A DNA stretch of 64,000 bases. Origin: Methylococcus capsulatus. Lineage in GTDB: Bacteria > Pseudomonadota > Gammaproteobacteria > Methylococcales > Methylococcaceae. How positions within the stretch are numbered: position 1 is the stretch's first letter; each line of letters starts with the position of its first letter. The notes beneath the pieces are model-generated. The model saw only the letters and a list, made by a program, of their open reading frames with translations, had not been told where the DNA came from and did not search any database. The position numbers and the translations under genes were made by a program. The stretch is taken from positions 784,001 to 848,000 of the forward strand of contig NZ_CP104311.1 in assembly GCF_036864975.1 (NCBI RefSeq), in the 5' to 3' direction. Shown here piece by piece: positions 1-64,000 of this stretch.

Positions 1-554
1 ACCAGCACCAGGTACGGCAGCGAAATGCCCTTCGCAAAGAACGGCAGACGCGTCTTGGCGTAGATGAACGCCGCAAAACCGGTGATGATGTAGATCGGGT
101 AGCTCAGATAGAACTCGATGATGTGCGACGGCGTGAAGTCGGTGTCGCGCACGATCGTCTGATGCCAGGTGCCGTCCTGCTCGGTGAAGTAGGAAGCGCC
201 CCAGTAGAGGGCCCAGGCGTAGGCCACCAGCCAGGTCAGGTGGGTGAAGTTGCGGCGCAGCTCTTCACGCGGGGTCAGCGCGGCCAGGTTGCGGTCGCGA
301 GTCTTCCAGAGATAACCCCACAGGATCGAAGCCGTCACGATCTCCAGGACGATCTCGGTGTACAGGAAGTTCATCCAGTAGGTTTCAAACTCCGGCGCGA
401 ACGAGTCCAGACCGGCGGACCAGCCGTAAACACCTTCGTACCAGCGTACCCACATGTAGAACACGGTGTAGATCGCCAGCGCGAACGTGAGCCACTTTTT
501 GTCCAGCAGCGGCGCTTCGGCCGCGGCTGCACCACCCAAAGTTGTTGCTGCCAT
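1..554 (-). CDS. pmoC: Particulate methane monooxygenase subunit C (5' part, runs off the left edge)
   Basis: PmoC is an integral-membrane subunit of the copper enzyme that oxidises methane to methanol. About 184 residues are visible. The protein starts MAATTLGGAAAAEAPLLDKK, has several hydrophobic segments, and carries D127-x3-H131-x12-H144, the spacing of the Asp/His/His metal ligands known in PmoC. The ATG (552-554) is preceded by GGAGGT at 559-564, a strong ribosome site. The gene reads out of the window, so the remaining helices and pmoA/pmoB are not seen, although the family is normally pmoCAB. Its promoter and a RegA-like box lie at 697-749. Ammonia monooxygenase AmoC is the close relative; the methanotroph C1 genes alongside argue for PmoC. 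Confidence 0.95.
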   Translation of the reverse strand, partial: MAATTLGGAAAAEAPLLDKKWLTFALAIYTVFYMWVRWYEGVYGWSAGLDSFAPEFETYWMNFLYTEIVLEIVTASILWGYLWKTRDRNLAALTPREELRRNFTHLTWLVAYAWALYWGASYFTEQDGTWHQTIVRDTDFTPSHIIEFYLSYPIYIITGFAAFIYAKTRLPFFAKGISLPYLVL

Positions 555-696
555 TTTTACCTCCAACTGTTATATCGGACATAAACACCGGTGCATCGCC
601 CGGTGAATCTTCTCTCACTTCCCTGCTTGGTTTATGCATCCTTGCCACCCCTTAGAACCGCAGCCCTCAGGCTGGCCGGCCCTCTTGGTGCGTCGC

Positions 697-724
697 AGTC
701 TATCACCCGCCCCGAAGCTGTCAA
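697..724 (-). promoter_or_regulatory. Sigma70-type promoter of the pmoC operon
   Basis: On the minus strand TTGACA (719-724) is followed after 16 bp by TAGACT (697-702), a near-consensus -35/-10 pair. It would start RNA near 690 and give a 5' leader of about 135 nt before the pmoC ATG. This is read from the sequence; the start site has not been mapped here. Confidence 0.75.
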
Positions 725-732
725 GAAAAATC

Positions 733-749
733 TGCGGCAATTTGACGCA
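733..749. promoter_or_regulatory. RegA/RegR-like palindromic box upstream of the pmoC promoter
   Basis: TGCGGCAATTTGACGCA is an inverted repeat (TGCGNCA-ATT-TGNCGCA) ending 8 bp upstream of the -35. It fits the RegR/RegA consensus GNGRCRTTNNGNCGC, as I recall it, at all but one position. Nearly the same 17-mer occurs twice upstream of regB at 57965-57981 and 58100-58116. The position suits an activator. This is an inference without binding data. Confidence 0.6.
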
Positions 750-892
750 GGTTCGCCGGGTGAGCCAACGTCATGAATCTGCGCCCATGGACGGAATTAA
801 GGTAACGGACGGCGCGGGACGAAACGCCCCCCGCCATCCGACAACGGCGGGAACCATGGCCTCCTGGCGGCTTGCCTCGGGACGCCGAGAAG

Positions 893-906
893 TCCGGCGC
901 GCCGGA
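893..906. repeat. 14-bp perfect palindrome between fhcC and pmoC
   Basis: TCCGGCGCGCCGGA lies just downstream of the fhcC stop on the minus strand. It could form a GC hairpin, but no T run follows in either direction, so it is not a standard Rho-independent terminator. The rest of the 366-bp gap (555-920) holds the pmoC leader, promoter and RegA-like box. Confidence 0.4.
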
Positions 907-920
907 GGAGACCGCAAGGC

Positions 921-1733
921 TCAGGCGACCAGAAGGATTTCGCCCTTGCCCTGGACCGACAGGTCTCCAGCCAAACGGCGCACGCGCAACCGGCGCGCCT
1001 GAGGGTCGGAGAAGCAGGTATTCAAACCCTGGTAGCCTTTGAGGAGCAAAGGCAGAAAACCCAGGGTATGCAAACCGCAGTCGTTGAAAGTGGCGCCGAT
1101 GGCCACCGGGGAACCGTAGAGCAACAGGGTTCCGCGCCTCATGGCGTAACCGGCGCAGGCGCCGACGCGTCCCCGTACGGCGATGGTGCCGGCCGTCATC
1201 CGGGCGCCCAGGTACATCCCGGCGTTGCCTTCGATGAGAATCGATCCGCGGCGCATGTGATCGCCGACCCGGTCTCCGGCATCGCCACGAACGATCACGA
1301 TCCCTTCCGACATGCCTTTTTTGTTGCCGGGGAGAGCGCTCCCGAGCAGATCACCGGCATTGCCGCAAATCTCGACGATACCGCCCTTGAGTTCGCACGC
1401 CGCATACAGACCGGTCGAACCGGACACGCACAAATACCCTCCTTTCATGTGCATACCGGCGTAAGCCCCGGCATCACCCTCTATGATGAGAGAGCCCCGC
1501 GCCATCCCCCTGCCGGCGAAGTCGAGTTTCGGCGAGCCGGAAATACGGACCGACTCCGCATCGTCCCCTTCGATGTCGAACAGCTCTGCCGCGGCGATTC
1601 GGCGGTTGCCGTACTGCAGGTCCAGCGCGGCAATCTCCTTGGGCGCTTTGCCCAACAGCAGATCCGGCACGAGCGGCGAGACATCCAGCCGCTGCCGCAA
1701 CGGCGACTTCAGCGTAAAGCTCAATGCAGTCAT
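921..1733 (-). CDS. fhcC: Formyltransferase/hydrolase complex subunit C
   Basis: This 270-residue protein is the homologue of formylmethanofuran dehydrogenase subunit C. In methylotrophs it is part of the Fhc complex, which moves the formyl group from H4MPT to methylofuran and hydrolyses it to formate. The sequence shows the expected right-handed beta-helix repeat: successive turns read GDAGAYAG, GNAGDLLG, GDAGDRVG, GNAGMYLG and GRVGACAG between about residues 85 and 215. An upstream in-frame extension exists, but the ATG at 1731-1733 matches the family start (MTALSFTLKSPL). It is the last gene of fhcB-fhcA-fhcD-fhcC, 34 bp after fhcD. Confidence 0.93.
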   Translation of the reverse strand: MTALSFTLKSPLRQRLDVSPLVPDLLLGKAPKEIAALDLQYGNRRIAAAELFDIEGDDAESVRISGSPKLDFAGRGMARGSLIIEGDAGAYAGMHMKGGYLCVSGSTGLYAACELKGGIVEICGNAGDLLGSALPGNKKGMSEGIVIVRGDAGDRVGDHMRRGSILIEGNAGMYLGARMTAGTIAVRGRVGACAGYAMRRGTLLLYGSPVAIGATFNDCGLHTLGFLPLLLKGYQGLNTCFSDPQARRLRVRRLAGDLSVQGKGEILLVA

Positions 1734-1767
1734 AGTCGATTCCTTGTTGGCCGGGGCCGGACGGTGT

Positions 1768-2664
1768 TCAGCCCATGATTTCGCGGAGATGGAACAGGAA
1801 CGGCCCGAGCTTGCCGCCGTAGTTGCCGGCGCTGATACGCCGGATGCCATTGGCTGCCCCCAGCCCGCAAGCCGCTTCGATGCCTGCGCGCATCGCCCGG
1901 GCGATGTCGGCATCGCTCAAACCGTCGATCACGATCTCCATCACCGATTCGATTTCCGGCGAAAGCTCCGTCCTCGTTTGCCCTTTCAAGGTCGGGCAAA
2001 AGGCGTCGTTGGTCGATGCCGGCAGGGTCTTGTACTTGGAGCCGACCTTGGAACCCGAACGGACGACACCGCCAGGGAACGGCATGATGACGTTGGGTAT
2101 TCGACGCATCGCCTCGATCGCCGCCTCGCAGGCGGCCAGCGCCTGCGGCTGCGATTCGGCCAGGATGAGGAAATTGCCACCCCCGACCGCCTTGATCATG
2201 CCGGTGGTTTCCTCACAGAGGAACTCGCCGTCCATGACCGGCACGCGCCAATAGCGCTTGCCGGCGATCCGTTTGGAAATCTGGAAGCCGTCGCCGAAAT
2301 AACGCAGATTTTTCCCCAAAGGAATCTGTTCGCCTTCATCCAAACCGGCGAACAGCGCCGAGGTGGGCGAGGTCAACACGCATTGACCGGCCCGGGTTTC
2401 CAGTTGCTTCGCCAGCCCCTTGCCGCCCATGGCGAACAGCAGCACCGCAACGCCGGGACGTCCGTCCGGTGTTTCGGCGGGATCGAGCTCCCGTTCGATG
2501 CCGGCTTCGCAGCCGCAGGCGATGACCGAGGTCGCGAAACCCGTCATGGCCTGGGCCGCATGATGAGCCCATTTGTGATTCTGGGCCGTGATGATCACGC
2601 GCGTGGCGCGCATCGGGAAGGCCTCTGCGAAAGTCTCGTCGATGTGCACGCCGTTGATGATCAT
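1768..2664 (-). CDS. fhcD: Formylmethanofuran:tetrahydromethanopterin formyltransferase (Fhc subunit D)
   Basis: FhcD (298 residues) is the Ftr-family enzyme that transfers the formyl group between N5-formyl-H4MPT and methylofuran. Characteristic stretches are the start MIINGVHIDETFAEAFPMRA, VGGGNFLILAESQPQAL and the C-terminal NYGGKLGPFLFHLREIMG. Its length matches archaeal Ftr (about 297). The start at 2662-2664 overlaps the fhcA stop in an ATGA (2661-2664), so translation is probably coupled. It is cytoplasmic and works in the Fhc complex. Confidence 0.95.
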   Translation of the reverse strand: MIINGVHIDETFAEAFPMRATRVIITAQNHKWAHHAAQAMTGFATSVIACGCEAGIERELDPAETPDGRPGVAVLLFAMGGKGLAKQLETRAGQCVLTSPTSALFAGLDEGEQIPLGKNLRYFGDGFQISKRIAGKRYWRVPVMDGEFLCEETTGMIKAVGGGNFLILAESQPQALAACEAAIEAMRRIPNVIMPFPGGVVRSGSKVGSKYKTLPASTNDAFCPTLKGQTRTELSPEIESVMEIVIDGLSDADIARAMRAGIEAACGLGAANGIRRISAGNYGGKLGPFLFHLREIMG

Positions 2665-4328
2665 GACCGCGCCCCCTGATGGCAGGGATGGACGAGGATT
2701 TTGCTGCGCCCATCGCCTTCGATTTCCCAATCGTTGATGATGAAATTATCCAGCTTCATGGTGTGGTAGCGGTCGAAGTAATCGCGCAGCCGCGTTTCGA
2801 TGCCTCTGTCGAAGTCGGGCTGGACGGTATGCAGATTGCCCCATACGACCTTGACAACCTCACCGTTGCGCACCACCAGTTCGCCGTCTTTGAAGACGTA
2901 GTCCGGCCGTGTGAACATCTTTTCCTTGTCGGCCTGCTCCGTGTAGACGGTGATGTCCGCCGCCGCCCCCGCCCCGAGATGACCGCGGTCGGTCAGCCCC
3001 AGCAGCCTGGCCGCACCGGCCCTGGTCAGGATGGCGATCTCATATAAGGAGTATTCACGGTCGATCGAGCCCAGCGTACTCAGCGCCGCCGCATCTGGAT
3101 TGATCGCAGCCAGCATGTCATTGCGGAAGCTCTTGTCCATCAGCAGCCGGATCAGATGCGGATAGGTCGTGAACGGCGCGCCGTTGGGATGGTCGGTGGT
3201 CAAAAACACGCGCCAGGGATCGTCGACCAGGAGGAAAGTTTCCAGGCCGATACACCATTGCAGCGCGTTGACGAAATTCTTGTCGCGATACTTGAACGGC
3301 ACCACACCGCAGCCGGCATCGCATTCGATGTCCATACACACCCATTTGTCGGGATGCGCATGGCCTGCATTCGCGTGCTGACGCATCGAATCGCCCGAAG
3401 CCGTCACGGTCTGGCCGAACAGAATCTGGCCGACGTCGATCGTGATGTTCTTGTTGGCATTGATGGCTTCGGCGATGCGGGCTGCGCCGGAGGAGAACTT
3501 GCGGTCCCCCTCGACGCCGTAACTGTGGAACTGGATGTGGGTCAGATGCATCGGTAGACCTTCGATGCCACTGATGGTGTTCAGTGTGGTCTCGACGTTG
3601 CCCGGCACTCCCAGGTTGCAGCCGTGGACGTGCAGCGGATGCGGCACCCCCAGTTCGTGTACGGCGCGCGCCAGCGATTTCAAAATCTGTCTGGGCGTGA
3701 CGCCGTAGTAGGCGTGCTTTTCGTCCAAATCCAGCATACGCTGGTTGAACTTGAAGGCACTGATCCCTCCAGGATTGACTACCTTGATCCCGATCGCCTT
3801 GGCGGAATGGATCGTCCAGGCGACATAGTCGTTGATGAGTTGCTGGTCGCTGCCCGAGGACAAGAGCCGCAGGAAGAAATCGTCGCTTCCCAGCATGACA
3901 TAGCCACCGACGTCCAACAGCGGCACGTCCGCCATTTCCATGTGGGCCTGGCGCGCGTTGATGGGCAGCACGGCAGGCTCGAACCCCGCCGTGTAGCCCA
4001 TCTCGGCGTAACGATAGCCGGTGGTCAGGGTCGAAGGCGCGGCGTGGCCGCAGCCCGCCCGCATCAGGCCCCGGCGCGGCTGGGGATCGGCGCGATGGTC
4101 TTCCGGCAGCAGGTTGCGGGCGATGGTCACCTTGCCACCGCCGATGTGGGTATGCATATCGATGGCACCGGCCATCACCACCTTGCCGCGCAGGTCGTAT
4201 TCCTGATCCGGCGTTGCGCCGTTCAGCGAATGGACGATCCTGCCGTCGCGGATGAAAAGGTTGCGCACCTGGCCGTTGATGCCGTTCGCCGGGTCGTAGA
4301 CGGTGCCGCCCGTGAGCTTGATCAGCAT
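2661..4328 (-). CDS. fhcA: Formyltransferase/hydrolase complex subunit A
   Basis: FhcA (555 residues) is an amidohydrolase-fold protein homologous to FwdA/FmdA. In the Fhc complex it hydrolyses formyl-methylofuran to formate. The metal-binding HxH lies at residues 59-61 within IDMHTHIGGGK, and further His-rich strands (PLHVHGCN, MHLTHIQFHSYG) and TTDHPNG follow, all typical of the family. The start MLIKLTGGTVYDPANG is chosen over a longer upstream frame because it matches the family. It lies 29 bp after fhcB and overlaps fhcD by 4 bp. Confidence 0.95.
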   Translation of the reverse strand: MLIKLTGGTVYDPANGINGQVRNLFIRDGRIVHSLNGATPDQEYDLRGKVVMAGAIDMHTHIGGGKVTIARNLLPEDHRADPQPRRGLMRAGCGHAAPSTLTTGYRYAEMGYTAGFEPAVLPINARQAHMEMADVPLLDVGGYVMLGSDDFFLRLLSSGSDQQLINDYVAWTIHSAKAIGIKVVNPGGISAFKFNQRMLDLDEKHAYYGVTPRQILKSLARAVHELGVPHPLHVHGCNLGVPGNVETTLNTISGIEGLPMHLTHIQFHSYGVEGDRKFSSGAARIAEAINANKNITIDVGQILFGQTVTASGDSMRQHANAGHAHPDKWVCMDIECDAGCGVVPFKYRDKNFVNALQWCIGLETFLLVDDPWRVFLTTDHPNGAPFTTYPHLIRLLMDKSFRNDMLAAINPDAAALSTLGSIDREYSLYEIAILTRAGAARLLGLTDRGHLGAGAAADITVYTEQADKEKMFTRPDYVFKDGELVVRNGEVVKVVWGNLHTVQPDFDRGIETRLRDYFDRYHTMKLDNFIINDWEIEGDGRSKILVHPCHQGARS

Positions 4329-4357
4329 GATTTGGGTTCTCCCTAAAAAGCAGGCCG

Positions 4358-5629
4358 CTAGAGCGACTGCTCGATCGCGGTCAGCACGGCGGCCGCACTC
4401 GTCAGCCCGCAATCGCGCAGCGGATAGAGCGGCATGGCCACGACATTGTCGCAGCGGTACATGTGGCCAGCATGGTCGATACCCGGAACACCCACCGGAA
4501 TGAACACGTCCGGCTCCTTGTCGAACCGCATGCCGGAGCGGCCGATCACCACCGTCGGCACCGCGGCTGCCGGCGGCGGCGCCGCCGAGAGGCTGGACAC
4601 CCAGATCAGCGCGTCAGCTTCGCCCTCGCTGAGCATGCGCGCGGCGTCATTGAGGTACGGATCATATTCGGGGAAGCCACGGGCGAAACTCACCCGTGTC
4701 GGATAGCCGGTCAGCCAGGCGCAGACCTGGCTGGCGGTCCTGTCACCGTCCTGTCCCCCCAGAGGCAGAACCGCTGCGCGGGTTTCCTTGTTGAGGACGG
4801 TCACCGTCTGGCAAACCTGCTGCACCGTCAAATCGGCATGAGGGAAATCGAGTTGACCCGCCACCCAGGTCACGACACTGTAGCTCGACCGCCTGAGCCG
4901 GTCCACGACCCCCTGCAACACCCCGACCGGCACCCCCCCGACCGCTTTGGCCTGGAGCGATGCGCCACGCGCAAGCGCGGACAGCACCGCGGCGAGTTCC
5001 GGCAGATACTCGGGAGCGCATTCGATGACCTGCGGACGTCGCCCGTCCGGAGACACCGCTGCATCGCCGCTTGGAGCCCGGCCGAGATAGATCACTTCCC
5101 GCTTGGCGGGGTCCTGCCCGAACAAGGTTTCCTGGTTCCAGACGAAACGCTCGAAAAAGCGGGGGAACGCGGCCTCGACGTCACTGCCGAAAACCAGCAA
5201 CACTTCGAGGCGATTCTTCACTTCGGCCAGCGTCGTCGCGATCCAGCCCGAATCAGCCAATACCAGCAGGTTGCGGACGCCGCCGCCGGCGCGGGCTTGA
5301 TCGAAGACGCCACGGGCCTTGTCGATCAGCGCGAGTGCGGCGCGGGTGTCATTGACGTCGGTGCCGAAACCGCTGAATACCGGCAGCCTGGCATCTTTTA
5401 GAATCGCCGCTGCCTGCCGAACCGCATCCTCCAGAGCGGCCGGCTCGCCGGCAATACGGGGAGCGGTATCGGTCACGGCCAGTTCGAAACCGGGAACCGT
5501 GACGGCATCGCCATTGGCCAGCACCCGCACGCTCGAACCGCAAACCTCGATTTTCAGGTCGTCGGAGGCGATACCGCAGAACGGACTGGGAACGCTCTCC
5601 CAGACCTTGGCCGAGGTGTTGTCGGTCAT
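4358..5629 (-). CDS. fhcB: Formyltransferase/hydrolase complex subunit B
   Basis: FhcB (423 residues) resembles the B subunit of formylmethanofuran dehydrogenase. Only a short Cys-containing region near the N-terminus (FCGIASDDL) recalls the archaeal catalytic subunit. No 4Fe-4S CxxCxxxC motif is visible, consistent with the bacterial complex being a hydrolase rather than a redox enzyme (established for Methylobacterium Fhc). The start MTDNTSAKVWES at 5627-5629 is preceded by AAAGGAAAGGGC. It is the first gene of the fhc operon, with its own promoter at 5726-5754. Confidence 0.93.
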   Translation of the reverse strand: MTDNTSAKVWESVPSPFCGIASDDLKIEVCGSSVRVLANGDAVTVPGFELAVTDTAPRIAGEPAALEDAVRQAAAILKDARLPVFSGFGTDVNDTRAALALIDKARGVFDQARAGGGVRNLLVLADSGWIATTLAEVKNRLEVLLVFGSDVEAAFPRFFERFVWNQETLFGQDPAKREVIYLGRAPSGDAAVSPDGRRPQVIECAPEYLPELAAVLSALARGASLQAKAVGGVPVGVLQGVVDRLRRSSYSVVTWVAGQLDFPHADLTVQQVCQTVTVLNKETRAAVLPLGGQDGDRTASQVCAWLTGYPTRVSFARGFPEYDPYLNDAARMLSEGEADALIWVSSLSAAPPPAAAVPTVVIGRSGMRFDKEPDVFIPVGVPGIDHAGHMYRCDNVVAMPLYPLRDCGLTSAAAVLTAIEQSL

Positions 5630-5725
5630 GCCCTTTCCTTTATAGTCTCTGATGAAGAGTCTGTAGTGGTTCCAAGCCCACCGCCAGCGGGGGCAGGGGA
5701 CAGGCAGCCATCCGCGTGGCAGGCA

Positions 5726-5754
5726 AGCATAGGGAATCCAGACTCGTTTTTCAA
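5726..5754 (-). promoter_or_regulatory. Predicted fhc operon promoter
   Basis: On the minus strand TTGAAA (5749-5754), a 17-bp spacer and TATGCT (5726-5731) form a good sigma70-like pair, giving a leader of about 90 nt before fhcB. This is a sequence reading only. Confidence 0.6.
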
Positions 5755-5778
5755 CTTGACGCCCCATGGGGCGAATGA

Positions 5779-5807
5779 TCGACAAAAAGGCCCTGTTCCT
5801 CTACGCT
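5779..5807 (+). promoter_or_regulatory. Possible promoter for the beta-RFAP synthase/mch run
   Basis: TCGACA (5779-5784), 17 bp, TACGCT (5802-5807) lies upstream of the divergent plus-strand genes. The -35 is close to consensus; the -10 matches at only 3 of 6 positions. Confidence 0.35.
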
Positions 5808-5889
5808 AACATCTTTTTGGTGCGCCGCATGACCGATCGGGCCAACCCGCGGAGTGGCGCCGACATCGCCCCTGCACCACCCGAACACC

Positions 5890-6882
5890 ATGCCGAAACC
5901 GTTTCCGCGCGTCCGTGTCCATGCTCCCGCCCGTCTGCATCTCGGGTTCATCGACATCTCCGGCACGTTCGGGCGCCGATTCGGCAGCATCGGTGTCGCG
6001 ATCGACGACATAGCGACGCGCCTGAGCCTCTGGCCGAGTCGAGAACCACGCGCTGTCGGCCCGTCGGCGGAAAAGGCGCTGGCCATCCTGGAAAAGCTCG
6101 AAGCCGCTTTGAACCTGCCGGGCTCGGCCACGGTCGAAATCGAATCCGCGATTCCGGAGCATGTGGGACTGGGATCGGGCACACAGATGGCTCTCGCCCT
6201 GGGCAGCGCCCTCCTCCTGGCCTATGGGTTGCCGCTCACGCCCCGCAATCTTGCTCCTCGCATCGAAAGGGGCGCGAGATCGGGCATCGGCCTGGCTTCG
6301 TTCGAACAAGGCGGACTCATCGTCGACGGCGGGCGTGGCCCGGAGACCATCAGTCCACCGGTGATCGCCCGCTTGCCGGTGCCGGAAGACTGGCGCTTCA
6401 TCCTGGTATTCGACTCGCGAGGGCAAGGGCTCCACGGCAAGCAGGAAATCGATGCCTTCCAGACCTTGCCGCCGTTTCCGGAACAAGAAGCCGCCCGCCT
6501 GAGCCATCTGATCCTGATGCAGACACTGCCCGCCCTGGCAGAACAGCGACTCGAAACCTTCGGCGCCGGCATTGCCGAGATCCAGCGATCCGTGGGTGAT
6601 TATTTCGCCCCCGCGCAAGGAGGGTGCTTCACCAGCCCCGACGTCGCCGGCGCCCTCGACTGGCTGGCGGCGCAAGGTGCGGTGGGCATCGGCCAGAGCT
6701 CATGGGGACCCACGGGATTCTGTCTCGTCGCTTCCGAACGGGAGGCCCGCCGGCTGGCAGCGGCGGCTGCCGCATTGAAGATCGCTGCGCACCTGGATTT
6801 CAAGATCGCCCGGCCGCGCAACCGGGGGGCCGATGTGACGCTTGCAATGCCGGCCGCCGAGGCGGCTCCCGTCCAAGCCTAG
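5890..6882 (+). CDS. Beta-ribofuranosylaminobenzene 5'-phosphate synthase
   Basis: This enzyme condenses p-aminobenzoate with PRPP (losing CO2 and PPi) in the first committed step of methanopterin synthesis. The 330-residue protein has the GHMP-kinase fold. The N-terminal VHAPARLHLGFIDISGTFGRRFGSIG and the glycine-rich PEHVGLGSGTQMALALGSAL region are the family signatures. The start at 5890 (MPKPFPRVRVHAPARL) is chosen over an upstream in-frame ATG at 5854 because the conserved region begins at once. It is the first plus-strand gene, divergent from fhcB. The pabB gene at 14332 would supply p-aminobenzoate. Confidence 0.93.
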   Translation: MPKPFPRVRVHAPARLHLGFIDISGTFGRRFGSIGVAIDDIATRLSLWPSREPRAVGPSAEKALAILEKLEAALNLPGSATVEIESAIPEHVGLGSGTQMALALGSALLLAYGLPLTPRNLAPRIERGARSGIGLASFEQGGLIVDGGRGPETISPPVIARLPVPEDWRFILVFDSRGQGLHGKQEIDAFQTLPPFPEQEAARLSHLILMQTLPALAEQRLETFGAGIAEIQRSVGDYFAPAQGGCFTSPDVAGALDWLAAQGAVGIGQSSWGPTGFCLVASEREARRLAAAAAALKIAAHLDFKIARPRNRGADVTLAMPAAEAAPVQA

Positions 6883-6888
6883 CGCATC

Positions 6889-8019
6889 ATGCAGGAAGCC
6901 GGCTCCGCTCTGGTGGTCGCGGCATCCGCCTCCGCGCTCAGCCGCTCACTGAAGCGAGCCGGATGGACCCCGTTTGCGATCGACGGTTTCGGCGACCTGG
7001 ACACCCGGGAGTACTGCCGTGAATGCCAGATCGTACCGCTCGGCAAGAGCGGGTTCGACGCATCCGCCCTGCGATCGGCCATCGATGGGATGAAACCCAC
7101 CGATGTCGCACTTTACGGCGGCGGTCTGGATTCACTGCCCGGCGTGATCGAACATCTCGCCCGCGGACGCCTCCTGGTCGGCAATACCGCAGAAACCGTC
7201 CGTCTCGCCAAAACCCCCGCCATGTTCTTTGCGCTGCTTGCCAACCTGGGCATACCTTTTCCGGAAACGCGCTTTGACCCCCCTTGCAACGTTTGCGGCT
7301 GGCTGGTCAAGCATGGCGGCAGCGAGGGCGGGGTTGCCGTGAATTTCGCCAGCAATACGGACATCTCGAAACCGTACCGGTACTTCCAGCGACAGCTCGA
7401 AACGCTCCCGATGTCCGCCCTGTTCCTGGCCGACGGCACGGAATCGAGAATCATCGGCTTCAACACCCTTTGGACCACGGCAGCCGATCCACTTCTGCCG
7501 TTCCGGTTCGCCGGCGCGATCAACCGGACATCGCTGAGCGAGCCCCAGCGCGAGACCTTGCGCGGAATCGTGGCCCAGCTCGTCTCGGCCTTGCGCCTGC
7601 GCGGCTTAAACAGCCTCGATTTCATGACGGACGAAACCGGCGGGATCCGCGTGCTCGAACTCAATCCGCGCCCCAGCGCCACCCTGTCACTTTACGACGA
7701 CGAGCTTCCGTCCGGCCTGGCCGGACTTCATATCCGCGCCTGTCTCGGCACACTGCCGGACTTTACCCTTGCTGCATTCCCGGCCCGCGCGATCCAAATC
7801 GTCTATGCCCCTCATGACGTGGAGATGCCGGGGACACTAGAATGGCCTGCGTGGTGCCAGAACCGGCCCGGCCCGGGATGCCGCATCGCCAAAGGCGCGC
7901 CGCTGTGCACGATCACGGCCGACGGAACAGACGAAAGCGAAGTGCTTTCCAACCTGGCCGCCCGGCACACCGCCCTCATCCAGACGATGATCGCCGCCGA
8001 CCGCATGGCCGACACCTGA
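6889..8019 (+). CDS. ATP-grasp family protein of the H4MPT/methanofuran gene cluster
   Basis: This 376-residue protein has an ATP-grasp-like layout: an N-terminal region (about 1-100), a central nucleotide-binding part with [12 protein letters not shown] (residues about 137-148) in place of the usual glycine-rich loop, and a metal-site strand LEFNPRPSAT-like stretch ([12 protein letters not shown], near 258). Such proteins (COG2232-type) recur in C1 gene islands of methylotrophs and in methanogens. The substrate is unknown; carboxylate-amine ligation in cofactor synthesis is an inference. It lies 6 bp after the beta-RFAP synthase gene, in the same direction, with mch 43 bp downstream. Confidence 0.75.
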
Positions 8020-8062
8020 CCAGCAAGAGACCCATAACCCCCCTGTTTTCAAGAGGACCATC

Positions 8063-9058
8063 ATGCAGAATCGCGTCAGCGTCAACGCTCACAGCCAGCC
8101 TATCGTCAAATATCTGATCACTTATGCCGACAAGCTGCGCCTCCAGATCGACCGGCTGCCCAACGGCTGTACCATCATTGACGCCGGCATCAAGGTGCCG
8201 GGCAGCCTGGAAGCCGGCCGCCTCATCGGCGAAATCTGCATGGGGGGACTCGGGCGCGTCACCCTCAGCCATACCGACACCTTTACCAAATGGCCACTGA
8301 CGGTCAACGTCCACACCTCCAACCCGGTGATCGCCTGTCTAGGCAGCCAGTATGCCGGCTGGAGCCTTTCGCACGGTGAAGGCAAGGACGGCTTCTACGC
8401 GCTCGGCTCGGGACCGGCGCGCGCCATGGCCACCAAGATCAAGGACGGCAACGAAGAGCCGGTGGAAGAACTGTACAAGGAACTGAATTATCGCGACAAA
8501 CACACGGAAACGACGATCGTCATGGAAGTCGACAAGATTCCACCGGTCGAATTGACCGACAAGATCGCTCGCTCTTGCAAGCTGGACCCCTCCCACCTGA
8601 CCGTGATCCTGACACCCACCAGCAGTCTGGCGGGCGGCATGCAGGTGGTGGCGCGGGTGCTCGAAGTCGCTCTGCACAAGGCACATGCCCTGCACTTCCC
8701 GTTGGAGAACATCATCGACGGCACCGGCTGTGCCCCGGTTCCACCGCCGCACCCGAATTTCATCAAAGCCATGGGCCGGACCAACGATGCCATCCTGTTC
8801 GGTGGTCGCGTCCATCTGTTCGTCAAGGGCAGCGACGAAGCCGCCGAGACCCTGGCCAACGAGCTGCCGAGTTCGGTCTCGCGCGATTACGGCAAGCCTT
8901 TTGCTGAAGTATTCAAGGAGTACAAATACGACTTCTTCAAGGTCGACGCCATGCTGTTCAGCCCGGCCAGCGTGATCGTCACGACCGTCGATTCCGGCCG
9001 CAGCTTCCATGCCGGAGAAGTGGACGTGGAACTCCTGGAGCGCTCGTTCGGTGGCTGA
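8063..9058 (+). CDS. mch: Methenyltetrahydromethanopterin cyclohydrolase
   Basis: Mch interconverts methenyl-H4MPT and N5-formyl-H4MPT, the step between methylene-H4MPT dehydrogenase and the Fhc complex. The 331-residue protein starts [18 protein letters not shown], and conserved parts include [34 protein letters not shown] and [20 protein letters not shown]. Its length and start match the family, and an AAGAGG ribosome site precedes the ATG. It is cytoplasmic. Its stop overlaps the next gene, so the two are probably co-translated. Confidence 0.97.
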
Positions 9059-9977
9059 ACCGGGCCGCATCGCCATCGTCACGGACGACCCCGGCTGGCA
9101 CGGAGCGCGGCTGCAACAGGCATTCGCCGCGCGCGGTTTCGGCTGCACCTACGTGTCGCTGAGTCGCTGCCGGCTCAATCTCGAAGATCCGGCGCTGCCG
9201 CTCCACCTGCCGGGGTTTTCCGGACGGCTGCCCGAGGGCGTGTTCGTGCGGGGCATCCCCGGAGGCTCGCTGGAACAGGTGACCTTCTATCTCGACATCC
9301 TGCATGGCCTCACCCTCCTCGGCGTCCCCGTCTACAACGATGCCCGGGCCATCGAGCGCACCGTGGACAAAGGCATGACCAGCTTTCTGCTACAGCGGGC
9401 CGGGATTCCCACGCCACCGACCTGGGTGCTCGGCGATCCCGAAGCCGCCATGGAGATCGCCCGGCGCGAACTGGCGGCCGGCCACCGCCTCGTCTCCAAG
9501 CCGCTGTTCGGCTCCCAAGGCACCGGCCTGCAACGTCATGACTGCCCGGAAGACCTGGTCAACCTGACCCCGACCAACGGCATTTATTACCTCCAGCGTT
9601 ACGTCTGCAGTGACGACGATGCCCCTCACGACTGGCGCGTCTTCGTCATCCGCGGGCGTACGGTGGCGGCCATGCGCCGCTGCGGCGTGACCTGGCTGAA
9701 CAACGTGGCGCAAGGCGCACGCTGCGAACCCGCCCGGCTCGACGACATCCTCCTGTGCCGACTGGCCGAAGATGCTGCTAGAACGCTGGACATAGCCTAT
9801 GCCGGCGTCGACATCATCCGCGACCAGCACGGACGTTACACCGTCCTGGAAGTCAACAGCGTGCCGGCATGGAAAGGCCTGCAGAGCGTCAGCGAGGTCG
9901 TCATCGCCGAACTGCTGGCGGACGATTTCCTCGCCCGCTGCCAACGCCTCGAATCCGCGCGCTGCACCGCCACATGA
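9051..9977 (+). CDS. RimK-like ATP-grasp glutamate ligase (MptN-type/orf17-like)
   Basis: The 308-residue product belongs to the RimK/MptN branch of ATP-grasp ligases. It shows [30 protein letters not shown] (ATP-binding lid), DWRVFVIRG and the metal-site [16 protein letters not shown] place the start at GTG 9051, which overlaps the mch stop, with GGAG at 9037-9040. An in-frame ATG at 9009 would overlap mch by 50 bp. Archaeal MptN adds glutamate to H4MPT. Because methylotroph methylofuran carries a polyglutamate tail, a role there is an attractive inference. Confidence 0.8.
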
Positions 9978-10840
9978 GCGTGTCCGCCGCAGCACTCGAA
10001 GCCGCCTACCGCTGGGCCTGCGAAACCGAACTGCAAGCATTCAAGCCCGGCAACGTCAGCGTGCACTCCGAAGGCCACGACATGACCGTGGCGCATTTCC
10101 GGCAGAGCGCTTCGGCCAGCGCGCCGGAGCTGTGCCGGCCAGAACTTTGCCTGGGCGAACGCATTTACCGGGCGGTCGCGGCCACCCGCCACGCCGTGGC
10201 GTGCAACACCAACCTGGGTATCGTCCTGCTAGCCGCACCGCTGATCGCAGCGGCTCAAAGGCGGCGGATCGGAGAAACACTGAAGCAGAGCCTGAGCCGA
10301 ATCCTGCATGCCAGTACCGTCGAAGACGCCGAATGGGTCTACCGGGCCATCTGCCTGGCCCAACCCGGCGGCCTGGGCGAAGCTCCCGAGCATGACGTGC
10401 GCACCCCGCCGGGCATCCCGCTGCGCGACGCGATGCGGCTTGCCGCCGAGCGGGACAGCATTGCCCGTCAATACACCTGTGACTATACGGATGTTTTTGA
10501 TTTCATGATTCCACGTTATCATAGTGCGCTTTCCCGATGGGACAATGAAGGCTGGGCGGCGGTGGCTGCGTTTTCCGGCATGCTTGCGCGCATACCGGAT
10601 AGCCACATCGAACGCAAATTCGGGCCCCGCTACTCCCCGTGGGTATCGGCGAAGATGGTGCTCATCGAGAAAACGCTGTCCTATACCGTGCGACCTGAAT
10701 CGGTTTTGGGGCTTCTACGGGACGTGGATGCCGAATTCAAGACGCGCGGAATTAACCCTGGAACGACTGCCGACCTGACGGTCGCCGGTCTGCTTGCCGT
10801 GCGCCTGGAGGCGATTTATACCGGGACAGGCCGGGGTTAA
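9974..10840 (+). CDS. CitG-like protein (triphosphoribosyl-dephospho-CoA synthase family)
   Basis: This 288-residue helical protein resembles the CitG/MdcB family, with [29 protein letters not shown] near the N-terminus and [14 protein letters not shown] (about residues 77-90). It starts in an ATGA overlap with the preceding ligase gene (9974-9977). CitG enzymes transfer a ribosyl unit from ATP in making the citrate lyase prosthetic group, but no citrate or malonate lyase gene is here. Its place in the mch run and its known recurrence in methylotroph C1 islands suggest a role in pterin or furan cofactor assembly. The reaction is unknown. Confidence 0.75.
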
Positions 10841-10968
10841 ACCTTCGGACACGTGGGACCGATGCGGGCACTCCGCTAGAAACTTCGGTCTCAAAAACCT
10901 TTCCCGGGGGAATAACCATGTCCTTATTAAAAAAGTTTTTTTCGTTTTTTTCACAAGAGGAAATTCAG

Positions 10969-11481
10969 ATGGGTAAAGTAAACAAGTTGTTGGTCGGCGA
11001 AGCACTGTGCGGCGGCGGCAACGAAATCGCTCACATCGACCTGATCATGGGCCCCCGTGGCAGCGCAGCGGAGACGGCTTTCGCCAATACTCTGACCAAC
11101 AACAAAGACGGCTTCACCTCCCTGCTGGCTGTGGTTGCCCCCAACCTGCTGTGCAAGCCGAACACCGTGATGTTCAACAAGGTCACCATCAAGAACGGCA
11201 AGCAGGCCACCCAGATGTTCGGCCCCGCCCAGCGCGGCGTCGCCATGGCCGTTGCCGACTGCGTGGAAGACGGCACCATTCCGGCGGACGAAGCCGACGA
11301 CCTGTTCATCTGCGTGGGCGTATTCATCCACTGGCTGGCCGAAGACGACGCGAAGATCCAGGATTACAATTACGAAGCAACCAAGCTGGCCATCAAGCGC
11401 GCCATTGCCGGCGAGCCCAAGGCTGCCGACGTGGTCGCCCGCAAGGGCAGCGAAGCTCATCCGTTCGCGGCTCACAACTGA
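10969..11481 (+). CDS. fae: Formaldehyde-activating enzyme
   Basis: Fae catalyses condensation of formaldehyde with dephospho-H4MPT to methylene-H4MPT, the entry to the pathway served by mch and fhc. The 170-residue protein is highly typical: [63 protein letters not shown]. His22 in NEIAHIDLI is the family's catalytic His. The start at 10969 has AGAGGAA 6 nt upstream. An in-frame ATG at 10918 would add 17 Lys/Phe-rich residues encoded over long A and T tracts and has its own GGGGGAA site. A terminator follows at 11533. Confidence 0.97.
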
Positions 11482-11532
11482 TTGCGCGCTGCCGGGAACG
11501 CCGCCTCAGCGGCGCTCACCGCAACGGTGAAG

Positions 11533-11567
11533 GGAAAAGCGCTGTTTCGAGCGCTTTTTCCTTTTTC
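11533..11567. terminator. Rho-independent terminator between fae and the convergent HisA-like gene
   Basis: GGAAAAGCGCT (11533-11543) pairs with AGCGCTTTTTCC (11550-11561), followed by TTTTT on the plus strand. The A tract on its other side lets it also serve the convergent gene ending at 11566. Confidence 0.85.
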
Positions 11568-12249
11568 AGGACCTTACGCTGCCGAGCCGACTCAATTCGA
11601 GCGATCCGGAATGCAAGGCACTGGCCACCAGGACGGCATGAACACCCCGGCTCTCCAGGGACTCCAGGTCTGCGCCGTTGCGCACGCCTCCCGCTGCTAT
11701 CAGCACTCTGTCCGGCGCCAGTCGATGGACACGGTCGAGGAGAACCAGATCGGGACCGTCGAAACTGCCGACCCGGTTCAGGGTCATGACGATCACTCTC
11801 TCCGGCCAATATTGCGGCTGCGCCAGGATTTCGGAGCAACCTTTCATCCTCCCGTCGAAGAAGTCCAGCGACAATATCCAATCGCGTGTCGCCATTCGCT
11901 GCAGCCGTGCCACCGCCGGGATCGATTCACTGCCGATGACCGGGACTACGCCGGCCGGTGCCGCCTCACCCGCGTCGGGCAGCCCCTGATCCAGCCAAAA
12001 GACGATATCCGGAAACCTGGTCCGCAGCGCCGCGACGAGTCCGTTCTGGTAACCCAAACCCATGAGCGCATCCAGATCGGCGACATAAAAGGTATCGAAT
12101 GGGTGCAGATTCCGGAAGGCTTCAACCGCCGCGAAGGGATCGGCATCGGGGCAGAGGGGACTGCTGAGCGGGCGGTAATTCTCGCGCCGCCCTTTGACGG
12201 CATGAACGACGAGCCCCCCCATGAGATCGAGTACGGGAATGATCTTCAC
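11566..12249 (-). CDS. HisA/HisF-like TIM-barrel protein of the C1 cofactor cluster
   Basis: The 227-residue product begins MKIIPVLDLMGGLVVHAVKG, like HisA (phosphoribosyl isomerase). It keeps YVADLDALMG, VIGSES and a C-terminal phosphate-binding AAGGVRNGADL, but it is too diverged to be the histidine enzyme. Such HisA-related proteins (COG1411 type) occur in methanogens and methylotroph C1 islands. A sugar-phosphate or pterin intermediate is a plausible substrate, unproven. It is convergent with fae and divergent from the ATP-grasp gene at 12292, separated by only 42 bp. Confidence 0.75.
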   Translation of the reverse strand: MKIIPVLDLMGGLVVHAVKGRRENYRPLSSPLCPDADPFAAVEAFRNLHPFDTFYVADLDALMGLGYQNGLVAALRTRFPDIVFWLDQGLPDAGEAAPAGVVPVIGSESIPAVARLQRMATRDWILSLDFFDGRMKGCSEILAQPQYWPERVIVMTLNRVGSFDGPDLVLLDRVHRLAPDRVLIAAGGVRNGADLESLESRGVHAVLVASALHSGSLELSRLGSVRS

Positions 12250-12291
12250 TGATTCAATGGCCTTGTCCGCATTTCCCTAGAAATCGGGCGG

Positions 12292-13284
12292 ATGGACATA
12301 CTGGTTTTCGAATTCATCACTGGCGGCGGCCTGCGGCACGAATCTCTACCTCCGGAGCTGGCCGCCGAAGGCGAACTCATGCTGCGCGCCCTGCTCGAGG
12401 ACCTGCTCGAAGTACCGGGGATACGGCCGCTCATTCTCCGGGATGACCGCCTCGATTGGGAACACCTGCCGTGCGGCGTCATGATCACACCCGTCGCGGC
12501 CGCTGACGATTTCGACCGGATCTGGCGGGACGCCATTGCGCGCTGCGACGCCGTCTGGCCCATCGCTCCGGAAACCGGTGGCGTGCTCGAACGGCTGTGC
12601 CGGCAAGTGGAACGCACGGCCACGGCGTTGCTGACCAGTCCTGCGAGCGCCGTCACGGTCGCCGCAAGCAAAATCGCCACGGCCCAGGCTCTGGAACGCC
12701 ACCGTCTGCCGGTCGTACCGACCCAGCCCTGTGAGGCACGACTGGACGCCGCCCCGGCCCCTGTGGTCATCAAACCCGATGGTGGCGCCGGCTGCGAAGG
12801 AGCCCGGGTGGTCCGGGCCGGCTGCGAACTCACCCCGGGAGCGGGACGCTGGGTCATCCAGCCCCTGCTCGAAGGCGATTCTTTGAGTCTCAGCGCACTG
12901 TTTTCCCATGGCCGCGCCCGATTGCTGAGCTGCAACCGCCAGCACGTGGAACAAGCCGGGGATGGCTTCGCCCTTCGCGGCTGTACCGTCAATGCCCTGG
13001 CCGATCCGGACGGCTTCTGGCAGGCGCTCGCCGGCGACGTGGCAAAGGCACTGCCGGAACTCTGGGGCTACGCGGGGATAGACTTGATCCGAACGGCCAA
13101 AGGCCCCGTCATCCTCGAAGTCAACCCACGGCTGACGACGTCTTACGCTGGCCTGAAAGCCGCCACCGGAGAAAATCCAGCCGGCCTGACGCTCGACCTT
13201 TACCGGACCGGCCGCCTGCCTGCGCCCCGGACTCAATGGGGAACGCCGGTCACTTTGAATCTGGAGCATCCCGATGCGCATTGA
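12292..13284 (+). CDS. ATP-grasp protein, probable tyramine-glutamate ligase (MfnD-like)
   Basis: The 330-residue protein begins MDILVFEFITGGGLRHESLP, characteristic of the COG1821 ATP-grasp group. It has VVIKPDGGAGCEGARVV (about 160-176) for ATP and VILEVNPRLTTSYAGLK (about 280-296) for metal binding. In methanogens this group includes MfnD, which joins tyramine and glutamate in methanofuran synthesis. The same role for methylofuran is an inference strengthened by the MfnF-like and MfnE-like genes downstream. It overlaps the next gene by 11 bp. The ribosome site is weak. Confidence 0.75.
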   Translation: MDILVFEFITGGGLRHESLPPELAAEGELMLRALLEDLLEVPGIRPLILRDDRLDWEHLPCGVMITPVAAADDFDRIWRDAIARCDAVWPIAPETGGVLERLCRQVERTATALLTSPASAVTVAASKIATAQALERHRLPVVPTQPCEARLDAAPAPVVIKPDGGAGCEGARVVRAGCELTPGAGRWVIQPLLEGDSLSLSALFSHGRARLLSCNRQHVEQAGDGFALRGCTVNALADPDGFWQALAGDVAKALPELWGYAGIDLIRTAKGPVILEVNPRLTTSYAGLKAATGENPAGLTLDLYRTGRLPAPRTQWGTPVTLNLEHPDAH

Positions 13285-14335
13285 ACTGATCGGCTGGGAC
13301 ATTGGCGGAGCCCACCTCAAAGCCGTCGCCCTCACGGACGCTGGAACCATTGCCGACGTCCGGCAATACCCCTGCCCGCTCTGGCTGGGCTTGGATAGAC
13401 TGGAAAGCGCACTTTCCGAAGCGGTCAGGGATCTCGGCATCGGCTCATCCTGCCGCCACGCCATCACGATGACCGGCGAACTGGCCGACCATTTCGAAGA
13501 CCGCATGACCGGCGTGCAGACCCTGGTTGCGACGATGCTCCGGCGTTTCGGCGCCGAAGGAATGCTGGTCTTCGCCGGGCGCACTGGCTTCCTCCGCGGC
13601 GACGCCGTAGAGCCTTCGCATGCGCTCGACATCGCCTCCGCCAACTGGCTGGCAAGCGCATCGCTCATCGCTCATCACCTGCGGCAGCCCGCGTTGCTCG
13701 TCGACATCGGCAGCACGACGACCGACCTGGTCGCCCTGAGCGACGGCGAGGTCCGCGCGCGAGGCTATACCGATTATGACAGATTGCGATACGATGAACT
13801 CATCTATACCGGCGTCGGGCGCACCTCCGCCATGGCGCTGGCCAACGAGCTTCCCTTCGAAGGAGAATGGGTCAACCTCATGGCGGAACACTTCGCGACC
13901 ACCGCCGACGTTTATCGCCTCACCGGCGAACTCGCAGAACACACCGACCAGCTGCCTGCGGCGGACGGCGGCGAAAAAAGCATCGCTGGCAGCGAACGGC
14001 GCTTGGCGCGGCTCGTTGGACGAGACCGCGAAGACGGCACCGCCGAGCAGTGGCGGCAGCTGGCCCTCTGCTTGAGAGAGCGCCAGCTTTCACGCATCAC
14101 CCGGGCGATCGAGCGCCAGTTCTCCCGAAACCTGCTGCCGGCGGCAAGCCCCCTGGTGGGAGCCGGCGCTGGGCGGTTCCTGGCCCGCGTCCTCGCTGCC
14201 CGCTCGGGCCGTCCTTATGTGGATGCGCTCGAACTCCTTCCCCGGCCGGCCACCGCCACGGCGCTCCCGGTTTCCGACTGTCTGCCGGCGGCGGCCGTGG
14301 CCTGCCTGGCGCGCCCGTTTCTCGAAAAGGCATGA
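13274..14335 (+). CDS. H4MPT-linked C1 pathway protein, MfnF-like (hydantoinase A fold)
   Basis: This 353-residue protein has an actin/hydantoinase-type nucleotide fold: GWDIGGAHLKAVAL at the N-terminus, MTGELADHFEDR (about 57-68) and VDIGSTTTDLVAL near residue 144. It belongs to the family annotated as putative H4MPT-linked C1 transfer pathway protein. An archaeal relative, MfnF, joins the aminomethylfuran unit to gamma-glutamyltyramine in methanofuran synthesis. That is the best guess here. It starts inside the preceding gene (11-bp overlap) and ends in an ATGA overlap with pabB. Confidence 0.8.
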   Translation: MRIELIGWDIGGAHLKAVALTDAGTIADVRQYPCPLWLGLDRLESALSEAVRDLGIGSSCRHAITMTGELADHFEDRMTGVQTLVATMLRRFGAEGMLVFAGRTGFLRGDAVEPSHALDIASANWLASASLIAHHLRQPALLVDIGSTTTDLVALSDGEVRARGYTDYDRLRYDELIYTGVGRTSAMALANELPFEGEWVNLMAEHFATTADVYRLTGELAEHTDQLPAADGGEKSIAGSERRLARLVGRDREDGTAEQWRQLALCLRERQLSRITRAIERQFSRNLLPAASPLVGAGAGRFLARVLAARSGRPYVDALELLPRPATATALPVSDCLPAAAVACLARPFLEKA

Positions 14336-15738
14336 CCCCCCGAATCACCGAGCTCCCCTATTTCCAAGACAGCGCCGCCCTGTTCGGACCATGGGCGGAT
14401 CGGCGTTGGGCGGTATTCCTCGACAGCGGCTTTCCGCACTGCAGGCATGGCCGCTACGACATCATCGCCGCCGATCCGCTCGCGACGCTGGTGACTCGTG
14501 GCCACATCAGCGAGATCCGCCGGCAAGGAGGCGAGGTCGCCCTGTCGCCGGAAGATCCGTTTGCCCTCCTGCGGCGGGAACTGGGCACCCGCACCGATCC
14601 TTTCGGCGAACTGCCGTTCGCCGGGGGCGCCCTAGGCTATTTCGGCTACGACCTGGGCCGGCGCCTGGAGAACCTGCCGGAGCATACGACGGACGCCGAG
14701 AACATCGCGGACATGGCCATCGGCATCTATGACTGGGCGGTCGTCGTGGATCACCTGCAAGGCCGCAGCTGGCTGGTGAGCCAGGGCCGCTCGCCCGCCA
14801 CCGCTGCCCGCTGGCCGCATCTGCTGCGGTCGTTCAGCCAGATACAGACGCTGGGCTGGCAACGCACCGGCTTCGATGTGCTGGCACCGGTTCGGGCGAA
14901 CATGAACCGGCGGGAATACGTCGCCGCCTTCGAGCGCATCCAGCATTACATCCGCGAAGGCGACTGTTATCAGGTGAACCTGGCGCAGCGCTTCGTCGCG
15001 CCCTGCCGCGGCAGCGCCTGGACACTGTACCAAACCCTGCGTCAAACCAACCCCGCGCCTTTCAGTGCGTTCCTCAACATTCCCCAGGCACGCATACTCA
15101 GTTCGTCGCCGGAGCGCTTCCTGCGTGTGCTCGACGGCAGGGTGGAAACCAAGCCCATCAAGGGCACCCGGCCACGCTCCGGCGATCCGCTGGAGGATCG
15201 CCGCCTTGAGGAATCCTTGCGGCACAGTGAAAAGGACCAGGCGGAGAATCTGATGATCGTGGATCTGCTTCGCAATGACCTCGGCAAACACTGCCAGCCC
15301 GGCTCGGTACGGGTACCCAAACTGTTCGACGTCGAGAGCTACACCACCGTCCACCATCTGGTGAGCACCATCACCGGCACGCTGGCGTCCGGCCATGATG
15401 CGGTCGGCCTGCTGCGTGACAGTTTTCCAGGCGGCTCGATCACGGGGGCTCCAAAAATCCGCGCCATGGAAATCATTGAGGAACTCGAACCCCACCGGCG
15501 CGGCGTCTATTGCGGCGCCATCGGCTATCTCGGCTTCGACGGCAACATGGATACCAACATCGCCATCCGTACCCTGGTGCAATCGGACGGTACCATCAGG
15601 TTCTGGGCCGGTGGCGGCATCGTGGCGGACTCCTCAGCCGCCGCGGAATACCAGGAATGTTTCGACAAAGCCGCCGCACTGCTGAACCTGCTGGAGCGTT
15701 TCCGCATCGCCCGCACCGGCGACCATGTGGGTCGTTAA
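14332..15738 (+). CDS. pabB: Aminodeoxychorismate synthase component I
   Basis: PabB (468 residues) converts chorismate plus ammonia to aminodeoxychorismate on the way to p-aminobenzoate. The chorismate-binding domain is clear: ILSSSPERFLRV, KPIKGTRPR, DLLRNDLGKH, PGGSITGAPKIRAMEIIEEL and GAIGYLGFDGNMDTNIAIRT. The N-terminal half matches the PabB/TrpE beta-sandwich. It starts at ATGA 14332-14335 and overlaps the following kinase-like gene by 14 bp. p-Aminobenzoate feeds both folate and, through beta-RFAP synthase at 5890, methanopterin, which explains its place in this island. Confidence 0.92.
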   Translation: MTPRITELPYFQDSAALFGPWADRRWAVFLDSGFPHCRHGRYDIIAADPLATLVTRGHISEIRRQGGEVALSPEDPFALLRRELGTRTDPFGELPFAGGALGYFGYDLGRRLENLPEHTTDAENIADMAIGIYDWAVVVDHLQGRSWLVSQGRSPATAARWPHLLRSFSQIQTLGWQRTGFDVLAPVRANMNRREYVAAFERIQHYIREGDCYQVNLAQRFVAPCRGSAWTLYQTLRQTNPAPFSAFLNIPQARILSSSPERFLRVLDGRVETKPIKGTRPRSGDPLEDRRLEESLRHSEKDQAENLMIVDLLRNDLGKHCQPGSVRVPKLFDVESYTTVHHLVSTITGTLASGHDAVGLLRDSFPGGSITGAPKIRAMEIIEELEPHRRGVYCGAIGYLGFDGNMDTNIAIRTLVQSDGTIRFWAGGGIVADSSAAAEYQECFDKAAALLNLLERFRIARTGDHVGR

Positions 15739-16318
15739 GCTCGGCGGCAGCCTGGGTCGTTCTCCGACGCTGACCCCCTGGCTGCGAACCCTGAAAAATT
15801 CCAGGGTAGTGATCGTCCCCGGCGGCGGGGAATTCGCCGACACGGTACGCCGGGCCCAGGGTCACCTGGGTTTCGGCGATGAGGCCGCCCACGCCATGGC
15901 CATTCTGGCGATGGCTCAGTACGGCCTGATGCTGAAAGGACTGGAGCCGGCCCTGGAAACCGCTTGGGATCCGCCAGCGCTGCGAACGGTGCTCGAGGAA
16001 GGGAAATCCGCGATATGGCTCCCCCACCCCGACGGCATCGCCGTGAAGCCGGGCTGGGAAATAACCTCGGACAGCCTGGCCGTGTGGCTCGCCGGAAGAA
16101 TTGGCGCCAGCGACCTCGTGCTGATCAAATCGGCGCCGCTTCCGCCCGTCGAAGCAAGCATCGGCACCGCCCAGAGTTCAGGGCTGGTCGACGAATCCTT
16201 CGGATACTTTTTGCGGACCGCGAAGGCCCGTGCCTGGCTCTGCCATCGCGACCGCCACGAAGAGTTCGCGGCCGCACTCCGGACACCGGCAAACCTGTTT
16301 ACGCGGATCGCCGCGTAG
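15725..16318 (+). CDS. Amino-acid-kinase-fold protein, MfnE-like
   Basis: The 197-residue protein begins MWVVKLGGSLGRSP and continues VVIVPGGGEFADTVRRAQ and LVLIKSAPLP, the phosphate- and nucleotide-binding strands of the aspartokinase/UMP-kinase superfamily, in a short form (COG2054 type). The archaeal relative MfnE phosphorylates the aminomethylfuran phosphate in methanofuran synthesis. The same role here is inferred from similarity and from the MfnD/MfnF-like neighbours. The gene overlaps pabB by 14 bp and converges with the sterol operon (14-bp gap). Confidence 0.75.
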   Translation: MWVVKLGGSLGRSPTLTPWLRTLKNSRVVIVPGGGEFADTVRRAQGHLGFGDEAAHAMAILAMAQYGLMLKGLEPALETAWDPPALRTVLEEGKSAIWLPHPDGIAVKPGWEITSDSLAVWLAGRIGASDLVLIKSAPLPPVEASIGTAQSSGLVDESFGYFLRTAKARAWLCHRDRHEEFAAALRTPANLFTRIAA

Positions 16319-16332
16319 GCCCGCGCGCTGTC

Positions 16333-17682
16333 TCATTTCGCCCGCAGCGCCTGATTCAGCGCATCCTGCTGGAATTTGAGGCTCTTGGAAACCAGCTGGG
16401 CCACGCCACGGAGCCAGTCGCCCGCCATCTTGGCACTCAGCCACTGTGGCAGCAAACGAAAGGCCTGGAGTCCCACCAGGGCATACTGCGAAGCCAGCGA
16501 GAAAATACTGCTGTCGAGCGTCGACAACAGGGCCATGGATGCCTGCCGCCCCTTGGGGCTGTTGCGCCAATAGGAAAAAATGCACTGGCTGAGCAGTTCA
16601 GCTTCCGGCGTCTGCGCCAGAAATGCCTCGCGCAGCTCTTCCGCCAGCGTGCGGCGGGTGAGCTGCAAACGGCAGCACTGGACCGCATAGCGCTTGAGCG
16701 CCGCCTCGAAGTTCAGCCCCGTCGCCTGGAGCGCATCCCGCATGACGAAGGCATCCTTGACCGCAGCCGTGATGCCCGAAGCGGTCAGCGGATGGCAACA
16801 GCCCCGTGCATCGCCGATGAGAGCGACGTTCGCCTTGACGCTCGACTCCGGAACGATGCAGTAGTTCGCCGCCGCCAAGGGTTTGCCCTGAGCCAGCACG
16901 GCCTCGATGTCGCTCCGGAAGGGCTCGGGAAACAGGCGCAGATGGTCACGGATGGACTCCTTCGAGTCCGCGCCCTTGAGCACCTCGAACATCACCCTCG
17001 CTCGCCCGCCGCCGATGCCATAGGCATAGGAGACGCCCGCCGGATTCAGAAATATGTTGCCATAACCGGGATTCGGCAGATGGGCATCGTCCACCTCGAT
17101 GCCGATCATGCCGGAATAGCGCTGGGTTTCGTGGGAAATGCCGACCATTTTTCGCAACTGCGACATCGGCCCGTCGGCCCCGATGATCAGCCGGGACTCC
17201 ACCCGGACATCGGTACCTGCGTGCGTCACGGTGGCGACGTAGCGCTTGCCGTCCACCTGCGCCATCCCCGTTACCCTGGCACCGAGCCAGACGGTGACCC
17301 GATCAAAACCGTGCACCGTCCTGAGCAGATGGCTCTTTAGCAGACTGTGCTCGATCACGCGGCCACAGCGCCGGCGCCCATGGATCTCGCCATATGGCAG
17401 CAGTGTCGCCGGAGCGCCCGCGCCGTCATTGAAGGGAAAGATGGCAAAGCCGTTGACGACGCTTCCCCGCGGGGCATCATCACGGATCAATCCGAGTTCG
17501 AGCAGCCCGTCGATTCCGGGCGGGTGGATCAGCTCACCCGCCAGCCTGCGGCCGGGATCGGGATCGGGCTCGACGATCAGGACCCGCAAACCCAACCCCG
17601 ACAATGCTGCCGCGGCAGCAGAACCGGCAACGCTGCCGCCGGCGATCAGAACATCCCACTCCGACAATTCAATCGAACTCAT
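16333..17682 (-). CDS. Squalene monooxygenase (squalene epoxidase)
   Basis: This FAD-dependent enzyme would convert squalene to 2,3-oxidosqualene using O2. The 449-residue protein shows the FAD-binding WDVLIAGGSVAGSAAAAAL start, VLIVEPD, the middle GADGPMSQLRKMVG motif (DG motif) and GDARGCCHPLTASGI (GD motif). Hydrophobic segments near the C-terminus suit membrane association. It is downstream of and overlaps by 14 bp the oxidosqualene cyclase gene, which decides its role over other FAD hydroxylases. Sterol synthesis is rare in bacteria and well known in Methylococcus. Confidence 0.9.
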   Translation of the reverse strand: MSSIELSEWDVLIAGGSVAGSAAAAALSGLGLRVLIVEPDPDPGRRLAGELIHPPGIDGLLELGLIRDDAPRGSVVNGFAIFPFNDGAGAPATLLPYGEIHGRRRCGRVIEHSLLKSHLLRTVHGFDRVTVWLGARVTGMAQVDGKRYVATVTHAGTDVRVESRLIIGADGPMSQLRKMVGISHETQRYSGMIGIEVDDAHLPNPGYGNIFLNPAGVSYAYGIGGGRARVMFEVLKGADSKESIRDHLRLFPEPFRSDIEAVLAQGKPLAAANYCIVPESSVKANVALIGDARGCCHPLTASGITAAVKDAFVMRDALQATGLNFEAALKRYAVQCCRLQLTRRTLAEELREAFLAQTPEAELLSQCIFSYWRNSPKGRQASMALLSTLDSSIFSLASQYALVGLQAFRLLPQWLSAKMAGDWLRGVAQLVSKSLKFQQDALNQALRAK

Positions 17683-19780
17683 CTGCGATAACCCGTGTCA
17701 TGATGTCCTTCGGCTCCGGCACGGCCGGACCGATGTTGTTCAAACCAGCATTCGGCCAAGCTTCCGCGCGTGTCTCCTGCGGAGCTCCTCGAGTCAGCCG
17801 GGCATAGCGCGCCAGCGCCCAGGCCGGGAAATAAACCGGGTAGAGCCGGTAATCCAGCATGGCCGCCCCGAAAAACACACCATTGACCCCTTGCCGGGGC
17901 CAGCCGCCGTCGTCCCGCTGTTGAGAGGATAGCCAGGCAATGCCTCGCTCGACCGCCTCGTGCACGGCCGGATAAACCTCCATCAGTGCGAGCAGCGCCC
18001 AGGCTGTCATCACGGTTTGGCTGTACCGGCTTTCGACGTAGCGCCCCTGGAGACAACTCGAATAGTGTTCGCCCCAGCCGCCATCGGACCGCTGCTTTGC
18101 GAGCAGCCAGGCCGCGGCGGATTGCAGAACCGGGTCCGCCGGTCCGACACCGGCCATCCGCAAACCCTTGACCACATGGAACACCGCATAGGTGTAGTTG
18201 ATCCCCCAGAAGCCCGGGAAGGAGCCGTCCTCGAGCTGCCGACTCCTCAGAAACCGTTCCGCTTTCTTGATCGCCGTAGCGATCGTTCCTCCCGGAAGAT
18301 CCGGATAATGCCGCAAATAATGCGCCAACGCGCCTAGGGAGGAAGCCGTACACTCGATATAGGACAGCTCGGTCATGCACTGACCGAACATCTCGGAAGG
18401 GTTGACCAGCTCCAGCAACCGCCCGCCCCGCCGCCGCTCGTAGGTGCCGAAACCGCCATCCGCGTTCTGGCGGGACAGGATGAACTCCATACCCAGGCGC
18501 AAGCGATCGGCGCTCAGGGGCGCGGCGATCCGGACATCCCCGTGCTCGTACAGCGCAAACAGGGCGCTCATCGCCTCCGCGGCACAATCGCTCACCGGCC
18601 AGCGATGCTGGCCATCGGAAAAGCACCAGCCCCCCAGCGCGGGGTCGCGCCAGGCTTTGCGGTAATCGGCCAGTTCCGCGGTCATCTGAGCCTGGTCGAG
18701 AAAGGCGTGAGCCCGGTTCAGCGCACGCTTCGCCTCCTCGTCCAACTCTGGCAGTTCGGCCAGGGCCTGCACCGCGAAAGCCGTATCCCAGGAGTTGGAA
18801 CGCGCGCCCACATAGCGCAGTCCTTCGGCTTCGTCCTCCCATCGCCAAGCTTCCACGCCTTCGAGGCTGGGCGCGAGATCGGGATGGCGCGGATCGTGCG
18901 CGAAGATCGCCATGCAGTTCAACAAACCGCTGACCGGGGAGATACCCTGGTAGCGCGTGGAGCGCTGTTCCCGCAATATCTGCTCGAAGCAGAGGGCCAG
19001 CGCCCTCTGCCGCAGCGCCTTCCAGGGCCGACGCTCGTAACGAGCCAGAAGATCGTAAACCAGCCTCAGGACGCGGCTGATCGGCACATAGAGATCGGTC
19101 CGGGCGACGGTATGGCGGAAAGCGCCGAAATCCACGGATTCGTAGGGTTCGACATAGAGCTCTGACCTCAGCGCATCCCGCAGCGGCTCCGGCAGGGGCG
19201 CGCCGAACCGGACTCCGGAAAGATAAGCGATACCCAGATAAATGAGGCGGGTATGGCAGTAGAACCGGCTCGGATGAAAAGGCAGCCAGCGCGGCAGCAG
19301 GAACAGCTCTGGCGGCACGGCATTGACGCCTTCCCGTCCGTACAGTCCGAGCAGCATCAGCCAGAACTTACCCCAGGTGGGAACCGCCTTGACACCGTCC
19401 GGCTGAGCGTGGAGCCACGCTCTGGCCCTGACGAGCAGAGGCGTATCCGGCCCCAGCCCCAAAAGACGCAAGGCGACATAGGCCAAAGCGGTGAAAAACA
19501 CATAGCCCGGGCTTTCCGGATGCATGCCCCAGGCGCCGTCGGCAAGCTGGGAAACTTCGAAATGCTTGATGATGGCTGTACGCTCCCGATCCGAATAGGG
19601 ACGCCCGACCACCGTGCGCACGATGACCGCCTGGGCGAGGATCATCGTGCACCACACCATCTCCCCTTCCCAGTCACCGGCAGGTCGCTGCAGCGAAAGC
19701 AGATGCTTGATGGCCGCATCGGCCCGCTGCGCCGCTCCACCTGACACCTTTTCGATGCTTTCCTCGTATTGAGCGTTCAA
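17669..19780 (-). CDS. osc: Oxidosqualene cyclase (lanosterol synthase type)
   Basis: The product (703 residues) cyclises 2,3-oxidosqualene to a sterol skeleton. QW repeats are scattered through it (for example DGSFPGFWGINYTYAVFHV and SDGGWGEHYSS). The active-site region reads WPVSDCAAEA (Asp398), corresponding to the DCTAE motif of oxidosqualene cyclases; squalene-hopene cyclase would have DXDD. No in-frame ATG or GTG precedes residue 1: a stop lies at 19844-19846, so TTG 19780 is the likeliest start. The next ATG, at residue 41, would remove conserved sequence. It forms an operon with the squalene epoxidase gene. Confidence 0.93.
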   Translation of the reverse strand: MNAQYEESIEKVSGGAAQRADAAIKHLLSLQRPAGDWEGEMVWCTMILAQAVIVRTVVGRPYSDRERTAIIKHFEVSQLADGAWGMHPESPGYVFFTALAYVALRLLGLGPDTPLLVRARAWLHAQPDGVKAVPTWGKFWLMLLGLYGREGVNAVPPELFLLPRWLPFHPSRFYCHTRLIYLGIAYLSGVRFGAPLPEPLRDALRSELYVEPYESVDFGAFRHTVARTDLYVPISRVLRLVYDLLARYERRPWKALRQRALALCFEQILREQRSTRYQGISPVSGLLNCMAIFAHDPRHPDLAPSLEGVEAWRWEDEAEGLRYVGARSNSWDTAFAVQALAELPELDEEAKRALNRAHAFLDQAQMTAELADYRKAWRDPALGGWCFSDGQHRWPVSDCAAEAMSALFALYEHGDVRIAAPLSADRLRLGMEFILSRQNADGGFGTYERRRGGRLLELVNPSEMFGQCMTELSYIECTASSLGALAHYLRHYPDLPGGTIATAIKKAERFLRSRQLEDGSFPGFWGINYTYAVFHVVKGLRMAGVGPADPVLQSAAAWLLAKQRSDGGWGEHYSSCLQGRYVESRYSQTVMTAWALLALMEVYPAVHEAVERGIAWLSSQQRDDGGWPRQGVNGVFFGAAMLDYRLYPVYFPAWALARYARLTRGAPQETRAEAWPNAGLNNIGPAVPEPKDIMTRVIADEFD

Positions 19781-20075
19781 ATTCGCGGCTTGCCGAACTC
19801 GGGAAATTTTGGGAGGCGGGGCGAAACCGGCCCGGATGAAAACTCATGCCGAGTCCGCCACCCCTCGCCTCCATACGAAAGCGGGCACAGCGGCAGCAAA
19901 TCGATCATCAGGACCTGGCGGACTGTGAAATGCGTCATCTGCGACTATTTTGTGGGAAAACCGCCACACTGTCCAGCATCGCAGAGCATGCGAAAAATAT
20001 TCACGACGCGCTTCCCCGCGGTAGGATTAACGGCATAGTAACGATTCCTACGAAATTACCTTCCCAACGAGTGCA

Positions 20076-20345
20076 ATGAAACCAATATTGCAAATCGCGA
20101 TCGGCGTATTTCTGGGTACGTTGGCCTCCCAGTCCATCGTCGAAGTCTGGCGCCTCAAGCAGGAGCGAGCGACCCGGGCCGCGGCGGAAAAAATCGAGGA
20201 CGAAAAGGCCAAAGCACGGCACGAGCTGTCCGAACGCATCCGTACGCTGTTGATGCGGGGACGCCGGGAAAACGGCGGTCAGCCGGCCATCCCGCCGGGC
20301 TTCGTTCCCGATGACGCCGAAACAGGAGCTGTAGGTGAAAACTGA
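20076..20345 (+). CDS. Small single-pass membrane protein of unknown function
   Basis: The 89-residue protein has one N-terminal hydrophobic segment (ILQIAIGVFLGTLASQSIV, about residues 4-22) followed by a charged, probably helical stretch rich in Arg, Lys and Glu. I do not recognise it. It overlaps the next gene by 11 bp, which suggests a shared operon. The 295-bp gap upstream, divergent from the cyclase gene, must hold promoters for both sides. Confidence 0.55.
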   Translation: MKPILQIAIGVFLGTLASQSIVEVWRLKQERATRAAAEKIEDEKAKARHELSERIRTLLMRGRRENGGQPAIPPGFVPDDAETGAVGEN

Positions 20346-20958
20346 CGCCATCGGCCCGATGAAAGGGCCTTACCGCGGCGCTGCGGAACTGGTCTGCCAC
20401 CGTTCCCGATCCTGTCTGCCGGTCCACCGCATCGAAGCGAGCGTGGACCTGCCCCGCAAAGGAATACTCCAACTGCGCTTCGTGCTCGAGGGCGAGCTGG
20501 CGGCACTCTCCCTTCCTCCGCCCGCGCCCGTCCGCTGGACCCGTGGCCTGTGGGAACATACTTGCTTCGAGGCATTCCTCAAACCGGACGACGGCGCACA
20601 GTATCTCGAATTCAATTTTTCGCCATCGGGCGAATGGGCCGCATTCGTTTTTTCCGGCTATCGCGTCGGCAAAGCATTCGGGGAAAAGCTCCAGCCCGCA
20701 CTGGCCCGCCGCCAAACCGAAAACCGGCTCGAATTGGACGCAACCTTGGGTCCCGAACTTCTCGCCGGCATCGGCGTCTATACCGGCCTGCGGATCGCGC
20801 TGTGCACCGTTGTCGAAGACGCGGGGGGCAATCTCTCCTACTGGGCACTCCGCCATCCGGCGGAAGCGCCCGACTTCCACCATCCGGACGGCTTCGCACT
20901 CACGCTGGCGCACCACCCGGTCACAACACAACCACGGAAAAATCAGGACATCGCATGA
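20335..20958 (+). CDS. DOMON-like domain protein
   Basis: The 207-residue protein resembles the bacterial DOMON-like family of unknown function: LPVHRIEASVDLP, LWEHTCFEAFLKPDDG, YLEFNFSPSGEWAAFVF and YWALRHPAEAPDFHHPDGF (the latter about 170-188) are typical stretches. It has no signal peptide. The start is GTG 20335 with AGGAG at 20324-20328. Its stop overlaps the next start (ATGA at 20955-20958). Confidence 0.7.
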   Translation: MKTDAIGPMKGPYRGAAELVCHRSRSCLPVHRIEASVDLPRKGILQLRFVLEGELAALSLPPPAPVRWTRGLWEHTCFEAFLKPDDGAQYLEFNFSPSGEWAAFVFSGYRVGKAFGEKLQPALARRQTENRLELDATLGPELLAGIGVYTGLRIALCTVVEDAGGNLSYWALRHPAEAPDFHHPDGFALTLAHHPVTTQPRKNQDIA

Positions 20959-22160
20959 AGCTCGGCATCGAACGCCTGCTGCAAGACCGGGGGCTGCGCG
21001 CCCCTTTGAAAGGCCGCCGGATCGCCCTGCTGGCACATCCCGCATCCGTCACCCGCGACCTGACCCACACGCTGGATGCACTCGCCGCGGTCGGTGAAAT
21101 CGAGCTGACGGCGGCGTTCGGCCCTCAACACGGCCTGCGCGGCGACAAACAGGACAACATGGTCGAATCCCCGGACTTCTTCGACCCCTGCCATGGCATC
21201 CCGGTGTTCAGCCTCTACGGGGAAACCCGCCGGCCGACCCGAGTCATGCTGGACAGTTTCGACGTGCTGCTGGTCGACCTGCAAGACCTCGGCTGCCGCA
21301 TCTACACCTTCATCACCACCCTGCGCTACGTCCTGGAGGCAGCTGCCGACCATGGCAAGGCGGTGTGGATACTCGACCGCCCCAATCCGGCCGGCCGGCC
21401 GGTCGAGGGACTGCGGTTACGGCCGGGCTGGGAGAGCTTCGTCGGCGCCGGCACGCTTCCCATGCGCCACGGCCTGACGATGGGCGAACTCGCCCGCTGG
21501 TTCGTAAGCACGCTACACCTGGACCTGGACCTGGAAGTGGTCGCCATGGAAGGATGGAACCCCGCCGAAGCCCCCGGCTATGGCTGGCCGATGGGTGACT
21601 ATGCCTGGGTGAACCCCAGTCCGAACGCGCCCAACCTTTCGATGGCGCGCTGCTATGCCGGGACCGTCCTCTTGGAAGGCACCACCCTCTCCGAAGGGCG
21701 GGGAACCACCCGCCCTCTAGAACTGTTCGGAGCACCGGACATCGACGCGCGGAAGCTCCTAACCGCCATGCGCTCACTGGCGCCCCATTGGCTCGACGGC
21801 TGCATTCTGCGGGACTGCTGGTTCGAGCCGACCTTTCACAAGCATGCCGGCCAGCTGTGCTCGGGCGTCCAGATCCACGCCGAAACCGCGGCCTACCGTC
21901 ACGAAGGCTTCCGCCCCTGGCGAATCGTGGCGCTGGCGCTCAAGGCCTTGCGCGAGCTGCAACCGGATTATCCGATCTGGCGGGACTTCCCTTATGAATA
22001 CGAATTCGACCGCCTCGCCATCGACCTGATCAACGGCTCGGAACTGTTGCGTCTATGGGTGGACGATCCTGCCGCGATGCCAGTCGATCTCGACGCGCTT
22101 GCGCACACCGACGAAACCTCATGGAGCGAGGAACGGGAAACGGTGCTGCTGTACCGCTGA
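20955..22160 (+). CDS. DUF1343 / NamZ-type exo-beta-N-acetylmuramidase family protein
   Basis: The 401-residue protein matches the DUF1343 family, whose characterised member NamZ removes terminal N-acetylmuramic acid. Visible family parts are GRRIALLAHPASVTRDLTH, AAFGPQHGLRGDKQDNM, LLVDLQDLGCRIYTFI, VWILDRPNPAGRPVEG and EGTTLSEGRGTTRPLELFG. No signal peptide is apparent, so a cytoplasmic wall-recycling role is an inference. It is translationally coupled to the DOMON-like gene. A hairpin terminator follows. Confidence 0.82.
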   Translation: MKLGIERLLQDRGLRAPLKGRRIALLAHPASVTRDLTHTLDALAAVGEIELTAAFGPQHGLRGDKQDNMVESPDFFDPCHGIPVFSLYGETRRPTRVMLDSFDVLLVDLQDLGCRIYTFITTLRYVLEAAADHGKAVWILDRPNPAGRPVEGLRLRPGWESFVGAGTLPMRHGLTMGELARWFVSTLHLDLDLEVVAMEGWNPAEAPGYGWPMGDYAWVNPSPNAPNLSMARCYAGTVLLEGTTLSEGRGTTRPLELFGAPDIDARKLLTAMRSLAPHWLDGCILRDCWFEPTFHKHAGQLCSGVQIHAETAAYRHEGFRPWRIVALALKALRELQPDYPIWRDFPYEYEFDRLAIDLINGSELLRLWVDDPAAMPVDLDALAHTDETSWSEERETVLLYR

Positions 22161-22177
22161 CCCGGACGCCCGAGCGA

Positions 22178-22206
22178 TGCCGGCATTCCTGAAACCGGCA
22201 TTTTCT
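22178..22206 (+). terminator. Rho-independent terminator after the DUF1343 gene
   Basis: TGCCGG (22178-22183) pairs with CCGGCA (22195-22200) and is followed by TTTTCTT. The AT-rich sequence just after it (TATACTATAAAA) probably belongs to the fabA promoter. Confidence 0.65.
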
Positions 22207-22267
22207 TGATATACTATAAAAATTTCTCTGCTCCCAGATAACCATAACCATAATAAAGAATAAGTCG

Positions 22268-22783
22268 ATGTCAAGACGCAACAGCTATACGTGGGACGAG
22301 TTACTGCAGTGCGCCCGAGGCGAGATGTTCGGGCCAGGTAACGCCCAACTGCCCGCCCCACCCATGCTGATGTTCGATCGCATCACTCACATCGACTCGG
22401 TGGGCGGCTCCTTCGACAAGGGAATGATCGTCGCTGAGCTGGACGTCAAACCCGAACTGTGGTTTTTCGATTGCCATTTCATCTCCGACCCCGTAATGCC
22501 GGGATGCCTGGGACTGGACGCCATGTGGCAGATGGTTGGATTCTACCTGGGCTGGATCGGCGGCAAGGGGCGGGGGCGCGCCCTTGGCGTCGGTGAAGTC
22601 AAGTTTCGCGGCCAGGTCCTCCCGCACAACAGGCTCGTGACCTACCGCATCAACCTCAAACGGGTGATCCTCCGCAAACTGGTCATGGGCATCGCCGACG
22701 CGGAGATGGAATGCGACGGCAAGGTCATCTATGAAGCCAACGACCTTCGAGTCGGTCTTTTCACGAGCACGGACGACTTCTAA
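22268..22783 (+). CDS. fabA: 3-hydroxydecanoyl-ACP dehydratase/isomerase
   Basis: FabA dehydrates 3-hydroxydecanoyl-ACP and isomerises the product to the cis-3 form, starting unsaturated fatty acid synthesis. The 171-residue protein keeps the catalytic His70 ([10 protein letters not shown]) and Asp84 ([10 protein letters not shown]) at E. coli positions. It begins [20 protein letters not shown]. It is followed 11 bp later by fabB, the usual fabAB operon. The start ATG 22268 has only a weak AAGAATAAG upstream. Confidence 0.96.
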
Positions 22784-22794
22784 GGAGCACAGAT

Positions 22795-24015
22795 ATGAGA
22801 CGTGTAGTCGTTACCGGCATCGGCATCGTTTCCAGCATCGGCAACAACAAAGCCGAGGTCGTGGAGTCCCTGCGGCTCGGGCGCTCCGGCGTCTGCCGTT
22901 CCGAGGAATACGGCGAACTCGGCTTCCGCAGCCAAGTCTACGCCCCGATCCGGCTGAATCCCGACGAACGCATCGACCGCAAGATCCGCCGCTTCATGGG
23001 CGACGGTGCCGCGTTCAATTATCTCGCCATGCAGGAAGCCATCGCCGACGCCGGGCTCGAACCCGGCGAGGTTTCCGACCCCCGTACCGGCCTGATCATG
23101 GGATCCGGTGGCCCGTCGACTTCCAATATGCTGGCCGCCTGGAGTACTTTCCGCGAAAAAGGCGTGAAGAAAGTCGGGCCGTACATGGTGCCGCGCTCAA
23201 TGTCCAACACCAACTCCGCCTGCCTGGCTACGCCGTTCCAGATCAAAGGCGTCAACTATTCGATCAGCTCGGCCTGCGCCACCAGCGCCCACTGCATCGG
23301 CAATGCCGCGGAACAGATCCAATTAGGCAAACAGGACATCGTATTTGCCGGGGGGGGCGAAGAAATCCATTGGACCATGAGTGTATTGTTCGATGCGATG
23401 GGCGCGCTGTCGACCAAGTACAACGACGCACCCGAATGCGCCTCCCGGCCCTACGACGCCGATCGTGACGGCTTCGTCATCTCCGGCGGCGGCGGCGTCC
23501 TCGTCTTGGAGGAACTGGAGCATGCCAAGGCGCGCGGGGCCCGGATCTATGCGGAACTCACCGGTTACGGCGCCACCTCCGACGGCTACGATATGGTCCA
23601 GCCCTCCGGCGAGGGGGCAGTGCGCTGCATGCGGCAGGCGATGGCCACGATGTCCGCGGCGCAAGTCGACTACATCAACGCCCACGGCACCAGCACGCCG
23701 GTTGGCGACATCCGCGAACTGGAGGCCATGAGGGCCGTATTCGGCGACGATGTGCCGCCGGTCAGTTCCACCAAGTCCTTGACCGGCCATGCCCTCGGCG
23801 CCGCCGGGGTGCACGAGGCGATCTACTCCCTCTTGATGCTCGAACACGGTTTCATCTGCGCTTCGGCCAATATACAAACCCTCGATCCCGGCGCGGAGGG
23901 CATCCCCATCGTTCGCGAGCGGATCGACGGAGTGCGCCTCGACACGGTGATGTCCAACAGCTTCGGTTTCGGGGGCACCAACGCGACCCTGATCTTCCAA
24001 CGCTATGCCGGCTAA
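22795..24015 (+). CDS. fabB: 3-oxoacyl-ACP synthase I
   Basis: FabB (406 residues) elongates the cis-3-decenoyl-ACP made by FabA. Catalytic Cys161 lies in [12 protein letters not shown], and the two His in [12 protein letters not shown] and [12 protein letters not shown], a standard condensing-enzyme triad. The C-terminal [14 protein letters not shown] is typical. AAGGAG at 22783-22788 precedes the ATG. It overlaps ttcA by 11 bp. Confidence 0.96.
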
Positions 24016-24874
24016 CACAGCAGCCCCTCTTTACGCCAAGGAACGCTACGAGTTCAACAAGCTGCAGAAGCGGCTGCGAAGGCTCACGGGGCAGGCCATC
24101 GCCGACTACGGAATGATCCAGGAAGGGGACCGCGTGATGGTCTGCCTGTCTGGCGGCAAGGACTCCTTCACTCTGCTGGACATCCTGCTGAAACTGCGGA
24201 TCAACGCACCGGTGAGCTTCGACCTCATCGCAGTCAACCTGGATCAGAAACAGCCGGGTTTTCCGGCCGACGTCCTGCCGAACTACCTATCGGAGCAGGG
24301 CATTCCCTTCCATATCATTGAGCAGGACACCTACAGCATCGTCAAGAGCATCATCCCGGAAGGCAAAACCACTTGCGGCCTGTGTTCCCGCCTGCGGCGC
24401 GGCCTGTTGTACCGCTACGCGGCCGAGCGAGGCATCACCAAGATCGCGCTGGGACACCATCGCGACGACATCCTGGAAACGTTCTTCCTCAACCTGTTCT
24501 ACGGCGGTACTTTGAAAGCCATGCCGCCCAAGCTGCTCAGCGATGACCGCCGTCACATCGTGATCCGGCCCCTGGCTTATTGCAAAGAGGAAGACATTGC
24601 CGAATACGCCAGGATCCGCGGCTTCCCCATCATTCCCTGCAATCTGTGCGGCTCCCAGGAAAATCTCCAGCGTCAGGCCATGAAAACCATGCTCAAGGAG
24701 TGGAAAAAACGTCATCCGGGCCGGGTCGAAACCGTGTTCACGGCACTCCAGAACGTCGCTCCCTCGCAGCTTGCCGACACCCGGCTGTTCGACTTCGCGG
24801 CTCTGGAGTCACTCCGCAACACCGCGGAGAGCGCACCGGAGTGCGGCGCCGGACTGGACATCCTCTCTGTCTGA
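24005..24874 (+). CDS. ttcA: tRNA 2-thiocytidine biosynthesis protein
   Basis: TtcA thiolates cytidine 32 in certain tRNAs using an iron-sulfur cluster and ATP. The 289-residue protein has the PP-loop [28 protein letters not shown] (CxxC) and [13 protein letters not shown]. Its length is near the family norm. It is expressed from inside the fabB 3' end. The isc genes at 26.4 kb could supply cluster and sulfur. Confidence 0.95.
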
Positions 24875-24881
24875 GCCCATC

Positions 24882-25595
24882 ATGGGAGCGCTACGCCGGA
24901 GCCGTCGTCAACCGTCGCGCCTGCACGCGGCGCTCGCTCCGGAAGATTGGGCCGAGCGGCTGCAAATCTGGCTGTCACTGCTCCTGCAGACACTGATCCT
25001 GGGCGTCTTCATCGGCGCCCTGCACGAGGCTCAATGGCTGGTCGCCTTCACGTCACTCGCCGTGCTCGCTATGACCTTCCTGCCCGCCATAATCGCCCGC
25101 CAGTTCCAGGTCCAGTTGCCAGTGGAGTTCACGTTCGTCACCTGCCTGTTCCTGTACGCCGCATTCGGCCTGGGCGAAGTGGCGATGTTCTACGAACGGT
25201 TCTGGTGGTGGGACCTGTTGCTGCACAGTGTTTCGGCGCTGGTCATGGGACTCCTGGGCTTCCTGCTGATCTATGCCTTCCACAGCACCCATCGGGTAAA
25301 AATGGCGCCGTTCTACGTTGCCATCACGGCGTTCTGTTACTCAATGTCGGTAGGCGCCTTGTGGGAGATTTTCGAATTCCTGATGGACCAGAGCTTCGGC
25401 TTCAACATGCAGAAATCGGCGCACGATACCATGACCGACCTCATCGTCGATGCCGCCGGCGCCTTTCTGGCCGCATGGATGGGCTATCACTACGTCAAAA
25501 ACGGCGACTCGCTCATTGCCGACCGGCTGGTCCGGCGCTTCGTGGCGCGCAACCCGCACCTGTTCCCACCGCGACGGAACTCGGGCATCCGCTAA
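24882..25595 (+). CDS. Integral membrane protein (DUF2238-like)
   Basis: The 237-residue protein has about six hydrophobic segments, with FYERFWWWDLLLHSVSALVMG, YSMSVGALWEIFEFLMD and DTMTDLIVDAAGAFLAAWMGY between them. These His/Glu/Asp-bearing motifs resemble the YjdF/DUF2238 family of unknown function. It starts 7 bp after ttcA. Its 3' end overlaps the convergent gene by 4 bp. Confidence 0.7.
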   Translation: MGALRRSRRQPSRLHAALAPEDWAERLQIWLSLLLQTLILGVFIGALHEAQWLVAFTSLAVLAMTFLPAIIARQFQVQLPVEFTFVTCLFLYAAFGLGEVAMFYERFWWWDLLLHSVSALVMGLLGFLLIYAFHSTHRVKMAPFYVAITAFCYSMSVGALWEIFEFLMDQSFGFNMQKSAHDTMTDLIVDAAGAFLAAWMGYHYVKNGDSLIADRLVRRFVARNPHLFPPRRNSGIR

Positions 25596-26176
25596 CGGCG
25601 CCTGAGGGTAAACCTGGACCGGTCCCCTGTGGAGCACTGAAACTCGCCCTGGATGATCACGCCCCCCTGCCGGGCTTCGGCCTCGAAATCGCAGAAATTG
25701 CCGGGCAGCATCAGCGATTCCGTGCGGCCGGAAAAAGCCTCTCCCTCCACCGAACCCTTCAGATTCCCCGCGTCACCGGCGCTGTTGGAATAGTTCCCGT
25801 AGACCGCGTAGCCGCGCTGGTCCAGGGACATCTCCAGCGAAAAACTCATGCCTTCGCTGTAACCGGCGGTACGGATTTCACTGCCGGAATAGTTGCCAGT
25901 GACGGAAAGAGGACCCGGGGCTTCATTCCCTTCGCCAGCCGCCGGCGCTTGTTCGTTCTGTGGAACCGAAGGCTCCAGCAAAGGGCGACCCAGCTGCTCC
26001 GCCGTCCGCGGCGTCGGTTCAGCCTGCTCCTCACCACCCTCGTGGCCGGGACCAAACACGCCAAACCGATCCAGCGCAACGATCAGCGCCGTGATACCGA
26101 CGATGAACACAACCGCGGCCGCCTTCCTGCCGGCGGTGCCGTGCTCCAGCTCGGATGCGTGGTGATGATCGGCCAT
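25592..26176 (-). CDS. Hypothetical membrane-anchored protein
   Basis: The 194-residue protein has a His-rich N-terminus (MADHHHASELEHG), one membrane segment (about 18-36), an acidic and Pro-rich linker and a C-terminal beta-rich domain with two Cys (FCDFEAEA, EFQCSTG) that could form a disulfide outside the membrane. I do not recognise the family. Confidence 0.55.
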   Translation of the reverse strand: MADHHHASELEHGTAGRKAAAVVFIVGITALIVALDRFGVFGPGHEGGEEQAEPTPRTAEQLGRPLLEPSVPQNEQAPAAGEGNEAPGPLSVTGNYSGSEIRTAGYSEGMSFSLEMSLDQRGYAVYGNYSNSAGDAGNLKGSVEGEAFSGRTESLMLPGNFCDFEAEARQGGVIIQGEFQCSTGDRSRFTLRRR

Positions 26177-26452
26177 TTGCGTTTACTCCGCGTCCCTCAC
26201 TTTGTAATCCCCGCGTCTGATTGTCCGATTAACGGCTGGGACTGTCTATGCCGACATGCCCCGCCGCAGGATCGAAGCGTTCCGGAGCCACCGAGCCGTC
26301 CAGCAGAAAAAACTTTCGAGCCGACACCCGGATCGGTTGAATTGAACACGGAAAAGCCACAGAATAATTTACTAAATCGCTCGGGCATATCTGGCCACCG
26401 TCGCTTGATCGGCTGAATCCTGAAATTTCGTCAACTGGGGAGGAAAAATGTC

Positions 26453-26941
26453 GTGCGACTGACGACGAAGGGCCGCTATGCGGTCACCGCCATGCTGGAT
26501 CTCGCGTATCACAGCGAAACGAATCCGGTCACACTGACCGATATCGCCAAGCGGCAGAATATATCCTTATCCTATCTCGAACAACTGTTCGCCCGCCTGC
26601 GCCGGGCCGGCATGGTGGAAGGCGTCCGCGGCCCCGGTGGCGGCTACCAGCTGAGCCGCGGCGCGAACGAGATCAATATCGCCGAAATCATCGCCGCCGT
26701 GGACGAGCCGATCGATTCCACCCGTTGTGGCGGCAAGGCCAACTGTCAGAACAACCAACCCTGTCTCACTCACGATCTTTGGATGGGTCTGAGTGAACAG
26801 ATTCGTGAGTACCTCGCATCCATCAGCCTCGGTGAAGTACTGAACCGCCAGCCGGTTCGGCAGGTCGCCGAACGGCAGGACCGCCAGAGCCTGCGGCGCG
26901 CCGAACTGCTCATGGGACAGGAGCCGGCCAAGACCGGATGA
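26453..26941 (+). CDS. iscR: Fe-S cluster-responsive Rrf2 regulator IscR
   Basis: IscR (162 residues) senses Fe-S status and controls the isc genes. It has the winged helix [20 protein letters not shown]...[18 protein letters not shown] and the cluster ligands Cys92, Cys98, Cys104, identical in spacing and position to E. coli IscR. The start is GTG 26453 with GGGGAGG at 26437-26443. An ATG at 26448, better spaced to the eye, opens a four-codon frame ending in TGA. It overlaps the cysteine desulfurase gene in an ATGA (26938-26941). Confidence 0.93.
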
Positions 26942-28059
26942 TCTACTTCGATCACAACGCCACCACCCCGCTGGACGAGCGGGTGCTGGAGGCCATGCTG
27001 CCCTACCTGAAATCCTGCCACGGCAATCCCTCCAGTCTGCACCGCCCCGGCCGTATCGCCCGCGACGCCGTGGAAACCGCCCGCGCCCAGGTTGCCGCGC
27101 TGGCCGGCGCAGCGCCCAGCCAGGTCTTGTTCACCAGCGGCGGCAGCGAAGCCAACAACCTCGCCATCAAAGGACTGGCCTGGAGCCTGAAACCCGGCCG
27201 CATCCGTATTGGCGCCACCGAACACCCCTCCGTCGCCGAACCCACACGGTTCCTCGCCAGGTACGGCTGGGACTGTCGCACCCTGGCGGTGGACGCGCAG
27301 GGGCTGATCGAGGATGCCACCCTCGACGCCATTGCGGAAAACCCGCCAGACATCGTCTCGGTGATGCTGGCCAACAACGAGACCGGAGTGATCCAGGACG
27401 TCCGCCGCATCGCCACTTTGGCCACGGGTACCTGGCTCCATTGCGATGCGGTCCAGGCAGCGGGAAAAATTCCTTTGAGCTTCGCCGGGACCGGCGCTCA
27501 CCTGATGTCCTTGTCGGGACACAAGATCGGCGGCCCCAAGGGAGCGGGCGCATTGATTGCCGACGCTTCAGTCCCGCTGACACCGCTCATCCATGGCGGT
27601 GAACAGGAAAAGGGCCTGCGCGGCGGCACCGAGAACGTCGCCGCGATCGTCGGTTTCGGCAAAGCCGCCGAGCTTGCCGCCACCGAACTGGAAGAGCGCA
27701 GCCAGCGGCTGCGCCGGCTGCGCAACCGCCTGGAACAGGGCATCGAAGAACTCCCCCGCACGACGGTCTTCGCCCGCACCGCGGAGCGGCTCCCCAATAC
27801 ATTACAGTTCGCCGTGGCCGGCTATGACGGCGAGACCCTCGTCATGCTGCTGGACCGGCACGGCATCGCGGTTTCCAGCGGTTCAGCCTGCGCCAGCGGA
27901 GCGCGTGAACCCAGCCCGGTGCTGCTCGCCATGGGTGTCGATCCGGCCCTGGCCACGGGAGCGGTGCGGATCAGTCTCGGCAAGGACAACACCGAAACCG
28001 AGGTGGAACAACTGCTGGCCGCGCTCGGTCGAATCCTCGAAACAGGAACGCAATGTTGA
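26938..28059 (+). CDS. iscS: Cysteine desulfurase (IscS/NifS family)
   Basis: This PLP enzyme takes sulfur from cysteine for Fe-S clusters and tRNA thiolation. The 373-residue protein begins [20 protein letters not shown], with PLP-lysine K196 in [14 protein letters not shown] and catalytic Cys318 in [15 protein letters not shown]. It is shorter than E. coli IscS (about 404) and closer in C-terminal form to NifS. It is coupled to iscR. No iscU, hscA, hscB or fdx follows, which is unusual. Confidence 0.92.
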
Positions 28060-28090
28060 CATTTCACGCTTACATCTTGAGGACATCATC

Positions 28091-28414
28091 ATGGCTGTGA
28101 CAGTGACCGAAAATGCCGCCGCACAGATAGCCAGGCAACTCCGGCGCCGCGGACGCGGGCTGGGACTGCGCCTGGGCATCCGGCAGGCAGGATGCTCGGG
28201 CTACGCCTACGTCGTGGATTACGCCGACGAAATCGCCGCAGACGACGCGGTATTCGAACAGCACGGCGTCAAGGTCGTGGTCAAAACCGCTGACCTGACT
28301 TACCTCGATGGCGTCGAAATCGACTACGCCCGGGAAGGACTGAACGAAGCCTTCCGCTTCCACAATCCCAAGGCCACCGCGAGTTGCGGCTGCGGTGAAA
28401 GCTTCGCGGTCTAA
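28091..28414 (+). CDS. iscA: A-type Fe-S carrier IscA
   Basis: The 107-residue A-type carrier has the three cluster-binding cysteines at C35 (QAGCSGYAY), C99 and C101 (ASCGCGESF), exactly the E. coli IscA arrangement. It lies 31 bp after the desulfurase gene, with TTGAGGA as ribosome site. It probably receives or passes Fe-S clusters. Confidence 0.93.
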   Translation: MAVTVTENAAAQIARQLRRRGRGLGLRLGIRQAGCSGYAYVVDYADEIAADDAVFEQHGVKVVVKTADLTYLDGVEIDYAREGLNEAFRFHNPKATASCGCGESFAV

Positions 28415-28561
28415 AGCCGCTCCGGCCGAGGCGCGATACTCCAAAACATTACAAAAATCCGGTAGAATCAATGGATTTTTTCCATCCGGGCGGTATCGCC
28501 CCGAATGGATGGGGCCAGCCCCCGTGCGATTTCAATCCACTCTAAAACGCAAGGAGATTCC

Positions 28562-28993
28562 ATGGCGGTAGAACGCACCCTTTCCATCATCAAGCCGGAC
28601 GCGGTCGCCAAGAACGTCATCGGCGAGATTTATTCCCGCTTCGAAAAGGCCGGCCTCAGGATCGTGGCCGCGAAGATGACCCAGCTCTCCCGTGAACAGG
28701 CCGAAGGCTTCTATGCTGTACACCGGGAACGCCCGTTCTTCAATGACTTGGTATCGTTCATGATCAGTGGCCCAGTCATGATCCAGGTGCTGGAAGGCGA
28801 GAACGCCATCGCCAAGAACCGCGAACTGATGGGTGCCACCAATCCCAGGGATGCCGCCCCCGGCACCATCCGCGCCGACTTCGCCGTCAGTATCGACGAG
28901 AATGCGGTGCACGGCTCCGATGGTCCGGAAACGGCGGCCCAGGAGATCGCCTATTTCTTCAAGAGCGATGAAATCCGCCCCCGTACCCGCTGA
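28562..28993 (+). CDS. ndk: Nucleoside diphosphate kinase
   Basis: Ndk transfers phosphate from ATP to other NDPs through phosphohistidine. The 143-residue protein has catalytic His117 in ENAVHGSD and the typical [15 protein letters not shown] start. The ATG at 28562 follows AAGGAGA. The last 26 bp overlap rlmN in another frame. A possible -10 TAGAAT lies at 28463-28468, with no clear -35. Confidence 0.97.
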
Positions 28994-30068
28994 CGCGGAA
29001 ACCCGCGTCAATCTGCTCGATCTGGACCGGGAAGGCATGGAAGCCTTCTTCGTCCGCATCGGCGAAAAGCCGTTCCGCGCCTCGCAGCTGCTGCAATGGA
29101 TCCATCAGCGCGGCGTCACCGACTTCGGCCTGATGACCAATCTGAGCAAAGCGCTGCGCAGCCGGTTGGAAGCCGTGAGCGAGATCCGGCCGCCCGAACT
29201 CGTGCTCGAGCAGCGCTCGGCTGACGGCACCCGCAAATGGGTGCTGCAGGTGGACGCCGTCAACCGGGTCGAGACCGTGCTTATCCCCGATGAGGGACGC
29301 AACACCCTGTGCGTCTCCTCACAGGTGGGCTGCTCGCTCGAATGCTCGTTCTGTTCCACCGCCCGTCAGGGATTCAACCGCAACCTGACGACATCCGAGA
29401 TCATCGGCCAACTCTGGGTGGCGCAGCACCGACTCGGCGAAGAACAACGCATCAGCAACGTGGTGCTGATGGGCATGGGCGAGCCGCTGCTCAACTTCGG
29501 CAACGTGGTCGCCGCAACCCGGTTGATGATGGACGACTTCGCTTACGGCCTGTCGAAACGGCGGGTCACGCTCAGCACCTCCGGCATCGTACCGGCGCTG
29601 GACCGGCTGGCCGAGGTCAGCGACATCAGCCTGGCGGTGTCGCTGCACGCTCCCGACGACACCCTGCGCAACGAACTGGTCCCGATCAACCGCAAGTACC
29701 CCATCAGGGATTTGTTGGCCGCCTGTAAACGCTATGTCGGCACGGAAAACCGCCGCAAAATCACTTTCGAATACGTGATGCTGGAGGGGGTGAACGACCA
29801 GCCCGAACATGCCCGCGCCCTGATCCGGCTGCTGAGCCATGTGCCGTCCAAGGTCAACCTGATCCCGTTCAACCCCTTCCCGAACTCGGCTTACCGCTGC
29901 TCGCGCCCCGAGACCATCGCCCGCTTCGCCCAGATTCTCCAGGATGCCGGACTCATCACCACCACCCGCAAGACCCGGGGCCGTGACATCGACGCCGCCT
30001 GTGGCCAACTGGTAGGCAAGGTCAACGACCGCAGCCGGCGCCAGTTCCGTCTGCACGCCGCGCATTGA
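28968..30068 (+). CDS. rlmN: 23S rRNA/tRNA adenine-C2 methyltransferase
   Basis: RlmN is a radical SAM enzyme methylating A2503 of 23S rRNA and A37 of some tRNAs. The 366-residue protein carries the SAM-cluster motif [17 protein letters not shown], the ATLSTSG-like [12 protein letters not shown] and a C-terminal [11 protein letters not shown] with the methyl-carrying Cys. The ATG at 28968 lies inside ndk (26-bp overlap); no better start is nearby. It is followed directly by pilW (TGATG overlap). Confidence 0.95.
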
Positions 30069-30838
30069 TGATGAGAGGATGGCTGCCTTTGACTGCACTG
30101 CTGGGAACCATTGCCGCCTGCACTACGCCAGAGCAAAAGCCGCACGCGGCCAACGACCCCTACGGCGAGCTCAGCACTGCGGACGTCTATGTCCAGAAAG
30201 GCGTCCGCTACATGGCGCTGGGAGCCCTGGAAGCGGCTCTGGCCGACTTGAAGCATGCGGTGGAGCTGAACCCGGCCAACAGCGATGCGCACGACGCACT
30301 GGCCATTCTTTACGAAAAGCTGGGCCAGACCGCGCAAGCCGACCAGCATTTCCGCGAAGCCCTGGCATTGAACCCGGAAAATTACAGCGCCTTCAACAAT
30401 TACGGACGTTTCCTCTGCCATACCGGACACACCCAGGAAGCCTTGGCCAAGTTCGAAGCCGCCTATTCGACCCCCCTCTACCCGCAACCCTGGATTCCCT
30501 TCTCCAATGCCGGGACCTGCCTGCGCCGTGCAGGCCGGACCGCGGAAGCCGAGCCGTATCTGCGCCGGGCGCTGGAGAAGAACCCCGGCTACCCACCGGC
30601 GCTGCTGGAAATGGCCCATGTCAGTCTGGAAGCACGGCAATACCTGTCCACCCGCGCCTTCCTGCAACGTTACCAGACCGTCGCCGCAGACACGCCGGAG
30701 ACCCTCTGGCTCGGCGTCCAGACCGAACTGGCCCTGGGCGATGCCACCGAGGCCCGGCGACTAGCCGACCGGATCTGGGCGGAGTTTCCGGATTCGGGCG
30801 AAGCCGTGCAGGCGCGGCGCCTGTTCGGGAAACCGTGA
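30068..30838 (+). CDS. pilW: Type IV pilus biogenesis lipoprotein PilW/PilF
   Basis: The 256-residue protein has a lipoprotein signal with lipobox IAAC (Cys18) and a run of TPR motifs from about residue 35 onward (for example LKHAVELNPANSDAHDALAIL and FREALALNPENYSAFNNYGR). This is the PilW/PilF pilotin that helps assemble the PilQ secretin at the outer membrane. It lies between rlmN and hisS, as in other gammaproteobacteria. The start overlaps the rlmN stop. Confidence 0.88.
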   Translation: MMRGWLPLTALLGTIAACTTPEQKPHAANDPYGELSTADVYVQKGVRYMALGALEAALADLKHAVELNPANSDAHDALAILYEKLGQTAQADQHFREALALNPENYSAFNNYGRFLCHTGHTQEALAKFEAAYSTPLYPQPWIPFSNAGTCLRRAGRTAEAEPYLRRALEKNPGYPPALLEMAHVSLEARQYLSTRAFLQRYQTVAADTPETLWLGVQTELALGDATEARRLADRIWAEFPDSGEAVQARRLFGKP

Positions 30839-30871
30839 CCGCGCTTGCCCATCGCTAGACAGATCGACCCC

Positions 30872-32140
30872 ATGAGCGAAAAAATCCAAGCCGTCCGTGG
30901 CATGCACGACATCCTGCCGGACATGACGCCGCGCTGGCAGCAGGTCGAACACCAGATCCGCAGCGTCATGGCTAGCTATGGCTACCGCGAGATCCGCCTG
31001 CCCATCGTCGAAAAGACCGAACTGTTCAAACGCTCCATCGGCGAAGTCACCGACATCGTCGAGAAAGAGATGTATGTCTTCGAGGACCGCAACGGCGACT
31101 CGCTGACCCTGCGCCCCGAAGGCACTGCCGGGTGCCTGCGTGCCTGCCTCGAGCATGGCCTGCTGCACAACCAGACCCATCGGCTGTGGTATGCAGGCCC
31201 TATGTTCCGCCACGAGCGACCCCAGAAAGGGCGTTACCGGCAGTTCCACCAGGTCGGTGTCGAGGTGTTCGGCATGCCCGGACCGGACATCGATGCGGAA
31301 CTGATCTTCCTGAGCCGCCGGCTCTGGCAGCGCTTAGGGGTGGCCCACAAACTGCGGCTGGAACTGAACTCCCTGGGCACGCCCGACGAACGGCTGGCCT
31401 ACCGCCAGATTCTGGTGGATTATCTGCGCGAGAATTACGACGGGCTGGATGCGGACAGCGTGCGGCGCCTGGAAACCAATCCGCTGCGCATCCTGGACAG
31501 CAAGAATCCGGCAATGAAAGAACTGCTGGCCGGCGCGCCGGTGCTGGCCGACTATCTGGGCGGGGCATCGCGTGCCCACTTCGAGGGACTGACCGCGCTA
31601 CTGGATGCCACCGACGTCCCTTATGTGATCAACCCGCGCCTGGTGCGGGGCCTCGATTATTACTGCAACACCGTATTCGAATGGGTGACGGACGAACTGG
31701 GCACTCAGGGCACCGTCTGCGCCGGCGGCCGCTACGATGGCCTAGTGGCCCAGCTCGGCGGCCGCGACTCCAGTGCCATCGGCTTCGCCTTGGGGATGGA
31801 ACGCCTGATCGAGTTGACCGGTGAGGCTTTCGCCGACGCTGCCCCGCATATCTATTTCATCATGGCGGGTACGGCCGCAGAGCGACGCGGTGCAGTGCTG
31901 GCGGAAATGCTCAGGGACGCTTTTCCCGGCCTGCGGCTCGTGGTCAATTGCGGAGGCGGCAGCTTCAAGAACCAGTTCAAACGCGCCGACAAGAGCGAAG
32001 CGGCTTTCGCCCTGATCCTGGGCGAGGACGAAATGCGCGACGACAGCATCAGTCTGAAACCCTTACGTTCGGACGGTGCCCAGCAGACAGTCGCCCAGGC
32101 GGACCTGGTCCGGCTCATCCAATCCTGTGTCCCAATCTGA
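30872..32140 (+). CDS. hisS: Histidyl-tRNA synthetase
   Basis: HisRS (422 residues) charges tRNA-His. Class II motifs are visible: [31 protein letters not shown], the motif 2 loop [18 protein letters not shown], the histidine A motif [13 protein letters not shown] and motif 3 [14 protein letters not shown]. The chosen ATG 30872 matches the family start. It is upstream of yfgM, bamB and der in the conserved order. Confidence 0.97.
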
Positions 32141-32153
32141 ACGAGAGGTTGCC

Positions 32154-32789
32154 ATGGAAGTTTATCTGACCGAAGAAGAGCGCCTCGAAGCGCTCAAACG
32201 CTGGTGGAAAGCCAACGCCAATTCCATCGTCTGGGGCGTGGCGCTGGGCATCGCTGTGATCGTCGGCTGGGGCGCGTGGAAACGTTCCCAGGAGGAAAAG
32301 GCATTGCTCGGGGGAACGCTGTACCAACAGCTCCTCGATGCCGTGGCGAACAAGCAGACCGAGGCCGCCATCCAACTGGGCGAACGGATCGACCAGCAGT
32401 TCCCAGGCTCCGCTTATGCCACTTATGGCAAGCTGTTCCTGGTACGGCTCAAAGTGGAGGCGGACGATCTGGCCGGCGCCAAAACCCTGCTGCAACAGCT
32501 GATCGCGTCCGCCAAGGATGAGAAAATCCTGCAGATCGCACGACTGCGGCTCGCCGAAATCCAGCTCGGACTCGGCGAAACCGAGGAGGCGCTGAGACGG
32601 GTGGAAAGCCTAACGGGCGGCACCCCGGAATTCGCCGCACTTCGTGAGGAATTGAAAGGCGACATTTACCTCGCCCTGAATCGCCCGGAAGAAGCCCGCG
32701 CCGCCTATCTGAAGGCGCGTCGGGAAGGCCAGCCTTCACCCCTGCTGGAACTCAAGCTGACCGACCTCGGCACCCCCGCCACCCGATGA
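32154..32789 (+). CDS. yfgM: YfgM-like membrane-anchored TPR protein
   Basis: The 211-residue protein begins MEVYLTEEERLEALKRWWKA, has one transmembrane helix at about residues 25-42 and a periplasmic TPR domain. YfgM is an ancillary SecYEG translocon subunit that links to periplasmic chaperones. It sits between hisS and bamB as in E. coli and overlaps bamB by 4 bp (ATGA). Confidence 0.9.
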   Translation: MEVYLTEEERLEALKRWWKANANSIVWGVALGIAVIVGWGAWKRSQEEKALLGGTLYQQLLDAVANKQTEAAIQLGERIDQQFPGSAYATYGKLFLVRLKVEADDLAGAKTLLQQLIASAKDEKILQIARLRLAEIQLGLGETEEALRRVESLTGGTPEFAALREELKGDIYLALNRPEEARAAYLKARREGQPSPLLELKLTDLGTPATR

Positions 32790-33973
32790 TCCGCCGCGCC
32801 CTACTCATCGCCTCGCTCGCCGTCCTTCCCGGCTGCGCCGGCCTGGATGCCATCCAGAATGCCTACCAGGGCATTCAGGACTACTTCACCGGCAAGGACA
32901 ATGCCGAACCTCCCGCGCCGCTGGCCGAAATCACGCCCCAGGTAAAGGCGGACAAACTCTGGGTAGCGGAAATCGGTGATGGCTACGACGACCAAAGCAT
33001 CAATCTCGGCCCCGCCGTGGAAGACAGCCGCGTGTTCGCCGCGGAACGGCATGGCACGGTCGAGGCATTCAACCGCCTTACCGGCGAGAAACTGTGGTCG
33101 GTCGACCATGAAATGGAGTTGTCTGCCGGCCCCGTGTTCGACGATGGCGAGTTGTTCCTGGCGACCGCGGAAGGAGCGATCATCGTGCTGAACGCGGCCG
33201 ACGGCGCGCTGATCTGGAAAGCCTCTCTTGCCAGTGAGATCCTTTCCGTTCCCGCCGTCGCGGACGACGTGGTGGTGGTCCGCGGCACGAACGGCCATCT
33301 GACTGGCCTGGACCGAAAATCCGGCGCCATGCGCTGGTATTTCGAGCGCCACGCCCCACCGCTGGCCATACGCAGCCGGGGGGCTCCGATCATCGCCGGC
33401 GACCTGGTGATCGACGGTTTCGGGGGTGGCAAGGTGAGTGCCATCCAGCTCAAGGAAGGCCGGCTGGCCTGGGAGGCCAACGTGTCCCTGCCGCGCGGCC
33501 GCTCCGAAATCGAACGGCTGGTCGATCTCAGCGCCACGCCGGTAGTGCGGAACGACTCAGTATTCGTTTCCGGCTACCAGGGCGGTACCGCCTCGCTGGG
33601 ACTCAATACGGGCGAAGTGCAGTGGAAACGCGAGAGCATTTCCTCTCCCGCCGGCATGACGGCCGACCGCAGGGAGCTGTACGTCACCGATGCCAATGCC
33701 GATCTCTGGCAACTCGCCATCCGCAACGGCGAAGACCAGTGGAAACAGACTGAGCTGCACCAGCGCCGCCTGACCGCCCCCGCCCTGGTGAAGGACTATC
33801 TGGTGGTCGGCGATTTCGAAGGCTATCTGCACGTGCTGAACAAGGAGGACGGACGCATCGTCGGACGCGTCCGAGTCACCGAGGCACCCATTGAATACCC
33901 TCCGCTGGTGTATGGCGACATCGTCTACGTCTATGCCACTGACGGCACCCTGGCCGCGATCACGGTGGATTGA
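32786..33973 (+). CDS. bamB: Outer membrane assembly lipoprotein BamB
   Basis: BamB (395 residues) is a beta-propeller lipoprotein of the BAM complex. It has a lipoprotein signal with LPGC (Cys17) and repeated propeller blades ending in [23 protein letters not shown] and [11 protein letters not shown]-like motifs. The start overlaps yfgM in ATGA. It is followed directly by der. Confidence 0.95.
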
Positions 33974-33975
33974 GC

Positions 33976-35367
33976 ATGCTGCCCGTCGTCGCCCTGATAG
34001 GCCGCACCAATGTCGGCAAATCCACCTTGTTCAACTATCTAACCCGGACCCGTGACGCACTGGTGGCCGACTATCCCGGCCTGACCCGGGACCGCCAATA
34101 CGGCCGGGTACAGCGCGGCGAGCGCGATTATTTCGTGGTCGATACCGGCGGCATCATTGAGGCGGCCGAGGGTATCGACGACCGGGCGATGAAACAGGTG
34201 GACCACGTTCTCGATGAGGCCGACATCATTCTGTTTCTGGTTGACGTCCACGCCGGCTTGACCGCCGGCGACGAGCTCATCGCCGACCGGCTGCGCCGTA
34301 TCAGCAAGCCGGTGCTGCTGGTCGTCAACAAGATCGACGGTACCCAAGCACTGATCGCCGGCGCCGAATTCCATGCGCTCGGTCTGGGTGAGCCGCTGCT
34401 CATTTCAGCCGCGCACGGCACCGGCGTGCCGGCAGTGCTGGAACGGGTCGAAGCGCTGCTGCCGGAAGCCGAAGGAATCGACGCGACGGGAGGTGAAGAG
34501 GGTATCCGCATCGCGGTGGTCGGTCGCCCCAATGTCGGCAAATCCACCCTGATCAACCGCATCCTGGGCGAGGATCGGGTAGTCGTTTACGACCAGCCCG
34601 GCACCACGCGGGATAGCATTTACATCCCGTTCGAAAGCCGCGGTGAGCGTTACACCCTGATCGACACTGCCGGCATCCGGCGCCGGGCCCGGGTCAACGA
34701 GGGCGTGGAAAAATTCAGCGTCATCAAGAGCTTCCAGGCCATTGAAAAGGCCCATGTGGTGATTTACCTGGTGGATGCCAGCGAGGGTCTCACCGACCAG
34801 GACGCCAACCTGCTCGGCATGGTCCTGGAGATCGGCCGGGGCCTGTTGATCGGTTTCAATAAATGGGACGGTCTGGCCCCGGACCAGCGTGACAAGGTCA
34901 AACGCCAGATCGATATCAAGCTGCCATTCCTCGAGTTCGCCAAGAAATATTTCATCTCGGCTCTACACGGCACCGGCGTGGGTGTCCTGATGGATGCGGT
35001 CAAACCGATCTATCAGTCCGCCACGGCGGATCTGTCGGCCTCGCGCCTGACCCAGGTGCTGCAGGATTGTTTGAACGCCCACCCACCCCCGCTGGTCCGG
35101 GGTCGCCGCATCAAACTCAAGTACGCTCACCAGGGCGGCCACAACCCACCGGTCATCGTGATCCACGGCAACCAGACCGAGGACCTGCCGGCCGCTTACA
35201 AGCGTTATCTCGGCAACGAGTTCCGCAAAGCCTTCAAGCTGCAGGGCGTACCGCTGAAGCTGGTGTTCAAGAGCGCCGAGAACCCGTTCCAAGGCCGCCG
35301 CAACGAACTGACCGAACGCCAGATCAGGAAGCGCCGGCGTATGATCCGCCACGTGAAGAAACGCTGA
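33976..35367 (+). CDS. der: Ribosome biogenesis GTPase Der (EngA)
   Basis: Der (463 residues) has two tandem G domains and a KH-like C-terminal domain and works in 50S assembly. G1 motifs are GRTNVGKS (residues 9-16), with Thr replacing the usual Pro, and GRPNVGKS near residue 180; [11 protein letters not shown] and NKWDGL follow. The C-terminus is basic ([16 protein letters not shown]-like). The ATG at 33976 is preferred to an in-frame TTG at 33970 that overlaps the bamB stop. Confidence 0.96.
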
Positions 35368-35373
35368 CGAGCA

Positions 35374-35403
35374 TTTCCCGAGCCATACCGTCAACCCTAT
35401 AAT
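35374..35403 (+). promoter_or_regulatory. Possible rsx operon promoter
   Basis: A perfect TATAAT at 35398-35403 lies 37 bp before the rsxA ATG. The best -35 at 17-18 bp is TTTCCC (35374-35379), which is weak. Confidence 0.45.
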
Positions 35404-35440
35404 TCGCCGTTTCCTCACCGGCGCATCGTCATCCCTCCTG

Positions 35441-36022
35441 ATGAAAGACTATCTGTTGATCCTCGTCAGCACGACCCTGGTGAACAACTTCGTCCTGGTG
35501 AAGTTCCTAGGGCTCTGCCCCTTCATGGGCGTGTCCCGCAAATCGGAGACGGCGATCGGCATGGGACTGGCGACGACCTTCGTGCTGACCCTGTCCTCGG
35601 TCAGCAGTTATCTGGTCGACCGTTTCCTGCTGGAGCCTATGGGGCTGCCCTACCTGCGCACCCTAGCTTTCATCGTGGTGATCGCGGTGGTGGTCCAGTT
35701 CACCGAGATGGTCGTGAAGAAAACCAGCCCGCTGCTGCATCAGGTACTGGGAATTTTCCTGCCGCTGATCACGACCAACTGCGCGGTGCTCGGCGTGGCC
35801 CTGCTCAACGTCCAAGCGGACCACGACTTCATCGAATCCTTCCTCTACGGTTTCGGCGCCGCCGCCGGCTTCACCCTGGTGCTGGTGCTGTTCGCCGGTT
35901 TGCGGGAGCGGGTCGACGCCGCCGACGTGCCGGTACCGTTCCGCGGCAACGCCATCGCGCTGGTCACCGCCGGCCTCATTTCCGTCGCCTTCATGGGCTT
36001 CTCCGGCCTGGTCAAAGGTTAA
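35441..36022 (+). CDS. rsxA: Rnf/Rsx electron transport complex subunit A
   Basis: RsxA (193 residues) is a six-helix inner-membrane subunit. It begins [20 protein letters not shown] and carries [11 protein letters not shown] and [17 protein letters not shown], which bear the two conserved Cys of RnfA/RnfE proteins. First gene of rsxABCDGE, an ion-coupled ferredoxin:NAD oxidoreductase (Rnf) or SoxR-reducing (Rsx) complex. Which role applies here cannot be told from sequence. Confidence 0.96.
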
Positions 36023-36040
36023 AAAGAGGGCAGAACAAGG

Positions 36041-36577
36041 ATGCTGGCATTTCTGGCTGTCTGCGTACTGTTCACCTTGTTCGGTGCGTTGCTTGGCTAT
36101 TCTTCACGACGCTTCAAGGTGGAGGGCGATCCGCTGGCCGACAAGATCGATGCCCTGCTGCCGCAGACCCAATGCGGTCAATGCGGTTTCCCCGGCTGCC
36201 GCCCTTATGCCGAAGCCATCGCACGAGGGGATGCGGACATCAACCAATGCCCGCCCGGCGGCGAGGACGGCGTCCAGGCCCTGGCCGATCTGCTCGGGGT
36301 GGAACCCAAGCCGCTGAACAGTGAGCACGGCACCGAAAAATCCGCCAGCGTCGCCGTCATCGACGAAACCAAGTGCATCGGCTGCACCCTGTGCATCCAG
36401 GCCTGCCCGGTGGACGCCATCCTCGGCGCGGCCAAGCTGATGCATACCGTCATCGCCAGCGAATGCACCGGCTGCGAACTTTGCATAGCGCCCTGCCCGG
36501 TCGATTGCATCGCGCTGGAGCCGGCCCGTGGCAATCTCGGCAGCTGGCGCTGGCCCAAACCCGAAGAGGCCCCTTGA
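36041..36577 (+). CDS. rsxB: Rnf/Rsx electron transport complex subunit B
   Basis: RsxB (178 residues) has one N-terminal membrane helix, a CGQCGFPGC cluster motif, and two 4Fe-4S ferredoxin motifs ([12 protein letters not shown] and [12 protein letters not shown]) near residues 110-155. It passes electrons within the complex. Starts 18 bp after rsxA, with GAGGGC upstream. Its stop overlaps the rsxC start (TGATG). Confidence 0.96.
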
Positions 36578-38148
36578 TGCTCACGCTACACCGCTTCCAC
36601 GGCGGCCTGCACCTGGACGCCCACAAAGAGGATTCGAGCCTCGCTCCACTGGCGACGGCCCCGGTTCCGCCGCGCCTAATCTTCCCGCTGCAGCAGCGCG
36701 GCGGGCAGAATGCGCAAAGCGTGGTGAGGATCGGCGACCACGTCCGTAAAGGGCAGGTCATCGCCCGCGGCGACGGACCGATGAATCCGCCGATCCATGC
36801 CTCTAGCTCAGGCATAGTCAGTGCCATCGAGCCACACCCGCTCCCGCATCCTTCCGGCCTAGCCGACCTGGCCATCGTGATCGATACCGATGGCGAGGAT
36901 CTGGCGCTCGAAGCCGAGGCGCATCCCGACTACCACCGACTCGCACCGGACGAACTGCGCCGGATCATCTTCGAAGCCGGTATCGTGGGACTGGGCGGCG
37001 CGGCGTTCCCGACTGCGGTGAAGACCGATCCCGGCCACCGCGCGATCGACACTCTGATCCTCAACGGCGCCGAATGCGAACCCTACATCACCTGCGACGA
37101 CAGCCTGCTACGGCATTTCCCGCGCGAAGTGCTGGAAGGTGCACGTATCCTGATGCAGGTATTGGGGGTCGAGCGCTGCCTGCTCGGCATCGAGGACGAT
37201 ATGCCGGAGGCGATCCGGGCACTGCGGGAAATCCGGCAAACCGGCGATTATTCGAGCATCGACATCGTCGTCGTGCCGGCCCTCTATCCCAGCGGCGGAG
37301 AGAAGCAGCTCATCCATCTCCTCACCGGGCGCGAAGTACCGGCCCGCGGCATCCCGGCCGATGCCGGCGTCGTGTGCCAGAACGTGGGCACGGCGGCGGC
37401 GGTATTCCGGGCGGTGGTGCGGGGCGAACCGCTGATCGAACGTATCGTCACCGTCACCGGTAAAGGCATCAGGAATCCAGGTAACTGGCTGGCCCGTATC
37501 GGCACCCCCATCGCCGATCTGGTTCGCTACAGCGGCGGCTATTCCGGCGCGGCCGAACGCTTGATCCTGGGGGGCCCGATGATGGGAATCTCCCTCCCCT
37601 CCGACGCGCTGCCCCTGGTCAAAGCCGCCAACTGCGTGCTGGTGACCGGCCGCGGCGAGACCACCGGCCCCAAACAGGCACTGCCCTGCATCCGCTGCGG
37701 CGCCTGCGCCGAGGTCTGCCCGATCAACCTGCTCCCTCAGCAGCTCTACTGGTACAGCCGCGCGGATAATCTGCGGCGGGCCGAAGAATATCAGCTGGCC
37801 GATTGCATCGAATGCGGCTGCTGCGATTACGTTTGCCCCAGTCACATTCCGCTGGTGCAGTACTTCCGCGCCGCCAAGAGCGAACTCGTCGCCAAGCAGC
37901 GCGAGCGCGCCAAGGCCGATCGTGCCCGGGAACGCTTCGAGGCCCGGCAAGCCCGCAAGGAACGCGAGAAGCAGGAGCGCGCCGAGGCTGCGCAACGCAA
38001 GAAAGCGGCTCTGGCCAAACCGGACGCATCCGAGATCCAGGACGCCATCGCCCGCGCCAAGGCCCGCAAACGCCCGCCCGGGTCCACGCCGGTGGCGGAC
38101 GTGGCAGCCAGCGAATCGACCCCGCCCCAGGAACCGCTCCACAACTAG
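36577..38148 (+). CDS. rsxC: Rnf/Rsx electron transport complex subunit C
   Basis: RsxC (523 residues) is the peripheral subunit that binds NADH and FMN. It shows GLGGAAFPTAVK, LILNGAECEPYITCDD, and two 4Fe-4S motifs, CIRCGACAEVCP and CIECGCCDYVCP, between about residues 370 and 420. The C-terminal third is a highly charged Arg/Lys/Glu/Ala tail (about 435-505), as in many gammaproteobacterial RsxC proteins. Confidence 0.96.
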   Translation: MLTLHRFHGGLHLDAHKEDSSLAPLATAPVPPRLIFPLQQRGGQNAQSVVRIGDHVRKGQVIARGDGPMNPPIHASSSGIVSAIEPHPLPHPSGLADLAIVIDTDGEDLALEAEAHPDYHRLAPDELRRIIFEAGIVGLGGAAFPTAVKTDPGHRAIDTLILNGAECEPYITCDDSLLRHFPREVLEGARILMQVLGVERCLLGIEDDMPEAIRALREIRQTGDYSSIDIVVVPALYPSGGEKQLIHLLTGREVPARGIPADAGVVCQNVGTAAAVFRAVVRGEPLIERIVTVTGKGIRNPGNWLARIGTPIADLVRYSGGYSGAAERLILGGPMMGISLPSDALPLVKAANCVLVTGRGETTGPKQALPCIRCGACAEVCPINLLPQQLYWYSRADNLRRAEEYQLADCIECGCCDYVCPSHIPLVQYFRAAKSELVAKQRERAKADRARERFEARQARKEREKQERAEAAQRKKAALAKPDASEIQDAIARAKARKRPPGSTPVADVAASESTPPQEPLHN

Positions 38149-38151
38149 ACC

Positions 38152-39183
38152 ATGCGCTTCCCTACCGCTCCCGCGCCCCATCTCGCGCCCAGCGCCAGTA
38201 CCCGCCGCATCATGCAATGGGTACTCCTGGCCCTGGCACCCGGCGTCGCCGCTCAGCTCTGGCAATTCGGGCCGGGCGTGCTGGTCAACCTCGTACTGGC
38301 GGTCACCACCGCCCTGACCGCCGAATCCGCCATGCTGCGGCTGCGTGCCCGGCACAGCCGCGCTGGGCTGTCCGACTGGAGCGCGGCGCTCACCGGAGCC
38401 CTCCTGGCGGTCTCCTTGCCGCCGATCGCCCCCTGGTGGATCACCGTTTTCGGCACCCTGTTCGCCATCGTCGTCGGCAAGCAGCTCTACGGCGGCCTGG
38501 GTTACAACCCGTTCAATCCGGCCATGGTCGGCTATGCCGTCCTGCTCATCTCCTTCCCCAAGGCCATGACGGCTTGGCTGCCCCCTTCGGATCTCACCGA
38601 CACTCGTTTGGGCCTGAACGAGGTCTGGAACGCTATCGTCCATCATGCGGGGCCGGACGGATCGAGCTTCGACGCCCTGGCGATGGCGACGCCGCTGGAC
38701 ACCCTCAAGACCCAACTCGGCCTGGGCCGGACAATCGACGAGATCCAATCCGGACCGCTGTTCGGCGCACTGGCCGGCAGAGGCTGGCAATGGGTGAACC
38801 TGGGCTACCTTGCCGGCGGCCTCTGGCTGCTGCACCGCGGGCTGATCGCCTGGCAGATACCGGCAGGCTTCCTGGCCGCGCTGGGCACATGGAGCCTAGC
38901 GTTCTTTCTGCTGGAGCCGCAAAGCTACCCCAGCCCGCTGTTCCACCTGCTCGGCGGTGCCACCATGCTCGGCGCCTTCTTCATCGCGACAGACCCCGTA
39001 ACCGCCTCCACCACCCCGAGAGGCCGCCTGATCTACGGTGCACTGATCGGCAGCCTGGTCTTCGTGATCCGCTCCTGGGGCGGTTACCCGGATGGGGTGG
39101 CCTTCGCGGTGCTGTTGCTCAACCTCGCCGCCCCCACCATCGACCATTACACCCGCCCCAGAGTTTACGGGCATCCCCGATGA
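38152..39183 (+). CDS. rsxD: Rnf/Rsx electron transport complex subunit D
   Basis: RsxD (343 residues) is a polytopic membrane subunit related to NqrB. VGKQLYGGLGYNPFNPAMVGYAVLL and FFIATDPVTASTTPRGR are the conserved loops; the latter matches the region after the FMN site. About nine hydrophobic segments are visible. Starts 3 bp after rsxC and overlaps rsxG by 4 bp. Confidence 0.95.
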   Translation: MRFPTAPAPHLAPSASTRRIMQWVLLALAPGVAAQLWQFGPGVLVNLVLAVTTALTAESAMLRLRARHSRAGLSDWSAALTGALLAVSLPPIAPWWITVFGTLFAIVVGKQLYGGLGYNPFNPAMVGYAVLLISFPKAMTAWLPPSDLTDTRLGLNEVWNAIVHHAGPDGSSFDALAMATPLDTLKTQLGLGRTIDEIQSGPLFGALAGRGWQWVNLGYLAGGLWLLHRGLIAWQIPAGFLAALGTWSLAFFLLEPQSYPSPLFHLLGGATMLGAFFIATDPVTASTTPRGRLIYGALIGSLVFVIRSWGGYPDGVAFAVLLLNLAAPTIDHYTRPRVYGHPR

Positions 39184-39818
39184 ACCGGAAACAGCATCCC
39201 GTCATCGTCGCCGCCTTCATCCTCGGTGTGTTTTCGGTCGTCGGCACCGGGCTGGTGTCCATGGTCTTCCGCCACACCGAACCGCTCATCGAGGCCAACG
39301 AGCGGGCCACCCTCCTCCGTTCCATCGAGGCACTGGTGCCACCGGATTCCTTCGACAATGATCCACTGACGGACACCATCGAGCTTGCCGACCCCCTGCT
39401 CGGCGTACGGCAGCCAGTGCCGATCTACCGCGCGCGCAAAGCCGGAAAACCCGTCACCGCCGTGCTCTCGCCCATCGCGCCGGATGGCTACAATGGTGCG
39501 ATCCGTCTGCTGGTCGCCGTCCGCTACGACGGCAGCCTGGCCGGCGTGCGTGTGCTAAGCCACAAAGAAACCCCTGGCCTCGGCGACCCCATCGACGAAC
39601 ACAAATCGGATTGGATCCTGCAGTTCGCCGGCCTGTCGCTGCAGGACCCGCCCGAACCACGCTGGGGCGTGAAGAAGGACGGCGGTGACTTCGACCAGTT
39701 CACCGGCGCCACCATCACACCCCGCGCCGTCGTCCAAGCCGTGCGCAAGACGTTGCAATTCTTCCGGGACAACCGGGACATCGTTTTCGCCCCGCCGCAA
39801 CAAGAGGAGACACCATGA
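39180..39818 (+). CDS. rsxG: Rnf/Rsx electron transport complex subunit G
   Basis: RsxG (212 residues) has one N-terminal membrane anchor and a periplasmic FMN-binding domain. [15 protein letters not shown] near residue 175 holds the Thr to which FMN is attached in the family. [12 protein letters not shown] is the other signature. The start overlaps the rsxD stop (ATGA). Confidence 0.95.
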
Positions 39819-40516
39819 ACCTCGGCCCCTACCGCAAGATCGCCCTGGATGGCCTCTGGCACAACAATCAGGCGCTGGTCGCCCTGCTCGGCCTGTGCCC
39901 ACTGCTCGCCGTCAGCAGCACCGTGGTCAACAGCCTCGGGCTGGGGCTGGCCACCACCGTCGCGCTGGTATTCTCCAATGGAGTGGTTTCACTGGTCCGC
40001 AACCACATAACCCCGGAAGTGCGCCTGCCGGTGTTCGTGCTGGTCATCGCCGCCAACGTCACCGTCATCGAGCTGCTGATGAGCGCATTCTTCCACGACC
40101 TGTACAAGATCCTCGGCATCTTTATCCCGCTGATCGTCACCAACTGCGCCATCATCGGCCGCGCCGAAGCCTTCGCCTCGAAAAACACGGTGGACCGCGC
40201 CGTTCTCGACGGCTTGTTCATGGGATTGGGGTTCACTGCCGCACTGATGGCGCTCGGCGCCTTCCGCGAAATCATCGGCACCGGCGCCCTGCTGAACCGG
40301 GCCGAACTGATGTTCGGCGAAGGCGCCCGCAACTGGAGCATGCGGATCATCGAGAACTACGACGGCTTTCTACTGGCCGTTCTGCCGCCCGGCGCTTTCA
40401 TCGGATTGGGGCTCATCATCGCCCTGAAGAACGTGATCGACGCCCGCGCCAACGTCCGGTCCCACGCCACGGCCCCGCAAACCGCATCGTTCGATCCCGC
40501 CGCAAGGAAAGCATGA
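39815..40516 (+). CDS. rsxE: Rnf/Rsx electron transport complex subunit E
   Basis: RsxE (233 residues) is a paralogue of RsxA with six helices, [11 protein letters not shown] and [16 protein letters not shown] holding the conserved Cys. It overlaps rsxG and nth by 4 bp each (ATGA), so translation is coupled throughout the operon. Confidence 0.96.
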
Positions 40517-41154
40517 ACGCGAGTAAGCGGCGGCAGATCTTCGAACGCCTCGCCGCCGCCATTCCCGAACCGACCACCGAGCTACACTACGACACGCCTT
40601 TCGAACTGCTGATCGCCGTCGTCCTCTCCGCCCAGGCCACCGACAAAGGCGTCAACAAGGCCACGGCAAAGCTCTTCGCGGCCGCCAACACCCCCCAAGC
40701 CATTCTGGCCTTGGGGGAAGAAGGACTGCGCGAATACATCAAGACCATCGGGCTTTTCAACAGCAAGGCCAAAAACATCATCGCCCTGTGCGAACGGCTG
40801 CTCGAACGCCACGGCGGCGAAGTACCCCACGACCGCGCAGCCTTGGAGGCCCTGCCCGGCGTCGGCCGCAAAACCGCCAACGTCATTCTCAACACCGCCT
40901 TCGGCCAGCCCACCATCGCTGTGGACACCCACATTTTCCGCGTCGCCAACCGCACCCGTCTGGCGCCGGGCAAGACTGTGCTTGCTGTGGAAAAAGCGCT
41001 GGAAAAACACACGCCGCGCGCATTTCGGAAGGATGCCCACCACCTTCTCATCCTGCACGGCCGCTACACCTGCACCGCCCGCAAGCCCAAATGCCCGCAG
41101 TGCCCCATCGCCGACCTGTGCGAATATCCGGAAAAGACTGCCGCCACCGAGTGA
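40513..41154 (+). CDS. nth: Endonuclease III
   Basis: Nth (213 residues) is a DNA glycosylase/AP lyase for oxidised pyrimidines. The helix-hairpin-helix [13 protein letters not shown] holds the catalytic Lys, [11 protein letters not shown] the catalytic Asp, and the C-terminal Cys-x6-Cys-x2-Cys-x5-Cys binds a 4Fe-4S cluster ([10 protein letters not shown] at the end). It follows rsxE, the same order as in E. coli. Confidence 0.96.
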
Positions 41155-41191
41155 AAATCGCCGCGCGGTTCCCCGCCGCGCAACCGGAAGT

Positions 41192-41197
41192 TATAAT
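41192..41197 (+). promoter_or_regulatory. -10 element of the tRNA-Thr promoter
   Basis: TATAAT lies 55 bp before the tRNA. The -35 region (about 41169) reads TTCCCC, a poor match. Confidence 0.45.
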
Positions 41198-41252
41198 TTC
41201 CATCCCATGCAGGTCATCGGCGACCTCTGCAAGACGTTGCCCTCCTCTTCAT

Positions 41253-41328
41253 GCTGGTGTAGCTCAGTCGGTAGAGCAGCTGATTTGTAATCAGCCGGTC
41301 GCGGGTTCGAATCCTGTCACCAGCTCCA
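41253..41328 (+). tRNA. tRNA-Thr (anticodon UGU)
   Basis: A 76-nt cloverleaf with CCA encoded. The acceptor GCTGGTG pairs with CACCAGC, the D arm GCTC/GAGC, the anticodon stem GCTGA/TCAGC around TTTGTAA (anticodon TGT), and the T arm contains GGTTCGAATCC. It reads threonine ACA codons. A diverged copy of its 3' half occurs at 42994-43039. Confidence 0.96.
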
Positions 41329-41462
41329 TTTAATCAATCGGTTAGGCATTCGCAACCTTCCCTTTCGGTCGCAGACTGTAGCCGATCCGTAGCCACCAGC
41401 CCTGGCGTCCCGGTCATCCTCTGGGCGTACTCGGCGAGGTGATCCCCGGAAAGGGTGTGCGC

Positions 41463-42872
41463 AGTTGTGTATCGTTCTTTCTGTAAATTCCAGTTTGCCC
41501 GTTGTTTGCTGGGCGGGAAGCGCAGGCGCATAGCGCCGGCGGTTCCCGCCCAGTAGGCGGCGCGATGGCGAGTCTGACGCCATGACTTCGAGAAAGGAGT
41601 GTATCCCTCATGGCGATGCGAGTCGAAACGAACCCTCTGGAGGCAGCCTATGCGGTATTGCTCGAGCACGGGCTGGATGGCGCGGGCGAGGCCTTGCGCA
41701 TCCTTGTCAATGAAGCGGCCAAGATCGAGCGGGCCGAGTTCCTGGGCGCCGCACCCTACGAGCGCACGGCAACCCGGCGTGATTATGCCAATGGTTTCAA
41801 GCCCAAGACCCTGCTCACCCGCCTGGGTGAAGTGACCTTTGAGGTGCCGCAAGTGCGTTCCGGCGACTTTTACCCCGCTGCCCTGGAGAAGGGGACGCGC
41901 ACCGATCAGGCGGTCCATCTCGCTCTGGCCGAGTGTATGTCCAGGGCATCTCCACCCGCCACGTCATCGACCTCCTGCAACGCCTGCTCGGCCCCGAGAT
42001 TGCCCTCTCCAGCGCCCAGGTCAGCCGTGCCGCCCAAAAGCTCGACGAGGGACTCAAAGCTTGGCGTGAGCGGCCCTTGGGCGAGACGCCCTACCTCTTC
42101 TTGGATGCCCGCTACGAGAAGGTGAGGCTCAAGGGCAGGATCGTCGATTGCGCCGTGCTCATCGCGGTGGGGATCAAGGCATCAAACAAGCGCCGGGTGC
42201 TGGGCTGTGACATTGCCACCGCGGAGGCCGAGACAAAAAAGCGGCGCTTTCTGGAAAGCCTCCTGGCTCGTGGCCTGAAAGGGGTCAGGCTCATCGTCGC
42301 CGACGATCACGCCGGCTCAAGGCTGCCCGCCGGGCGGTATTGCCCGCGGCGCCCTGGCAGCGCTGCCAGTTCCATCCGCAGCAGAATGCCGGCCAGTTCG
42401 TCACCCCCAGGAGGCGAAGAAAACGGTGGCCGCCCAGATGCGCGCCCTCTTCAATGCCCCGGACAAGATGGAAGCCGGGCGGCTGCTCAAGGCCGCCTTG
42501 GAAGCCTGGCGCAAGGAACGCCCCAAGCTCGCCCACTGGGCCGAGGAGTCCATTCCCGAGAGCCTCACGGTGTTCGACTTCCCGGCGGTGCACCGCATCC
42601 GGCTGCGCACCACCCATGGCCTGGAGCGCTATCCGCCGGGAATTGCGACGACGCACCCGCGTGGCGAGCATCTTCCCGAATGCTGCAGCCTGCCTGCGAT
42701 TGAGCTGGGCGCTATGCGTCGAGACCCATGCAGCGAGGCTGAAGACAGCCGCTACCTGAACATGACGTTCCTGATGGAGCAGAAAAAGGAGATGCTGCGA
42801 CTGGCGGCTTGATCCAGACATCGATCAACCTCAGCCATGATCACCTTTTTGCACAGCTTGACGGACACAACC
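41463..42872 (+). mobile_element. Decayed IS256-family insertion sequence
   Basis: The element encloses a broken Mutator/IS256-type transposase. The right end read inward (GGTTGTGTCCGTCAAGCTGT) and the left end (AGTTGTGTATCGTTCTTTCT) are imperfect inverted repeats, so I set the ends near 41463 and 42872. No clear 8-bp target duplication is seen. The copy looks old and inactive. It sits 135 bp after tRNA-Thr. Confidence 0.65.
41610..42812 (+). pseudogene. IS256-family transposase, broken by several frameshifts
   Basis: The reading starts MAMRVETNPLEAAYAVLLEH (frame of 41610) through GDFYPAALEKGTRTDQAVHL, moves to a second frame at about 41935 (YVQGISTRHVIDLLQRLLG, LFLDARYEKVR with the DD part), to a third near 42320 (PWQRCQFHPQQNAGQFVTP), back near 42420 (LFNAPDKMEAGRLLKAALEA), and slips again near 42640 and 42750 before ending RYLNMTFLMEQKKEMLRLAA. 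At least four frame changes mean no functional enzyme. The catalytic DDE is not in one frame. Confidence 0.85.
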
Positions 42873-42993
42873 GCTGAATGCTGATCTCGTCAATCTCATT
42901 TCAGCAGGGTACGCCGCCCGCCTTCAATCCGCCCATACACTAGATTCAGTTATAACTCGCCCTATGTATTGCTGCGTTTTCTGTTAACCGTAG

Positions 42994-43039
42994 TTGTAAT
43001 ATCAGCTGGTCGCAGGTTCGAATCCTGTCACCAGCGCCA
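42994..43039 (+). repeat. Partial diverged copy of the tRNA-Thr 3' half (possible att remnant)
   Basis: From TTGTAAT to CCA the sequence repeats the tRNA-Thr segment from anticodon loop to 3' end, with a 2-bp insertion and a few changes (for example GCAGG for GCGGG and GCGCCA for GCTCCA). The 5' half is absent. Such partial tRNA copies are left by tRNA-targeted integrative elements. The gap 42813-43176 otherwise holds the IS right end and nothing I can identify. Confidence 0.7.
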
Positions 43040-43176
43040 TCCGGTGAGCTCAGGAAGGCTCAACGGGTCCCCCTCCTCCGAAAGGATCGTCGCGTGAATG
43101 CCCCACCCTGAACTGTGGTGAGGAACAGACGCGGAGGCAGGCTCTTCACCGGCATGAGACAAAAGCCACTAACGCA

Positions 43177-44298
43177 GTGGCATCTTTTTTTGATGGACAA
43201 TCGGTTGATCCGGCAAGCACAATCGCCCTTTCGGGTGTGAGGCCAGTAAACCAGGGTTCTTACGTGGGCAGCCTACTCGTTTTTTCCAGCAACCAACTGC
43301 CGGAGTGTGATCGCTTCGACCTCTGGCGAGAGACGGCGTCCAGCGGGCCGGGAGCGGTCGACGTCGCCCACGTCGATCGAAGCCCTTTTTTCGGGCGGGT
43401 TGAATGGCTTCCTTTGGGGAATATCGACGCCTACAGGGTTTCGTTCAGCGCGGTGACTTTTACCCGCTCCCGCCGCTGGATCGACCGCGATGGCTTCGAT
43501 GGATTCAGCTTCCACATCAATCTGAGCGGACGCAGCGAAACCTCGCGCCGCAAGGACAGAACGGTGCTGGACGGTTTCAGCGCAACCGGCTATTCGTACG
43601 GCCAACCGTTCGAAGCCGCACTCATTCCACCGGCGGGCCGGTACTGCGAAAGTCTGAATCTGGTCATCCCCCGTGAGGATATGCTGCAGAAGGCGCCCCA
43701 GGCGGAGCGGTTCATGGGCGCACTCCATGCAAATCAGGCGCCGCTGCGATTGCTGTCGCGGTATCTGATGCTTCTGAGCAACACGCCGGCCGAGGATTCC
43801 CGGCTCAACCATCTGGCCGGCAACCACGTCCTTGACCTGCTCGCCTTGCTGTTGGGGCCGACCCGGGATGCCGAACATAAGGCGAAGCTCCACGGCTTAC
43901 GTGCGGTGCGGTTGGCGGCATTGAAACGATACCTGCATGACCATCATCACCACCCTCGATTGTCGGTGGCCACGGCGGCGCGGGCCTTGAACATTTCTGA
44001 ACGGTATCTGCACGATCTGATCGCAGAAACCGGCGAAAGCTTCACTGAAATGGTCAACCGCCTACGGCTGGAGCGGGCGTGCCGGCTGCTGTGCGACCCC
44101 AGGCAGCGGCACCTTCGCATCGGCGAGATCGCTTTCGCTTCGGGCTTCAACGATTTGTCTTATTTCAACCGTCTGTTCCGGCGTCGGTTCGGCGAAACCC
44201 CGGGCACTTTCAAGACGGGCGCACACCGGACCCCGGAGGACTGCGGCCCGCCCGACCGGCGGGATCCTCCCGGTGCTCTGGACATCGGGCACGACTGA
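43177..44298 (+). CDS. AraC-family transcriptional regulator
   Basis: The 373-residue frame ends in a clear AraC DNA-binding domain (about 245-345: LSVATAARALNISERYLHDLI and IGEIAFASGFNDLSYFNRLFRRRFGETP, two helix-turn-helix units). The N-terminal part resembles the AraC-binding-like ligand domain (SNQLPECDRFDLWRE onward). The start is unsure: GTG 43177 has no ribosome site, and GTG 43237 or 43264 are alternatives. Ligand unknown. A terminator follows at 44354. Confidence 0.85.
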   Translation: MASFFDGQSVDPASTIALSGVRPVNQGSYVGSLLVFSSNQLPECDRFDLWRETASSGPGAVDVAHVDRSPFFGRVEWLPLGNIDAYRVSFSAVTFTRSRRWIDRDGFDGFSFHINLSGRSETSRRKDRTVLDGFSATGYSYGQPFEAALIPPAGRYCESLNLVIPREDMLQKAPQAERFMGALHANQAPLRLLSRYLMLLSNTPAEDSRLNHLAGNHVLDLLALLLGPTRDAEHKAKLHGLRAVRLAALKRYLHDHHHHPRLSVATAARALNISERYLHDLIAETGESFTEMVNRLRLERACRLLCDPRQRHLRIGEIAFASGFNDLSYFNRLFRRRFGETPGTFKTGAHRTPEDCGPPDRRDPPGALDIGHD

Positions 44299-44353
44299 CC
44301 ACCGCAAACCATCTCGCTTCAGACCCGAACATTTGCGGGGAAGCCACGGCAAA

Positions 44354-44383
44354 GAAAAACGCCGATGTTCGTCGGCGTTTTCT
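44354..44383. terminator. Bidirectional terminator between the AraC gene and the GlcG-like gene
   Basis: GAAAAACGCCGA, loop TGTTCG, TCGGCGTTTTC: a strong stem flanked by A and T runs, serving both convergent genes. Confidence 0.8.
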
Positions 44384-44412
44384 AGGCAGTGTAACCGGCT
44401 TGCAAAGCCGAT

Positions 44413-45222
44413 TTATTGTTGAACTGCACCATAGATCGAACCGGCGTTCACTCCCGGCCCCGGATTGTTGAGGCAGGTCGGATGCCCGAATCCGCTCAAG
44501 CTGGCCTGATTGCCGATTCCGTTGTCCTTGACGATGTCCTGGATCATCGCGTCGTTGTTACCCGGAGAAACGCCGGCCGGGACATTCTTGACGGCAAAGG
44601 CGCCACCAGCCAGCAATTCGCGTACTTTCCATGCCACGACGTGGTCGGTGCAGGAAGTGTCTCCCGATACGCCGATCGCGCCGACCTTCTGCTTGGCGGA
44701 ATTGTAGAGTGCGAGCCCCCCGCCGAACACGTTGATACCGCCTATGCGCTTGCCCTTCAACGGGTCGTTCTTGGCGCCGAACTTGATGGCGCTGCCGCCA
44801 TAGGACAAGGTCGGATCGATCGGATTGCTGGCCTGCAGACCGTAGAGGCTGCCGCTGGGCTGAGTGGCGGTATAGAGATTGGCGGTGGATAGCGCGAGGT
44901 CACCGGTGCTGAAAGCATTGGCTGCATTGGCTTTTTGGGCGGAAATGTTACGGCTGCCCAGCCAGATGTCCGCCGTCACATCCTGCGATGGGCTCAAGGA
45001 GTTGGTCACGTTGCAGATGGTGCCGCTGCCGTCTACCAGGGTCAACCACATGGGAAAACCCAAGCCGCCGTTGTCCAGCGATACCACGCTGCTGAGTGTC
45101 GACTTCATGTTGTCGTAGGTCAACCCCTGCTTTTCCAGGTCGGCGCAAGTCGCCGACCAGACGGCACTCGATGAAAGAAAGAGGCCGGTTACGGCCCCGC
45201 AGATTTGTTTGACGTTGAACAT
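44413..45222 (-). CDS. Secreted GlcG/HbpS family protein (DUF336)
   Basis: The 269-residue protein has a signal peptide (MFNVKQICGAVTGLFLSSSAVWSATC region) and a DUF336 domain: FSTGDLALSTANLY, IGGINVFGGGLALYN, KVGAIGVSGDTSCTDHVVAW. Members include the haem-binding HbpS; the ligand here is not known. The Cys at the predicted cleavage region and three more later may form disulfides. The ATG at 45220-45222 has GGAG 5 nt upstream on the minus strand. A longer in-frame extension to 45693 lacks support. Confidence 0.82.
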   Translation of the reverse strand: MFNVKQICGAVTGLFLSSSAVWSATCADLEKQGLTYDNMKSTLSSVVSLDNGGLGFPMWLTLVDGSGTICNVTNSLSPSQDVTADIWLGSRNISAQKANAANAFSTGDLALSTANLYTATQPSGSLYGLQASNPIDPTLSYGGSAIKFGAKNDPLKGKRIGGINVFGGGLALYNSAKQKVGAIGVSGDTSCTDHVVAWKVRELLAGGAFAVKNVPAGVSPGNNDAMIQDIVKDNGIGNQASLSGFGHPTCLNNPGPGVNAGSIYGAVQQ

Positions 45223-45745
45223 GGGATCTCCGTGGTTGCCTTGAAATTTTTTGGTTTGCCGGTCGGGGTTGATACCCATTGAACGGCGCCTGCTTCGACA
45301 GCGGGCTGTCGGAAGTTTAAGGGTAAGGCAGGGGTGATTCTTGGACAATAGCGCAATCCAACGAAAGAAGATTCCGCAAATTTTGGCGCCGGCGACGAGA
45401 CCGTATACGGGAGAGTTCGGTCCCGGCACATTCCGGCTATCGATCGGCGGTGCGTCCAGCCCACGTCGGCAGAGCCGACCGGCACATGGCCTCGGGCGGT
45501 CATTACAGTTTTCGTGCCGGAATCTGGCGCGAAAAGAAATGTCATTTTCACGAGGCTCTCCCGCAGGACCGGGATCGAGGCCACCTTCCAAGAAATACTT
45601 CACAGCTTGCAGCGCCTGCAGTACCTTGACGGGGAGAGGGATATGGCACTCGACGAATCCGTAGTCCGCTCTTCCGCCCATCCCTCCTGTCACCGTCCGC
45701 TATTGACATACTACAACGCCAACAACAATCTTGAGGAGGAAATCT
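45223..45745. other. Intergenic region without a recognisable gene
   Basis: This 523-bp stretch separates the divergent GlcG-like and PuuD-like genes and should contain their promoters. I find no convincing -35/-10 pair. TTGACA at 45705-45710 is too close to the downstream ATG to be a -35 for it. A strong GAGGAGGA ribosome site for the plus-strand gene is at 45733-45740. Confidence 0.5.
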
Positions 45746-46456
45746 ATGGAAATCATCACGACCAAAGCCGGCATTGAAATGCTGTTGCGTTGGGGGCATT
45801 TTCTGGGCGGCATCACCTGGATCGGGCTGCTCTATTATTTCAATTTCGTCCAGACCGAATACATGAAGGAAGCAGACGCCGGCGCAAAATCGGACGTCCT
45901 GCGCAAGCTCGCGCCCCGGGCGCTGTGGTGGTTCCGCTGGGGAGCGATGGTGACCTTCCTGACCGGTATTGCCATCATGGGAGTCCGGGGCGGCGGCATG
46001 TCGATCGACATCTATGTCGGCGCCCTGCTCGGCACCTTGATGTTCCTGAACGTCTGGCTGGTGATCTGGCCTAACCAGAAGGTCGTCATCGCCTCCGCAG
46101 AGGGGGTGGCGGGGGGCGCCGAGCCGCTGCCGGATGCGGCCGAGGCGCTCGCTGCGGCGGGTGTGGCATCGCGCAGCAACGTGATGTTCTCAGTGCCGAT
46201 GTTGTTTTTCATGGGCGCCTCCGGCCATTATCCGCACGGTGGTTTCGGGCTGATCGCGTTCCTGACGGTTTTCGCCGTAGTCATGGTGCTGGAATACAAT
46301 GCTATCTACAAAGCATTGGTCCGCTGCCCGCAATGCAACAGGTTCAAGCTGCCCCCCGCCGGCATCCTCGGCCCGATGGCCAGCATAGCCGGCGTTATCG
46401 GATGCGGATTCGGGCTCGCCGTGGTCCTGTTCCTCATTCTGGAGGTTCTCACCTGA
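45746..46456 (+). CDS. PuuD-like membrane protein (urate oxidase N-terminal domain family)
   Basis: The 236-residue protein has about six transmembrane helices and matches the membrane domain of PuuD: LLRWGHFLGGITWIGLLYYFNFVQ, LWWFRWGAMVTFLTGI and VWLVIWPNQK. PuuD itself has a C-terminal cytochrome c (CxxCH), absent here; instead a CPQC pair occurs near residue 195. No purine genes are nearby. It may be a respiratory or haem-related membrane protein; function not assigned. Confidence 0.75.
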   Translation: MEIITTKAGIEMLLRWGHFLGGITWIGLLYYFNFVQTEYMKEADAGAKSDVLRKLAPRALWWFRWGAMVTFLTGIAIMGVRGGGMSIDIYVGALLGTLMFLNVWLVIWPNQKVVIASAEGVAGGAEPLPDAAEALAAAGVASRSNVMFSVPMLFFMGASGHYPHGGFGLIAFLTVFAVVMVLEYNAIYKALVRCPQCNRFKLPPAGILGPMASIAGVIGCGFGLAVVLFLILEVLT

Positions 46457-46636
46457 GCCCTCTGGCCAGGATGCTTGACTTGACCGGCAAGCGACGGCGA
46501 GAATCGTGCTCATGAAACTCTCACCGAAACCCTTCGACTTCGTGAGCCTTACGCATCGTTGGCGCAAGCCGATGCGAGGGGTGGCGTCTGCCTGCGGGGT
46601 TTCCTAGAGAGTCGTCCGATCACGGGCGTTTTCGCC

Positions 46637-46680
46637 AAAGAGGCCGCAGGTTCCCCCGAATCTGCGGCCTTTTTCTTTTT
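46637..46680. terminator. Terminator between the PuuD-like and EamA genes
   Basis: AGGCCGCAG and CTGCGGCCT form a 9-bp stem followed by TTTTTCTTTTT on the plus strand. The same gap (46457-46697) has nothing else I can name. Confidence 0.8.
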
Positions 46681-46697
46681 CCGTCGGGAGGGGTGAA

Positions 46698-47579
46698 ATG
46701 AGCGTTTCCCTCGCTTACCTGAGCGTCATCCTGCTCTGGGCCACCACGCCGCTGGCCATCAAATGGAGCGGGGAAGGACCAGGCTATCTGTTTGGCGTCA
46801 CCAGCCGCATGGCGATTGGTACCTTGTGCGTGCTGATGATCATGCTCGTCCTGCGGCGCCGCATGCCCTGGCACCGGAAAGCGCTGCGTACCTACCTGCT
46901 TGCATCGATCCAGGTTTATGGCGCTATGCTGGCGGTGTACTGGGCTTCTCAGTTCATTCCTTCGGGCTGGATTTCGGTCGTGTTCGGACTGTCACCCCTC
47001 TTCACGGCGCTGATGGCGGCAACCCTGCTGGGTGAACGCAGCCTCACGTTGGCCAAGCTGACCGGCTATATGCTGGGACTGGCTGGACTTGCGGCCATCT
47101 TCGGTTCGGCCTTGGAGCTGGGACCGCAGGGCGTCCATGGCGTCGTCGGCGTACTGTTGTCCGCCTTCTTGCAGTGTCTCAGCGCAGTCGGCATCAAGCG
47201 GCTGGACGCCCGGCTGCCCGCCCTGACGACAGTGGCCGGCGGACTGACGATCGCCCTGCCGGCCTATCTCGCGACCTGGGTGGCGGTCGACGGCGATTGG
47301 CCGGCGATGCTGCCCGTCAGCAGCATCGCCGCCATCGCCTATCTGGGTGCGATCGCCACGACGGTCGGGTTCGCGCTCTACTATTATGTGCTGAGCCGTC
47401 TTTCGGCGACACGAGTGGCGATGATCAGCCTGATTTCACCGGTGCTGGCCTTGTACCTGGGCCATGTCCTGAACGACGAACCGCTCTCGTTCAGGATCGT
47501 AGGCGGCACTGCTCTGATCCTGGCGGCTTTGTTGCTGCACCAGTGGGCCGATCGACGAGCGGCACAACAGGAGGCGTAA
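46698..47579 (+). CDS. EamA-family (DMT) transporter
   Basis: The 293-residue protein has about ten hydrophobic helices in the two-fold EamA repeat. Visible parts include LSVILLWATTPLAIKWSGEGP and GERSLTLAKLTGYMLGLAGL. Such proteins export amino acids or metabolites; the substrate is unknown. GGGAGGGG precedes the ATG. Confidence 0.85.
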   Translation: MSVSLAYLSVILLWATTPLAIKWSGEGPGYLFGVTSRMAIGTLCVLMIMLVLRRRMPWHRKALRTYLLASIQVYGAMLAVYWASQFIPSGWISVVFGLSPLFTALMAATLLGERSLTLAKLTGYMLGLAGLAAIFGSALELGPQGVHGVVGVLLSAFLQCLSAVGIKRLDARLPALTTVAGGLTIALPAYLATWVAVDGDWPAMLPVSSIAAIAYLGAIATTVGFALYYYVLSRLSATRVAMISLISPVLALYLGHVLNDEPLSFRIVGGTALILAALLLHQWADRRAAQQEA

Positions 47580-47592
47580 TTACCGACGATCG

Positions 47593-48564
47593 ATGCTGGA
47601 AGTCCATTTGAACTACGAAACCGGACCGGAACACCGGGCGGACCTGCAAAACCGGCTTGCTCCCGGCGTTCGCCTGAGCATGGGCGAATGGCGGCCGAAG
47701 GCCGGTTTCGACATCCTGGTAAGCGGTGCACCGACGGCCCGCGAACTGGAGAGCAACCCGCGTCTGCGCGCGGTGATCGTACCGTGGGTGGGCGTCCCGC
47801 TGGCAACGCTGGATCTCATGCAGGAATTCCCGCACATCGCCCTGCACAACCTGCCCTACAATATCGGGCCGACGGCGGAGATGGGGGTGGCTCTGCTCCT
47901 GGCAGCCGCTAAGCGGATCGTGCCTTCCGACCGGAGGTTCCGCCAAGGGTATTGGTCGGAAGATCCATCTTCGAAAATCCCCGGTTCGGTGATGTTGGAC
48001 GGTGGACTGGCCCTGATCCTCGGCTATGGCCGCATCGGCAGGCGCATCGGTGCGGCCTGCCGGGGCTTGGGCATGCGCGTCGCCGGCGTGCGGCGCAATC
48101 CCGGCACGACCGCGGAGGAGCACGCCATGGGCGACCTCTTGGAGCTTCTGCCACAAGCGGCGGCGCTCATCATCTGTCTCCCGCATACCCATGAGACCGA
48201 TCATTTGATTGGACGGCGCGAACTGGAGATGCTGCCGGCGAACGCCGTCCTGGTCAACGTGGCGCGAGGAGAAATCATAGAAGAGGATGCCCTATATCAG
48301 ACATTGCAGGCCCGTCGGATCTACGCGGCCGGCATCGACGTTTGGTACCGCTATCCTTCCGCAGCCGACCGTAGACAAGGGTTACCGCATCCACCGTCGT
48401 CGTTTCCTTTCCACGACCTGGACAATGTGGTGATGAGCCCCCATCGGGCCGGCTGGTCGGACGAAAAAGAGCCTGCGCGGATTGCCGAACTTGCGGCCAT
48501 GCTCAATGCCGCCGCCCGCGGCGAGCCGATGCCGCACCGGGTCGATCCCCTGCGCGGTTATTGA
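47593..48564 (+). CDS. D-isomer-specific 2-hydroxyacid dehydrogenase family protein
   Basis: The 323-residue protein has the NAD-binding ALILGYGRIGRRIGAACRG motif (near 142), catalytic-region VNVARGEIIEEDAL and MSPHRAGWSDE with the catalytic His. The exact substrate cannot be assigned (phosphoglycerate, hydroxypyruvate, or other). It is 13 bp after the EamA gene and 22 bp before the YigZ gene. Confidence 0.88.
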   Translation: MLEVHLNYETGPEHRADLQNRLAPGVRLSMGEWRPKAGFDILVSGAPTARELESNPRLRAVIVPWVGVPLATLDLMQEFPHIALHNLPYNIGPTAEMGVALLLAAAKRIVPSDRRFRQGYWSEDPSSKIPGSVMLDGGLALILGYGRIGRRIGAACRGLGMRVAGVRRNPGTTAEEHAMGDLLELLPQAAALIICLPHTHETDHLIGRRELEMLPANAVLVNVARGEIIEEDALYQTLQARRIYAAGIDVWYRYPSAADRRQGLPHPPSSFPFHDLDNVVMSPHRAGWSDEKEPARIAELAAMLNAAARGEPMPHRVDPLRGY

Positions 48565-48586
48565 TCCGGACCCTGAGGATAAACAG

Positions 48587-49189
48587 ATGAGCGGAAGGGG
48601 TTTCGTCACCCTGAAAACGACGGCCGAGCATCAGGCCGAGGTGAAAGGTTCGCTGTTTCTGGCCTACGGCACGCGGGCCGACACGCCGGAACAAGGGCTC
48701 GCCTTTCTCCGGACCGTCGCGGCCAGACATCCGGCCGCGTCCCACCTGTGTTGGGCCTACCGGATCGACGACCAGTACCGCTTCAGCGACGCCGGCGAAC
48801 CGGGCGGCACCGCCGGCCAGCCCATCCTCCGGGCCATCGAAGGCCAGGGGCTCGATCACGTGGTGGTCGGAGTGGTCCGCTATTTCGGTGGCACCAAGCT
48901 CGGAGCAGGCGGATTGGCGCGGGCCTACGGAGGAACGGCGGCGGAGGCGTTACGCACCGCCGAGCGGCAGGAGGAACTGCCGCGGACCGAAATCACGGTG
49001 GAGGTGGCGTTCGAGCACATGGGCGCACTTTACCGATTGCTGGATTCACTCGGCTTGGTCGAACGGAGGGAGACATACACCGAACATGGCTTGAAGGTCA
49101 CAGTGAGCCTGCTGGAAAGCCTGGGCGAACGCTTCCGGACGGAACTACGGAATGCCACGCGTGGGCAATTTTCGCTGATCGACCGCTAA
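48587..49189 (+). CDS. YigZ/IMPACT family protein
   Basis: The 200-residue protein has the conserved IMPACT-type core: SHLCWAYRIDDQYRFSDAGEP, GTAGQPIL, VVGVVRYFGGTKLGAGGLARAY. YigZ proteins have no firmly known biochemical role; eukaryotic IMPACT regulates Gcn2. Length is normal. It is convergent with pgl, 3 bp apart. Confidence 0.9.
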   Translation: MSGRGFVTLKTTAEHQAEVKGSLFLAYGTRADTPEQGLAFLRTVAARHPAASHLCWAYRIDDQYRFSDAGEPGGTAGQPILRAIEGQGLDHVVVGVVRYFGGTKLGAGGLARAYGGTAAEALRTAERQEELPRTEITVEVAFEHMGALYRLLDSLGLVERRETYTEHGLKVTVSLLESLGERFRTELRNATRGQFSLIDR

Positions 49190-49192
49190 GGC

Positions 49193-49915
49193 TCAGGCAA
49201 AGTCGAACGCGTCCAGCGTCACGCAGATATCCACTCCGCATGCCGGTGTGATCGCCGCCGCCGGCAACGGTTCTCCGCAACGCCAGCGTTGGACTGCGCT
49301 GAATTTGCCAAAACCGGTCGCCAGAAAGATCACCTCACGGCTCCGGCTCAAGCGGGCAGCGCTGAGACTGACGCGCTCGGCGCAGGGGCCCGGCGCATCC
49401 GTCACCGCCAGCACATCGGGACTGGCCGGACCGGCCCCCCAATCGCGGCCCGGAAACAGCGCCGCGGTATGCCCGTCCGTACCCAGGCCGAGCAGAACGA
49501 GATCGAATTCTTCGACGCCGGCGATCACTTCCGCATACGCCTCTGCGCCTGTTTGCGGCCCCCGTTCCGCGGGAATGGGGTGGATCTGAGTGGCGGGAAT
49601 CGGCCCATGGTCGAGCCATACGCGTCGGGCAATGGCGGAGTTCCGTCCCGGATCGTCCGTCGGCAAACAGAATTCATCGCCCCAATAGACATGCCATTGA
49701 CGCCACTCGGCTTCCTCCCTCGCCGCCGCCAATCTTCGATAGATGGGCTCCGGGGTCTTCCCGCCGGCGAGAACGATGTGGAAGACCCCGCGGATCGCAA
49801 TGGCTTCCCAGGCCATCCGCAGAATTCCCCTCACCACCCTATTCTCGAAGTCTGTCGCCGTGGGATAGATATGCCAGCGCTTCTGCTGTCTCGGGTACAT
49901 CGGACTTGCCCTCAT
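49193..49915 (-). CDS. pgl: 6-phosphogluconolactonase
   Basis: Pgl (240 residues) hydrolyses 6-phosphogluconolactone made by Zwf. Signatures are FHIVLAGGKTPEPIYRRL, VYWGDEFCLPTDDPGRNSAI and LGLGTDGHTAALFPG. The start at 49913-49915 overlaps the zwf stop (ATGA 49912-49915), showing coupling. A longer in-frame extension into zwf is rejected on that basis. Confidence 0.94.
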   Translation of the reverse strand: MRASPMYPRQQKRWHIYPTATDFENRVVRGILRMAWEAIAIRGVFHIVLAGGKTPEPIYRRLAAAREEAEWRQWHVYWGDEFCLPTDDPGRNSAIARRVWLDHGPIPATQIHPIPAERGPQTGAEAYAEVIAGVEEFDLVLLGLGTDGHTAALFPGRDWGAGPASPDVLAVTDAPGPCAERVSLSAARLSRSREVIFLATGFGKFSAVQRWRCGEPLPAAAITPACGVDICVTLDAFDFA

Positions 49916-51396
49916 AACTGGTTGCGCCAGGACTGCTCGGGTTTGTCGAACAGGCGGTCGGCTTCCGGTGGTCCCCACGAACCCGCCGGATAGGCGCGGA
50001 TGAAATCGCGCTGCCGCGTCCAATGCCGGAGTATGGGATCGACCACCCGCCAGGCCCATTCCACTTCGTCGAAGCGGAGAAACAGCGAACGGTCGCCTTC
50101 CATGATATCCAACAGCAGCGTCTCGTAAGCTTCCAGCGTTTTTTCCCGGCCCCGTCGATAGGAGGCGTCGAGACGGATGATCCGGGTGTCCATGCCAAGA
50201 CCCGGCTGCTTGGAATGCAGCTCGATATGCATGCTCTCCGACGGTTGCAGGGAAAGCAATACCCAGTTGGGCTCGATGAATTCCAGCGGGGTTTCCCGGA
50301 ACAGTTGCTGGGGCGGATGACGGAAGCGGATGGCGATGAGAGAGAGTTGCCGCGCAAGGCGCTTGCCCGTCCGCAGATAGAAGGGCACGCCGCGCCAGCG
50401 CCAGTTATCCACATAGAACTTGGCGGCGACGAAGGTCTCGGCGACGGAGTGAGGCGCCACCCCCGGCTCATCCTGATAGCCGGGAACAGGGGCACCGTCG
50501 ATCGAGCCGGGGCCGTACTGCGCCCGGAAAGCGTGGGCGTGGATCGCCTGTTCGGGGATGGGGCGGATCGATCGCAGCACTTTGACCTTCTCGTCGCGCA
50601 GCGCATCGGCCTCCAGCGCCGGCGGCGGCTCCATTGCCACTAGCGTGAGCAACTGGAGTAGATGATTCTGCAGCATGTCACGGAGCGCACCGGCTTTGTC
50701 GTAGTAGTCGGCGCGGGTGGAAATGCCCGCCTGCTCGGCCACGGAAATCTGCACGTGGTCGATATAATTGCGGTTCCACAGCGGCTCGATGAGCGTATTG
50801 GCGAACCGGAACACCAGCAGATTCTGGACCGTCTCCTTGCCCAGATAATGATCGATCCGGTAGATCTGTTCCTCGTCGAAGGAATCGTGTAACAACCGGT
50901 TCAACTGCCGGGCACTATCGACATCCTCACCGAAGGGTTTTTCCACCACGATCCGGTGCAGACCGCGCGGCCGGTTCAATCCGGCCTGGTCGAGCCGCTG
51001 GATGACCGCGCCGAAATCGGAAGGTTTGATGGACAGATAGAACACGGTGTCAGCGCAATGCTGGTCGGCGCAGAGCCGGTCGCTCAAGGTTTGATAAAGG
51101 GCCGGATCGTGCAGGTCACCGGCAACATAGGTGAAACGCGCCGCGAAACGCCGGTAGACGCGTGCGCTGAACTGTTCGCCCATGCGCTGCCGAATACTAC
51201 CTTCCAGATGCCGAAGCCAATCGGCCTCGCTCCAGGGCCGCCGGCCTAGGGCGATGATCGACATCCCAGCCGGTAGGTGCCCTCCGGCCTCCAGGTGATA
51301 GAGCGCGGGAAGCAGCTTGAGGGCGGACAGATCGCCAGTGGCTCCGAAAATGACGAAATGGCACGGAAGCGCCTGAGGGGGCTGCGGCAGAGTCAT
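49912..51396 (-). CDS. zwf: Glucose-6-phosphate 1-dehydrogenase
   Basis: Zwf (494 residues) oxidises glucose 6-phosphate in the oxidative pentose phosphate or Entner-Doudoroff routes. FVIFGATGDLSALKLLPALY binds NAD(P), VEKPFGEDVDSARQLN and RIDHYLGKETVQNLLVFRFAN contain the substrate and catalytic residues. The ATG at 51394-51396 has AGGAGG upstream. In methanotrophs using the RuMP cycle it may run a dissimilatory cycle. Confidence 0.97.
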   Translation of the reverse strand: MTLPQPPQALPCHFVIFGATGDLSALKLLPALYHLEAGGHLPAGMSIIALGRRPWSEADWLRHLEGSIRQRMGEQFSARVYRRFAARFTYVAGDLHDPALYQTLSDRLCADQHCADTVFYLSIKPSDFGAVIQRLDQAGLNRPRGLHRIVVEKPFGEDVDSARQLNRLLHDSFDEEQIYRIDHYLGKETVQNLLVFRFANTLIEPLWNRNYIDHVQISVAEQAGISTRADYYDKAGALRDMLQNHLLQLLTLVAMEPPPALEADALRDEKVKVLRSIRPIPEQAIHAHAFRAQYGPGSIDGAPVPGYQDEPGVAPHSVAETFVAAKFYVDNWRWRGVPFYLRTGKRLARQLSLIAIRFRHPPQQLFRETPLEFIEPNWVLLSLQPSESMHIELHSKQPGLGMDTRIIRLDASYRRGREKTLEAYETLLLDIMEGDRSLFLRFDEVEWAWRVVDPILRHWTRQRDFIRAYPAGSWGPPEADRLFDKPEQSWRNQL

Positions 51397-51638
51397 GGAA
51401 CCTCCTTTCCTTGAAGTACAGAGGATGGGAAACGGCCCGGAAGTCGCACAATGACCATCCACCGACACTGGTCTGCCGACTTCGGGTCTGCCGTCTGGAA
51501 ACCGGCCTTCAGCCGGCCACCGCTGGCAAGCTGGCACGACCTGCCTCGACAGTCAAAATGGGAAAACGCCGCCGGAACCGATCAGTTATGGAACCATGAA
51601 AGCGCTGCGGGACTCAACCGAAGATGGGACGAACAAGA

Positions 51639-52163
51639 TCAGTCCAACGCCTCGACTTCGACGCGCCCCACACCGCTCAGCCGCAGCGCCTTTGCCGCGC
51701 CATGGGAGAGGTCGATCAAGCGCCCATCGACGAAAGGACCGCGATCGTTCACCACGACAACGATCGAACGACGGTTGCCGAGGTTGGTGACCCTGACCCG
51801 TGTAGGCAGAGGAAGGGTTCTGTGCGCTGCGCTCAAGCCGTGGGGGTTGAAACGGGTCCCCATCGCAGTACGACGGCCGGACTCCTCTCCATACCAGGAG
51901 GCAATGCCCCGCTCTCGATATCCCTTGGCGCTGGCCAGGGGGTGATAAACCCGGCCCTTGACACGATAAGCCCGATTGTAAGCAGCACCATGGCGGGGCG
52001 TGAAATGGGGTGTCGCTTCGGAGCGCGCCACTGATTTGCTGTGATCGATATGGGTTGCACAACCCGACAACAGGAACACAGCACCCAGAGCGAAACGAAC
52101 GCTGCACAGCAACGCCCTTCCGAGCGGATACCTTAGAGCGCGGAAGTTTCCATTGACGGTCAT
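51639..52163 (-). CDS. rlpA: RlpA-like lipoprotein (septal ring lytic transglycosylase family)
   Basis: The 174-residue protein has a lipoprotein signal with LLSGC (Cys35) and the double-psi beta-barrel RlpA core: RGIASWYGEESGRRTAMGTRF, LPLPTRVRVTNLGNRRSI, VVVNDRGPFVDGRLIDLSHGAA. RlpA cleaves denuded peptidoglycan in some species; there is no C-terminal SPOR domain here, so the role may differ. The start MTVNGNFRALRYPLG is chosen over an upstream frame to 52238. Confidence 0.85.
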   Translation of the reverse strand: MTVNGNFRALRYPLGRALLCSVRFALGAVFLLSGCATHIDHSKSVARSEATPHFTPRHGAAYNRAYRVKGRVYHPLASAKGYRERGIASWYGEESGRRTAMGTRFNPHGLSAAHRTLPLPTRVRVTNLGNRRSIVVVVNDRGPFVDGRLIDLSHGAAKALRLSGVGRVEVEALD

Positions 52164-52565
52164 CGCTATCGATTCGAAACCCAGGATTGACAAGAACGGA
52201 ATCGGCGTTTCGGTACCGACTCCCGATATCCCAAGCAAGAATCGTGACCGGATGATCCCATTCTATTACACTGATCCTCCCCAGTATTCGAGGAAAAGCC
52301 GGGAATCCCGTCGTCGTCCCAGGACGACAGCGATCCCAAATGACTGGAAAGCCATAGCGCTGAATCGACTGTTTTTACACGCGATAAGGCGAACAGCTGC
52401 ACCGTCGTCCAAAGACATCACCGGCGTTGGTGGTGAGAGTTAAAGGCCGAAAAGGGATTTTTGAGGGGAGGAGACGGCTGTTAACGGGGAGGCATCGCCG
52501 ATCGGCGGCAGCATGTGCGGGCGGACACCCCAGCCCCACCCGCACGCATCACTCCGCAGCAAGCG
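52164..52565. other. Intergenic region without a gene
   Basis: This 402-bp region lies between rlpA and the HAF/PKD gene. Short inverted repeats occur (GTCGTCC-CA-GGACGAC near 52312-52327, and the hairpin at 52515-52545), but I see no coding frame with support. Confidence 0.5.
52515..52545 (-). terminator. GC hairpin after the HAF/PKD gene, possible weak terminator
   Basis: GTGCGGG (52515-52521) pairs with CCCGCAC (52539-52545), about 20 nt beyond the stop on the minus strand. No T run follows, so intrinsic termination is doubtful. Confidence 0.3.
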
Positions 52566-55031
52566 TTATCGCTTCAACAGCGAGTTGTAAAGCGGACCGT
52601 CATCCACACAGCTTTCCTTCTTCTTCAAAGGTACACACACCTTGACAGTACCTTCGCAGACGTTTTGCTGCGCATCGGTCGCACTGAAGCCGATGGTATA
52701 GACCCGCCCATTTCCGTTTTTCTTCTTGCCTGCTCGCTCGGCGCGCAGTCTCAGCTTGTCGCCGGTCGCCTTGTGCAAGATGATGGCATCGGGACTGTTG
52801 TCAGAACTGTTGATCCGGCGGACCGGCTCGTCCTGCATGACCGAAAGAATCTTGACCGTCATGTCGTTCGACGCCGGAGGCTGAGTGTTTTCCCCGAGCT
52901 CCCTGAGAATTATCCGCCGCATCTTGTGATCCGGCGCCCAGAGTCGAGCGGGGTCGACCACGGCGCGATCACAGACGGGATTCGGCGTCGGGAATGGCGT
53001 CGGTGCAGGTGTAGGCGAGGGGCTCGGACTGGACGTCGGCCCGGGTGTCGGGTTTGGAGACGAGGTCGGTGCCGGGGTCGGAGAGGAACCGGCGCTCAAG
53101 ACCTTCACGTTCATTGACGCGCTCGCCGTCAAGAACCCATCGCTCACGGTCAACTGAAATACCAGAACATCATTCTCGGCCGTCACTGCCGGAGCGACGA
53201 AACTCGGCGCTGCCGTGTCGGCTCCGGTCAGGGCTACTGCCGGTCCGCCGGTTTGAACCCAGGCATAAGTCAACGGATCGCCGTCCGGGTCGCTGCTGCC
53301 ATTGCCGTTCAGGTTCACGGTATCGCCCGTATGTACTGTAAGATTCGTACCGGCGTCCGCCACTGGAGGATGATTGATGTTTTCCACCGTCACATTGACG
53401 CTCGAAGGGGCCGAAGCCAACCCCTTGTCATCGGTCACCGTGAGAGAAAACGTGCAGGTTTGCGGCGTCTGGCCGACCAGCGGCGCCGTGAAGCCCGGCG
53501 AGGAGCTGGCGCTATTGTCCAACACTACCGTGTTGCACGGCTCGTTCGCGGAAACGTTGCTCCAAGCATAGGTCAGCGCACTACCTTCCGGATCATAACT
53601 CCCAGAACCGTCGAGATGTACGCTCGCCCCTTCCCTCACTGTCTGCGCCTCTCCGGCATCGGCAATAGGCGGTTGATTGGTGGCATCGCTGGACACCACG
53701 GCGACATCGATAAGCTCCTCGTCACTGAACAAGCCGTCGCTGACCTTCAATTTGAAGGTCAGCACACTGCTTTTCTGGCCTGCGCCCAACACCGGGGTGA
53801 TAAAGCTCATAGTAGCGGTATCGGCCCCCTTCAGGCTGACGCCAGGGCCTGCGACCTGCGACCAGGAAAAAACCGGGCAAGGCTTCGGAGCCCCCTGCCG
53901 CGAACAGGCCGGCGCGGTGCTGTGGGACCCATCCAGCGTCACTTTTACGTTCTCGGCAACGCTGCCGATAGGTCCTTCGACCACTGCCGACGGTAGATTC
54001 GGCGTGAGTAGCAGACCACGCCGGCTCGCACCGGTTCTTGCCGTGAGTGCGATCTGGCCGGCGTTGTTGATGGCAATGCCCTGAATCTCTGTACCCGGGG
54101 AAATGTTTGCCTCTGCCGGCATGAGATCATGCAGGTCGTACATCTTGCCGTCGCTGTGAAGAAAACCGTGCTGCTGACCACCAGTCGTCGTGGATACGCC
54201 GACGATCTTGCCGGCATCGTTGATCCCCAGCGCTTGACTACTTCCCCCGCCTAAAGTGCCAATATCCATCATGGTGCCGTTGCTATACACGAATGCGTGG
54301 GTCACGCCAGCGGAAATGTCTGAATATCCGACCACCTGGCCGATGTTGTTGATTGCGGTCGCATAGCTCCTGTCGGCCCCCAGCGTCCCAAGATCGATCT
54401 TGTTGCCGTTGTCGTACAAAAAGGCGTGAGGAGCCTTGGCGCTCGTTTCCGCATACCCTACGACCTGGCCGGCATCGTTGATACCTGCGCCAAAGCTGGA
54501 ATCCCCCCCGAGGGTGCCGAGGTCGGAAAAGGCGCCATTGCTATACAGAAAAGCATGTCTGGCGCCTTCGATTTTGGCCCATCCCACAATCTGGCCGTTG
54601 TTGTTGATGGCCGATGCAACGACGGCTGTCGCCCCTTCAGGCATGCCGAGATCGACCATCTTTTTGTTACCGTAATAACTGTAATAAAACGCGACAGGAT
54701 TCTGATCGTTACCCGATTGCCCTACCACGGCAGCTTTATTGTTGATGCTCCAGGATTTGCTCCTGCCGCCGGCCAACACCCCGAGATCGATCATGCCACC
54801 ATCGGCGAAGATGAACGCATGGGGCGAATGCTTGTCGTCCCCGGAATCGAAATAGCCGACGACTTGGCCGGAATCGTTGACGTCCGTGACGTCGACATTT
54901 CCGGCGAGTGACGTGATAGGAGTGACGCTGTAGACGGCCGCCGTCGTACCTGACGAAGAAACAGCGCCATAAGCGCCGAGAATCGATATGACCAATGATT
55001 TCAAATGGAGCTTATCGTTGAATGGATTCAT
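52566..55031 (-). CDS. Large exported HAF-repeat and PKD-domain protein
   Basis: The 821-residue protein has a signal-like N-terminus, then six or so HAF repeats (about 55-330; units such as HAFLYDNGNKIDLGTLGADRS with INNxGQVVGY between), three Ig/PKD-like domains (about 345-660; PPVADAGTNLTVHTGDTVNL-type starts), a Pro/Ser/Thr linker (about 665-700) and a C-terminal domain with paired Cys (for example VCEGTVKVCVPLKK). It is probably secreted or surface-bound and may bind carbohydrate or protein. No sorting motif is seen. The start MNPFNDKLHLKSLV is at 55029-55031. Confidence 0.78.
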   Translation of the reverse strand: MNPFNDKLHLKSLVISILGAYGAVSSSGTTAAVYSVTPITSLAGNVDVTDVNDSGQVVGYFDSGDDKHSPHAFIFADGGMIDLGVLAGGRSKSWSINNKAAVVGQSGNDQNPVAFYYSYYGNKKMVDLGMPEGATAVVASAINNNGQIVGWAKIEGARHAFLYSNGAFSDLGTLGGDSSFGAGINDAGQVVGYAETSAKAPHAFLYDNGNKIDLGTLGADRSYATAINNIGQVVGYSDISAGVTHAFVYSNGTMMDIGTLGGGSSQALGINDAGKIVGVSTTTGGQQHGFLHSDGKMYDLHDLMPAEANISPGTEIQGIAINNAGQIALTARTGASRRGLLLTPNLPSAVVEGPIGSVAENVKVTLDGSHSTAPACSRQGAPKPCPVFSWSQVAGPGVSLKGADTATMSFITPVLGAGQKSSVLTFKLKVSDGLFSDEELIDVAVVSSDATNQPPIADAGEAQTVREGASVHLDGSGSYDPEGSALTYAWSNVSANEPCNTVVLDNSASSSPGFTAPLVGQTPQTCTFSLTVTDDKGLASAPSSVNVTVENINHPPVADAGTNLTVHTGDTVNLNGNGSSDPDGDPLTYAWVQTGGPAVALTGADTAAPSFVAPAVTAENDVLVFQLTVSDGFLTASASMNVKVLSAGSSPTPAPTSSPNPTPGPTSSPSPSPTPAPTPFPTPNPVCDRAVVDPARLWAPDHKMRRIILRELGENTQPPASNDMTVKILSVMQDEPVRRINSSDNSPDAIILHKATGDKLRLRAERAGKKKNGNGRVYTIGFSATDAQQNVCEGTVKVCVPLKKKESCVDDGPLYNSLLKR

Positions 55032-55398
55032 GTCCTCACCCGTTGCCAAAAATCAGCACTGCCATTGGATATGTGGGACCGCATTTTGCCCCTACTCATC
55101 AGTGCCCTGTGCCCGCTCCTGCAACCGTCGAAGCCTACAAGTCCACAGGCAATATTACTTAAAGTACACCATATCGGCCCTCAATCAACCCCACTGCGCC
55201 CATCCTGCTTGCGGGAAAAGAAAGGGTCAGTGCGAATGAAAAGCCGGGCTCGGAGCGCATCGCCTTCACGGTGCTTCCCATTGCGTCCCTGCCCACCAAG
55301 AAAGTTCCCTCGCCTGATAGAATACAGCCGCACCTGATCGGTGCCCCACGGCTACCCCCGCTCGCGAATTTCAGGCCAACACCTTCCGGACTCGACCC
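55032..55398. other. Divergent intergenic region upstream of gmk
   Basis: This 367-bp gap should hold promoters for the HAF/PKD gene and gmk. TGATAGAAT at 55315-55323 is a plausible -10 for gmk, without a good -35. Nothing else is recognised. Confidence 0.4.
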
Positions 55399-56013
55399 AT
55401 GACACAGGGACTCCTTTACGTCATCTCCGCCCCCTCGGGCGCAGGAAAAACCAGTCTGGTGAATGCGCTGTGTGCCGGCGCGCCCGACCTCGCCGTGTCG
55501 GTGTCGCACACGACCCGGCCCCGGCGGCCGGGGGAAGTGCCCGGCCAGGATTATTGGTTCGTGGAAAAGACCGAGTTCGAACAAATGATTGCGAACAAGG
55601 CGTTTCTGGAATATGCCCGCGTCTTCGATAATTATTACGGGACGGCGAGAGCGACGGTCGAGAAGATGCTGGCGGCCGGGTTGGATGCCGTCCTCGAAAT
55701 CGACTGGCAAGGAGCCCGCCAAGTCCGCCAGCTGATGCCTGCATGCGTATCCATCTTCATCCTCCCGCCCTCCCGCGAAACGCTGGAACAGCGCCTGCGC
55801 TGCCGCCAGCAGGACTCAGACGCGGTCATCGCCCGCCGCATGGAGGCCGCCATTTCCGAAATGGCGCATTACGCGGAATACGATTATTTGATCGTCAACG
55901 ACGACTTCAACCTCGCCCTGAACCAACTCCGCGCCATCGTCCAGACTCAGCGTCTCACCGTCCAACGCCAGGCGCCGCGGCTGGAACGCCTGATCGCCAG
56001 CCTGTTGGGCTGA
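55399..56013 (+). CDS. gmk: Guanylate kinase
   Basis: Gmk (204 residues) phosphorylates GMP to GDP. P-loop ISAPSGAGKTSLVNAL, VSHTTRPRRPGEVPGQDYWF (GMP site), NYYGTARATVEKML and LEIDWQGARQVR are typical. Length is normal. It converges with regA; the stop and the regA stop are adjacent. Confidence 0.97.
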   Translation: MTQGLLYVISAPSGAGKTSLVNALCAGAPDLAVSVSHTTRPRRPGEVPGQDYWFVEKTEFEQMIANKAFLEYARVFDNYYGTARATVEKMLAAGLDAVLEIDWQGARQVRQLMPACVSIFILPPSRETLEQRLRCRQQDSDAVIARRMEAAISEMAHYAEYDYLIVNDDFNLALNQLRAIVQTQRLTVQRQAPRLERLIASLLG

Positions 56014-56568
56014 TCACTCTTTGACGGGTCGCTTTTCCAGCTTGCGCTGTAACGTGCGGCGGTGCATCCCCAGGGCACGTGCTGCTGCCGAAATATTGCC
56101 ATCGTGCTCGACCAGGATCTTCTGCAAATGCTCCCATTCGAGCCGTTTGACCGAAAGCGGTTTTTCCTTGATTTCGACCGAGGCATCGCCCTCGTCCTTG
56201 TGCAGGGCTGCCAGGATCTCGTCCGTGTCAGCCGGCTTGGTGAGATAGTGGGTAGCCCCCAGCTTGATGGCTTCGACGGCCGTCGCGATGCTGGCAAATC
56301 CCGTCAGGACGACGATACGGGTATTGGAATCCAATTCGTGTAGACGCTTGACCAGGGTCAGCCCCGACTCATGACCGATCCGTAGATCGATGACGGCGTA
56401 TTCCGGCTCGATTCGCGCGGCCAGATCGAGGCCCGTTTCCACGTCGTTGGCGACATGCACGGTGTAATTGCGCCGCTCCAAGGCCTGTCGCAGCACCTCG
56501 CAATAGGTGGGATCGTCGTCCACCAGGAGCAGATGGGGGCTCTCGTTCTTCTCTTCGTGCGTGCTCAT
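56014..56568 (-). CDS. regA: Response regulator of the RegA/PrrA/ActR type
   Basis: RegA (184 residues) is the DNA-binding partner of RegB. The receiver has acidic residues at 17-19 (LLVDDDP) and phospho-acceptor Asp61 (AVIDLRIGHESGL). The C-terminal helix-turn-helix GNISAAARALGMHRRTLQRK is the near-invariant Fis-like RegA motif. It overlaps regB by 4 bp. In proteobacteria it controls respiration, photosynthesis and carbon or nitrogen fixation by redox state. Targets here may include the pmoC promoter. Confidence 0.93.
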   Translation of the reverse strand: MSTHEEKNESPHLLLVDDDPTYCEVLRQALERRNYTVHVANDVETGLDLAARIEPEYAVIDLRIGHESGLTLVKRLHELDSNTRIVVLTGFASIATAVEAIKLGATHYLTKPADTDEILAALHKDEGDASVEIKEKPLSVKRLEWEHLQKILVEHDGNISAAARALGMHRRTLQRKLEKRPVKE

Positions 56569-57926
56569 GTCGATGATGGCATCAGGGGTAGAACAATGCG
56601 GGTTCGGGTGCCGCCTTGCATCCGGGCAGACATGCTGATGACGCCCCCCAGGCGTTCGATGGTAGAGAAGGCCAAGAACAGGCCGACACCCAGGCCGTGA
56701 TCCTTGGTCGTGACAGGTGACTTGCCGAGCTGCTGACTGAGTTCGGGCGCCACTCCGGGCCCATGGTCTATGACGTCCAGTGTCACGCGTTCCGCGGTCC
56801 AGCGCGCCTCGACTTGGATGCCTTCAGGAGACACGTCCGCAGCGTTGTTGATGATGTTGACCAACGCATGGGTCAGACTGCGCTCGGCAATGATCGATGG
56901 GATCGGCCGGGTGCCGTTGCGGTAATAGTCGAGTGGCGTCGGGAGGCTTTGCTGCTTCCAGTCGTCGATGACGGCATCGAGATAGTCGGGCAACGGCATG
57001 ACGTGACCGCTCTCTGCCCGCCCTTCGCCCGCGGAAGCAGACATCACGGCAAGAGCGTTCTTACAGCGCTTGACCTGCTCGCGGAGTATCTGCATCTTCC
57101 CCTGGAGATCGTCGCGCTGCTCAGCCTCGAACTCCTGCTCCAGCTCGCTGATCAGGATGGCCATGGTACCCAACGGCGTCCCCATCTCGTGGGCGGCGCC
57201 GGCAGCGAGTGTTCCTAGTGCGATGACGCGCTCATTTCTCAAGCTCTGTTCCCGGACCTCGGCGAGCTTGCGCTCCCGTTCCCGCAGATTTTCCGCCATT
57301 TCCGCGACGAAATAAGCCACCAAAGCCGCGCTGAAGACGAACCCGAACCACATGCCGAACGCGTGGAGCTGCACATGGTGCTCCTCGATGACCGCATGCA
57401 GATGGGCATGCTGGGGATCGATCATGAACGCATGAGCCGGAAGGGGAGGCGTCAACGTTTCAGGATTGAGCGCCGGGAGCGGCTGGTAATAACCGATCAG
57501 GATCGTATAGCAGCCGGAGGCGAGGATGACAAGATGCCAGGTGAATGCGCGTGACAGCACTGTCGCGGCGATGATGAGAGGAAGCAGGAAAAACCAGGCG
57601 ATGGGATTGTTGGCCCCGCCGGTGAAATAAAGGATCAGAGCGATGGCGAAGACGTCTTCCGTGAGCTGTATGAACAGGTCGATCTGCGTGGTCGGTTCCG
57701 TATCCGACAGCTTGAGCCAGGTCCACCAGTTGAATATCGACTGGATCGTCACGATCCCCCATAGCGGCGCCTGGCGCAAAGGAATTTCGAGACCATAGAC
57801 ACTGAACAGGATCATGAAGGCCTGAGCGCCGATCATCAGATTACGGAGAACGAACAACCATTGGAGATTCTTGCGGTTGGTATTGTCCGAATCCGACGGG
57901 ATAGGGATGTTCATGGAATCGCTCAT
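56565..57926 (-). CDS. regB: Redox sensor histidine kinase RegB/PrrB
   Basis: RegB (453 residues) has about six membrane helices (28-210), the quinone-linked motif GGANNP at 103-108, a histidine-rich loop near 173-189, phospho-His246 in AAGAAHEMGTPLGTM and the redox-type Cys288 in VKRCKNAL. The C-terminal ATPase (NIINNAADVSPEG, GLGVGLFLAFSTIERLGG) is intact. It forms the RegBA pair with a 4-bp overlap. The start MSDSMNIPIPSD has a poor ribosome site; Met5 is an alternative. A RegA-like box lies 39 bp upstream. Confidence 0.93.
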   Translation of the reverse strand: MSDSMNIPIPSDSDNTNRKNLQWLFVLRNLMIGAQAFMILFSVYGLEIPLRQAPLWGIVTIQSIFNWWTWLKLSDTEPTTQIDLFIQLTEDVFAIALILYFTGGANNPIAWFFLLPLIIAATVLSRAFTWHLVILASGCYTILIGYYQPLPALNPETLTPPLPAHAFMIDPQHAHLHAVIEEHHVQLHAFGMWFGFVFSAALVAYFVAEMAENLRERERKLAEVREQSLRNERVIALGTLAAGAAHEMGTPLGTMAILISELEQEFEAEQRDDLQGKMQILREQVKRCKNALAVMSASAGEGRAESGHVMPLPDYLDAVIDDWKQQSLPTPLDYYRNGTRPIPSIIAERSLTHALVNIINNAADVSPEGIQVEARWTAERVTLDVIDHGPGVAPELSQQLGKSPVTTKDHGLGVGLFLAFSTIERLGGVISMSARMQGGTRTRIVLPLMPSST

Positions 57927-57964
57927 ACGCCTATCTTACTTTTAGGAGAGACGAGCAGGATATC

Positions 57965-57981
57965 TGCGGCAATTTGCCACA
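57965..57981. promoter_or_regulatory. RegA/RegR-like box upstream of regB
   Basis: TGCGGCAATTTGCCACA shares 15 of 17 positions with the pmoC box. It lies 39 bp upstream of the regB start, where it could mediate autoregulation. Confidence 0.55.
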
Positions 57982-58084
57982 GCGGATGAAGCGGGCTGGC
58001 AACTGGCGTTTCGATCATGGGCGGATGAACGTGCGGCCCGACCAAAGGATTTCAGACTGCCCCGAAGCATGACTTGACAAACGG

Positions 58085-58101
58085 TGCGACATCCTGCCAC
58101 G
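58085..58101. promoter_or_regulatory. Second RegA-like box in tandem
   Basis: TGCGACATCCTGCCACG keeps the GCGAC-N5-GCCAC pattern and is directly adjacent (15-bp step) to the stronger box at 58100. Confidence 0.4.
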
Positions 58102-58116
58102 CGACAATTTGTCACA
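58100..58116. promoter_or_regulatory. Third RegA-like box, next to the candidate small RNA promoter
   Basis: CGCGACAATTTGTCACA contains the palindrome GACAATTTGTC and ends 1 bp before the possible -35 (TTCACG, 58118-58123) of the small RNA below. Confidence 0.5.
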
Positions 58117-58117
58117 T

Positions 58118-58145
58118 TCACGTCACAGCTGTGGTTTGATAACCT
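58118..58145 (+). promoter_or_regulatory. Possible promoter of the candidate small RNA
   Basis: TTCACG (58118-58123), 16 bp, TAACCT (58140-58145). Both elements match the sigma70 consensus only in part; TGATAA at 58137-58142 is an alternative -10. Dependence on the adjacent RegA-like boxes would fit the weak elements. Confidence 0.35.
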
Positions 58146-58149
58146 AAAG

Positions 58150-58246
58150 CTGTCATCGAGACTACCTCCCTCGAGTTGACGTGCCGCACGGTAGTGCGAG
58201 CGACTCCTCCTCTTTCGACGCAGGGCTGATCCCCCTGCGTTTTGTT
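58150..58246 (+). ncRNA. Candidate small RNA with CCUCC anti-Shine-Dalgarno motifs
   Basis: No plus-strand gene precedes the terminator at 58218, yet the preceding 70 nt fold neatly. Stem TCGAG/CTCGA (58156-58160, 58170-58174) displays ACTACCTCC in its loop. A second stem CGCAC/GTGCG (58185-58198) follows, then single-stranded CTCCTCCTC (58204-58212), then the terminator. CCUCC in loops and single strands is typical of regulators that pair with ribosome sites. Start estimated near 58150. Expression is not shown. Confidence 0.5.
58218..58246 (+). terminator. Rho-independent terminator without an upstream protein gene
   Basis: ACGCAGGG (58218-58225), 7-nt loop, CCCTGCGT (58233-58240), then TTTGTTT. 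The T run is on the plus strand only, so it does not serve the minus-strand M48 gene. Confidence 0.75.
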
Positions 58247-58253
58247 TACTCCC

Positions 58254-59042
58254 TTAACCCAGCCTGACCCCGTCACACTGCGGCCGACGCCCTTTTGCAG
58301 CCGCCTGGCGCTGTAAATCGAGCGCATGGGGCATCCGCTTTGCCAGATCCTGGATGCGGGTGGCATGAGAAGGATGGGTGGACAGAAATTCGATCGGCTG
58401 GCCGCCTCCTGCACTTTCCATGTTGTTCCACAACTCGATGCTCTGGCGCGGATCGAAACCGGCGCGCGCCATGAGATCCAGTCCGAGCAGATCCGCTTCG
58501 CTTTCCTGGGTACGGCTATAGGGCATCAGGATGCCGTACTGCGCCCCGAGTCCCAGCAGCCCCATCAGCGTCTTGCCGGAGGCGGAAGCGGGATCGGCCA
58601 GCGCCTGCATGATGTTCAGTCCCTGCTGGACGGCAACCTGTTGAGACAAACGCTCGTTGGCATGACGGGAAAGCACGTGGGCGACCTCATGGGCCAGTAC
58701 CGTCGCCAACTGATCCTGGTTGCGGGCGATACGGAGCATTCCGGTATGGACGCCGATCTTGCCACCGGGCAGGGCGAAGGCATTGGGACTGTCCTGCCTG
58801 AACAGCGCGACGTCCCAGCTTCCGCCGACGTCCAGCGTCACCGCGTCGGCGACACAGCGCACATAATCGTTGACTTGTCGGTCCGGCTCGACCGGCACCT
58901 CACGCTTCAAGGCGGCGAATGACTGATCGCCCAGCATCGTCATTTGGCTGTCCGGCAACAGCATCAGCTGGCTGCGCCCCAAGGGAGAAGTGGCACAGGC
59001 ACTCGCGGCGAGGCCGAGGAGCAGTACGACAGCATTCTTCAT
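58254..59042 (-). CDS. M48-family metalloprotease lipoprotein (LoiP/YcaL-like)
   Basis: The 262-residue protein has a lipoprotein signal (LAASAC, Cys16), the zinc motif HEVAH in VLAHEVAHVLSRHANE and the third ligand in ESEADLLGLDLMARAGFDP. This is a periplasmic or outer-membrane M48C protease likely involved in envelope quality control. C-terminal STHPSHATRIQDL is typical. It ends 8 bp after the small-RNA terminator in convergent orientation. Confidence 0.9.
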   Translation of the reverse strand: MKNAVVLLLGLAASACATSPLGRSQLMLLPDSQMTMLGDQSFAALKREVPVEPDRQVNDYVRCVADAVTLDVGGSWDVALFRQDSPNAFALPGGKIGVHTGMLRIARNQDQLATVLAHEVAHVLSRHANERLSQQVAVQQGLNIMQALADPASASGKTLMGLLGLGAQYGILMPYSRTQESEADLLGLDLMARAGFDPRQSIELWNNMESAGGGQPIEFLSTHPSHATRIQDLAKRMPHALDLQRQAAAKGRRPQCDGVRLG

Positions 59043-59076
59043 GGCTCAAGGATCGAGGCGAAACAAAGGGCTGGGA

Positions 59077-59751
59077 TCATATCGGATCGCCCCGCGGCTC
59101 TTCAATCCGAAAGGGCGGACATTCGAATTCGACCCCGGTACCACGCAGCCCGCAGTAGCCGTCCGGATTCCGGGCCAGGTACTGCTGGTGATAGCTTTCG
59201 GCATAATAAAATTCAGGGGCCATTCGGATTTCCGTAGTGATGCCGCCGCGGCCGGCCCGTTCGAGAGCCATCTGGTAAGCATCGCGTGACGCCAGGGCCC
59301 ACTGGAGCTGTTCCTGCGTAGTGGCGAAAATCGCGGAGCGATACTGCGTCCCCCGATCATTGCCCTGGCGCATGCCTTGCGTCGGGTCGTGGGAAGTCCA
59401 GAAGATCTGCAACAGGGTGTCGAACCCGACTTTGTCCGGCGCAAATACGACGAGGACGACCTCGGCATGCCCGGTTCTGCCGGTACACACCTCCTCGTAG
59501 GTCGGATTGGGCGTCGATCCTCCGGCATACCCTACGGCCGTCGAGTAGACCCCGGACAAGGTCCAGAACCGCCGCTCTGCGCCCCAAAAGCACCCCATCC
59601 CGAAGAACACCCGGGCCGTGCCCGCCGGGAAAGGTGGCTGGATCCGCCGGCCATGGACCAAATGGGTATCGGCCACCTGCAGAGGCACAGCGCGTCCCGG
59701 CAGGGCGTCGCGAGCATTGGGCAAAGCCGACTTGACTGACTTGAACGCCAT
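59077..59751 (-). CDS. msrA: Peptide methionine sulfoxide reductase A
   Basis: MsrA (224 residues) reduces S-methionine sulfoxide in proteins. Catalytic Cys lies in [16 protein letters not shown], followed by [25 protein letters not shown] and [15 protein letters not shown], with the resolving Cys near the end. An N-terminal extension of about 45 residues is present, as in the longer E. coli-type MsrA. It precedes hslO, which is divergent; both are oxidative stress genes. Confidence 0.95.
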
Positions 59752-59791
59752 GGCGTACTCCCGCGTCGAATAACACTGGAAATGAAAACCC

Positions 59792-59797
59792 TATAAT
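59792..59797 (+). promoter_or_regulatory. -10 element of the hslO promoter
   Basis: TATAAT lies 30 bp before the hslO start. No good -35 is seen at the usual distance. Confidence 0.45.
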
Positions 59798-59826
59798 GCC
59801 TTCTTTTCAATCGGAAGAATGCGGCC

Positions 59827-60699
59827 ATGATGAAAAATTCCGACACCTTTCAGCGCTTCCTGTTCGAAGACATGGGTATCCGCGGCGAACTGGTCCGCCT
59901 CGATGCCAGCTGGCAGGCAGTGCTTCAGCGGCACACCTACCCTCCCAACGTGAGCCGTCAATTGGGTCAGGCGCTCGTCGCAGTGACACTGCTGTCCGGG
60001 ACCATCAAGTTCAAAGGGGCATTGATCATCCAGGTCCAGAGCCGGGGGCCGCTGCACACGTTGGTGGTCCAGGCCACCCATCGCCAGACGATACGCGGCC
60101 TTGCCCATTGGCACGATCCAGTGCCGGCAGGGGCTTTGAGCGAGGTTTTCGGCGAGGGCAGACTGGTTCTCACGATTCAGAACGAAGGTGCGGAACCCTA
60201 CCAAGGGGTCGTCGCGCTGGAAGGACAATGCCTCTCCGCGGCACTGGAAAATTATTTCGCCAACTCCGAACAATTGGCGACCCGGCTATGGCTGTTCGCG
60301 GATGGACAACGTGCCGCCGGACTGTTCCTGCAGGTCCTTCCGGCCCAGGCGCACGCCGACGATGACTGGACGCGGCTGGTGACCCTGGCCGATACGGTCA
60401 CGGAACATGAAATGCTCCACCTGCCATTCGAAGACCTGCTTTACCGGCTCTATCACGAAGAAAAAGTACGCTTGTTCGAAGCCGAGCCCGTCGTATTCCG
60501 TTGCTCCTGTTCCCGGCAACGCATCGAAGACATGCTGCTGGCGTTGGGCAAAGCCGACGTAGAGGCCATAATTGCGGAAAAAGGCCTCGTGGAAGTCGAT
60601 TGCGACTTCTGCAACAAGCGCTACCAGTTCGACCGCGTCGACATCGGCGCACTGTTCTCGGAAGAAATCAAAAGCACCCCTTCCTCGACCCGGCATTGA
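59827..60699 (+). CDS. hslO: Redox-regulated chaperone Hsp33
   Basis: Hsp33 (290 residues) is a cytoplasmic holdase activated by oxidation. The C-terminal zinc switch is CSCSR (around residue 227) and CDFC (around 260), the CxC-x27-32-CxxC pattern. The N-terminal core holds QSRGPLHTLVVQAT and GEGRLVLTIQNEGAEPYQG. Start is ATG 59827 (MMKNSDTFQRF); the second Met is equally possible. Confidence 0.95.
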   Translation: MMKNSDTFQRFLFEDMGIRGELVRLDASWQAVLQRHTYPPNVSRQLGQALVAVTLLSGTIKFKGALIIQVQSRGPLHTLVVQATHRQTIRGLAHWHDPVPAGALSEVFGEGRLVLTIQNEGAEPYQGVVALEGQCLSAALENYFANSEQLATRLWLFADGQRAAGLFLQVLPAQAHADDDWTRLVTLADTVTEHEMLHLPFEDLLYRLYHEEKVRLFEAEPVVFRCSCSRQRIEDMLLALGKADVEAIIAEKGLVEVDCDFCNKRYQFDRVDIGALFSEEIKSTPSSTRH

Positions 60700-61151
60700 C
60701 CCATACCCTCTGACTAGCGAGTCAGTTCACTCCAGCACGAGACGTATCAATCACCCTGCGTCGGAAGGCGTCTGCAGCAGCGGCGGGAAGGAGCCAGCCC
60801 ATGCCGGTGCGGCATAAGGTCGCAGCGCCGCCCGATTCGGGGAAGACGCGCCGATACTGTCATGGTTGTAAGGGGCCTATTCTTCAGAAGGGGGCCTTAC
60901 GCCAAGCAAACCGTTTGAGACATCCCTGCCCGTTGAGACACCCCATGCCACCGGCGCAAACATCGGGCGCAAATCCACGCCAGCCGGCTATTCCTTCCCG
61001 TGGCCGGTCATCGGCATCGATACCAACTGCACATTGAACGACTGATCAAAGGCATTGACACCGCTTTTGCGGAACAGCCATTCCGCAGAACGTGTCATCG
61101 ATGTCCAGACCGTGGCCAGCAACAGCGTTACGGAAAACCCCAGGAAACGCC
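60700..61151. other. Intergenic region after hslO
   Basis: This 452-bp gap holds a short perfect hairpin CTGACTAGCGAGTCAG at 60710-60725 (no T run) and a GTAAGG/CCTTAC inverted repeat near 60868-60900. I find no supported gene. Confidence 0.45.
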
Positions 61152-61221
61152 ATGACAGAAGAAAACACCAAGACCTCTGGATATTTCGATCTGCAGTTGG
61201 AGGTTCGACAGCGCCAACCGT

Positions 61222-62184
61222 GTGGTGTCCATCAAAGTCGACGATGTCCCTGTCCCCTTGGCTCCACCGGCGGAAGATTCATGCCGCGAGGATTACGACG
61301 AAACGTCAGTCGCCGGCACGACCGTTCCGGACCATCCCAGTTCCCCTTCCAAAACAGCGGTCACGCGGCTTTCACCGGGACCAATCTTGAGGCTCGGCCT
61401 GAACGCGGTCATGGTCATAGGCGCCGTCCTGGCCCTGCCAACACTGGTCTACTGGAGCTGTTTTGCCGACGATCCCCAGTTTCTCGACCGCTACGGATGC
61501 TGGATGGTATACCTCGACCTCAGCGTCGTGCCGCTGATTGCGGCATTAGGCTATCTGCGCAGCTACATCTACGCCCATGCCTCGCGCATGATGGGCTTGG
61601 TGATAGGCATGACCATCGGCACGCAGGTCGGCACCATGATCGGCGGCGTATTGGGAGCAACCAACGGCTTCTTTGTCGGCGCGATGGTCGGCATGTCGCT
61701 CGGCACCCTTTACGGCGCGCTGACAGCGTGGTGCTGCGGTCCGATGGCCGTCATCCATGGTCTCATGGCGGGCGTGATGGGGGGCACCATGGGTGCCATG
61801 GTGGTCGTCATGATGATTCCCGACCATGTCCTGATATTCATGCCCGTGTTCACGACGGTCAATCGGTTCATTCTGATCTGGTTCACTTACCTCTTTTACA
61901 AGGAGGGTGTGGCGGCGGGCAAATGCCAACTGCGTGGACCGTTGACCTTGACGCAACTCTGCGCCTTCAGTCTGCTCACGATCGGCCTCCTGTCGGCGCT
62001 CATGGTGCTGGGACCGCAAGGGCCGATGGTCTGGAAAGGGCAAAAGCGCGCAATCCTGGATGCCGATGTTACCGAAAACCGGTTCCAGCCCAGGGAATTC
62101 GGAGAGGACAGTTCTTCGGCAAACCGACAGGAAATGGAAATGGCATGCGGAACCAGGATGATGAAAGGAGGCAGCCCGCCATAG
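61222..62184 (+). CDS. Glycine-zipper membrane protein of unknown function (5' end possibly frameshifted)
   Basis: The 320-residue frame has about seven hydrophobic segments from residue 55 to 260. Several are glycine- and methionine-rich: GMTIGTQVGTMIGGVLGATN, GAMVGMSLGTLYGAL, GLMAGVMGGTMGAMVVVMM, a glycine-zipper pattern. The GTG start at 61222 lacks a ribosome site. ATG 61152, with AGGAAA upstream, opens MTEENTKTSGYFDLQLE in another frame, and a +1 shift near 61200 would join it to FDSANRVVSIKVDDVPVP. So the true start may be 61152 with a frameshift. Function unknown. Confidence 0.6.
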   Translation: MVSIKVDDVPVPLAPPAEDSCREDYDETSVAGTTVPDHPSSPSKTAVTRLSPGPILRLGLNAVMVIGAVLALPTLVYWSCFADDPQFLDRYGCWMVYLDLSVVPLIAALGYLRSYIYAHASRMMGLVIGMTIGTQVGTMIGGVLGATNGFFVGAMVGMSLGTLYGALTAWCCGPMAVIHGLMAGVMGGTMGAMVVVMMIPDHVLIFMPVFTTVNRFILIWFTYLFYKEGVAAGKCQLRGPLTLTQLCAFSLLTIGLLSALMVLGPQGPMVWKGQKRAILDADVTENRFQPREFGEDSSSANRQEMEMACGTRMMKGGSPP

Positions 62185-62229
62185 CCCGGCCCCATTGGAT
62201 GGCCAAAACTGAACCATCTTTAATTCCGC

Positions 62230-62907
62230 TCACGGAGGGTTTCCGGCAGTCGTCCTCACCGGCGTGATCGCGCGCAAGTCGTCTATGGCTGGAAACCCGA
62301 CGATAACCGCCGCCGCCCGCTTGCTGTCTGCCTTGCGCACGGCCACGAGATGCTTGGGCCCGGTTTGCCGAGCCGAACGCAGCACCGGCACGCTGTCGTC
62401 GACCAACAGGGTGGTTTCCGGATCGTACGGTTCGACCTCGTGCAGACGCCGCCAGAACAGAGGGTCCTCTTTCGGCAGGCCGATGGCATGCGAACTGATG
62501 ATGGCGTCGAAAAACACGTTGAGGGCGGTTTTCTCAAGCTTGAGTCCCAGGCTTTTGGGATGGGCATTGGTCACCAAAACCAGCCGCAGCCCCAGCGACC
62601 GCACCGCATCGAGAAACTCGGTCACATGGGGCAGAACCGCGATCAATCCGGCGATTTCGGTTTTCATCGCCGCGATGTCCAGTCCCAGCACCTGACTCCA
62701 GTAATCCAGGCAATACCACTCCAGCCGGCCCTCCATCGCCCGAAACCGCGGCATCAGTTCCGCCTTGGCGTCCGCCAAACTCAGACCGTGGCGCTCGGCA
62801 TAGCGCCGGGGCACGAATTCGAGCCAAAAGTGATTATCGAAATTGAGATCCAGCAGCGTGCCGTCCATGTCGAGAAACACGCTGCGCATGCGTTTCCATG
62901 GAATCAT
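62230..62907 (-). CDS. yrfG: HAD-superfamily 5'-nucleotidase (YrfG/GMP-IMP type)
   Basis: The 225-residue protein starts MIPWKRMRSVFLDMDGTLLD, giving the HAD motif DMDGT with the nucleophilic Asp. LVLVTNAHPKSLGLKL is motif II, GLPKEDPLFW motif III and LLVDDSVPVLRSA motif IV. It resembles E. coli YrfG, a purine nucleotidase. Its 5' end overlaps the upstream frame of cysQ, which is divergent. Confidence 0.88.
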   Translation of the reverse strand: MIPWKRMRSVFLDMDGTLLDLNFDNHFWLEFVPRRYAERHGLSLADAKAELMPRFRAMEGRLEWYCLDYWSQVLGLDIAAMKTEIAGLIAVLPHVTEFLDAVRSLGLRLVLVTNAHPKSLGLKLEKTALNVFFDAIISSHAIGLPKEDPLFWRRLHEVEPYDPETTLLVDDSVPVLRSARQTGPKHLVAVRKADSKRAAAVIVGFPAIDDLRAITPVRTTAGNPP

Positions 62908-62972
62908 CGGTTACCATGTCCAGCTTGATTCATCGAAAGCCCAACCCAGTGAGTAGCCAAGGAAATCAGTCC

Positions 62973-63791
62973 ATGCCCATCATGAAGGAGCCTTCCCGCC
63001 TGCTCGAATCGGTAGTCGCGCTGGCCAAGGAAGCCGGCCGGACCATCCTTGCGATCTACGACTCGGAGTTCAGCGTCGCACAGAAATCCGACCAGTCGCC
63101 CCTGACGATGGCGGATCTGGCATCGCACGAGCTGATTGTGGCTGGACTGGCTCGCCTGAGACCCCAATTCCCGGTGCTTTCGGAAGAGTCTACGGCTTCC
63201 GCTTTCAAGGACAGGAAGAACTGGCCTTCGCTCTGGCTGGTCGACCCGCTGGACGGCACCAAGGAGTTCGTGAAAAGAAACGGTGAGTTTACGGTTAACA
63301 TCGCCCTGATCCATGAACACGCGCCCGTGCTGGGCGTCGTTCACGCCCCGGCGCTGGGACTGACTTATTTCGCCGCCGAAGGTTGCGGTGCTTTTCGCCA
63401 GCGCGGCGACCAAATACCGCAGAGCATCCGTGCGCGCGCCCGGGCACCGGCGCACCCCGTCGTCGTCGGCAGCCGGTCGCACGTGAATGCTGCGATGGAG
63501 ACTTATCTGAACCGGCTGGGAGAATGTGAATTGCGGCCGATGGGCAGTTCGCTCAAGCTCTGTCTGGTTGCGGAAGGAACCGCCGATCTGTATCCCCGGA
63601 TCGGTCCGACTTCCGAATGGGATACGGCAGCGGCACATTGCATCGTCACCGAGGCTGGCGGCGCGGTGACCGACCTCAAAGGCGCACCACTCGTGTACAA
63701 CGCAAGAGACGGTCTGCTGAATCCTTACTTCCTAGTGTTCGGCGACAAGAGCCGTCCCTGGCTCGACTACGCGCAAGGAATCGAAGGCTAG
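62973..63791 (+). CDS. cysQ: 3'(2'),5'-bisphosphate nucleotidase CysQ
   Basis: CysQ (272 residues) hydrolyses PAP to AMP and supports sulfate assimilation. The inositol-phosphatase-fold metal motifs are visible: SEES near residue 71, WLVDPLDGTKEFVKRNGEFTVN and the later SEWDTAAAHCIVTEAGG. The start at 62973 (MPIMKEPSRLLES) has AAGGAAA at 62959-62965; a longer frame to 62898 is less likely. Confidence 0.93.
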   Translation: MPIMKEPSRLLESVVALAKEAGRTILAIYDSEFSVAQKSDQSPLTMADLASHELIVAGLARLRPQFPVLSEESTASAFKDRKNWPSLWLVDPLDGTKEFVKRNGEFTVNIALIHEHAPVLGVVHAPALGLTYFAAEGCGAFRQRGDQIPQSIRARARAPAHPVVVGSRSHVNAAMETYLNRLGECELRPMGSSLKLCLVAEGTADLYPRIGPTSEWDTAAAHCIVTEAGGAVTDLKGAPLVYNARDGLLNPYFLVFGDKSRPWLDYAQGIEG

Positions 63792-63997
63792 GCGGCGTTC
63801 GCCCGGCGCTGGGGGTTGGCGCCGTAATCGTAGCGAACCTCGTCCCACACGCTGCGGACCCAGGCATGGTCGATGTGACGGTCGCCGCTTTTCAGCCAAC
63901 GGACAATGTGGGATGCCACATTGGGGTAGATGACCCTAACTGCATGCCCGTTCCTGAGCCAATGTATCACCGATGCCCGCTCCAATTCCGGCATCAC
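63788..63997 (-). CDS. Hypothetical protein, possibly incomplete at the window edge
   Basis: A 69-residue frame (MMPELERASVIHWLRNGHAV start) ends in a 4-bp overlap with the convergent cysQ stop. It is open to the edge of the window, so the real start may lie outside. It contains WLRNGHAVRVIYPNVASHIV and a basic C-terminus. I do not recognise it. Confidence 0.5.
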   Translation of the reverse strand: MMPELERASVIHWLRNGHAVRVIYPNVASHIVRWLKSGDRHIDHAWVRSVWDEVRYDYGANPQRRANAA

Positions 63998-64000
63998 CGC

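Follow-up and report, generated by a model that had tools for sequence, protein, structure and literature searches.

A predicted anti-Shine-Dalgarno small RNA behind a RegA-like promoter box in Methylococcus capsulatus and other Methylococcales

Introduction

The CcsR RNAs are members of the cuckoo family of RNAs and have anti-Shine-Dalgarno (anti-SD) motifs. In Rhodobacter sphaeroides, CcsR1-4 form a cluster of homologous small RNAs that, according to the available text, share a transcript with the DUF1127 gene ccaF1, driven by an RpoHI/RpoHII promoter, and are excised by RNase E; the title of a work referenced there connects them with C1 metabolism and with pyruvate dehydrogenase (PMC10253847). 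Two other known systems are relevant here. The alphaproteobacterial RNA alpha-r14, or NfeR1, of Sinorhizobium meliloti is described as having three hairpins with variable stems and the unpaired anti-SD motif CCUCCUCCC in all three; LsrB activates it and NtrC represses it, and its anti-SD tracts were shown experimentally to silence mRNAs at the ribosome site, including that of ntrB, which ties it to a two-component system (PMC10746234). NmsRA and NmsRB of Neisseria meningitidis are sibling copies, described as having three stem-loops, one anti-SD tract that is single-stranded (the SL1-SL2 interval) and one in a loop (that of SL2); they are tied to the stringent response, and silencing of mRNAs by the anti-SD tracts of NmsRA was also shown experimentally (PMC5362039).

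The RegB/RegA two-component system has been studied in a type I methanotroph, Methylomonas sp. DH-1. Methanol-induced redox stress activates RegB/RegA in this strain, sensing of quinone-pool redox by RegB has been proposed, and RegA binds and activates feo; the effects of RegA on tbdr and tonB appear to be indirect, without appreciable binding at their promoters, and the available text leaves the intermediary unexplained (PMC13274454). The terms "sRNA" and "small RNA" are absent from the main text of that paper. An earlier Methylomonas DH-1 transcriptome names, in its available part, only rnpB, ssrS, ffs and tmRNA (PMC6373157), the accessible portion of a genome note on Methylocaldum 14B lists one unnamed Rfam small RNA, and EcpR1 and alpha-r45 appear in the transcription map of Methylosinus sporium, a type II methanotroph, with RegA unmentioned in the text available (PMC12403871). 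Among the matches listed in the open-licence literature, none was a regulatory small RNA of the RegA-box anti-SD sort in gammaproteobacterial methanotrophs.

Here we describe a predicted small RNA gene of Methylococcus capsulatus. The class is a known one and the family is new, with three unusual traits: a RegA-like promoter, a spread across the order, and folds that change while promoter and tract stay constant. With NfeR1 it shares three hairpins, unpaired anti-SD motifs, variable stems, a proposed action at the ribosome site and a tie to a two-component system. Unlike NfeR1, it has the motifs CUCCUCCUC and ACCUCC, its promoter has a RegA-like box and its carriers are Methylococcales; CCUCCUCCC is not unpaired in each of the three hairpins, as the loops of the second hairpin (H2) and of the terminator have no motif. 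Like the NmsR RNAs, it has three stem-loops, one single-stranded and one looped tract, and sibling copies, but one tract occupies the loop of the first hairpin (H1), the other separates H2 from the terminator, and the promoter has a RegA-like box. It shares with CcsR1-4 the occurrence of homologous clusters. However, the methanotroph copies that were read each have their own box, -10 element and terminator, and in place of a DUF1127 gene on the same transcript the neighbours are a divergent regB and a convergent M48 peptidase gene.

Results and Discussion

The predicted small RNA gene and its fold

A sequence-only reading had proposed a small RNA at 58150-58246 of the window, the whole 64,000-nucleotide stretch of DNA that was analysed. 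The features of the region, in window coordinates, are the following.

56014..56568, minus strand: regA, response regulator with a Fis-type HTH (Response_reg, HTH_8)
56565..57926, minus strand: sensor histidine kinase gene, taken to be regB from its place beside regA; HATPase_c over cut-off, HisKA below cut-off; transcribed away from the small RNA
57966..57981, plus strand: further box of the RegA-like kind, GCGGCAATTTGCCACA, on the side of regB and 40 nt upstream of its start; found in 6/6 genus loci
58086..58100, plus strand: degenerate RegA-like box GCGACATCCTGCCAC, abutting the next; identical in 5/6 genus copies, the sixth (L008) differing
58101..58118, plus strand: RegA-like box GCGACAATTTGTCACATT
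58137..58145, plus strand: extended -10 element TGATAACCT, hexamer TAACCT at 58140-58145
58150..58246, plus strand: predicted small RNA of about 95-97 nt; 5' end placed from the -10 element (58150-58152), 3' end from the terminator
58152..58180, plus strand: hairpin H1, 58152-58160 pairing with 58170-58180; loop 58161-58169 (ACUACCUCC) with anti-SD CCUCC at 58165-58169
58183..58201, plus strand: hairpin H2 (GCCGCAC GGUA GUGCGAGC), 58183-58189 pairing with 58194-58201; compensatory changes keep the pairs
58202..58216, plus strand: linker, single-stranded in the predicted fold, with the main anti-SD tract CUCCUCCUC at 58204-58212
58217..58247, plus strand: intrinsic terminator GACGCAGGG-CTGATCC-CCCTGCGTT with T-rich tail; stem 58217-58241, 9 pairs; TTTTGTTT (58240-58247) begins within the stem
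58254..59042, minus strand: convergent M48 peptidase gene, the other flank of the intergenic gap

The earlier proposal started from a terminator with no protein gene upstream, and this was borne out: only one plus-strand open reading frame of at least 40 amino acids was found in the stretch from regB to the terminator, a frame of 42 aa (57861-57989), and it overlaps the regB start. The hairpin with a CCUCC loop, the second hairpin and the single-stranded CUCCUCCUC tract were all found where that reading had placed them, and its neighbours are regB and RegA-like boxes (57966 and 58101), as it had said. The open tract between H2 and the terminator hairpin reads GACUCCUCCUCUUUC. Both anti-SD tracts are almost entirely unpaired in the predicted fold, with an unpaired probability of at least 0.99 across the H1 loop, at least 0.97 across 58205-58212 and 0.67 at 58204. 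The 141 nt from 58120 to 58260 fold at -46.9 kcal/mol, against a mean of -33.3 for shuffled sequences (z -3.9; 0/200 shuffles as low).

The terminator scan is weak evidence on its own, as it returned 5 sites in 4 kb where shuffled sequence led us to expect 3.4, and its sigma-70 pattern found no promoter match at the small RNA locus. The window has 17 terminator-like sites, and 2 of them, those of the 58150-58246 gene and of 41007 (minus strand), have an anti-SD-like pyrimidine motif within 26 nt before the stem; the background is 4.5% of random window 26-mers containing such a motif. The region had no match in Rfam 15 at E<=5 (58050-58300), the whole window gave only a tRNA (41253) at gathering score, and seven relative loci gave one tRNA only. 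A BLAST search of the region against plasmid records returned no match.

The intergenic position, and a T tail that stops about 7 nt short of the end of the M48 peptidase gene, would also fit an element of an adjacent gene (leader, attenuator or terminator), with no separate RNA. This explanation is very improbable: there is no gene directly downstream on the plus strand, because regB is divergent and the downstream gene convergent; the opposite strand has no T run past the stem; and tandem copies elsewhere in the order each have their own box and terminator, as do the four copies about 190 nt apart at locus L087 (genome G269). Hairpin loops with GGA are a signature of CsrA binding, and the minus strand contains GGGAGG and GAGGAGGAG, so that the opposite strand might be read as a protein-binding RNA, a CsrA/RsmA sponge. 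The box, the -10 element and the T-run terminator all belong to the plus strand, in other families too, and on the minus strand the stem is followed by no T run, which leaves this idea with hardly any probability. The same slight chance is given to a coding or dual-function RNA. A 28-codon frame does run from GTG 58181 through the terminator, but the sequence upstream of this GTG (TCCCTCGAGTTGAC) has no Shine-Dalgarno sequence and other copies have indels in the region of the frame.

An exposed tract, its own promoter, an intrinsic terminator and no evident open reading frame, the traits of a trans-acting anti-SD small RNA, are all predicted here. As judged from sequence, 58150-58246 (plus strand) is almost certainly a real, free-standing small RNA gene.

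A putative activator-dependent promoter

The segment GCGACAATTTGTCAC at 58101 fits the RegA palindrome GCGAC-N5-GTCGC. In the available part of a ChIP study of Rhodobacter capsulatus RegA, the peak over ccoN lists GCGACCGTTCGTCGC, and several other peaks list poorer sites (PMC5359404). The label "RegA-like" is putative; it rests on resemblance to Rhodobacter sites, on position at regB and on co-occurrence with RegA. When the 3.43-Mb single-contig genome was scanned for GCGRCAATTTGYCRCA with no more than one mismatch, three sites were found, all in the window, at 57966 (regB side), 58101 (small RNA) and 734 (pmoC promoter), while the reversed control pattern had none.

At a 17-nt spacing, a -35 hexamer would overlap the 3' end of the box; the sequence there reads TTCACG, which is no -35 consensus, and no conserved -35 was seen among box-driven promoters. 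The spacing between box and -10 element was measured in 73 unique boxes with an anti-SD motif downstream. The best -10-like hexamer lies 39 nt past the box start (counted from 0) in 50 of them and 38 nt past it in 7, with 16 scattered. If transcription starts at 58150-58152, the box is centred at about -43. Class II activation has this geometry, with a box near -43, an extended -10 and no -35. The layout is that of a predicted activator-dependent promoter, with a RegA-like box at a fixed distance from an extended -10 element.

A RegA-like box (TGCGTCAAATTGCCGCA) is also present at 733-749 on the minus strand of the window, 8 nt upstream of a promoter-like sequence (TTGACA-16-TAGACT) before pmoC, which starts at 554 (minus strand) and whose product is of the AmoC family. 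Boxes of the TGCGTCAAAATGYCGC type occur at two such places each in the genomes G000 (one in the TGCGTCAAATTGCCGCA form), G001, G002, G003 and G005, and at one such place, the only one fetched, in G004.

Conservation in the genus, the order and beyond

The sequence-only reading had made conservation of the stem-loops and CCUCC motifs in relatives a test of its proposal, and the locus passed. It is present in each of the six genus genomes, where a 221-base query aligned over 171-221 bases at 91-100% identity, and compensatory changes are found in H2 and the terminator stem. A DNA search of 61 relatives (E<=0.1) had matches in 31; most of the weak ones comprise the box alone, and by eye most of these are followed, some 100 nt further on, by a pyrimidine anti-SD tract with a terminator.

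A model covering box to terminator (R1), built from 24 sequences, found a match in 293 of the order's 311 genomes (E<=1e-3), and in about 254, by hand count, the match reached E<=1e-6. Matched genomes had from 1 to 8 matches (the maximum in G205), and 220 of 228 high-quality genomes were matched. In the 39 weakest genomes of the order (best E above 1e-6), the R1 match may be to the box only. In a sample of the class, 21 of 274 genomes had a match; 3 of these belong to the order, leaving 18 of 271 outside it, 1 of them at 1e-6. All off-order matches scored at most 38.3 bits, save one of 49.5 bits in G343. Seventeen off-order loci were inspected by eye as possible family members. Because most of them were a box and a -10 element before ordinary-looking genes, R1 matches under about 40 bits were not treated as small RNAs. 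The G343 locus (L066), from another family of the class, looks like a small RNA: a hairpin RNA and a terminator come after the box, without the UCCUCC tract.

Since R1 includes the promoter box, two further tests were used. The first was a model of the RNA only (R2: H2, tract and terminator; 30 sequences). It gave 42 matches in 31 of the 61 relatives, 41 of them at R1 places; the remaining one (G013:C151) has no box and was taken as chance. The 30 relatives that R2 missed include all 12 of families f6-f8, 17 of f1 and the RegA-less genome G060. This agreement is one of consistency more than of independence, because the training set of R2 consisted of box-linked sequences, and many of these came from the same genomes.

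The second test followed the boxes. Among the fetched loci, boxes with a -10 element led to a terminator and a pyrimidine anti-SD motif in 79 of 93 cases within the order and in 0 of 16 outside it; 79/93 is not a genome-wide rate, because the loci of the order were largely picked for matching. The 14 failing boxes of the order include those of L108, L110 (two) and L111, all with visible long terminators. Two others of the 14, at L021 (1501) and L028 (about 1597-1598), both in f6, are RegA-like boxes that precede TonB-dependent receptor genes, with Plug and beta-barrel domains over cut-off. A strict T-run terminator finder skipped many boxes, genus copies included, and served structure reading only.

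A pattern of box, 69-99 bases and TCCTYCT was scanned against 84,980 named genomes. It found 57 stretches, mostly Methylococcales by title; eight were from Nitrosomonas or Nitrosospira, one was from Desulfobulbaceae, and the titles of a few others said no more than proteobacteria or Gammaproteobacteria. Taken together, similar predicted small RNAs are found behind the same promoter box in most of the examined genomes of the order Methylococcales.

Covarying stems and several folds

Pairing was evaluated on a sequence-only alignment of 24 sequences (A3). In H2 and the terminator stem, 90.7% of cells pair and 7 of 13 pairs have changed on both sides; the covariation score was 0.342, compared with a shuffle mean of 0.153 (0/500 as high), and sliding the partner lowered it to at most 0.120. 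H1 was left out of the count because it is too variable to align. Alignments A3 and A4 were used; A2 misaligned H1 and some tracts.

The TCCTCC of the tract is nearly invariant in 30 sequences. Around it the conserved core is UCCUCCUCUU, or AUAUCCUUCUC in other types, and the hairpins vary while the tract stays. Forty further regions were read for subtypes. Three fold types were distinguished in f8: CAACUC...UUUCCUCCUCGGAAA...GAGUU followed by UAUAUCCUUCUC; UAACUUUUGAGGCUC...AAAGUUGCGUUAUAUCCUUCC; and CACUCUU...GCUCCUCUAGGC...AGAGUCUUAUAUCCUUCUC. Box, -10 element and terminator are present in most of the f8 subtypes. Several predicted folds have promoter, tract and terminator in common, and the RNA-only model R2 unites only part of them (31/61 relatives). 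The folds may descend from one RNA or may reuse one promoter.

Co-occurrence with RegB/RegA

A RegA orthologue (E<=1e-40) was found in 288 of the 311 genomes of the order; G042, G048 and G310 were taken as RegA-less, as a separate search found no orthologue in them. Among the 228 high-quality genomes, 217 have both RegA and an R1 match, 5 have neither (G032, G042, G060, G309, G310), 3 have R1 without RegA (G089, G255, G266) and 3 have RegA without R1 (G034, G063, G133), giving a Fisher p of 6e-7 with ancestry ignored. For all 311 genomes the corresponding counts are 277, 7, 16 and 11 (p 9e-5, again ignoring shared ancestry, as in the case of G060, G309 and G310, which are one genus). The 16 RegA-less genomes with R1, out of 23 lacking RegA, are mostly incomplete; near complete are G089 (98%), G255 (94%) and G145 (100%, with 7% contamination). 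Loss of just the box may explain part of the co-occurrence, because R1 includes the box and the RegA-less G060 keeps a boxless UCCUCCUCUU and terminator. The latter, in f5 (L012 1326-1389, also L227), look as if the RNA had outlived its regulator. G269, the genome with four tandem copies, is 77% complete and no RegA orthologue was found in it.

Among the matches listed, an R1 match lies within 3.5 kb of regA in 45 of 66 compared genomes; in 15 all listed matches are on other contigs, and in 6 they are all far off. The promoter layout, this proximity and the co-occurrence suggest that the small RNA is very probably under RegA control.

Proposed mechanism and targets

We consider a RegB/RegA-controlled, trans-acting small RNA that masks ribosome-binding sites to be the best reading, and a likely one. 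RegB is a sensor of the redox state of the quinone pool, which it would read here as well. Phosphorylated RegA would then bind the box at about -43 and act as an activator of the promoter that has an extended -10 and no -35 consensus. Transcription would yield a free-standing RNA of about 97 nt that ends at its own terminator. The exposed C/U-rich tracts in the H1 loop and in the linker between H2 and the terminator would base-pair with mRNA targets at their Shine-Dalgarno sequences, perhaps assisted by Hfq, and the pairing would block translation. Anti-SD tracts, a free-standing unit and an hfq gene in the genome (102.8 bits) point to masking of ribosome sites as the likely mode of action, by which the small RNA probably turns down chosen proteins.

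The site before pmoC had been put forward as a pairing partner. Pairing is possible, with UACCUCC of the H1 loop facing GGAGGUA (7 pairs by reading); it is not evidence of targeting, because any strong ribosome site would serve. A whole-length RNAduplex value for the small RNA and the pmoC start (-44.2 kcal/mol) was set aside, as it ignores the structure that both molecules have of their own. The genome shows no enrichment of the exact 10-mer complement of the tract, AGAGGAGGAG: it has 10 sites (one being the small RNA gene) compared with 17 for the reversed control, and none of the 10 is a convincing ribosome site.

A core (UCCUCCUCUU or AUAUCCUUCUC) that holds little beyond the anti-SD, a constant tract among variable hairpins, and up to 8 R1 matches per genome (G205) could alternatively suit a general ribosome competitor, an RNA that copies the 16S anti-SD and, under over-reduction of the quinone pool, would cover Shine-Dalgarno sequences at large instead of those of a few targets. 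This is unlikely, although less so than the three alternatives considered above. Such a competitor would require very high RNA levels, the stems are conserved as well as the tract, and the characterised anti-SD small RNAs NfeR1 and NmsRA have defined targets, as described in the available texts.

Implications for methanotrophs

Beyond masking by a single RegA-controlled small RNA, a wider proposal can be made, to which we give even chances. The Methylococcales would have a dedicated post-transcriptional redox arm, a superfamily of anti-SD small RNAs that are activated by RegA and present in multiple copies, of which one usually lies by regBA. Promoter and anti-SD tract would be retained in its members, and the folds would have diverged to suit different mRNAs. 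RegA would set both pmo transcription and the small RNA layer, because a RegA-like box lies just upstream of pmoC promoters, and a similar set would exist in Nitrosospira. If this is true, the superfamily would explain RegA effects without promoter binding, such as those on tbdr and tonB in Methylomonas DH-1. How RegA affects these two without appreciable binding at their promoters, as the available text reports (PMC13274454), becomes testable. A redox-linked small RNA family in most genomes of the order would be an added regulatory layer in methane consumers used for methane bioconversion.

Box-driven, small-RNA-like units of another fold were observed at seven loci of the ammonia-oxidising Nitrosospira (L136, L162, L167, L176, L241, L247 and L250). 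They consist of an AACUUCU...GAAGUU hairpin, a UUUUCCUUCUA-like tract and a terminator, score 35.9-44.5 bits with R1, and occur at three places in the L136 genome.
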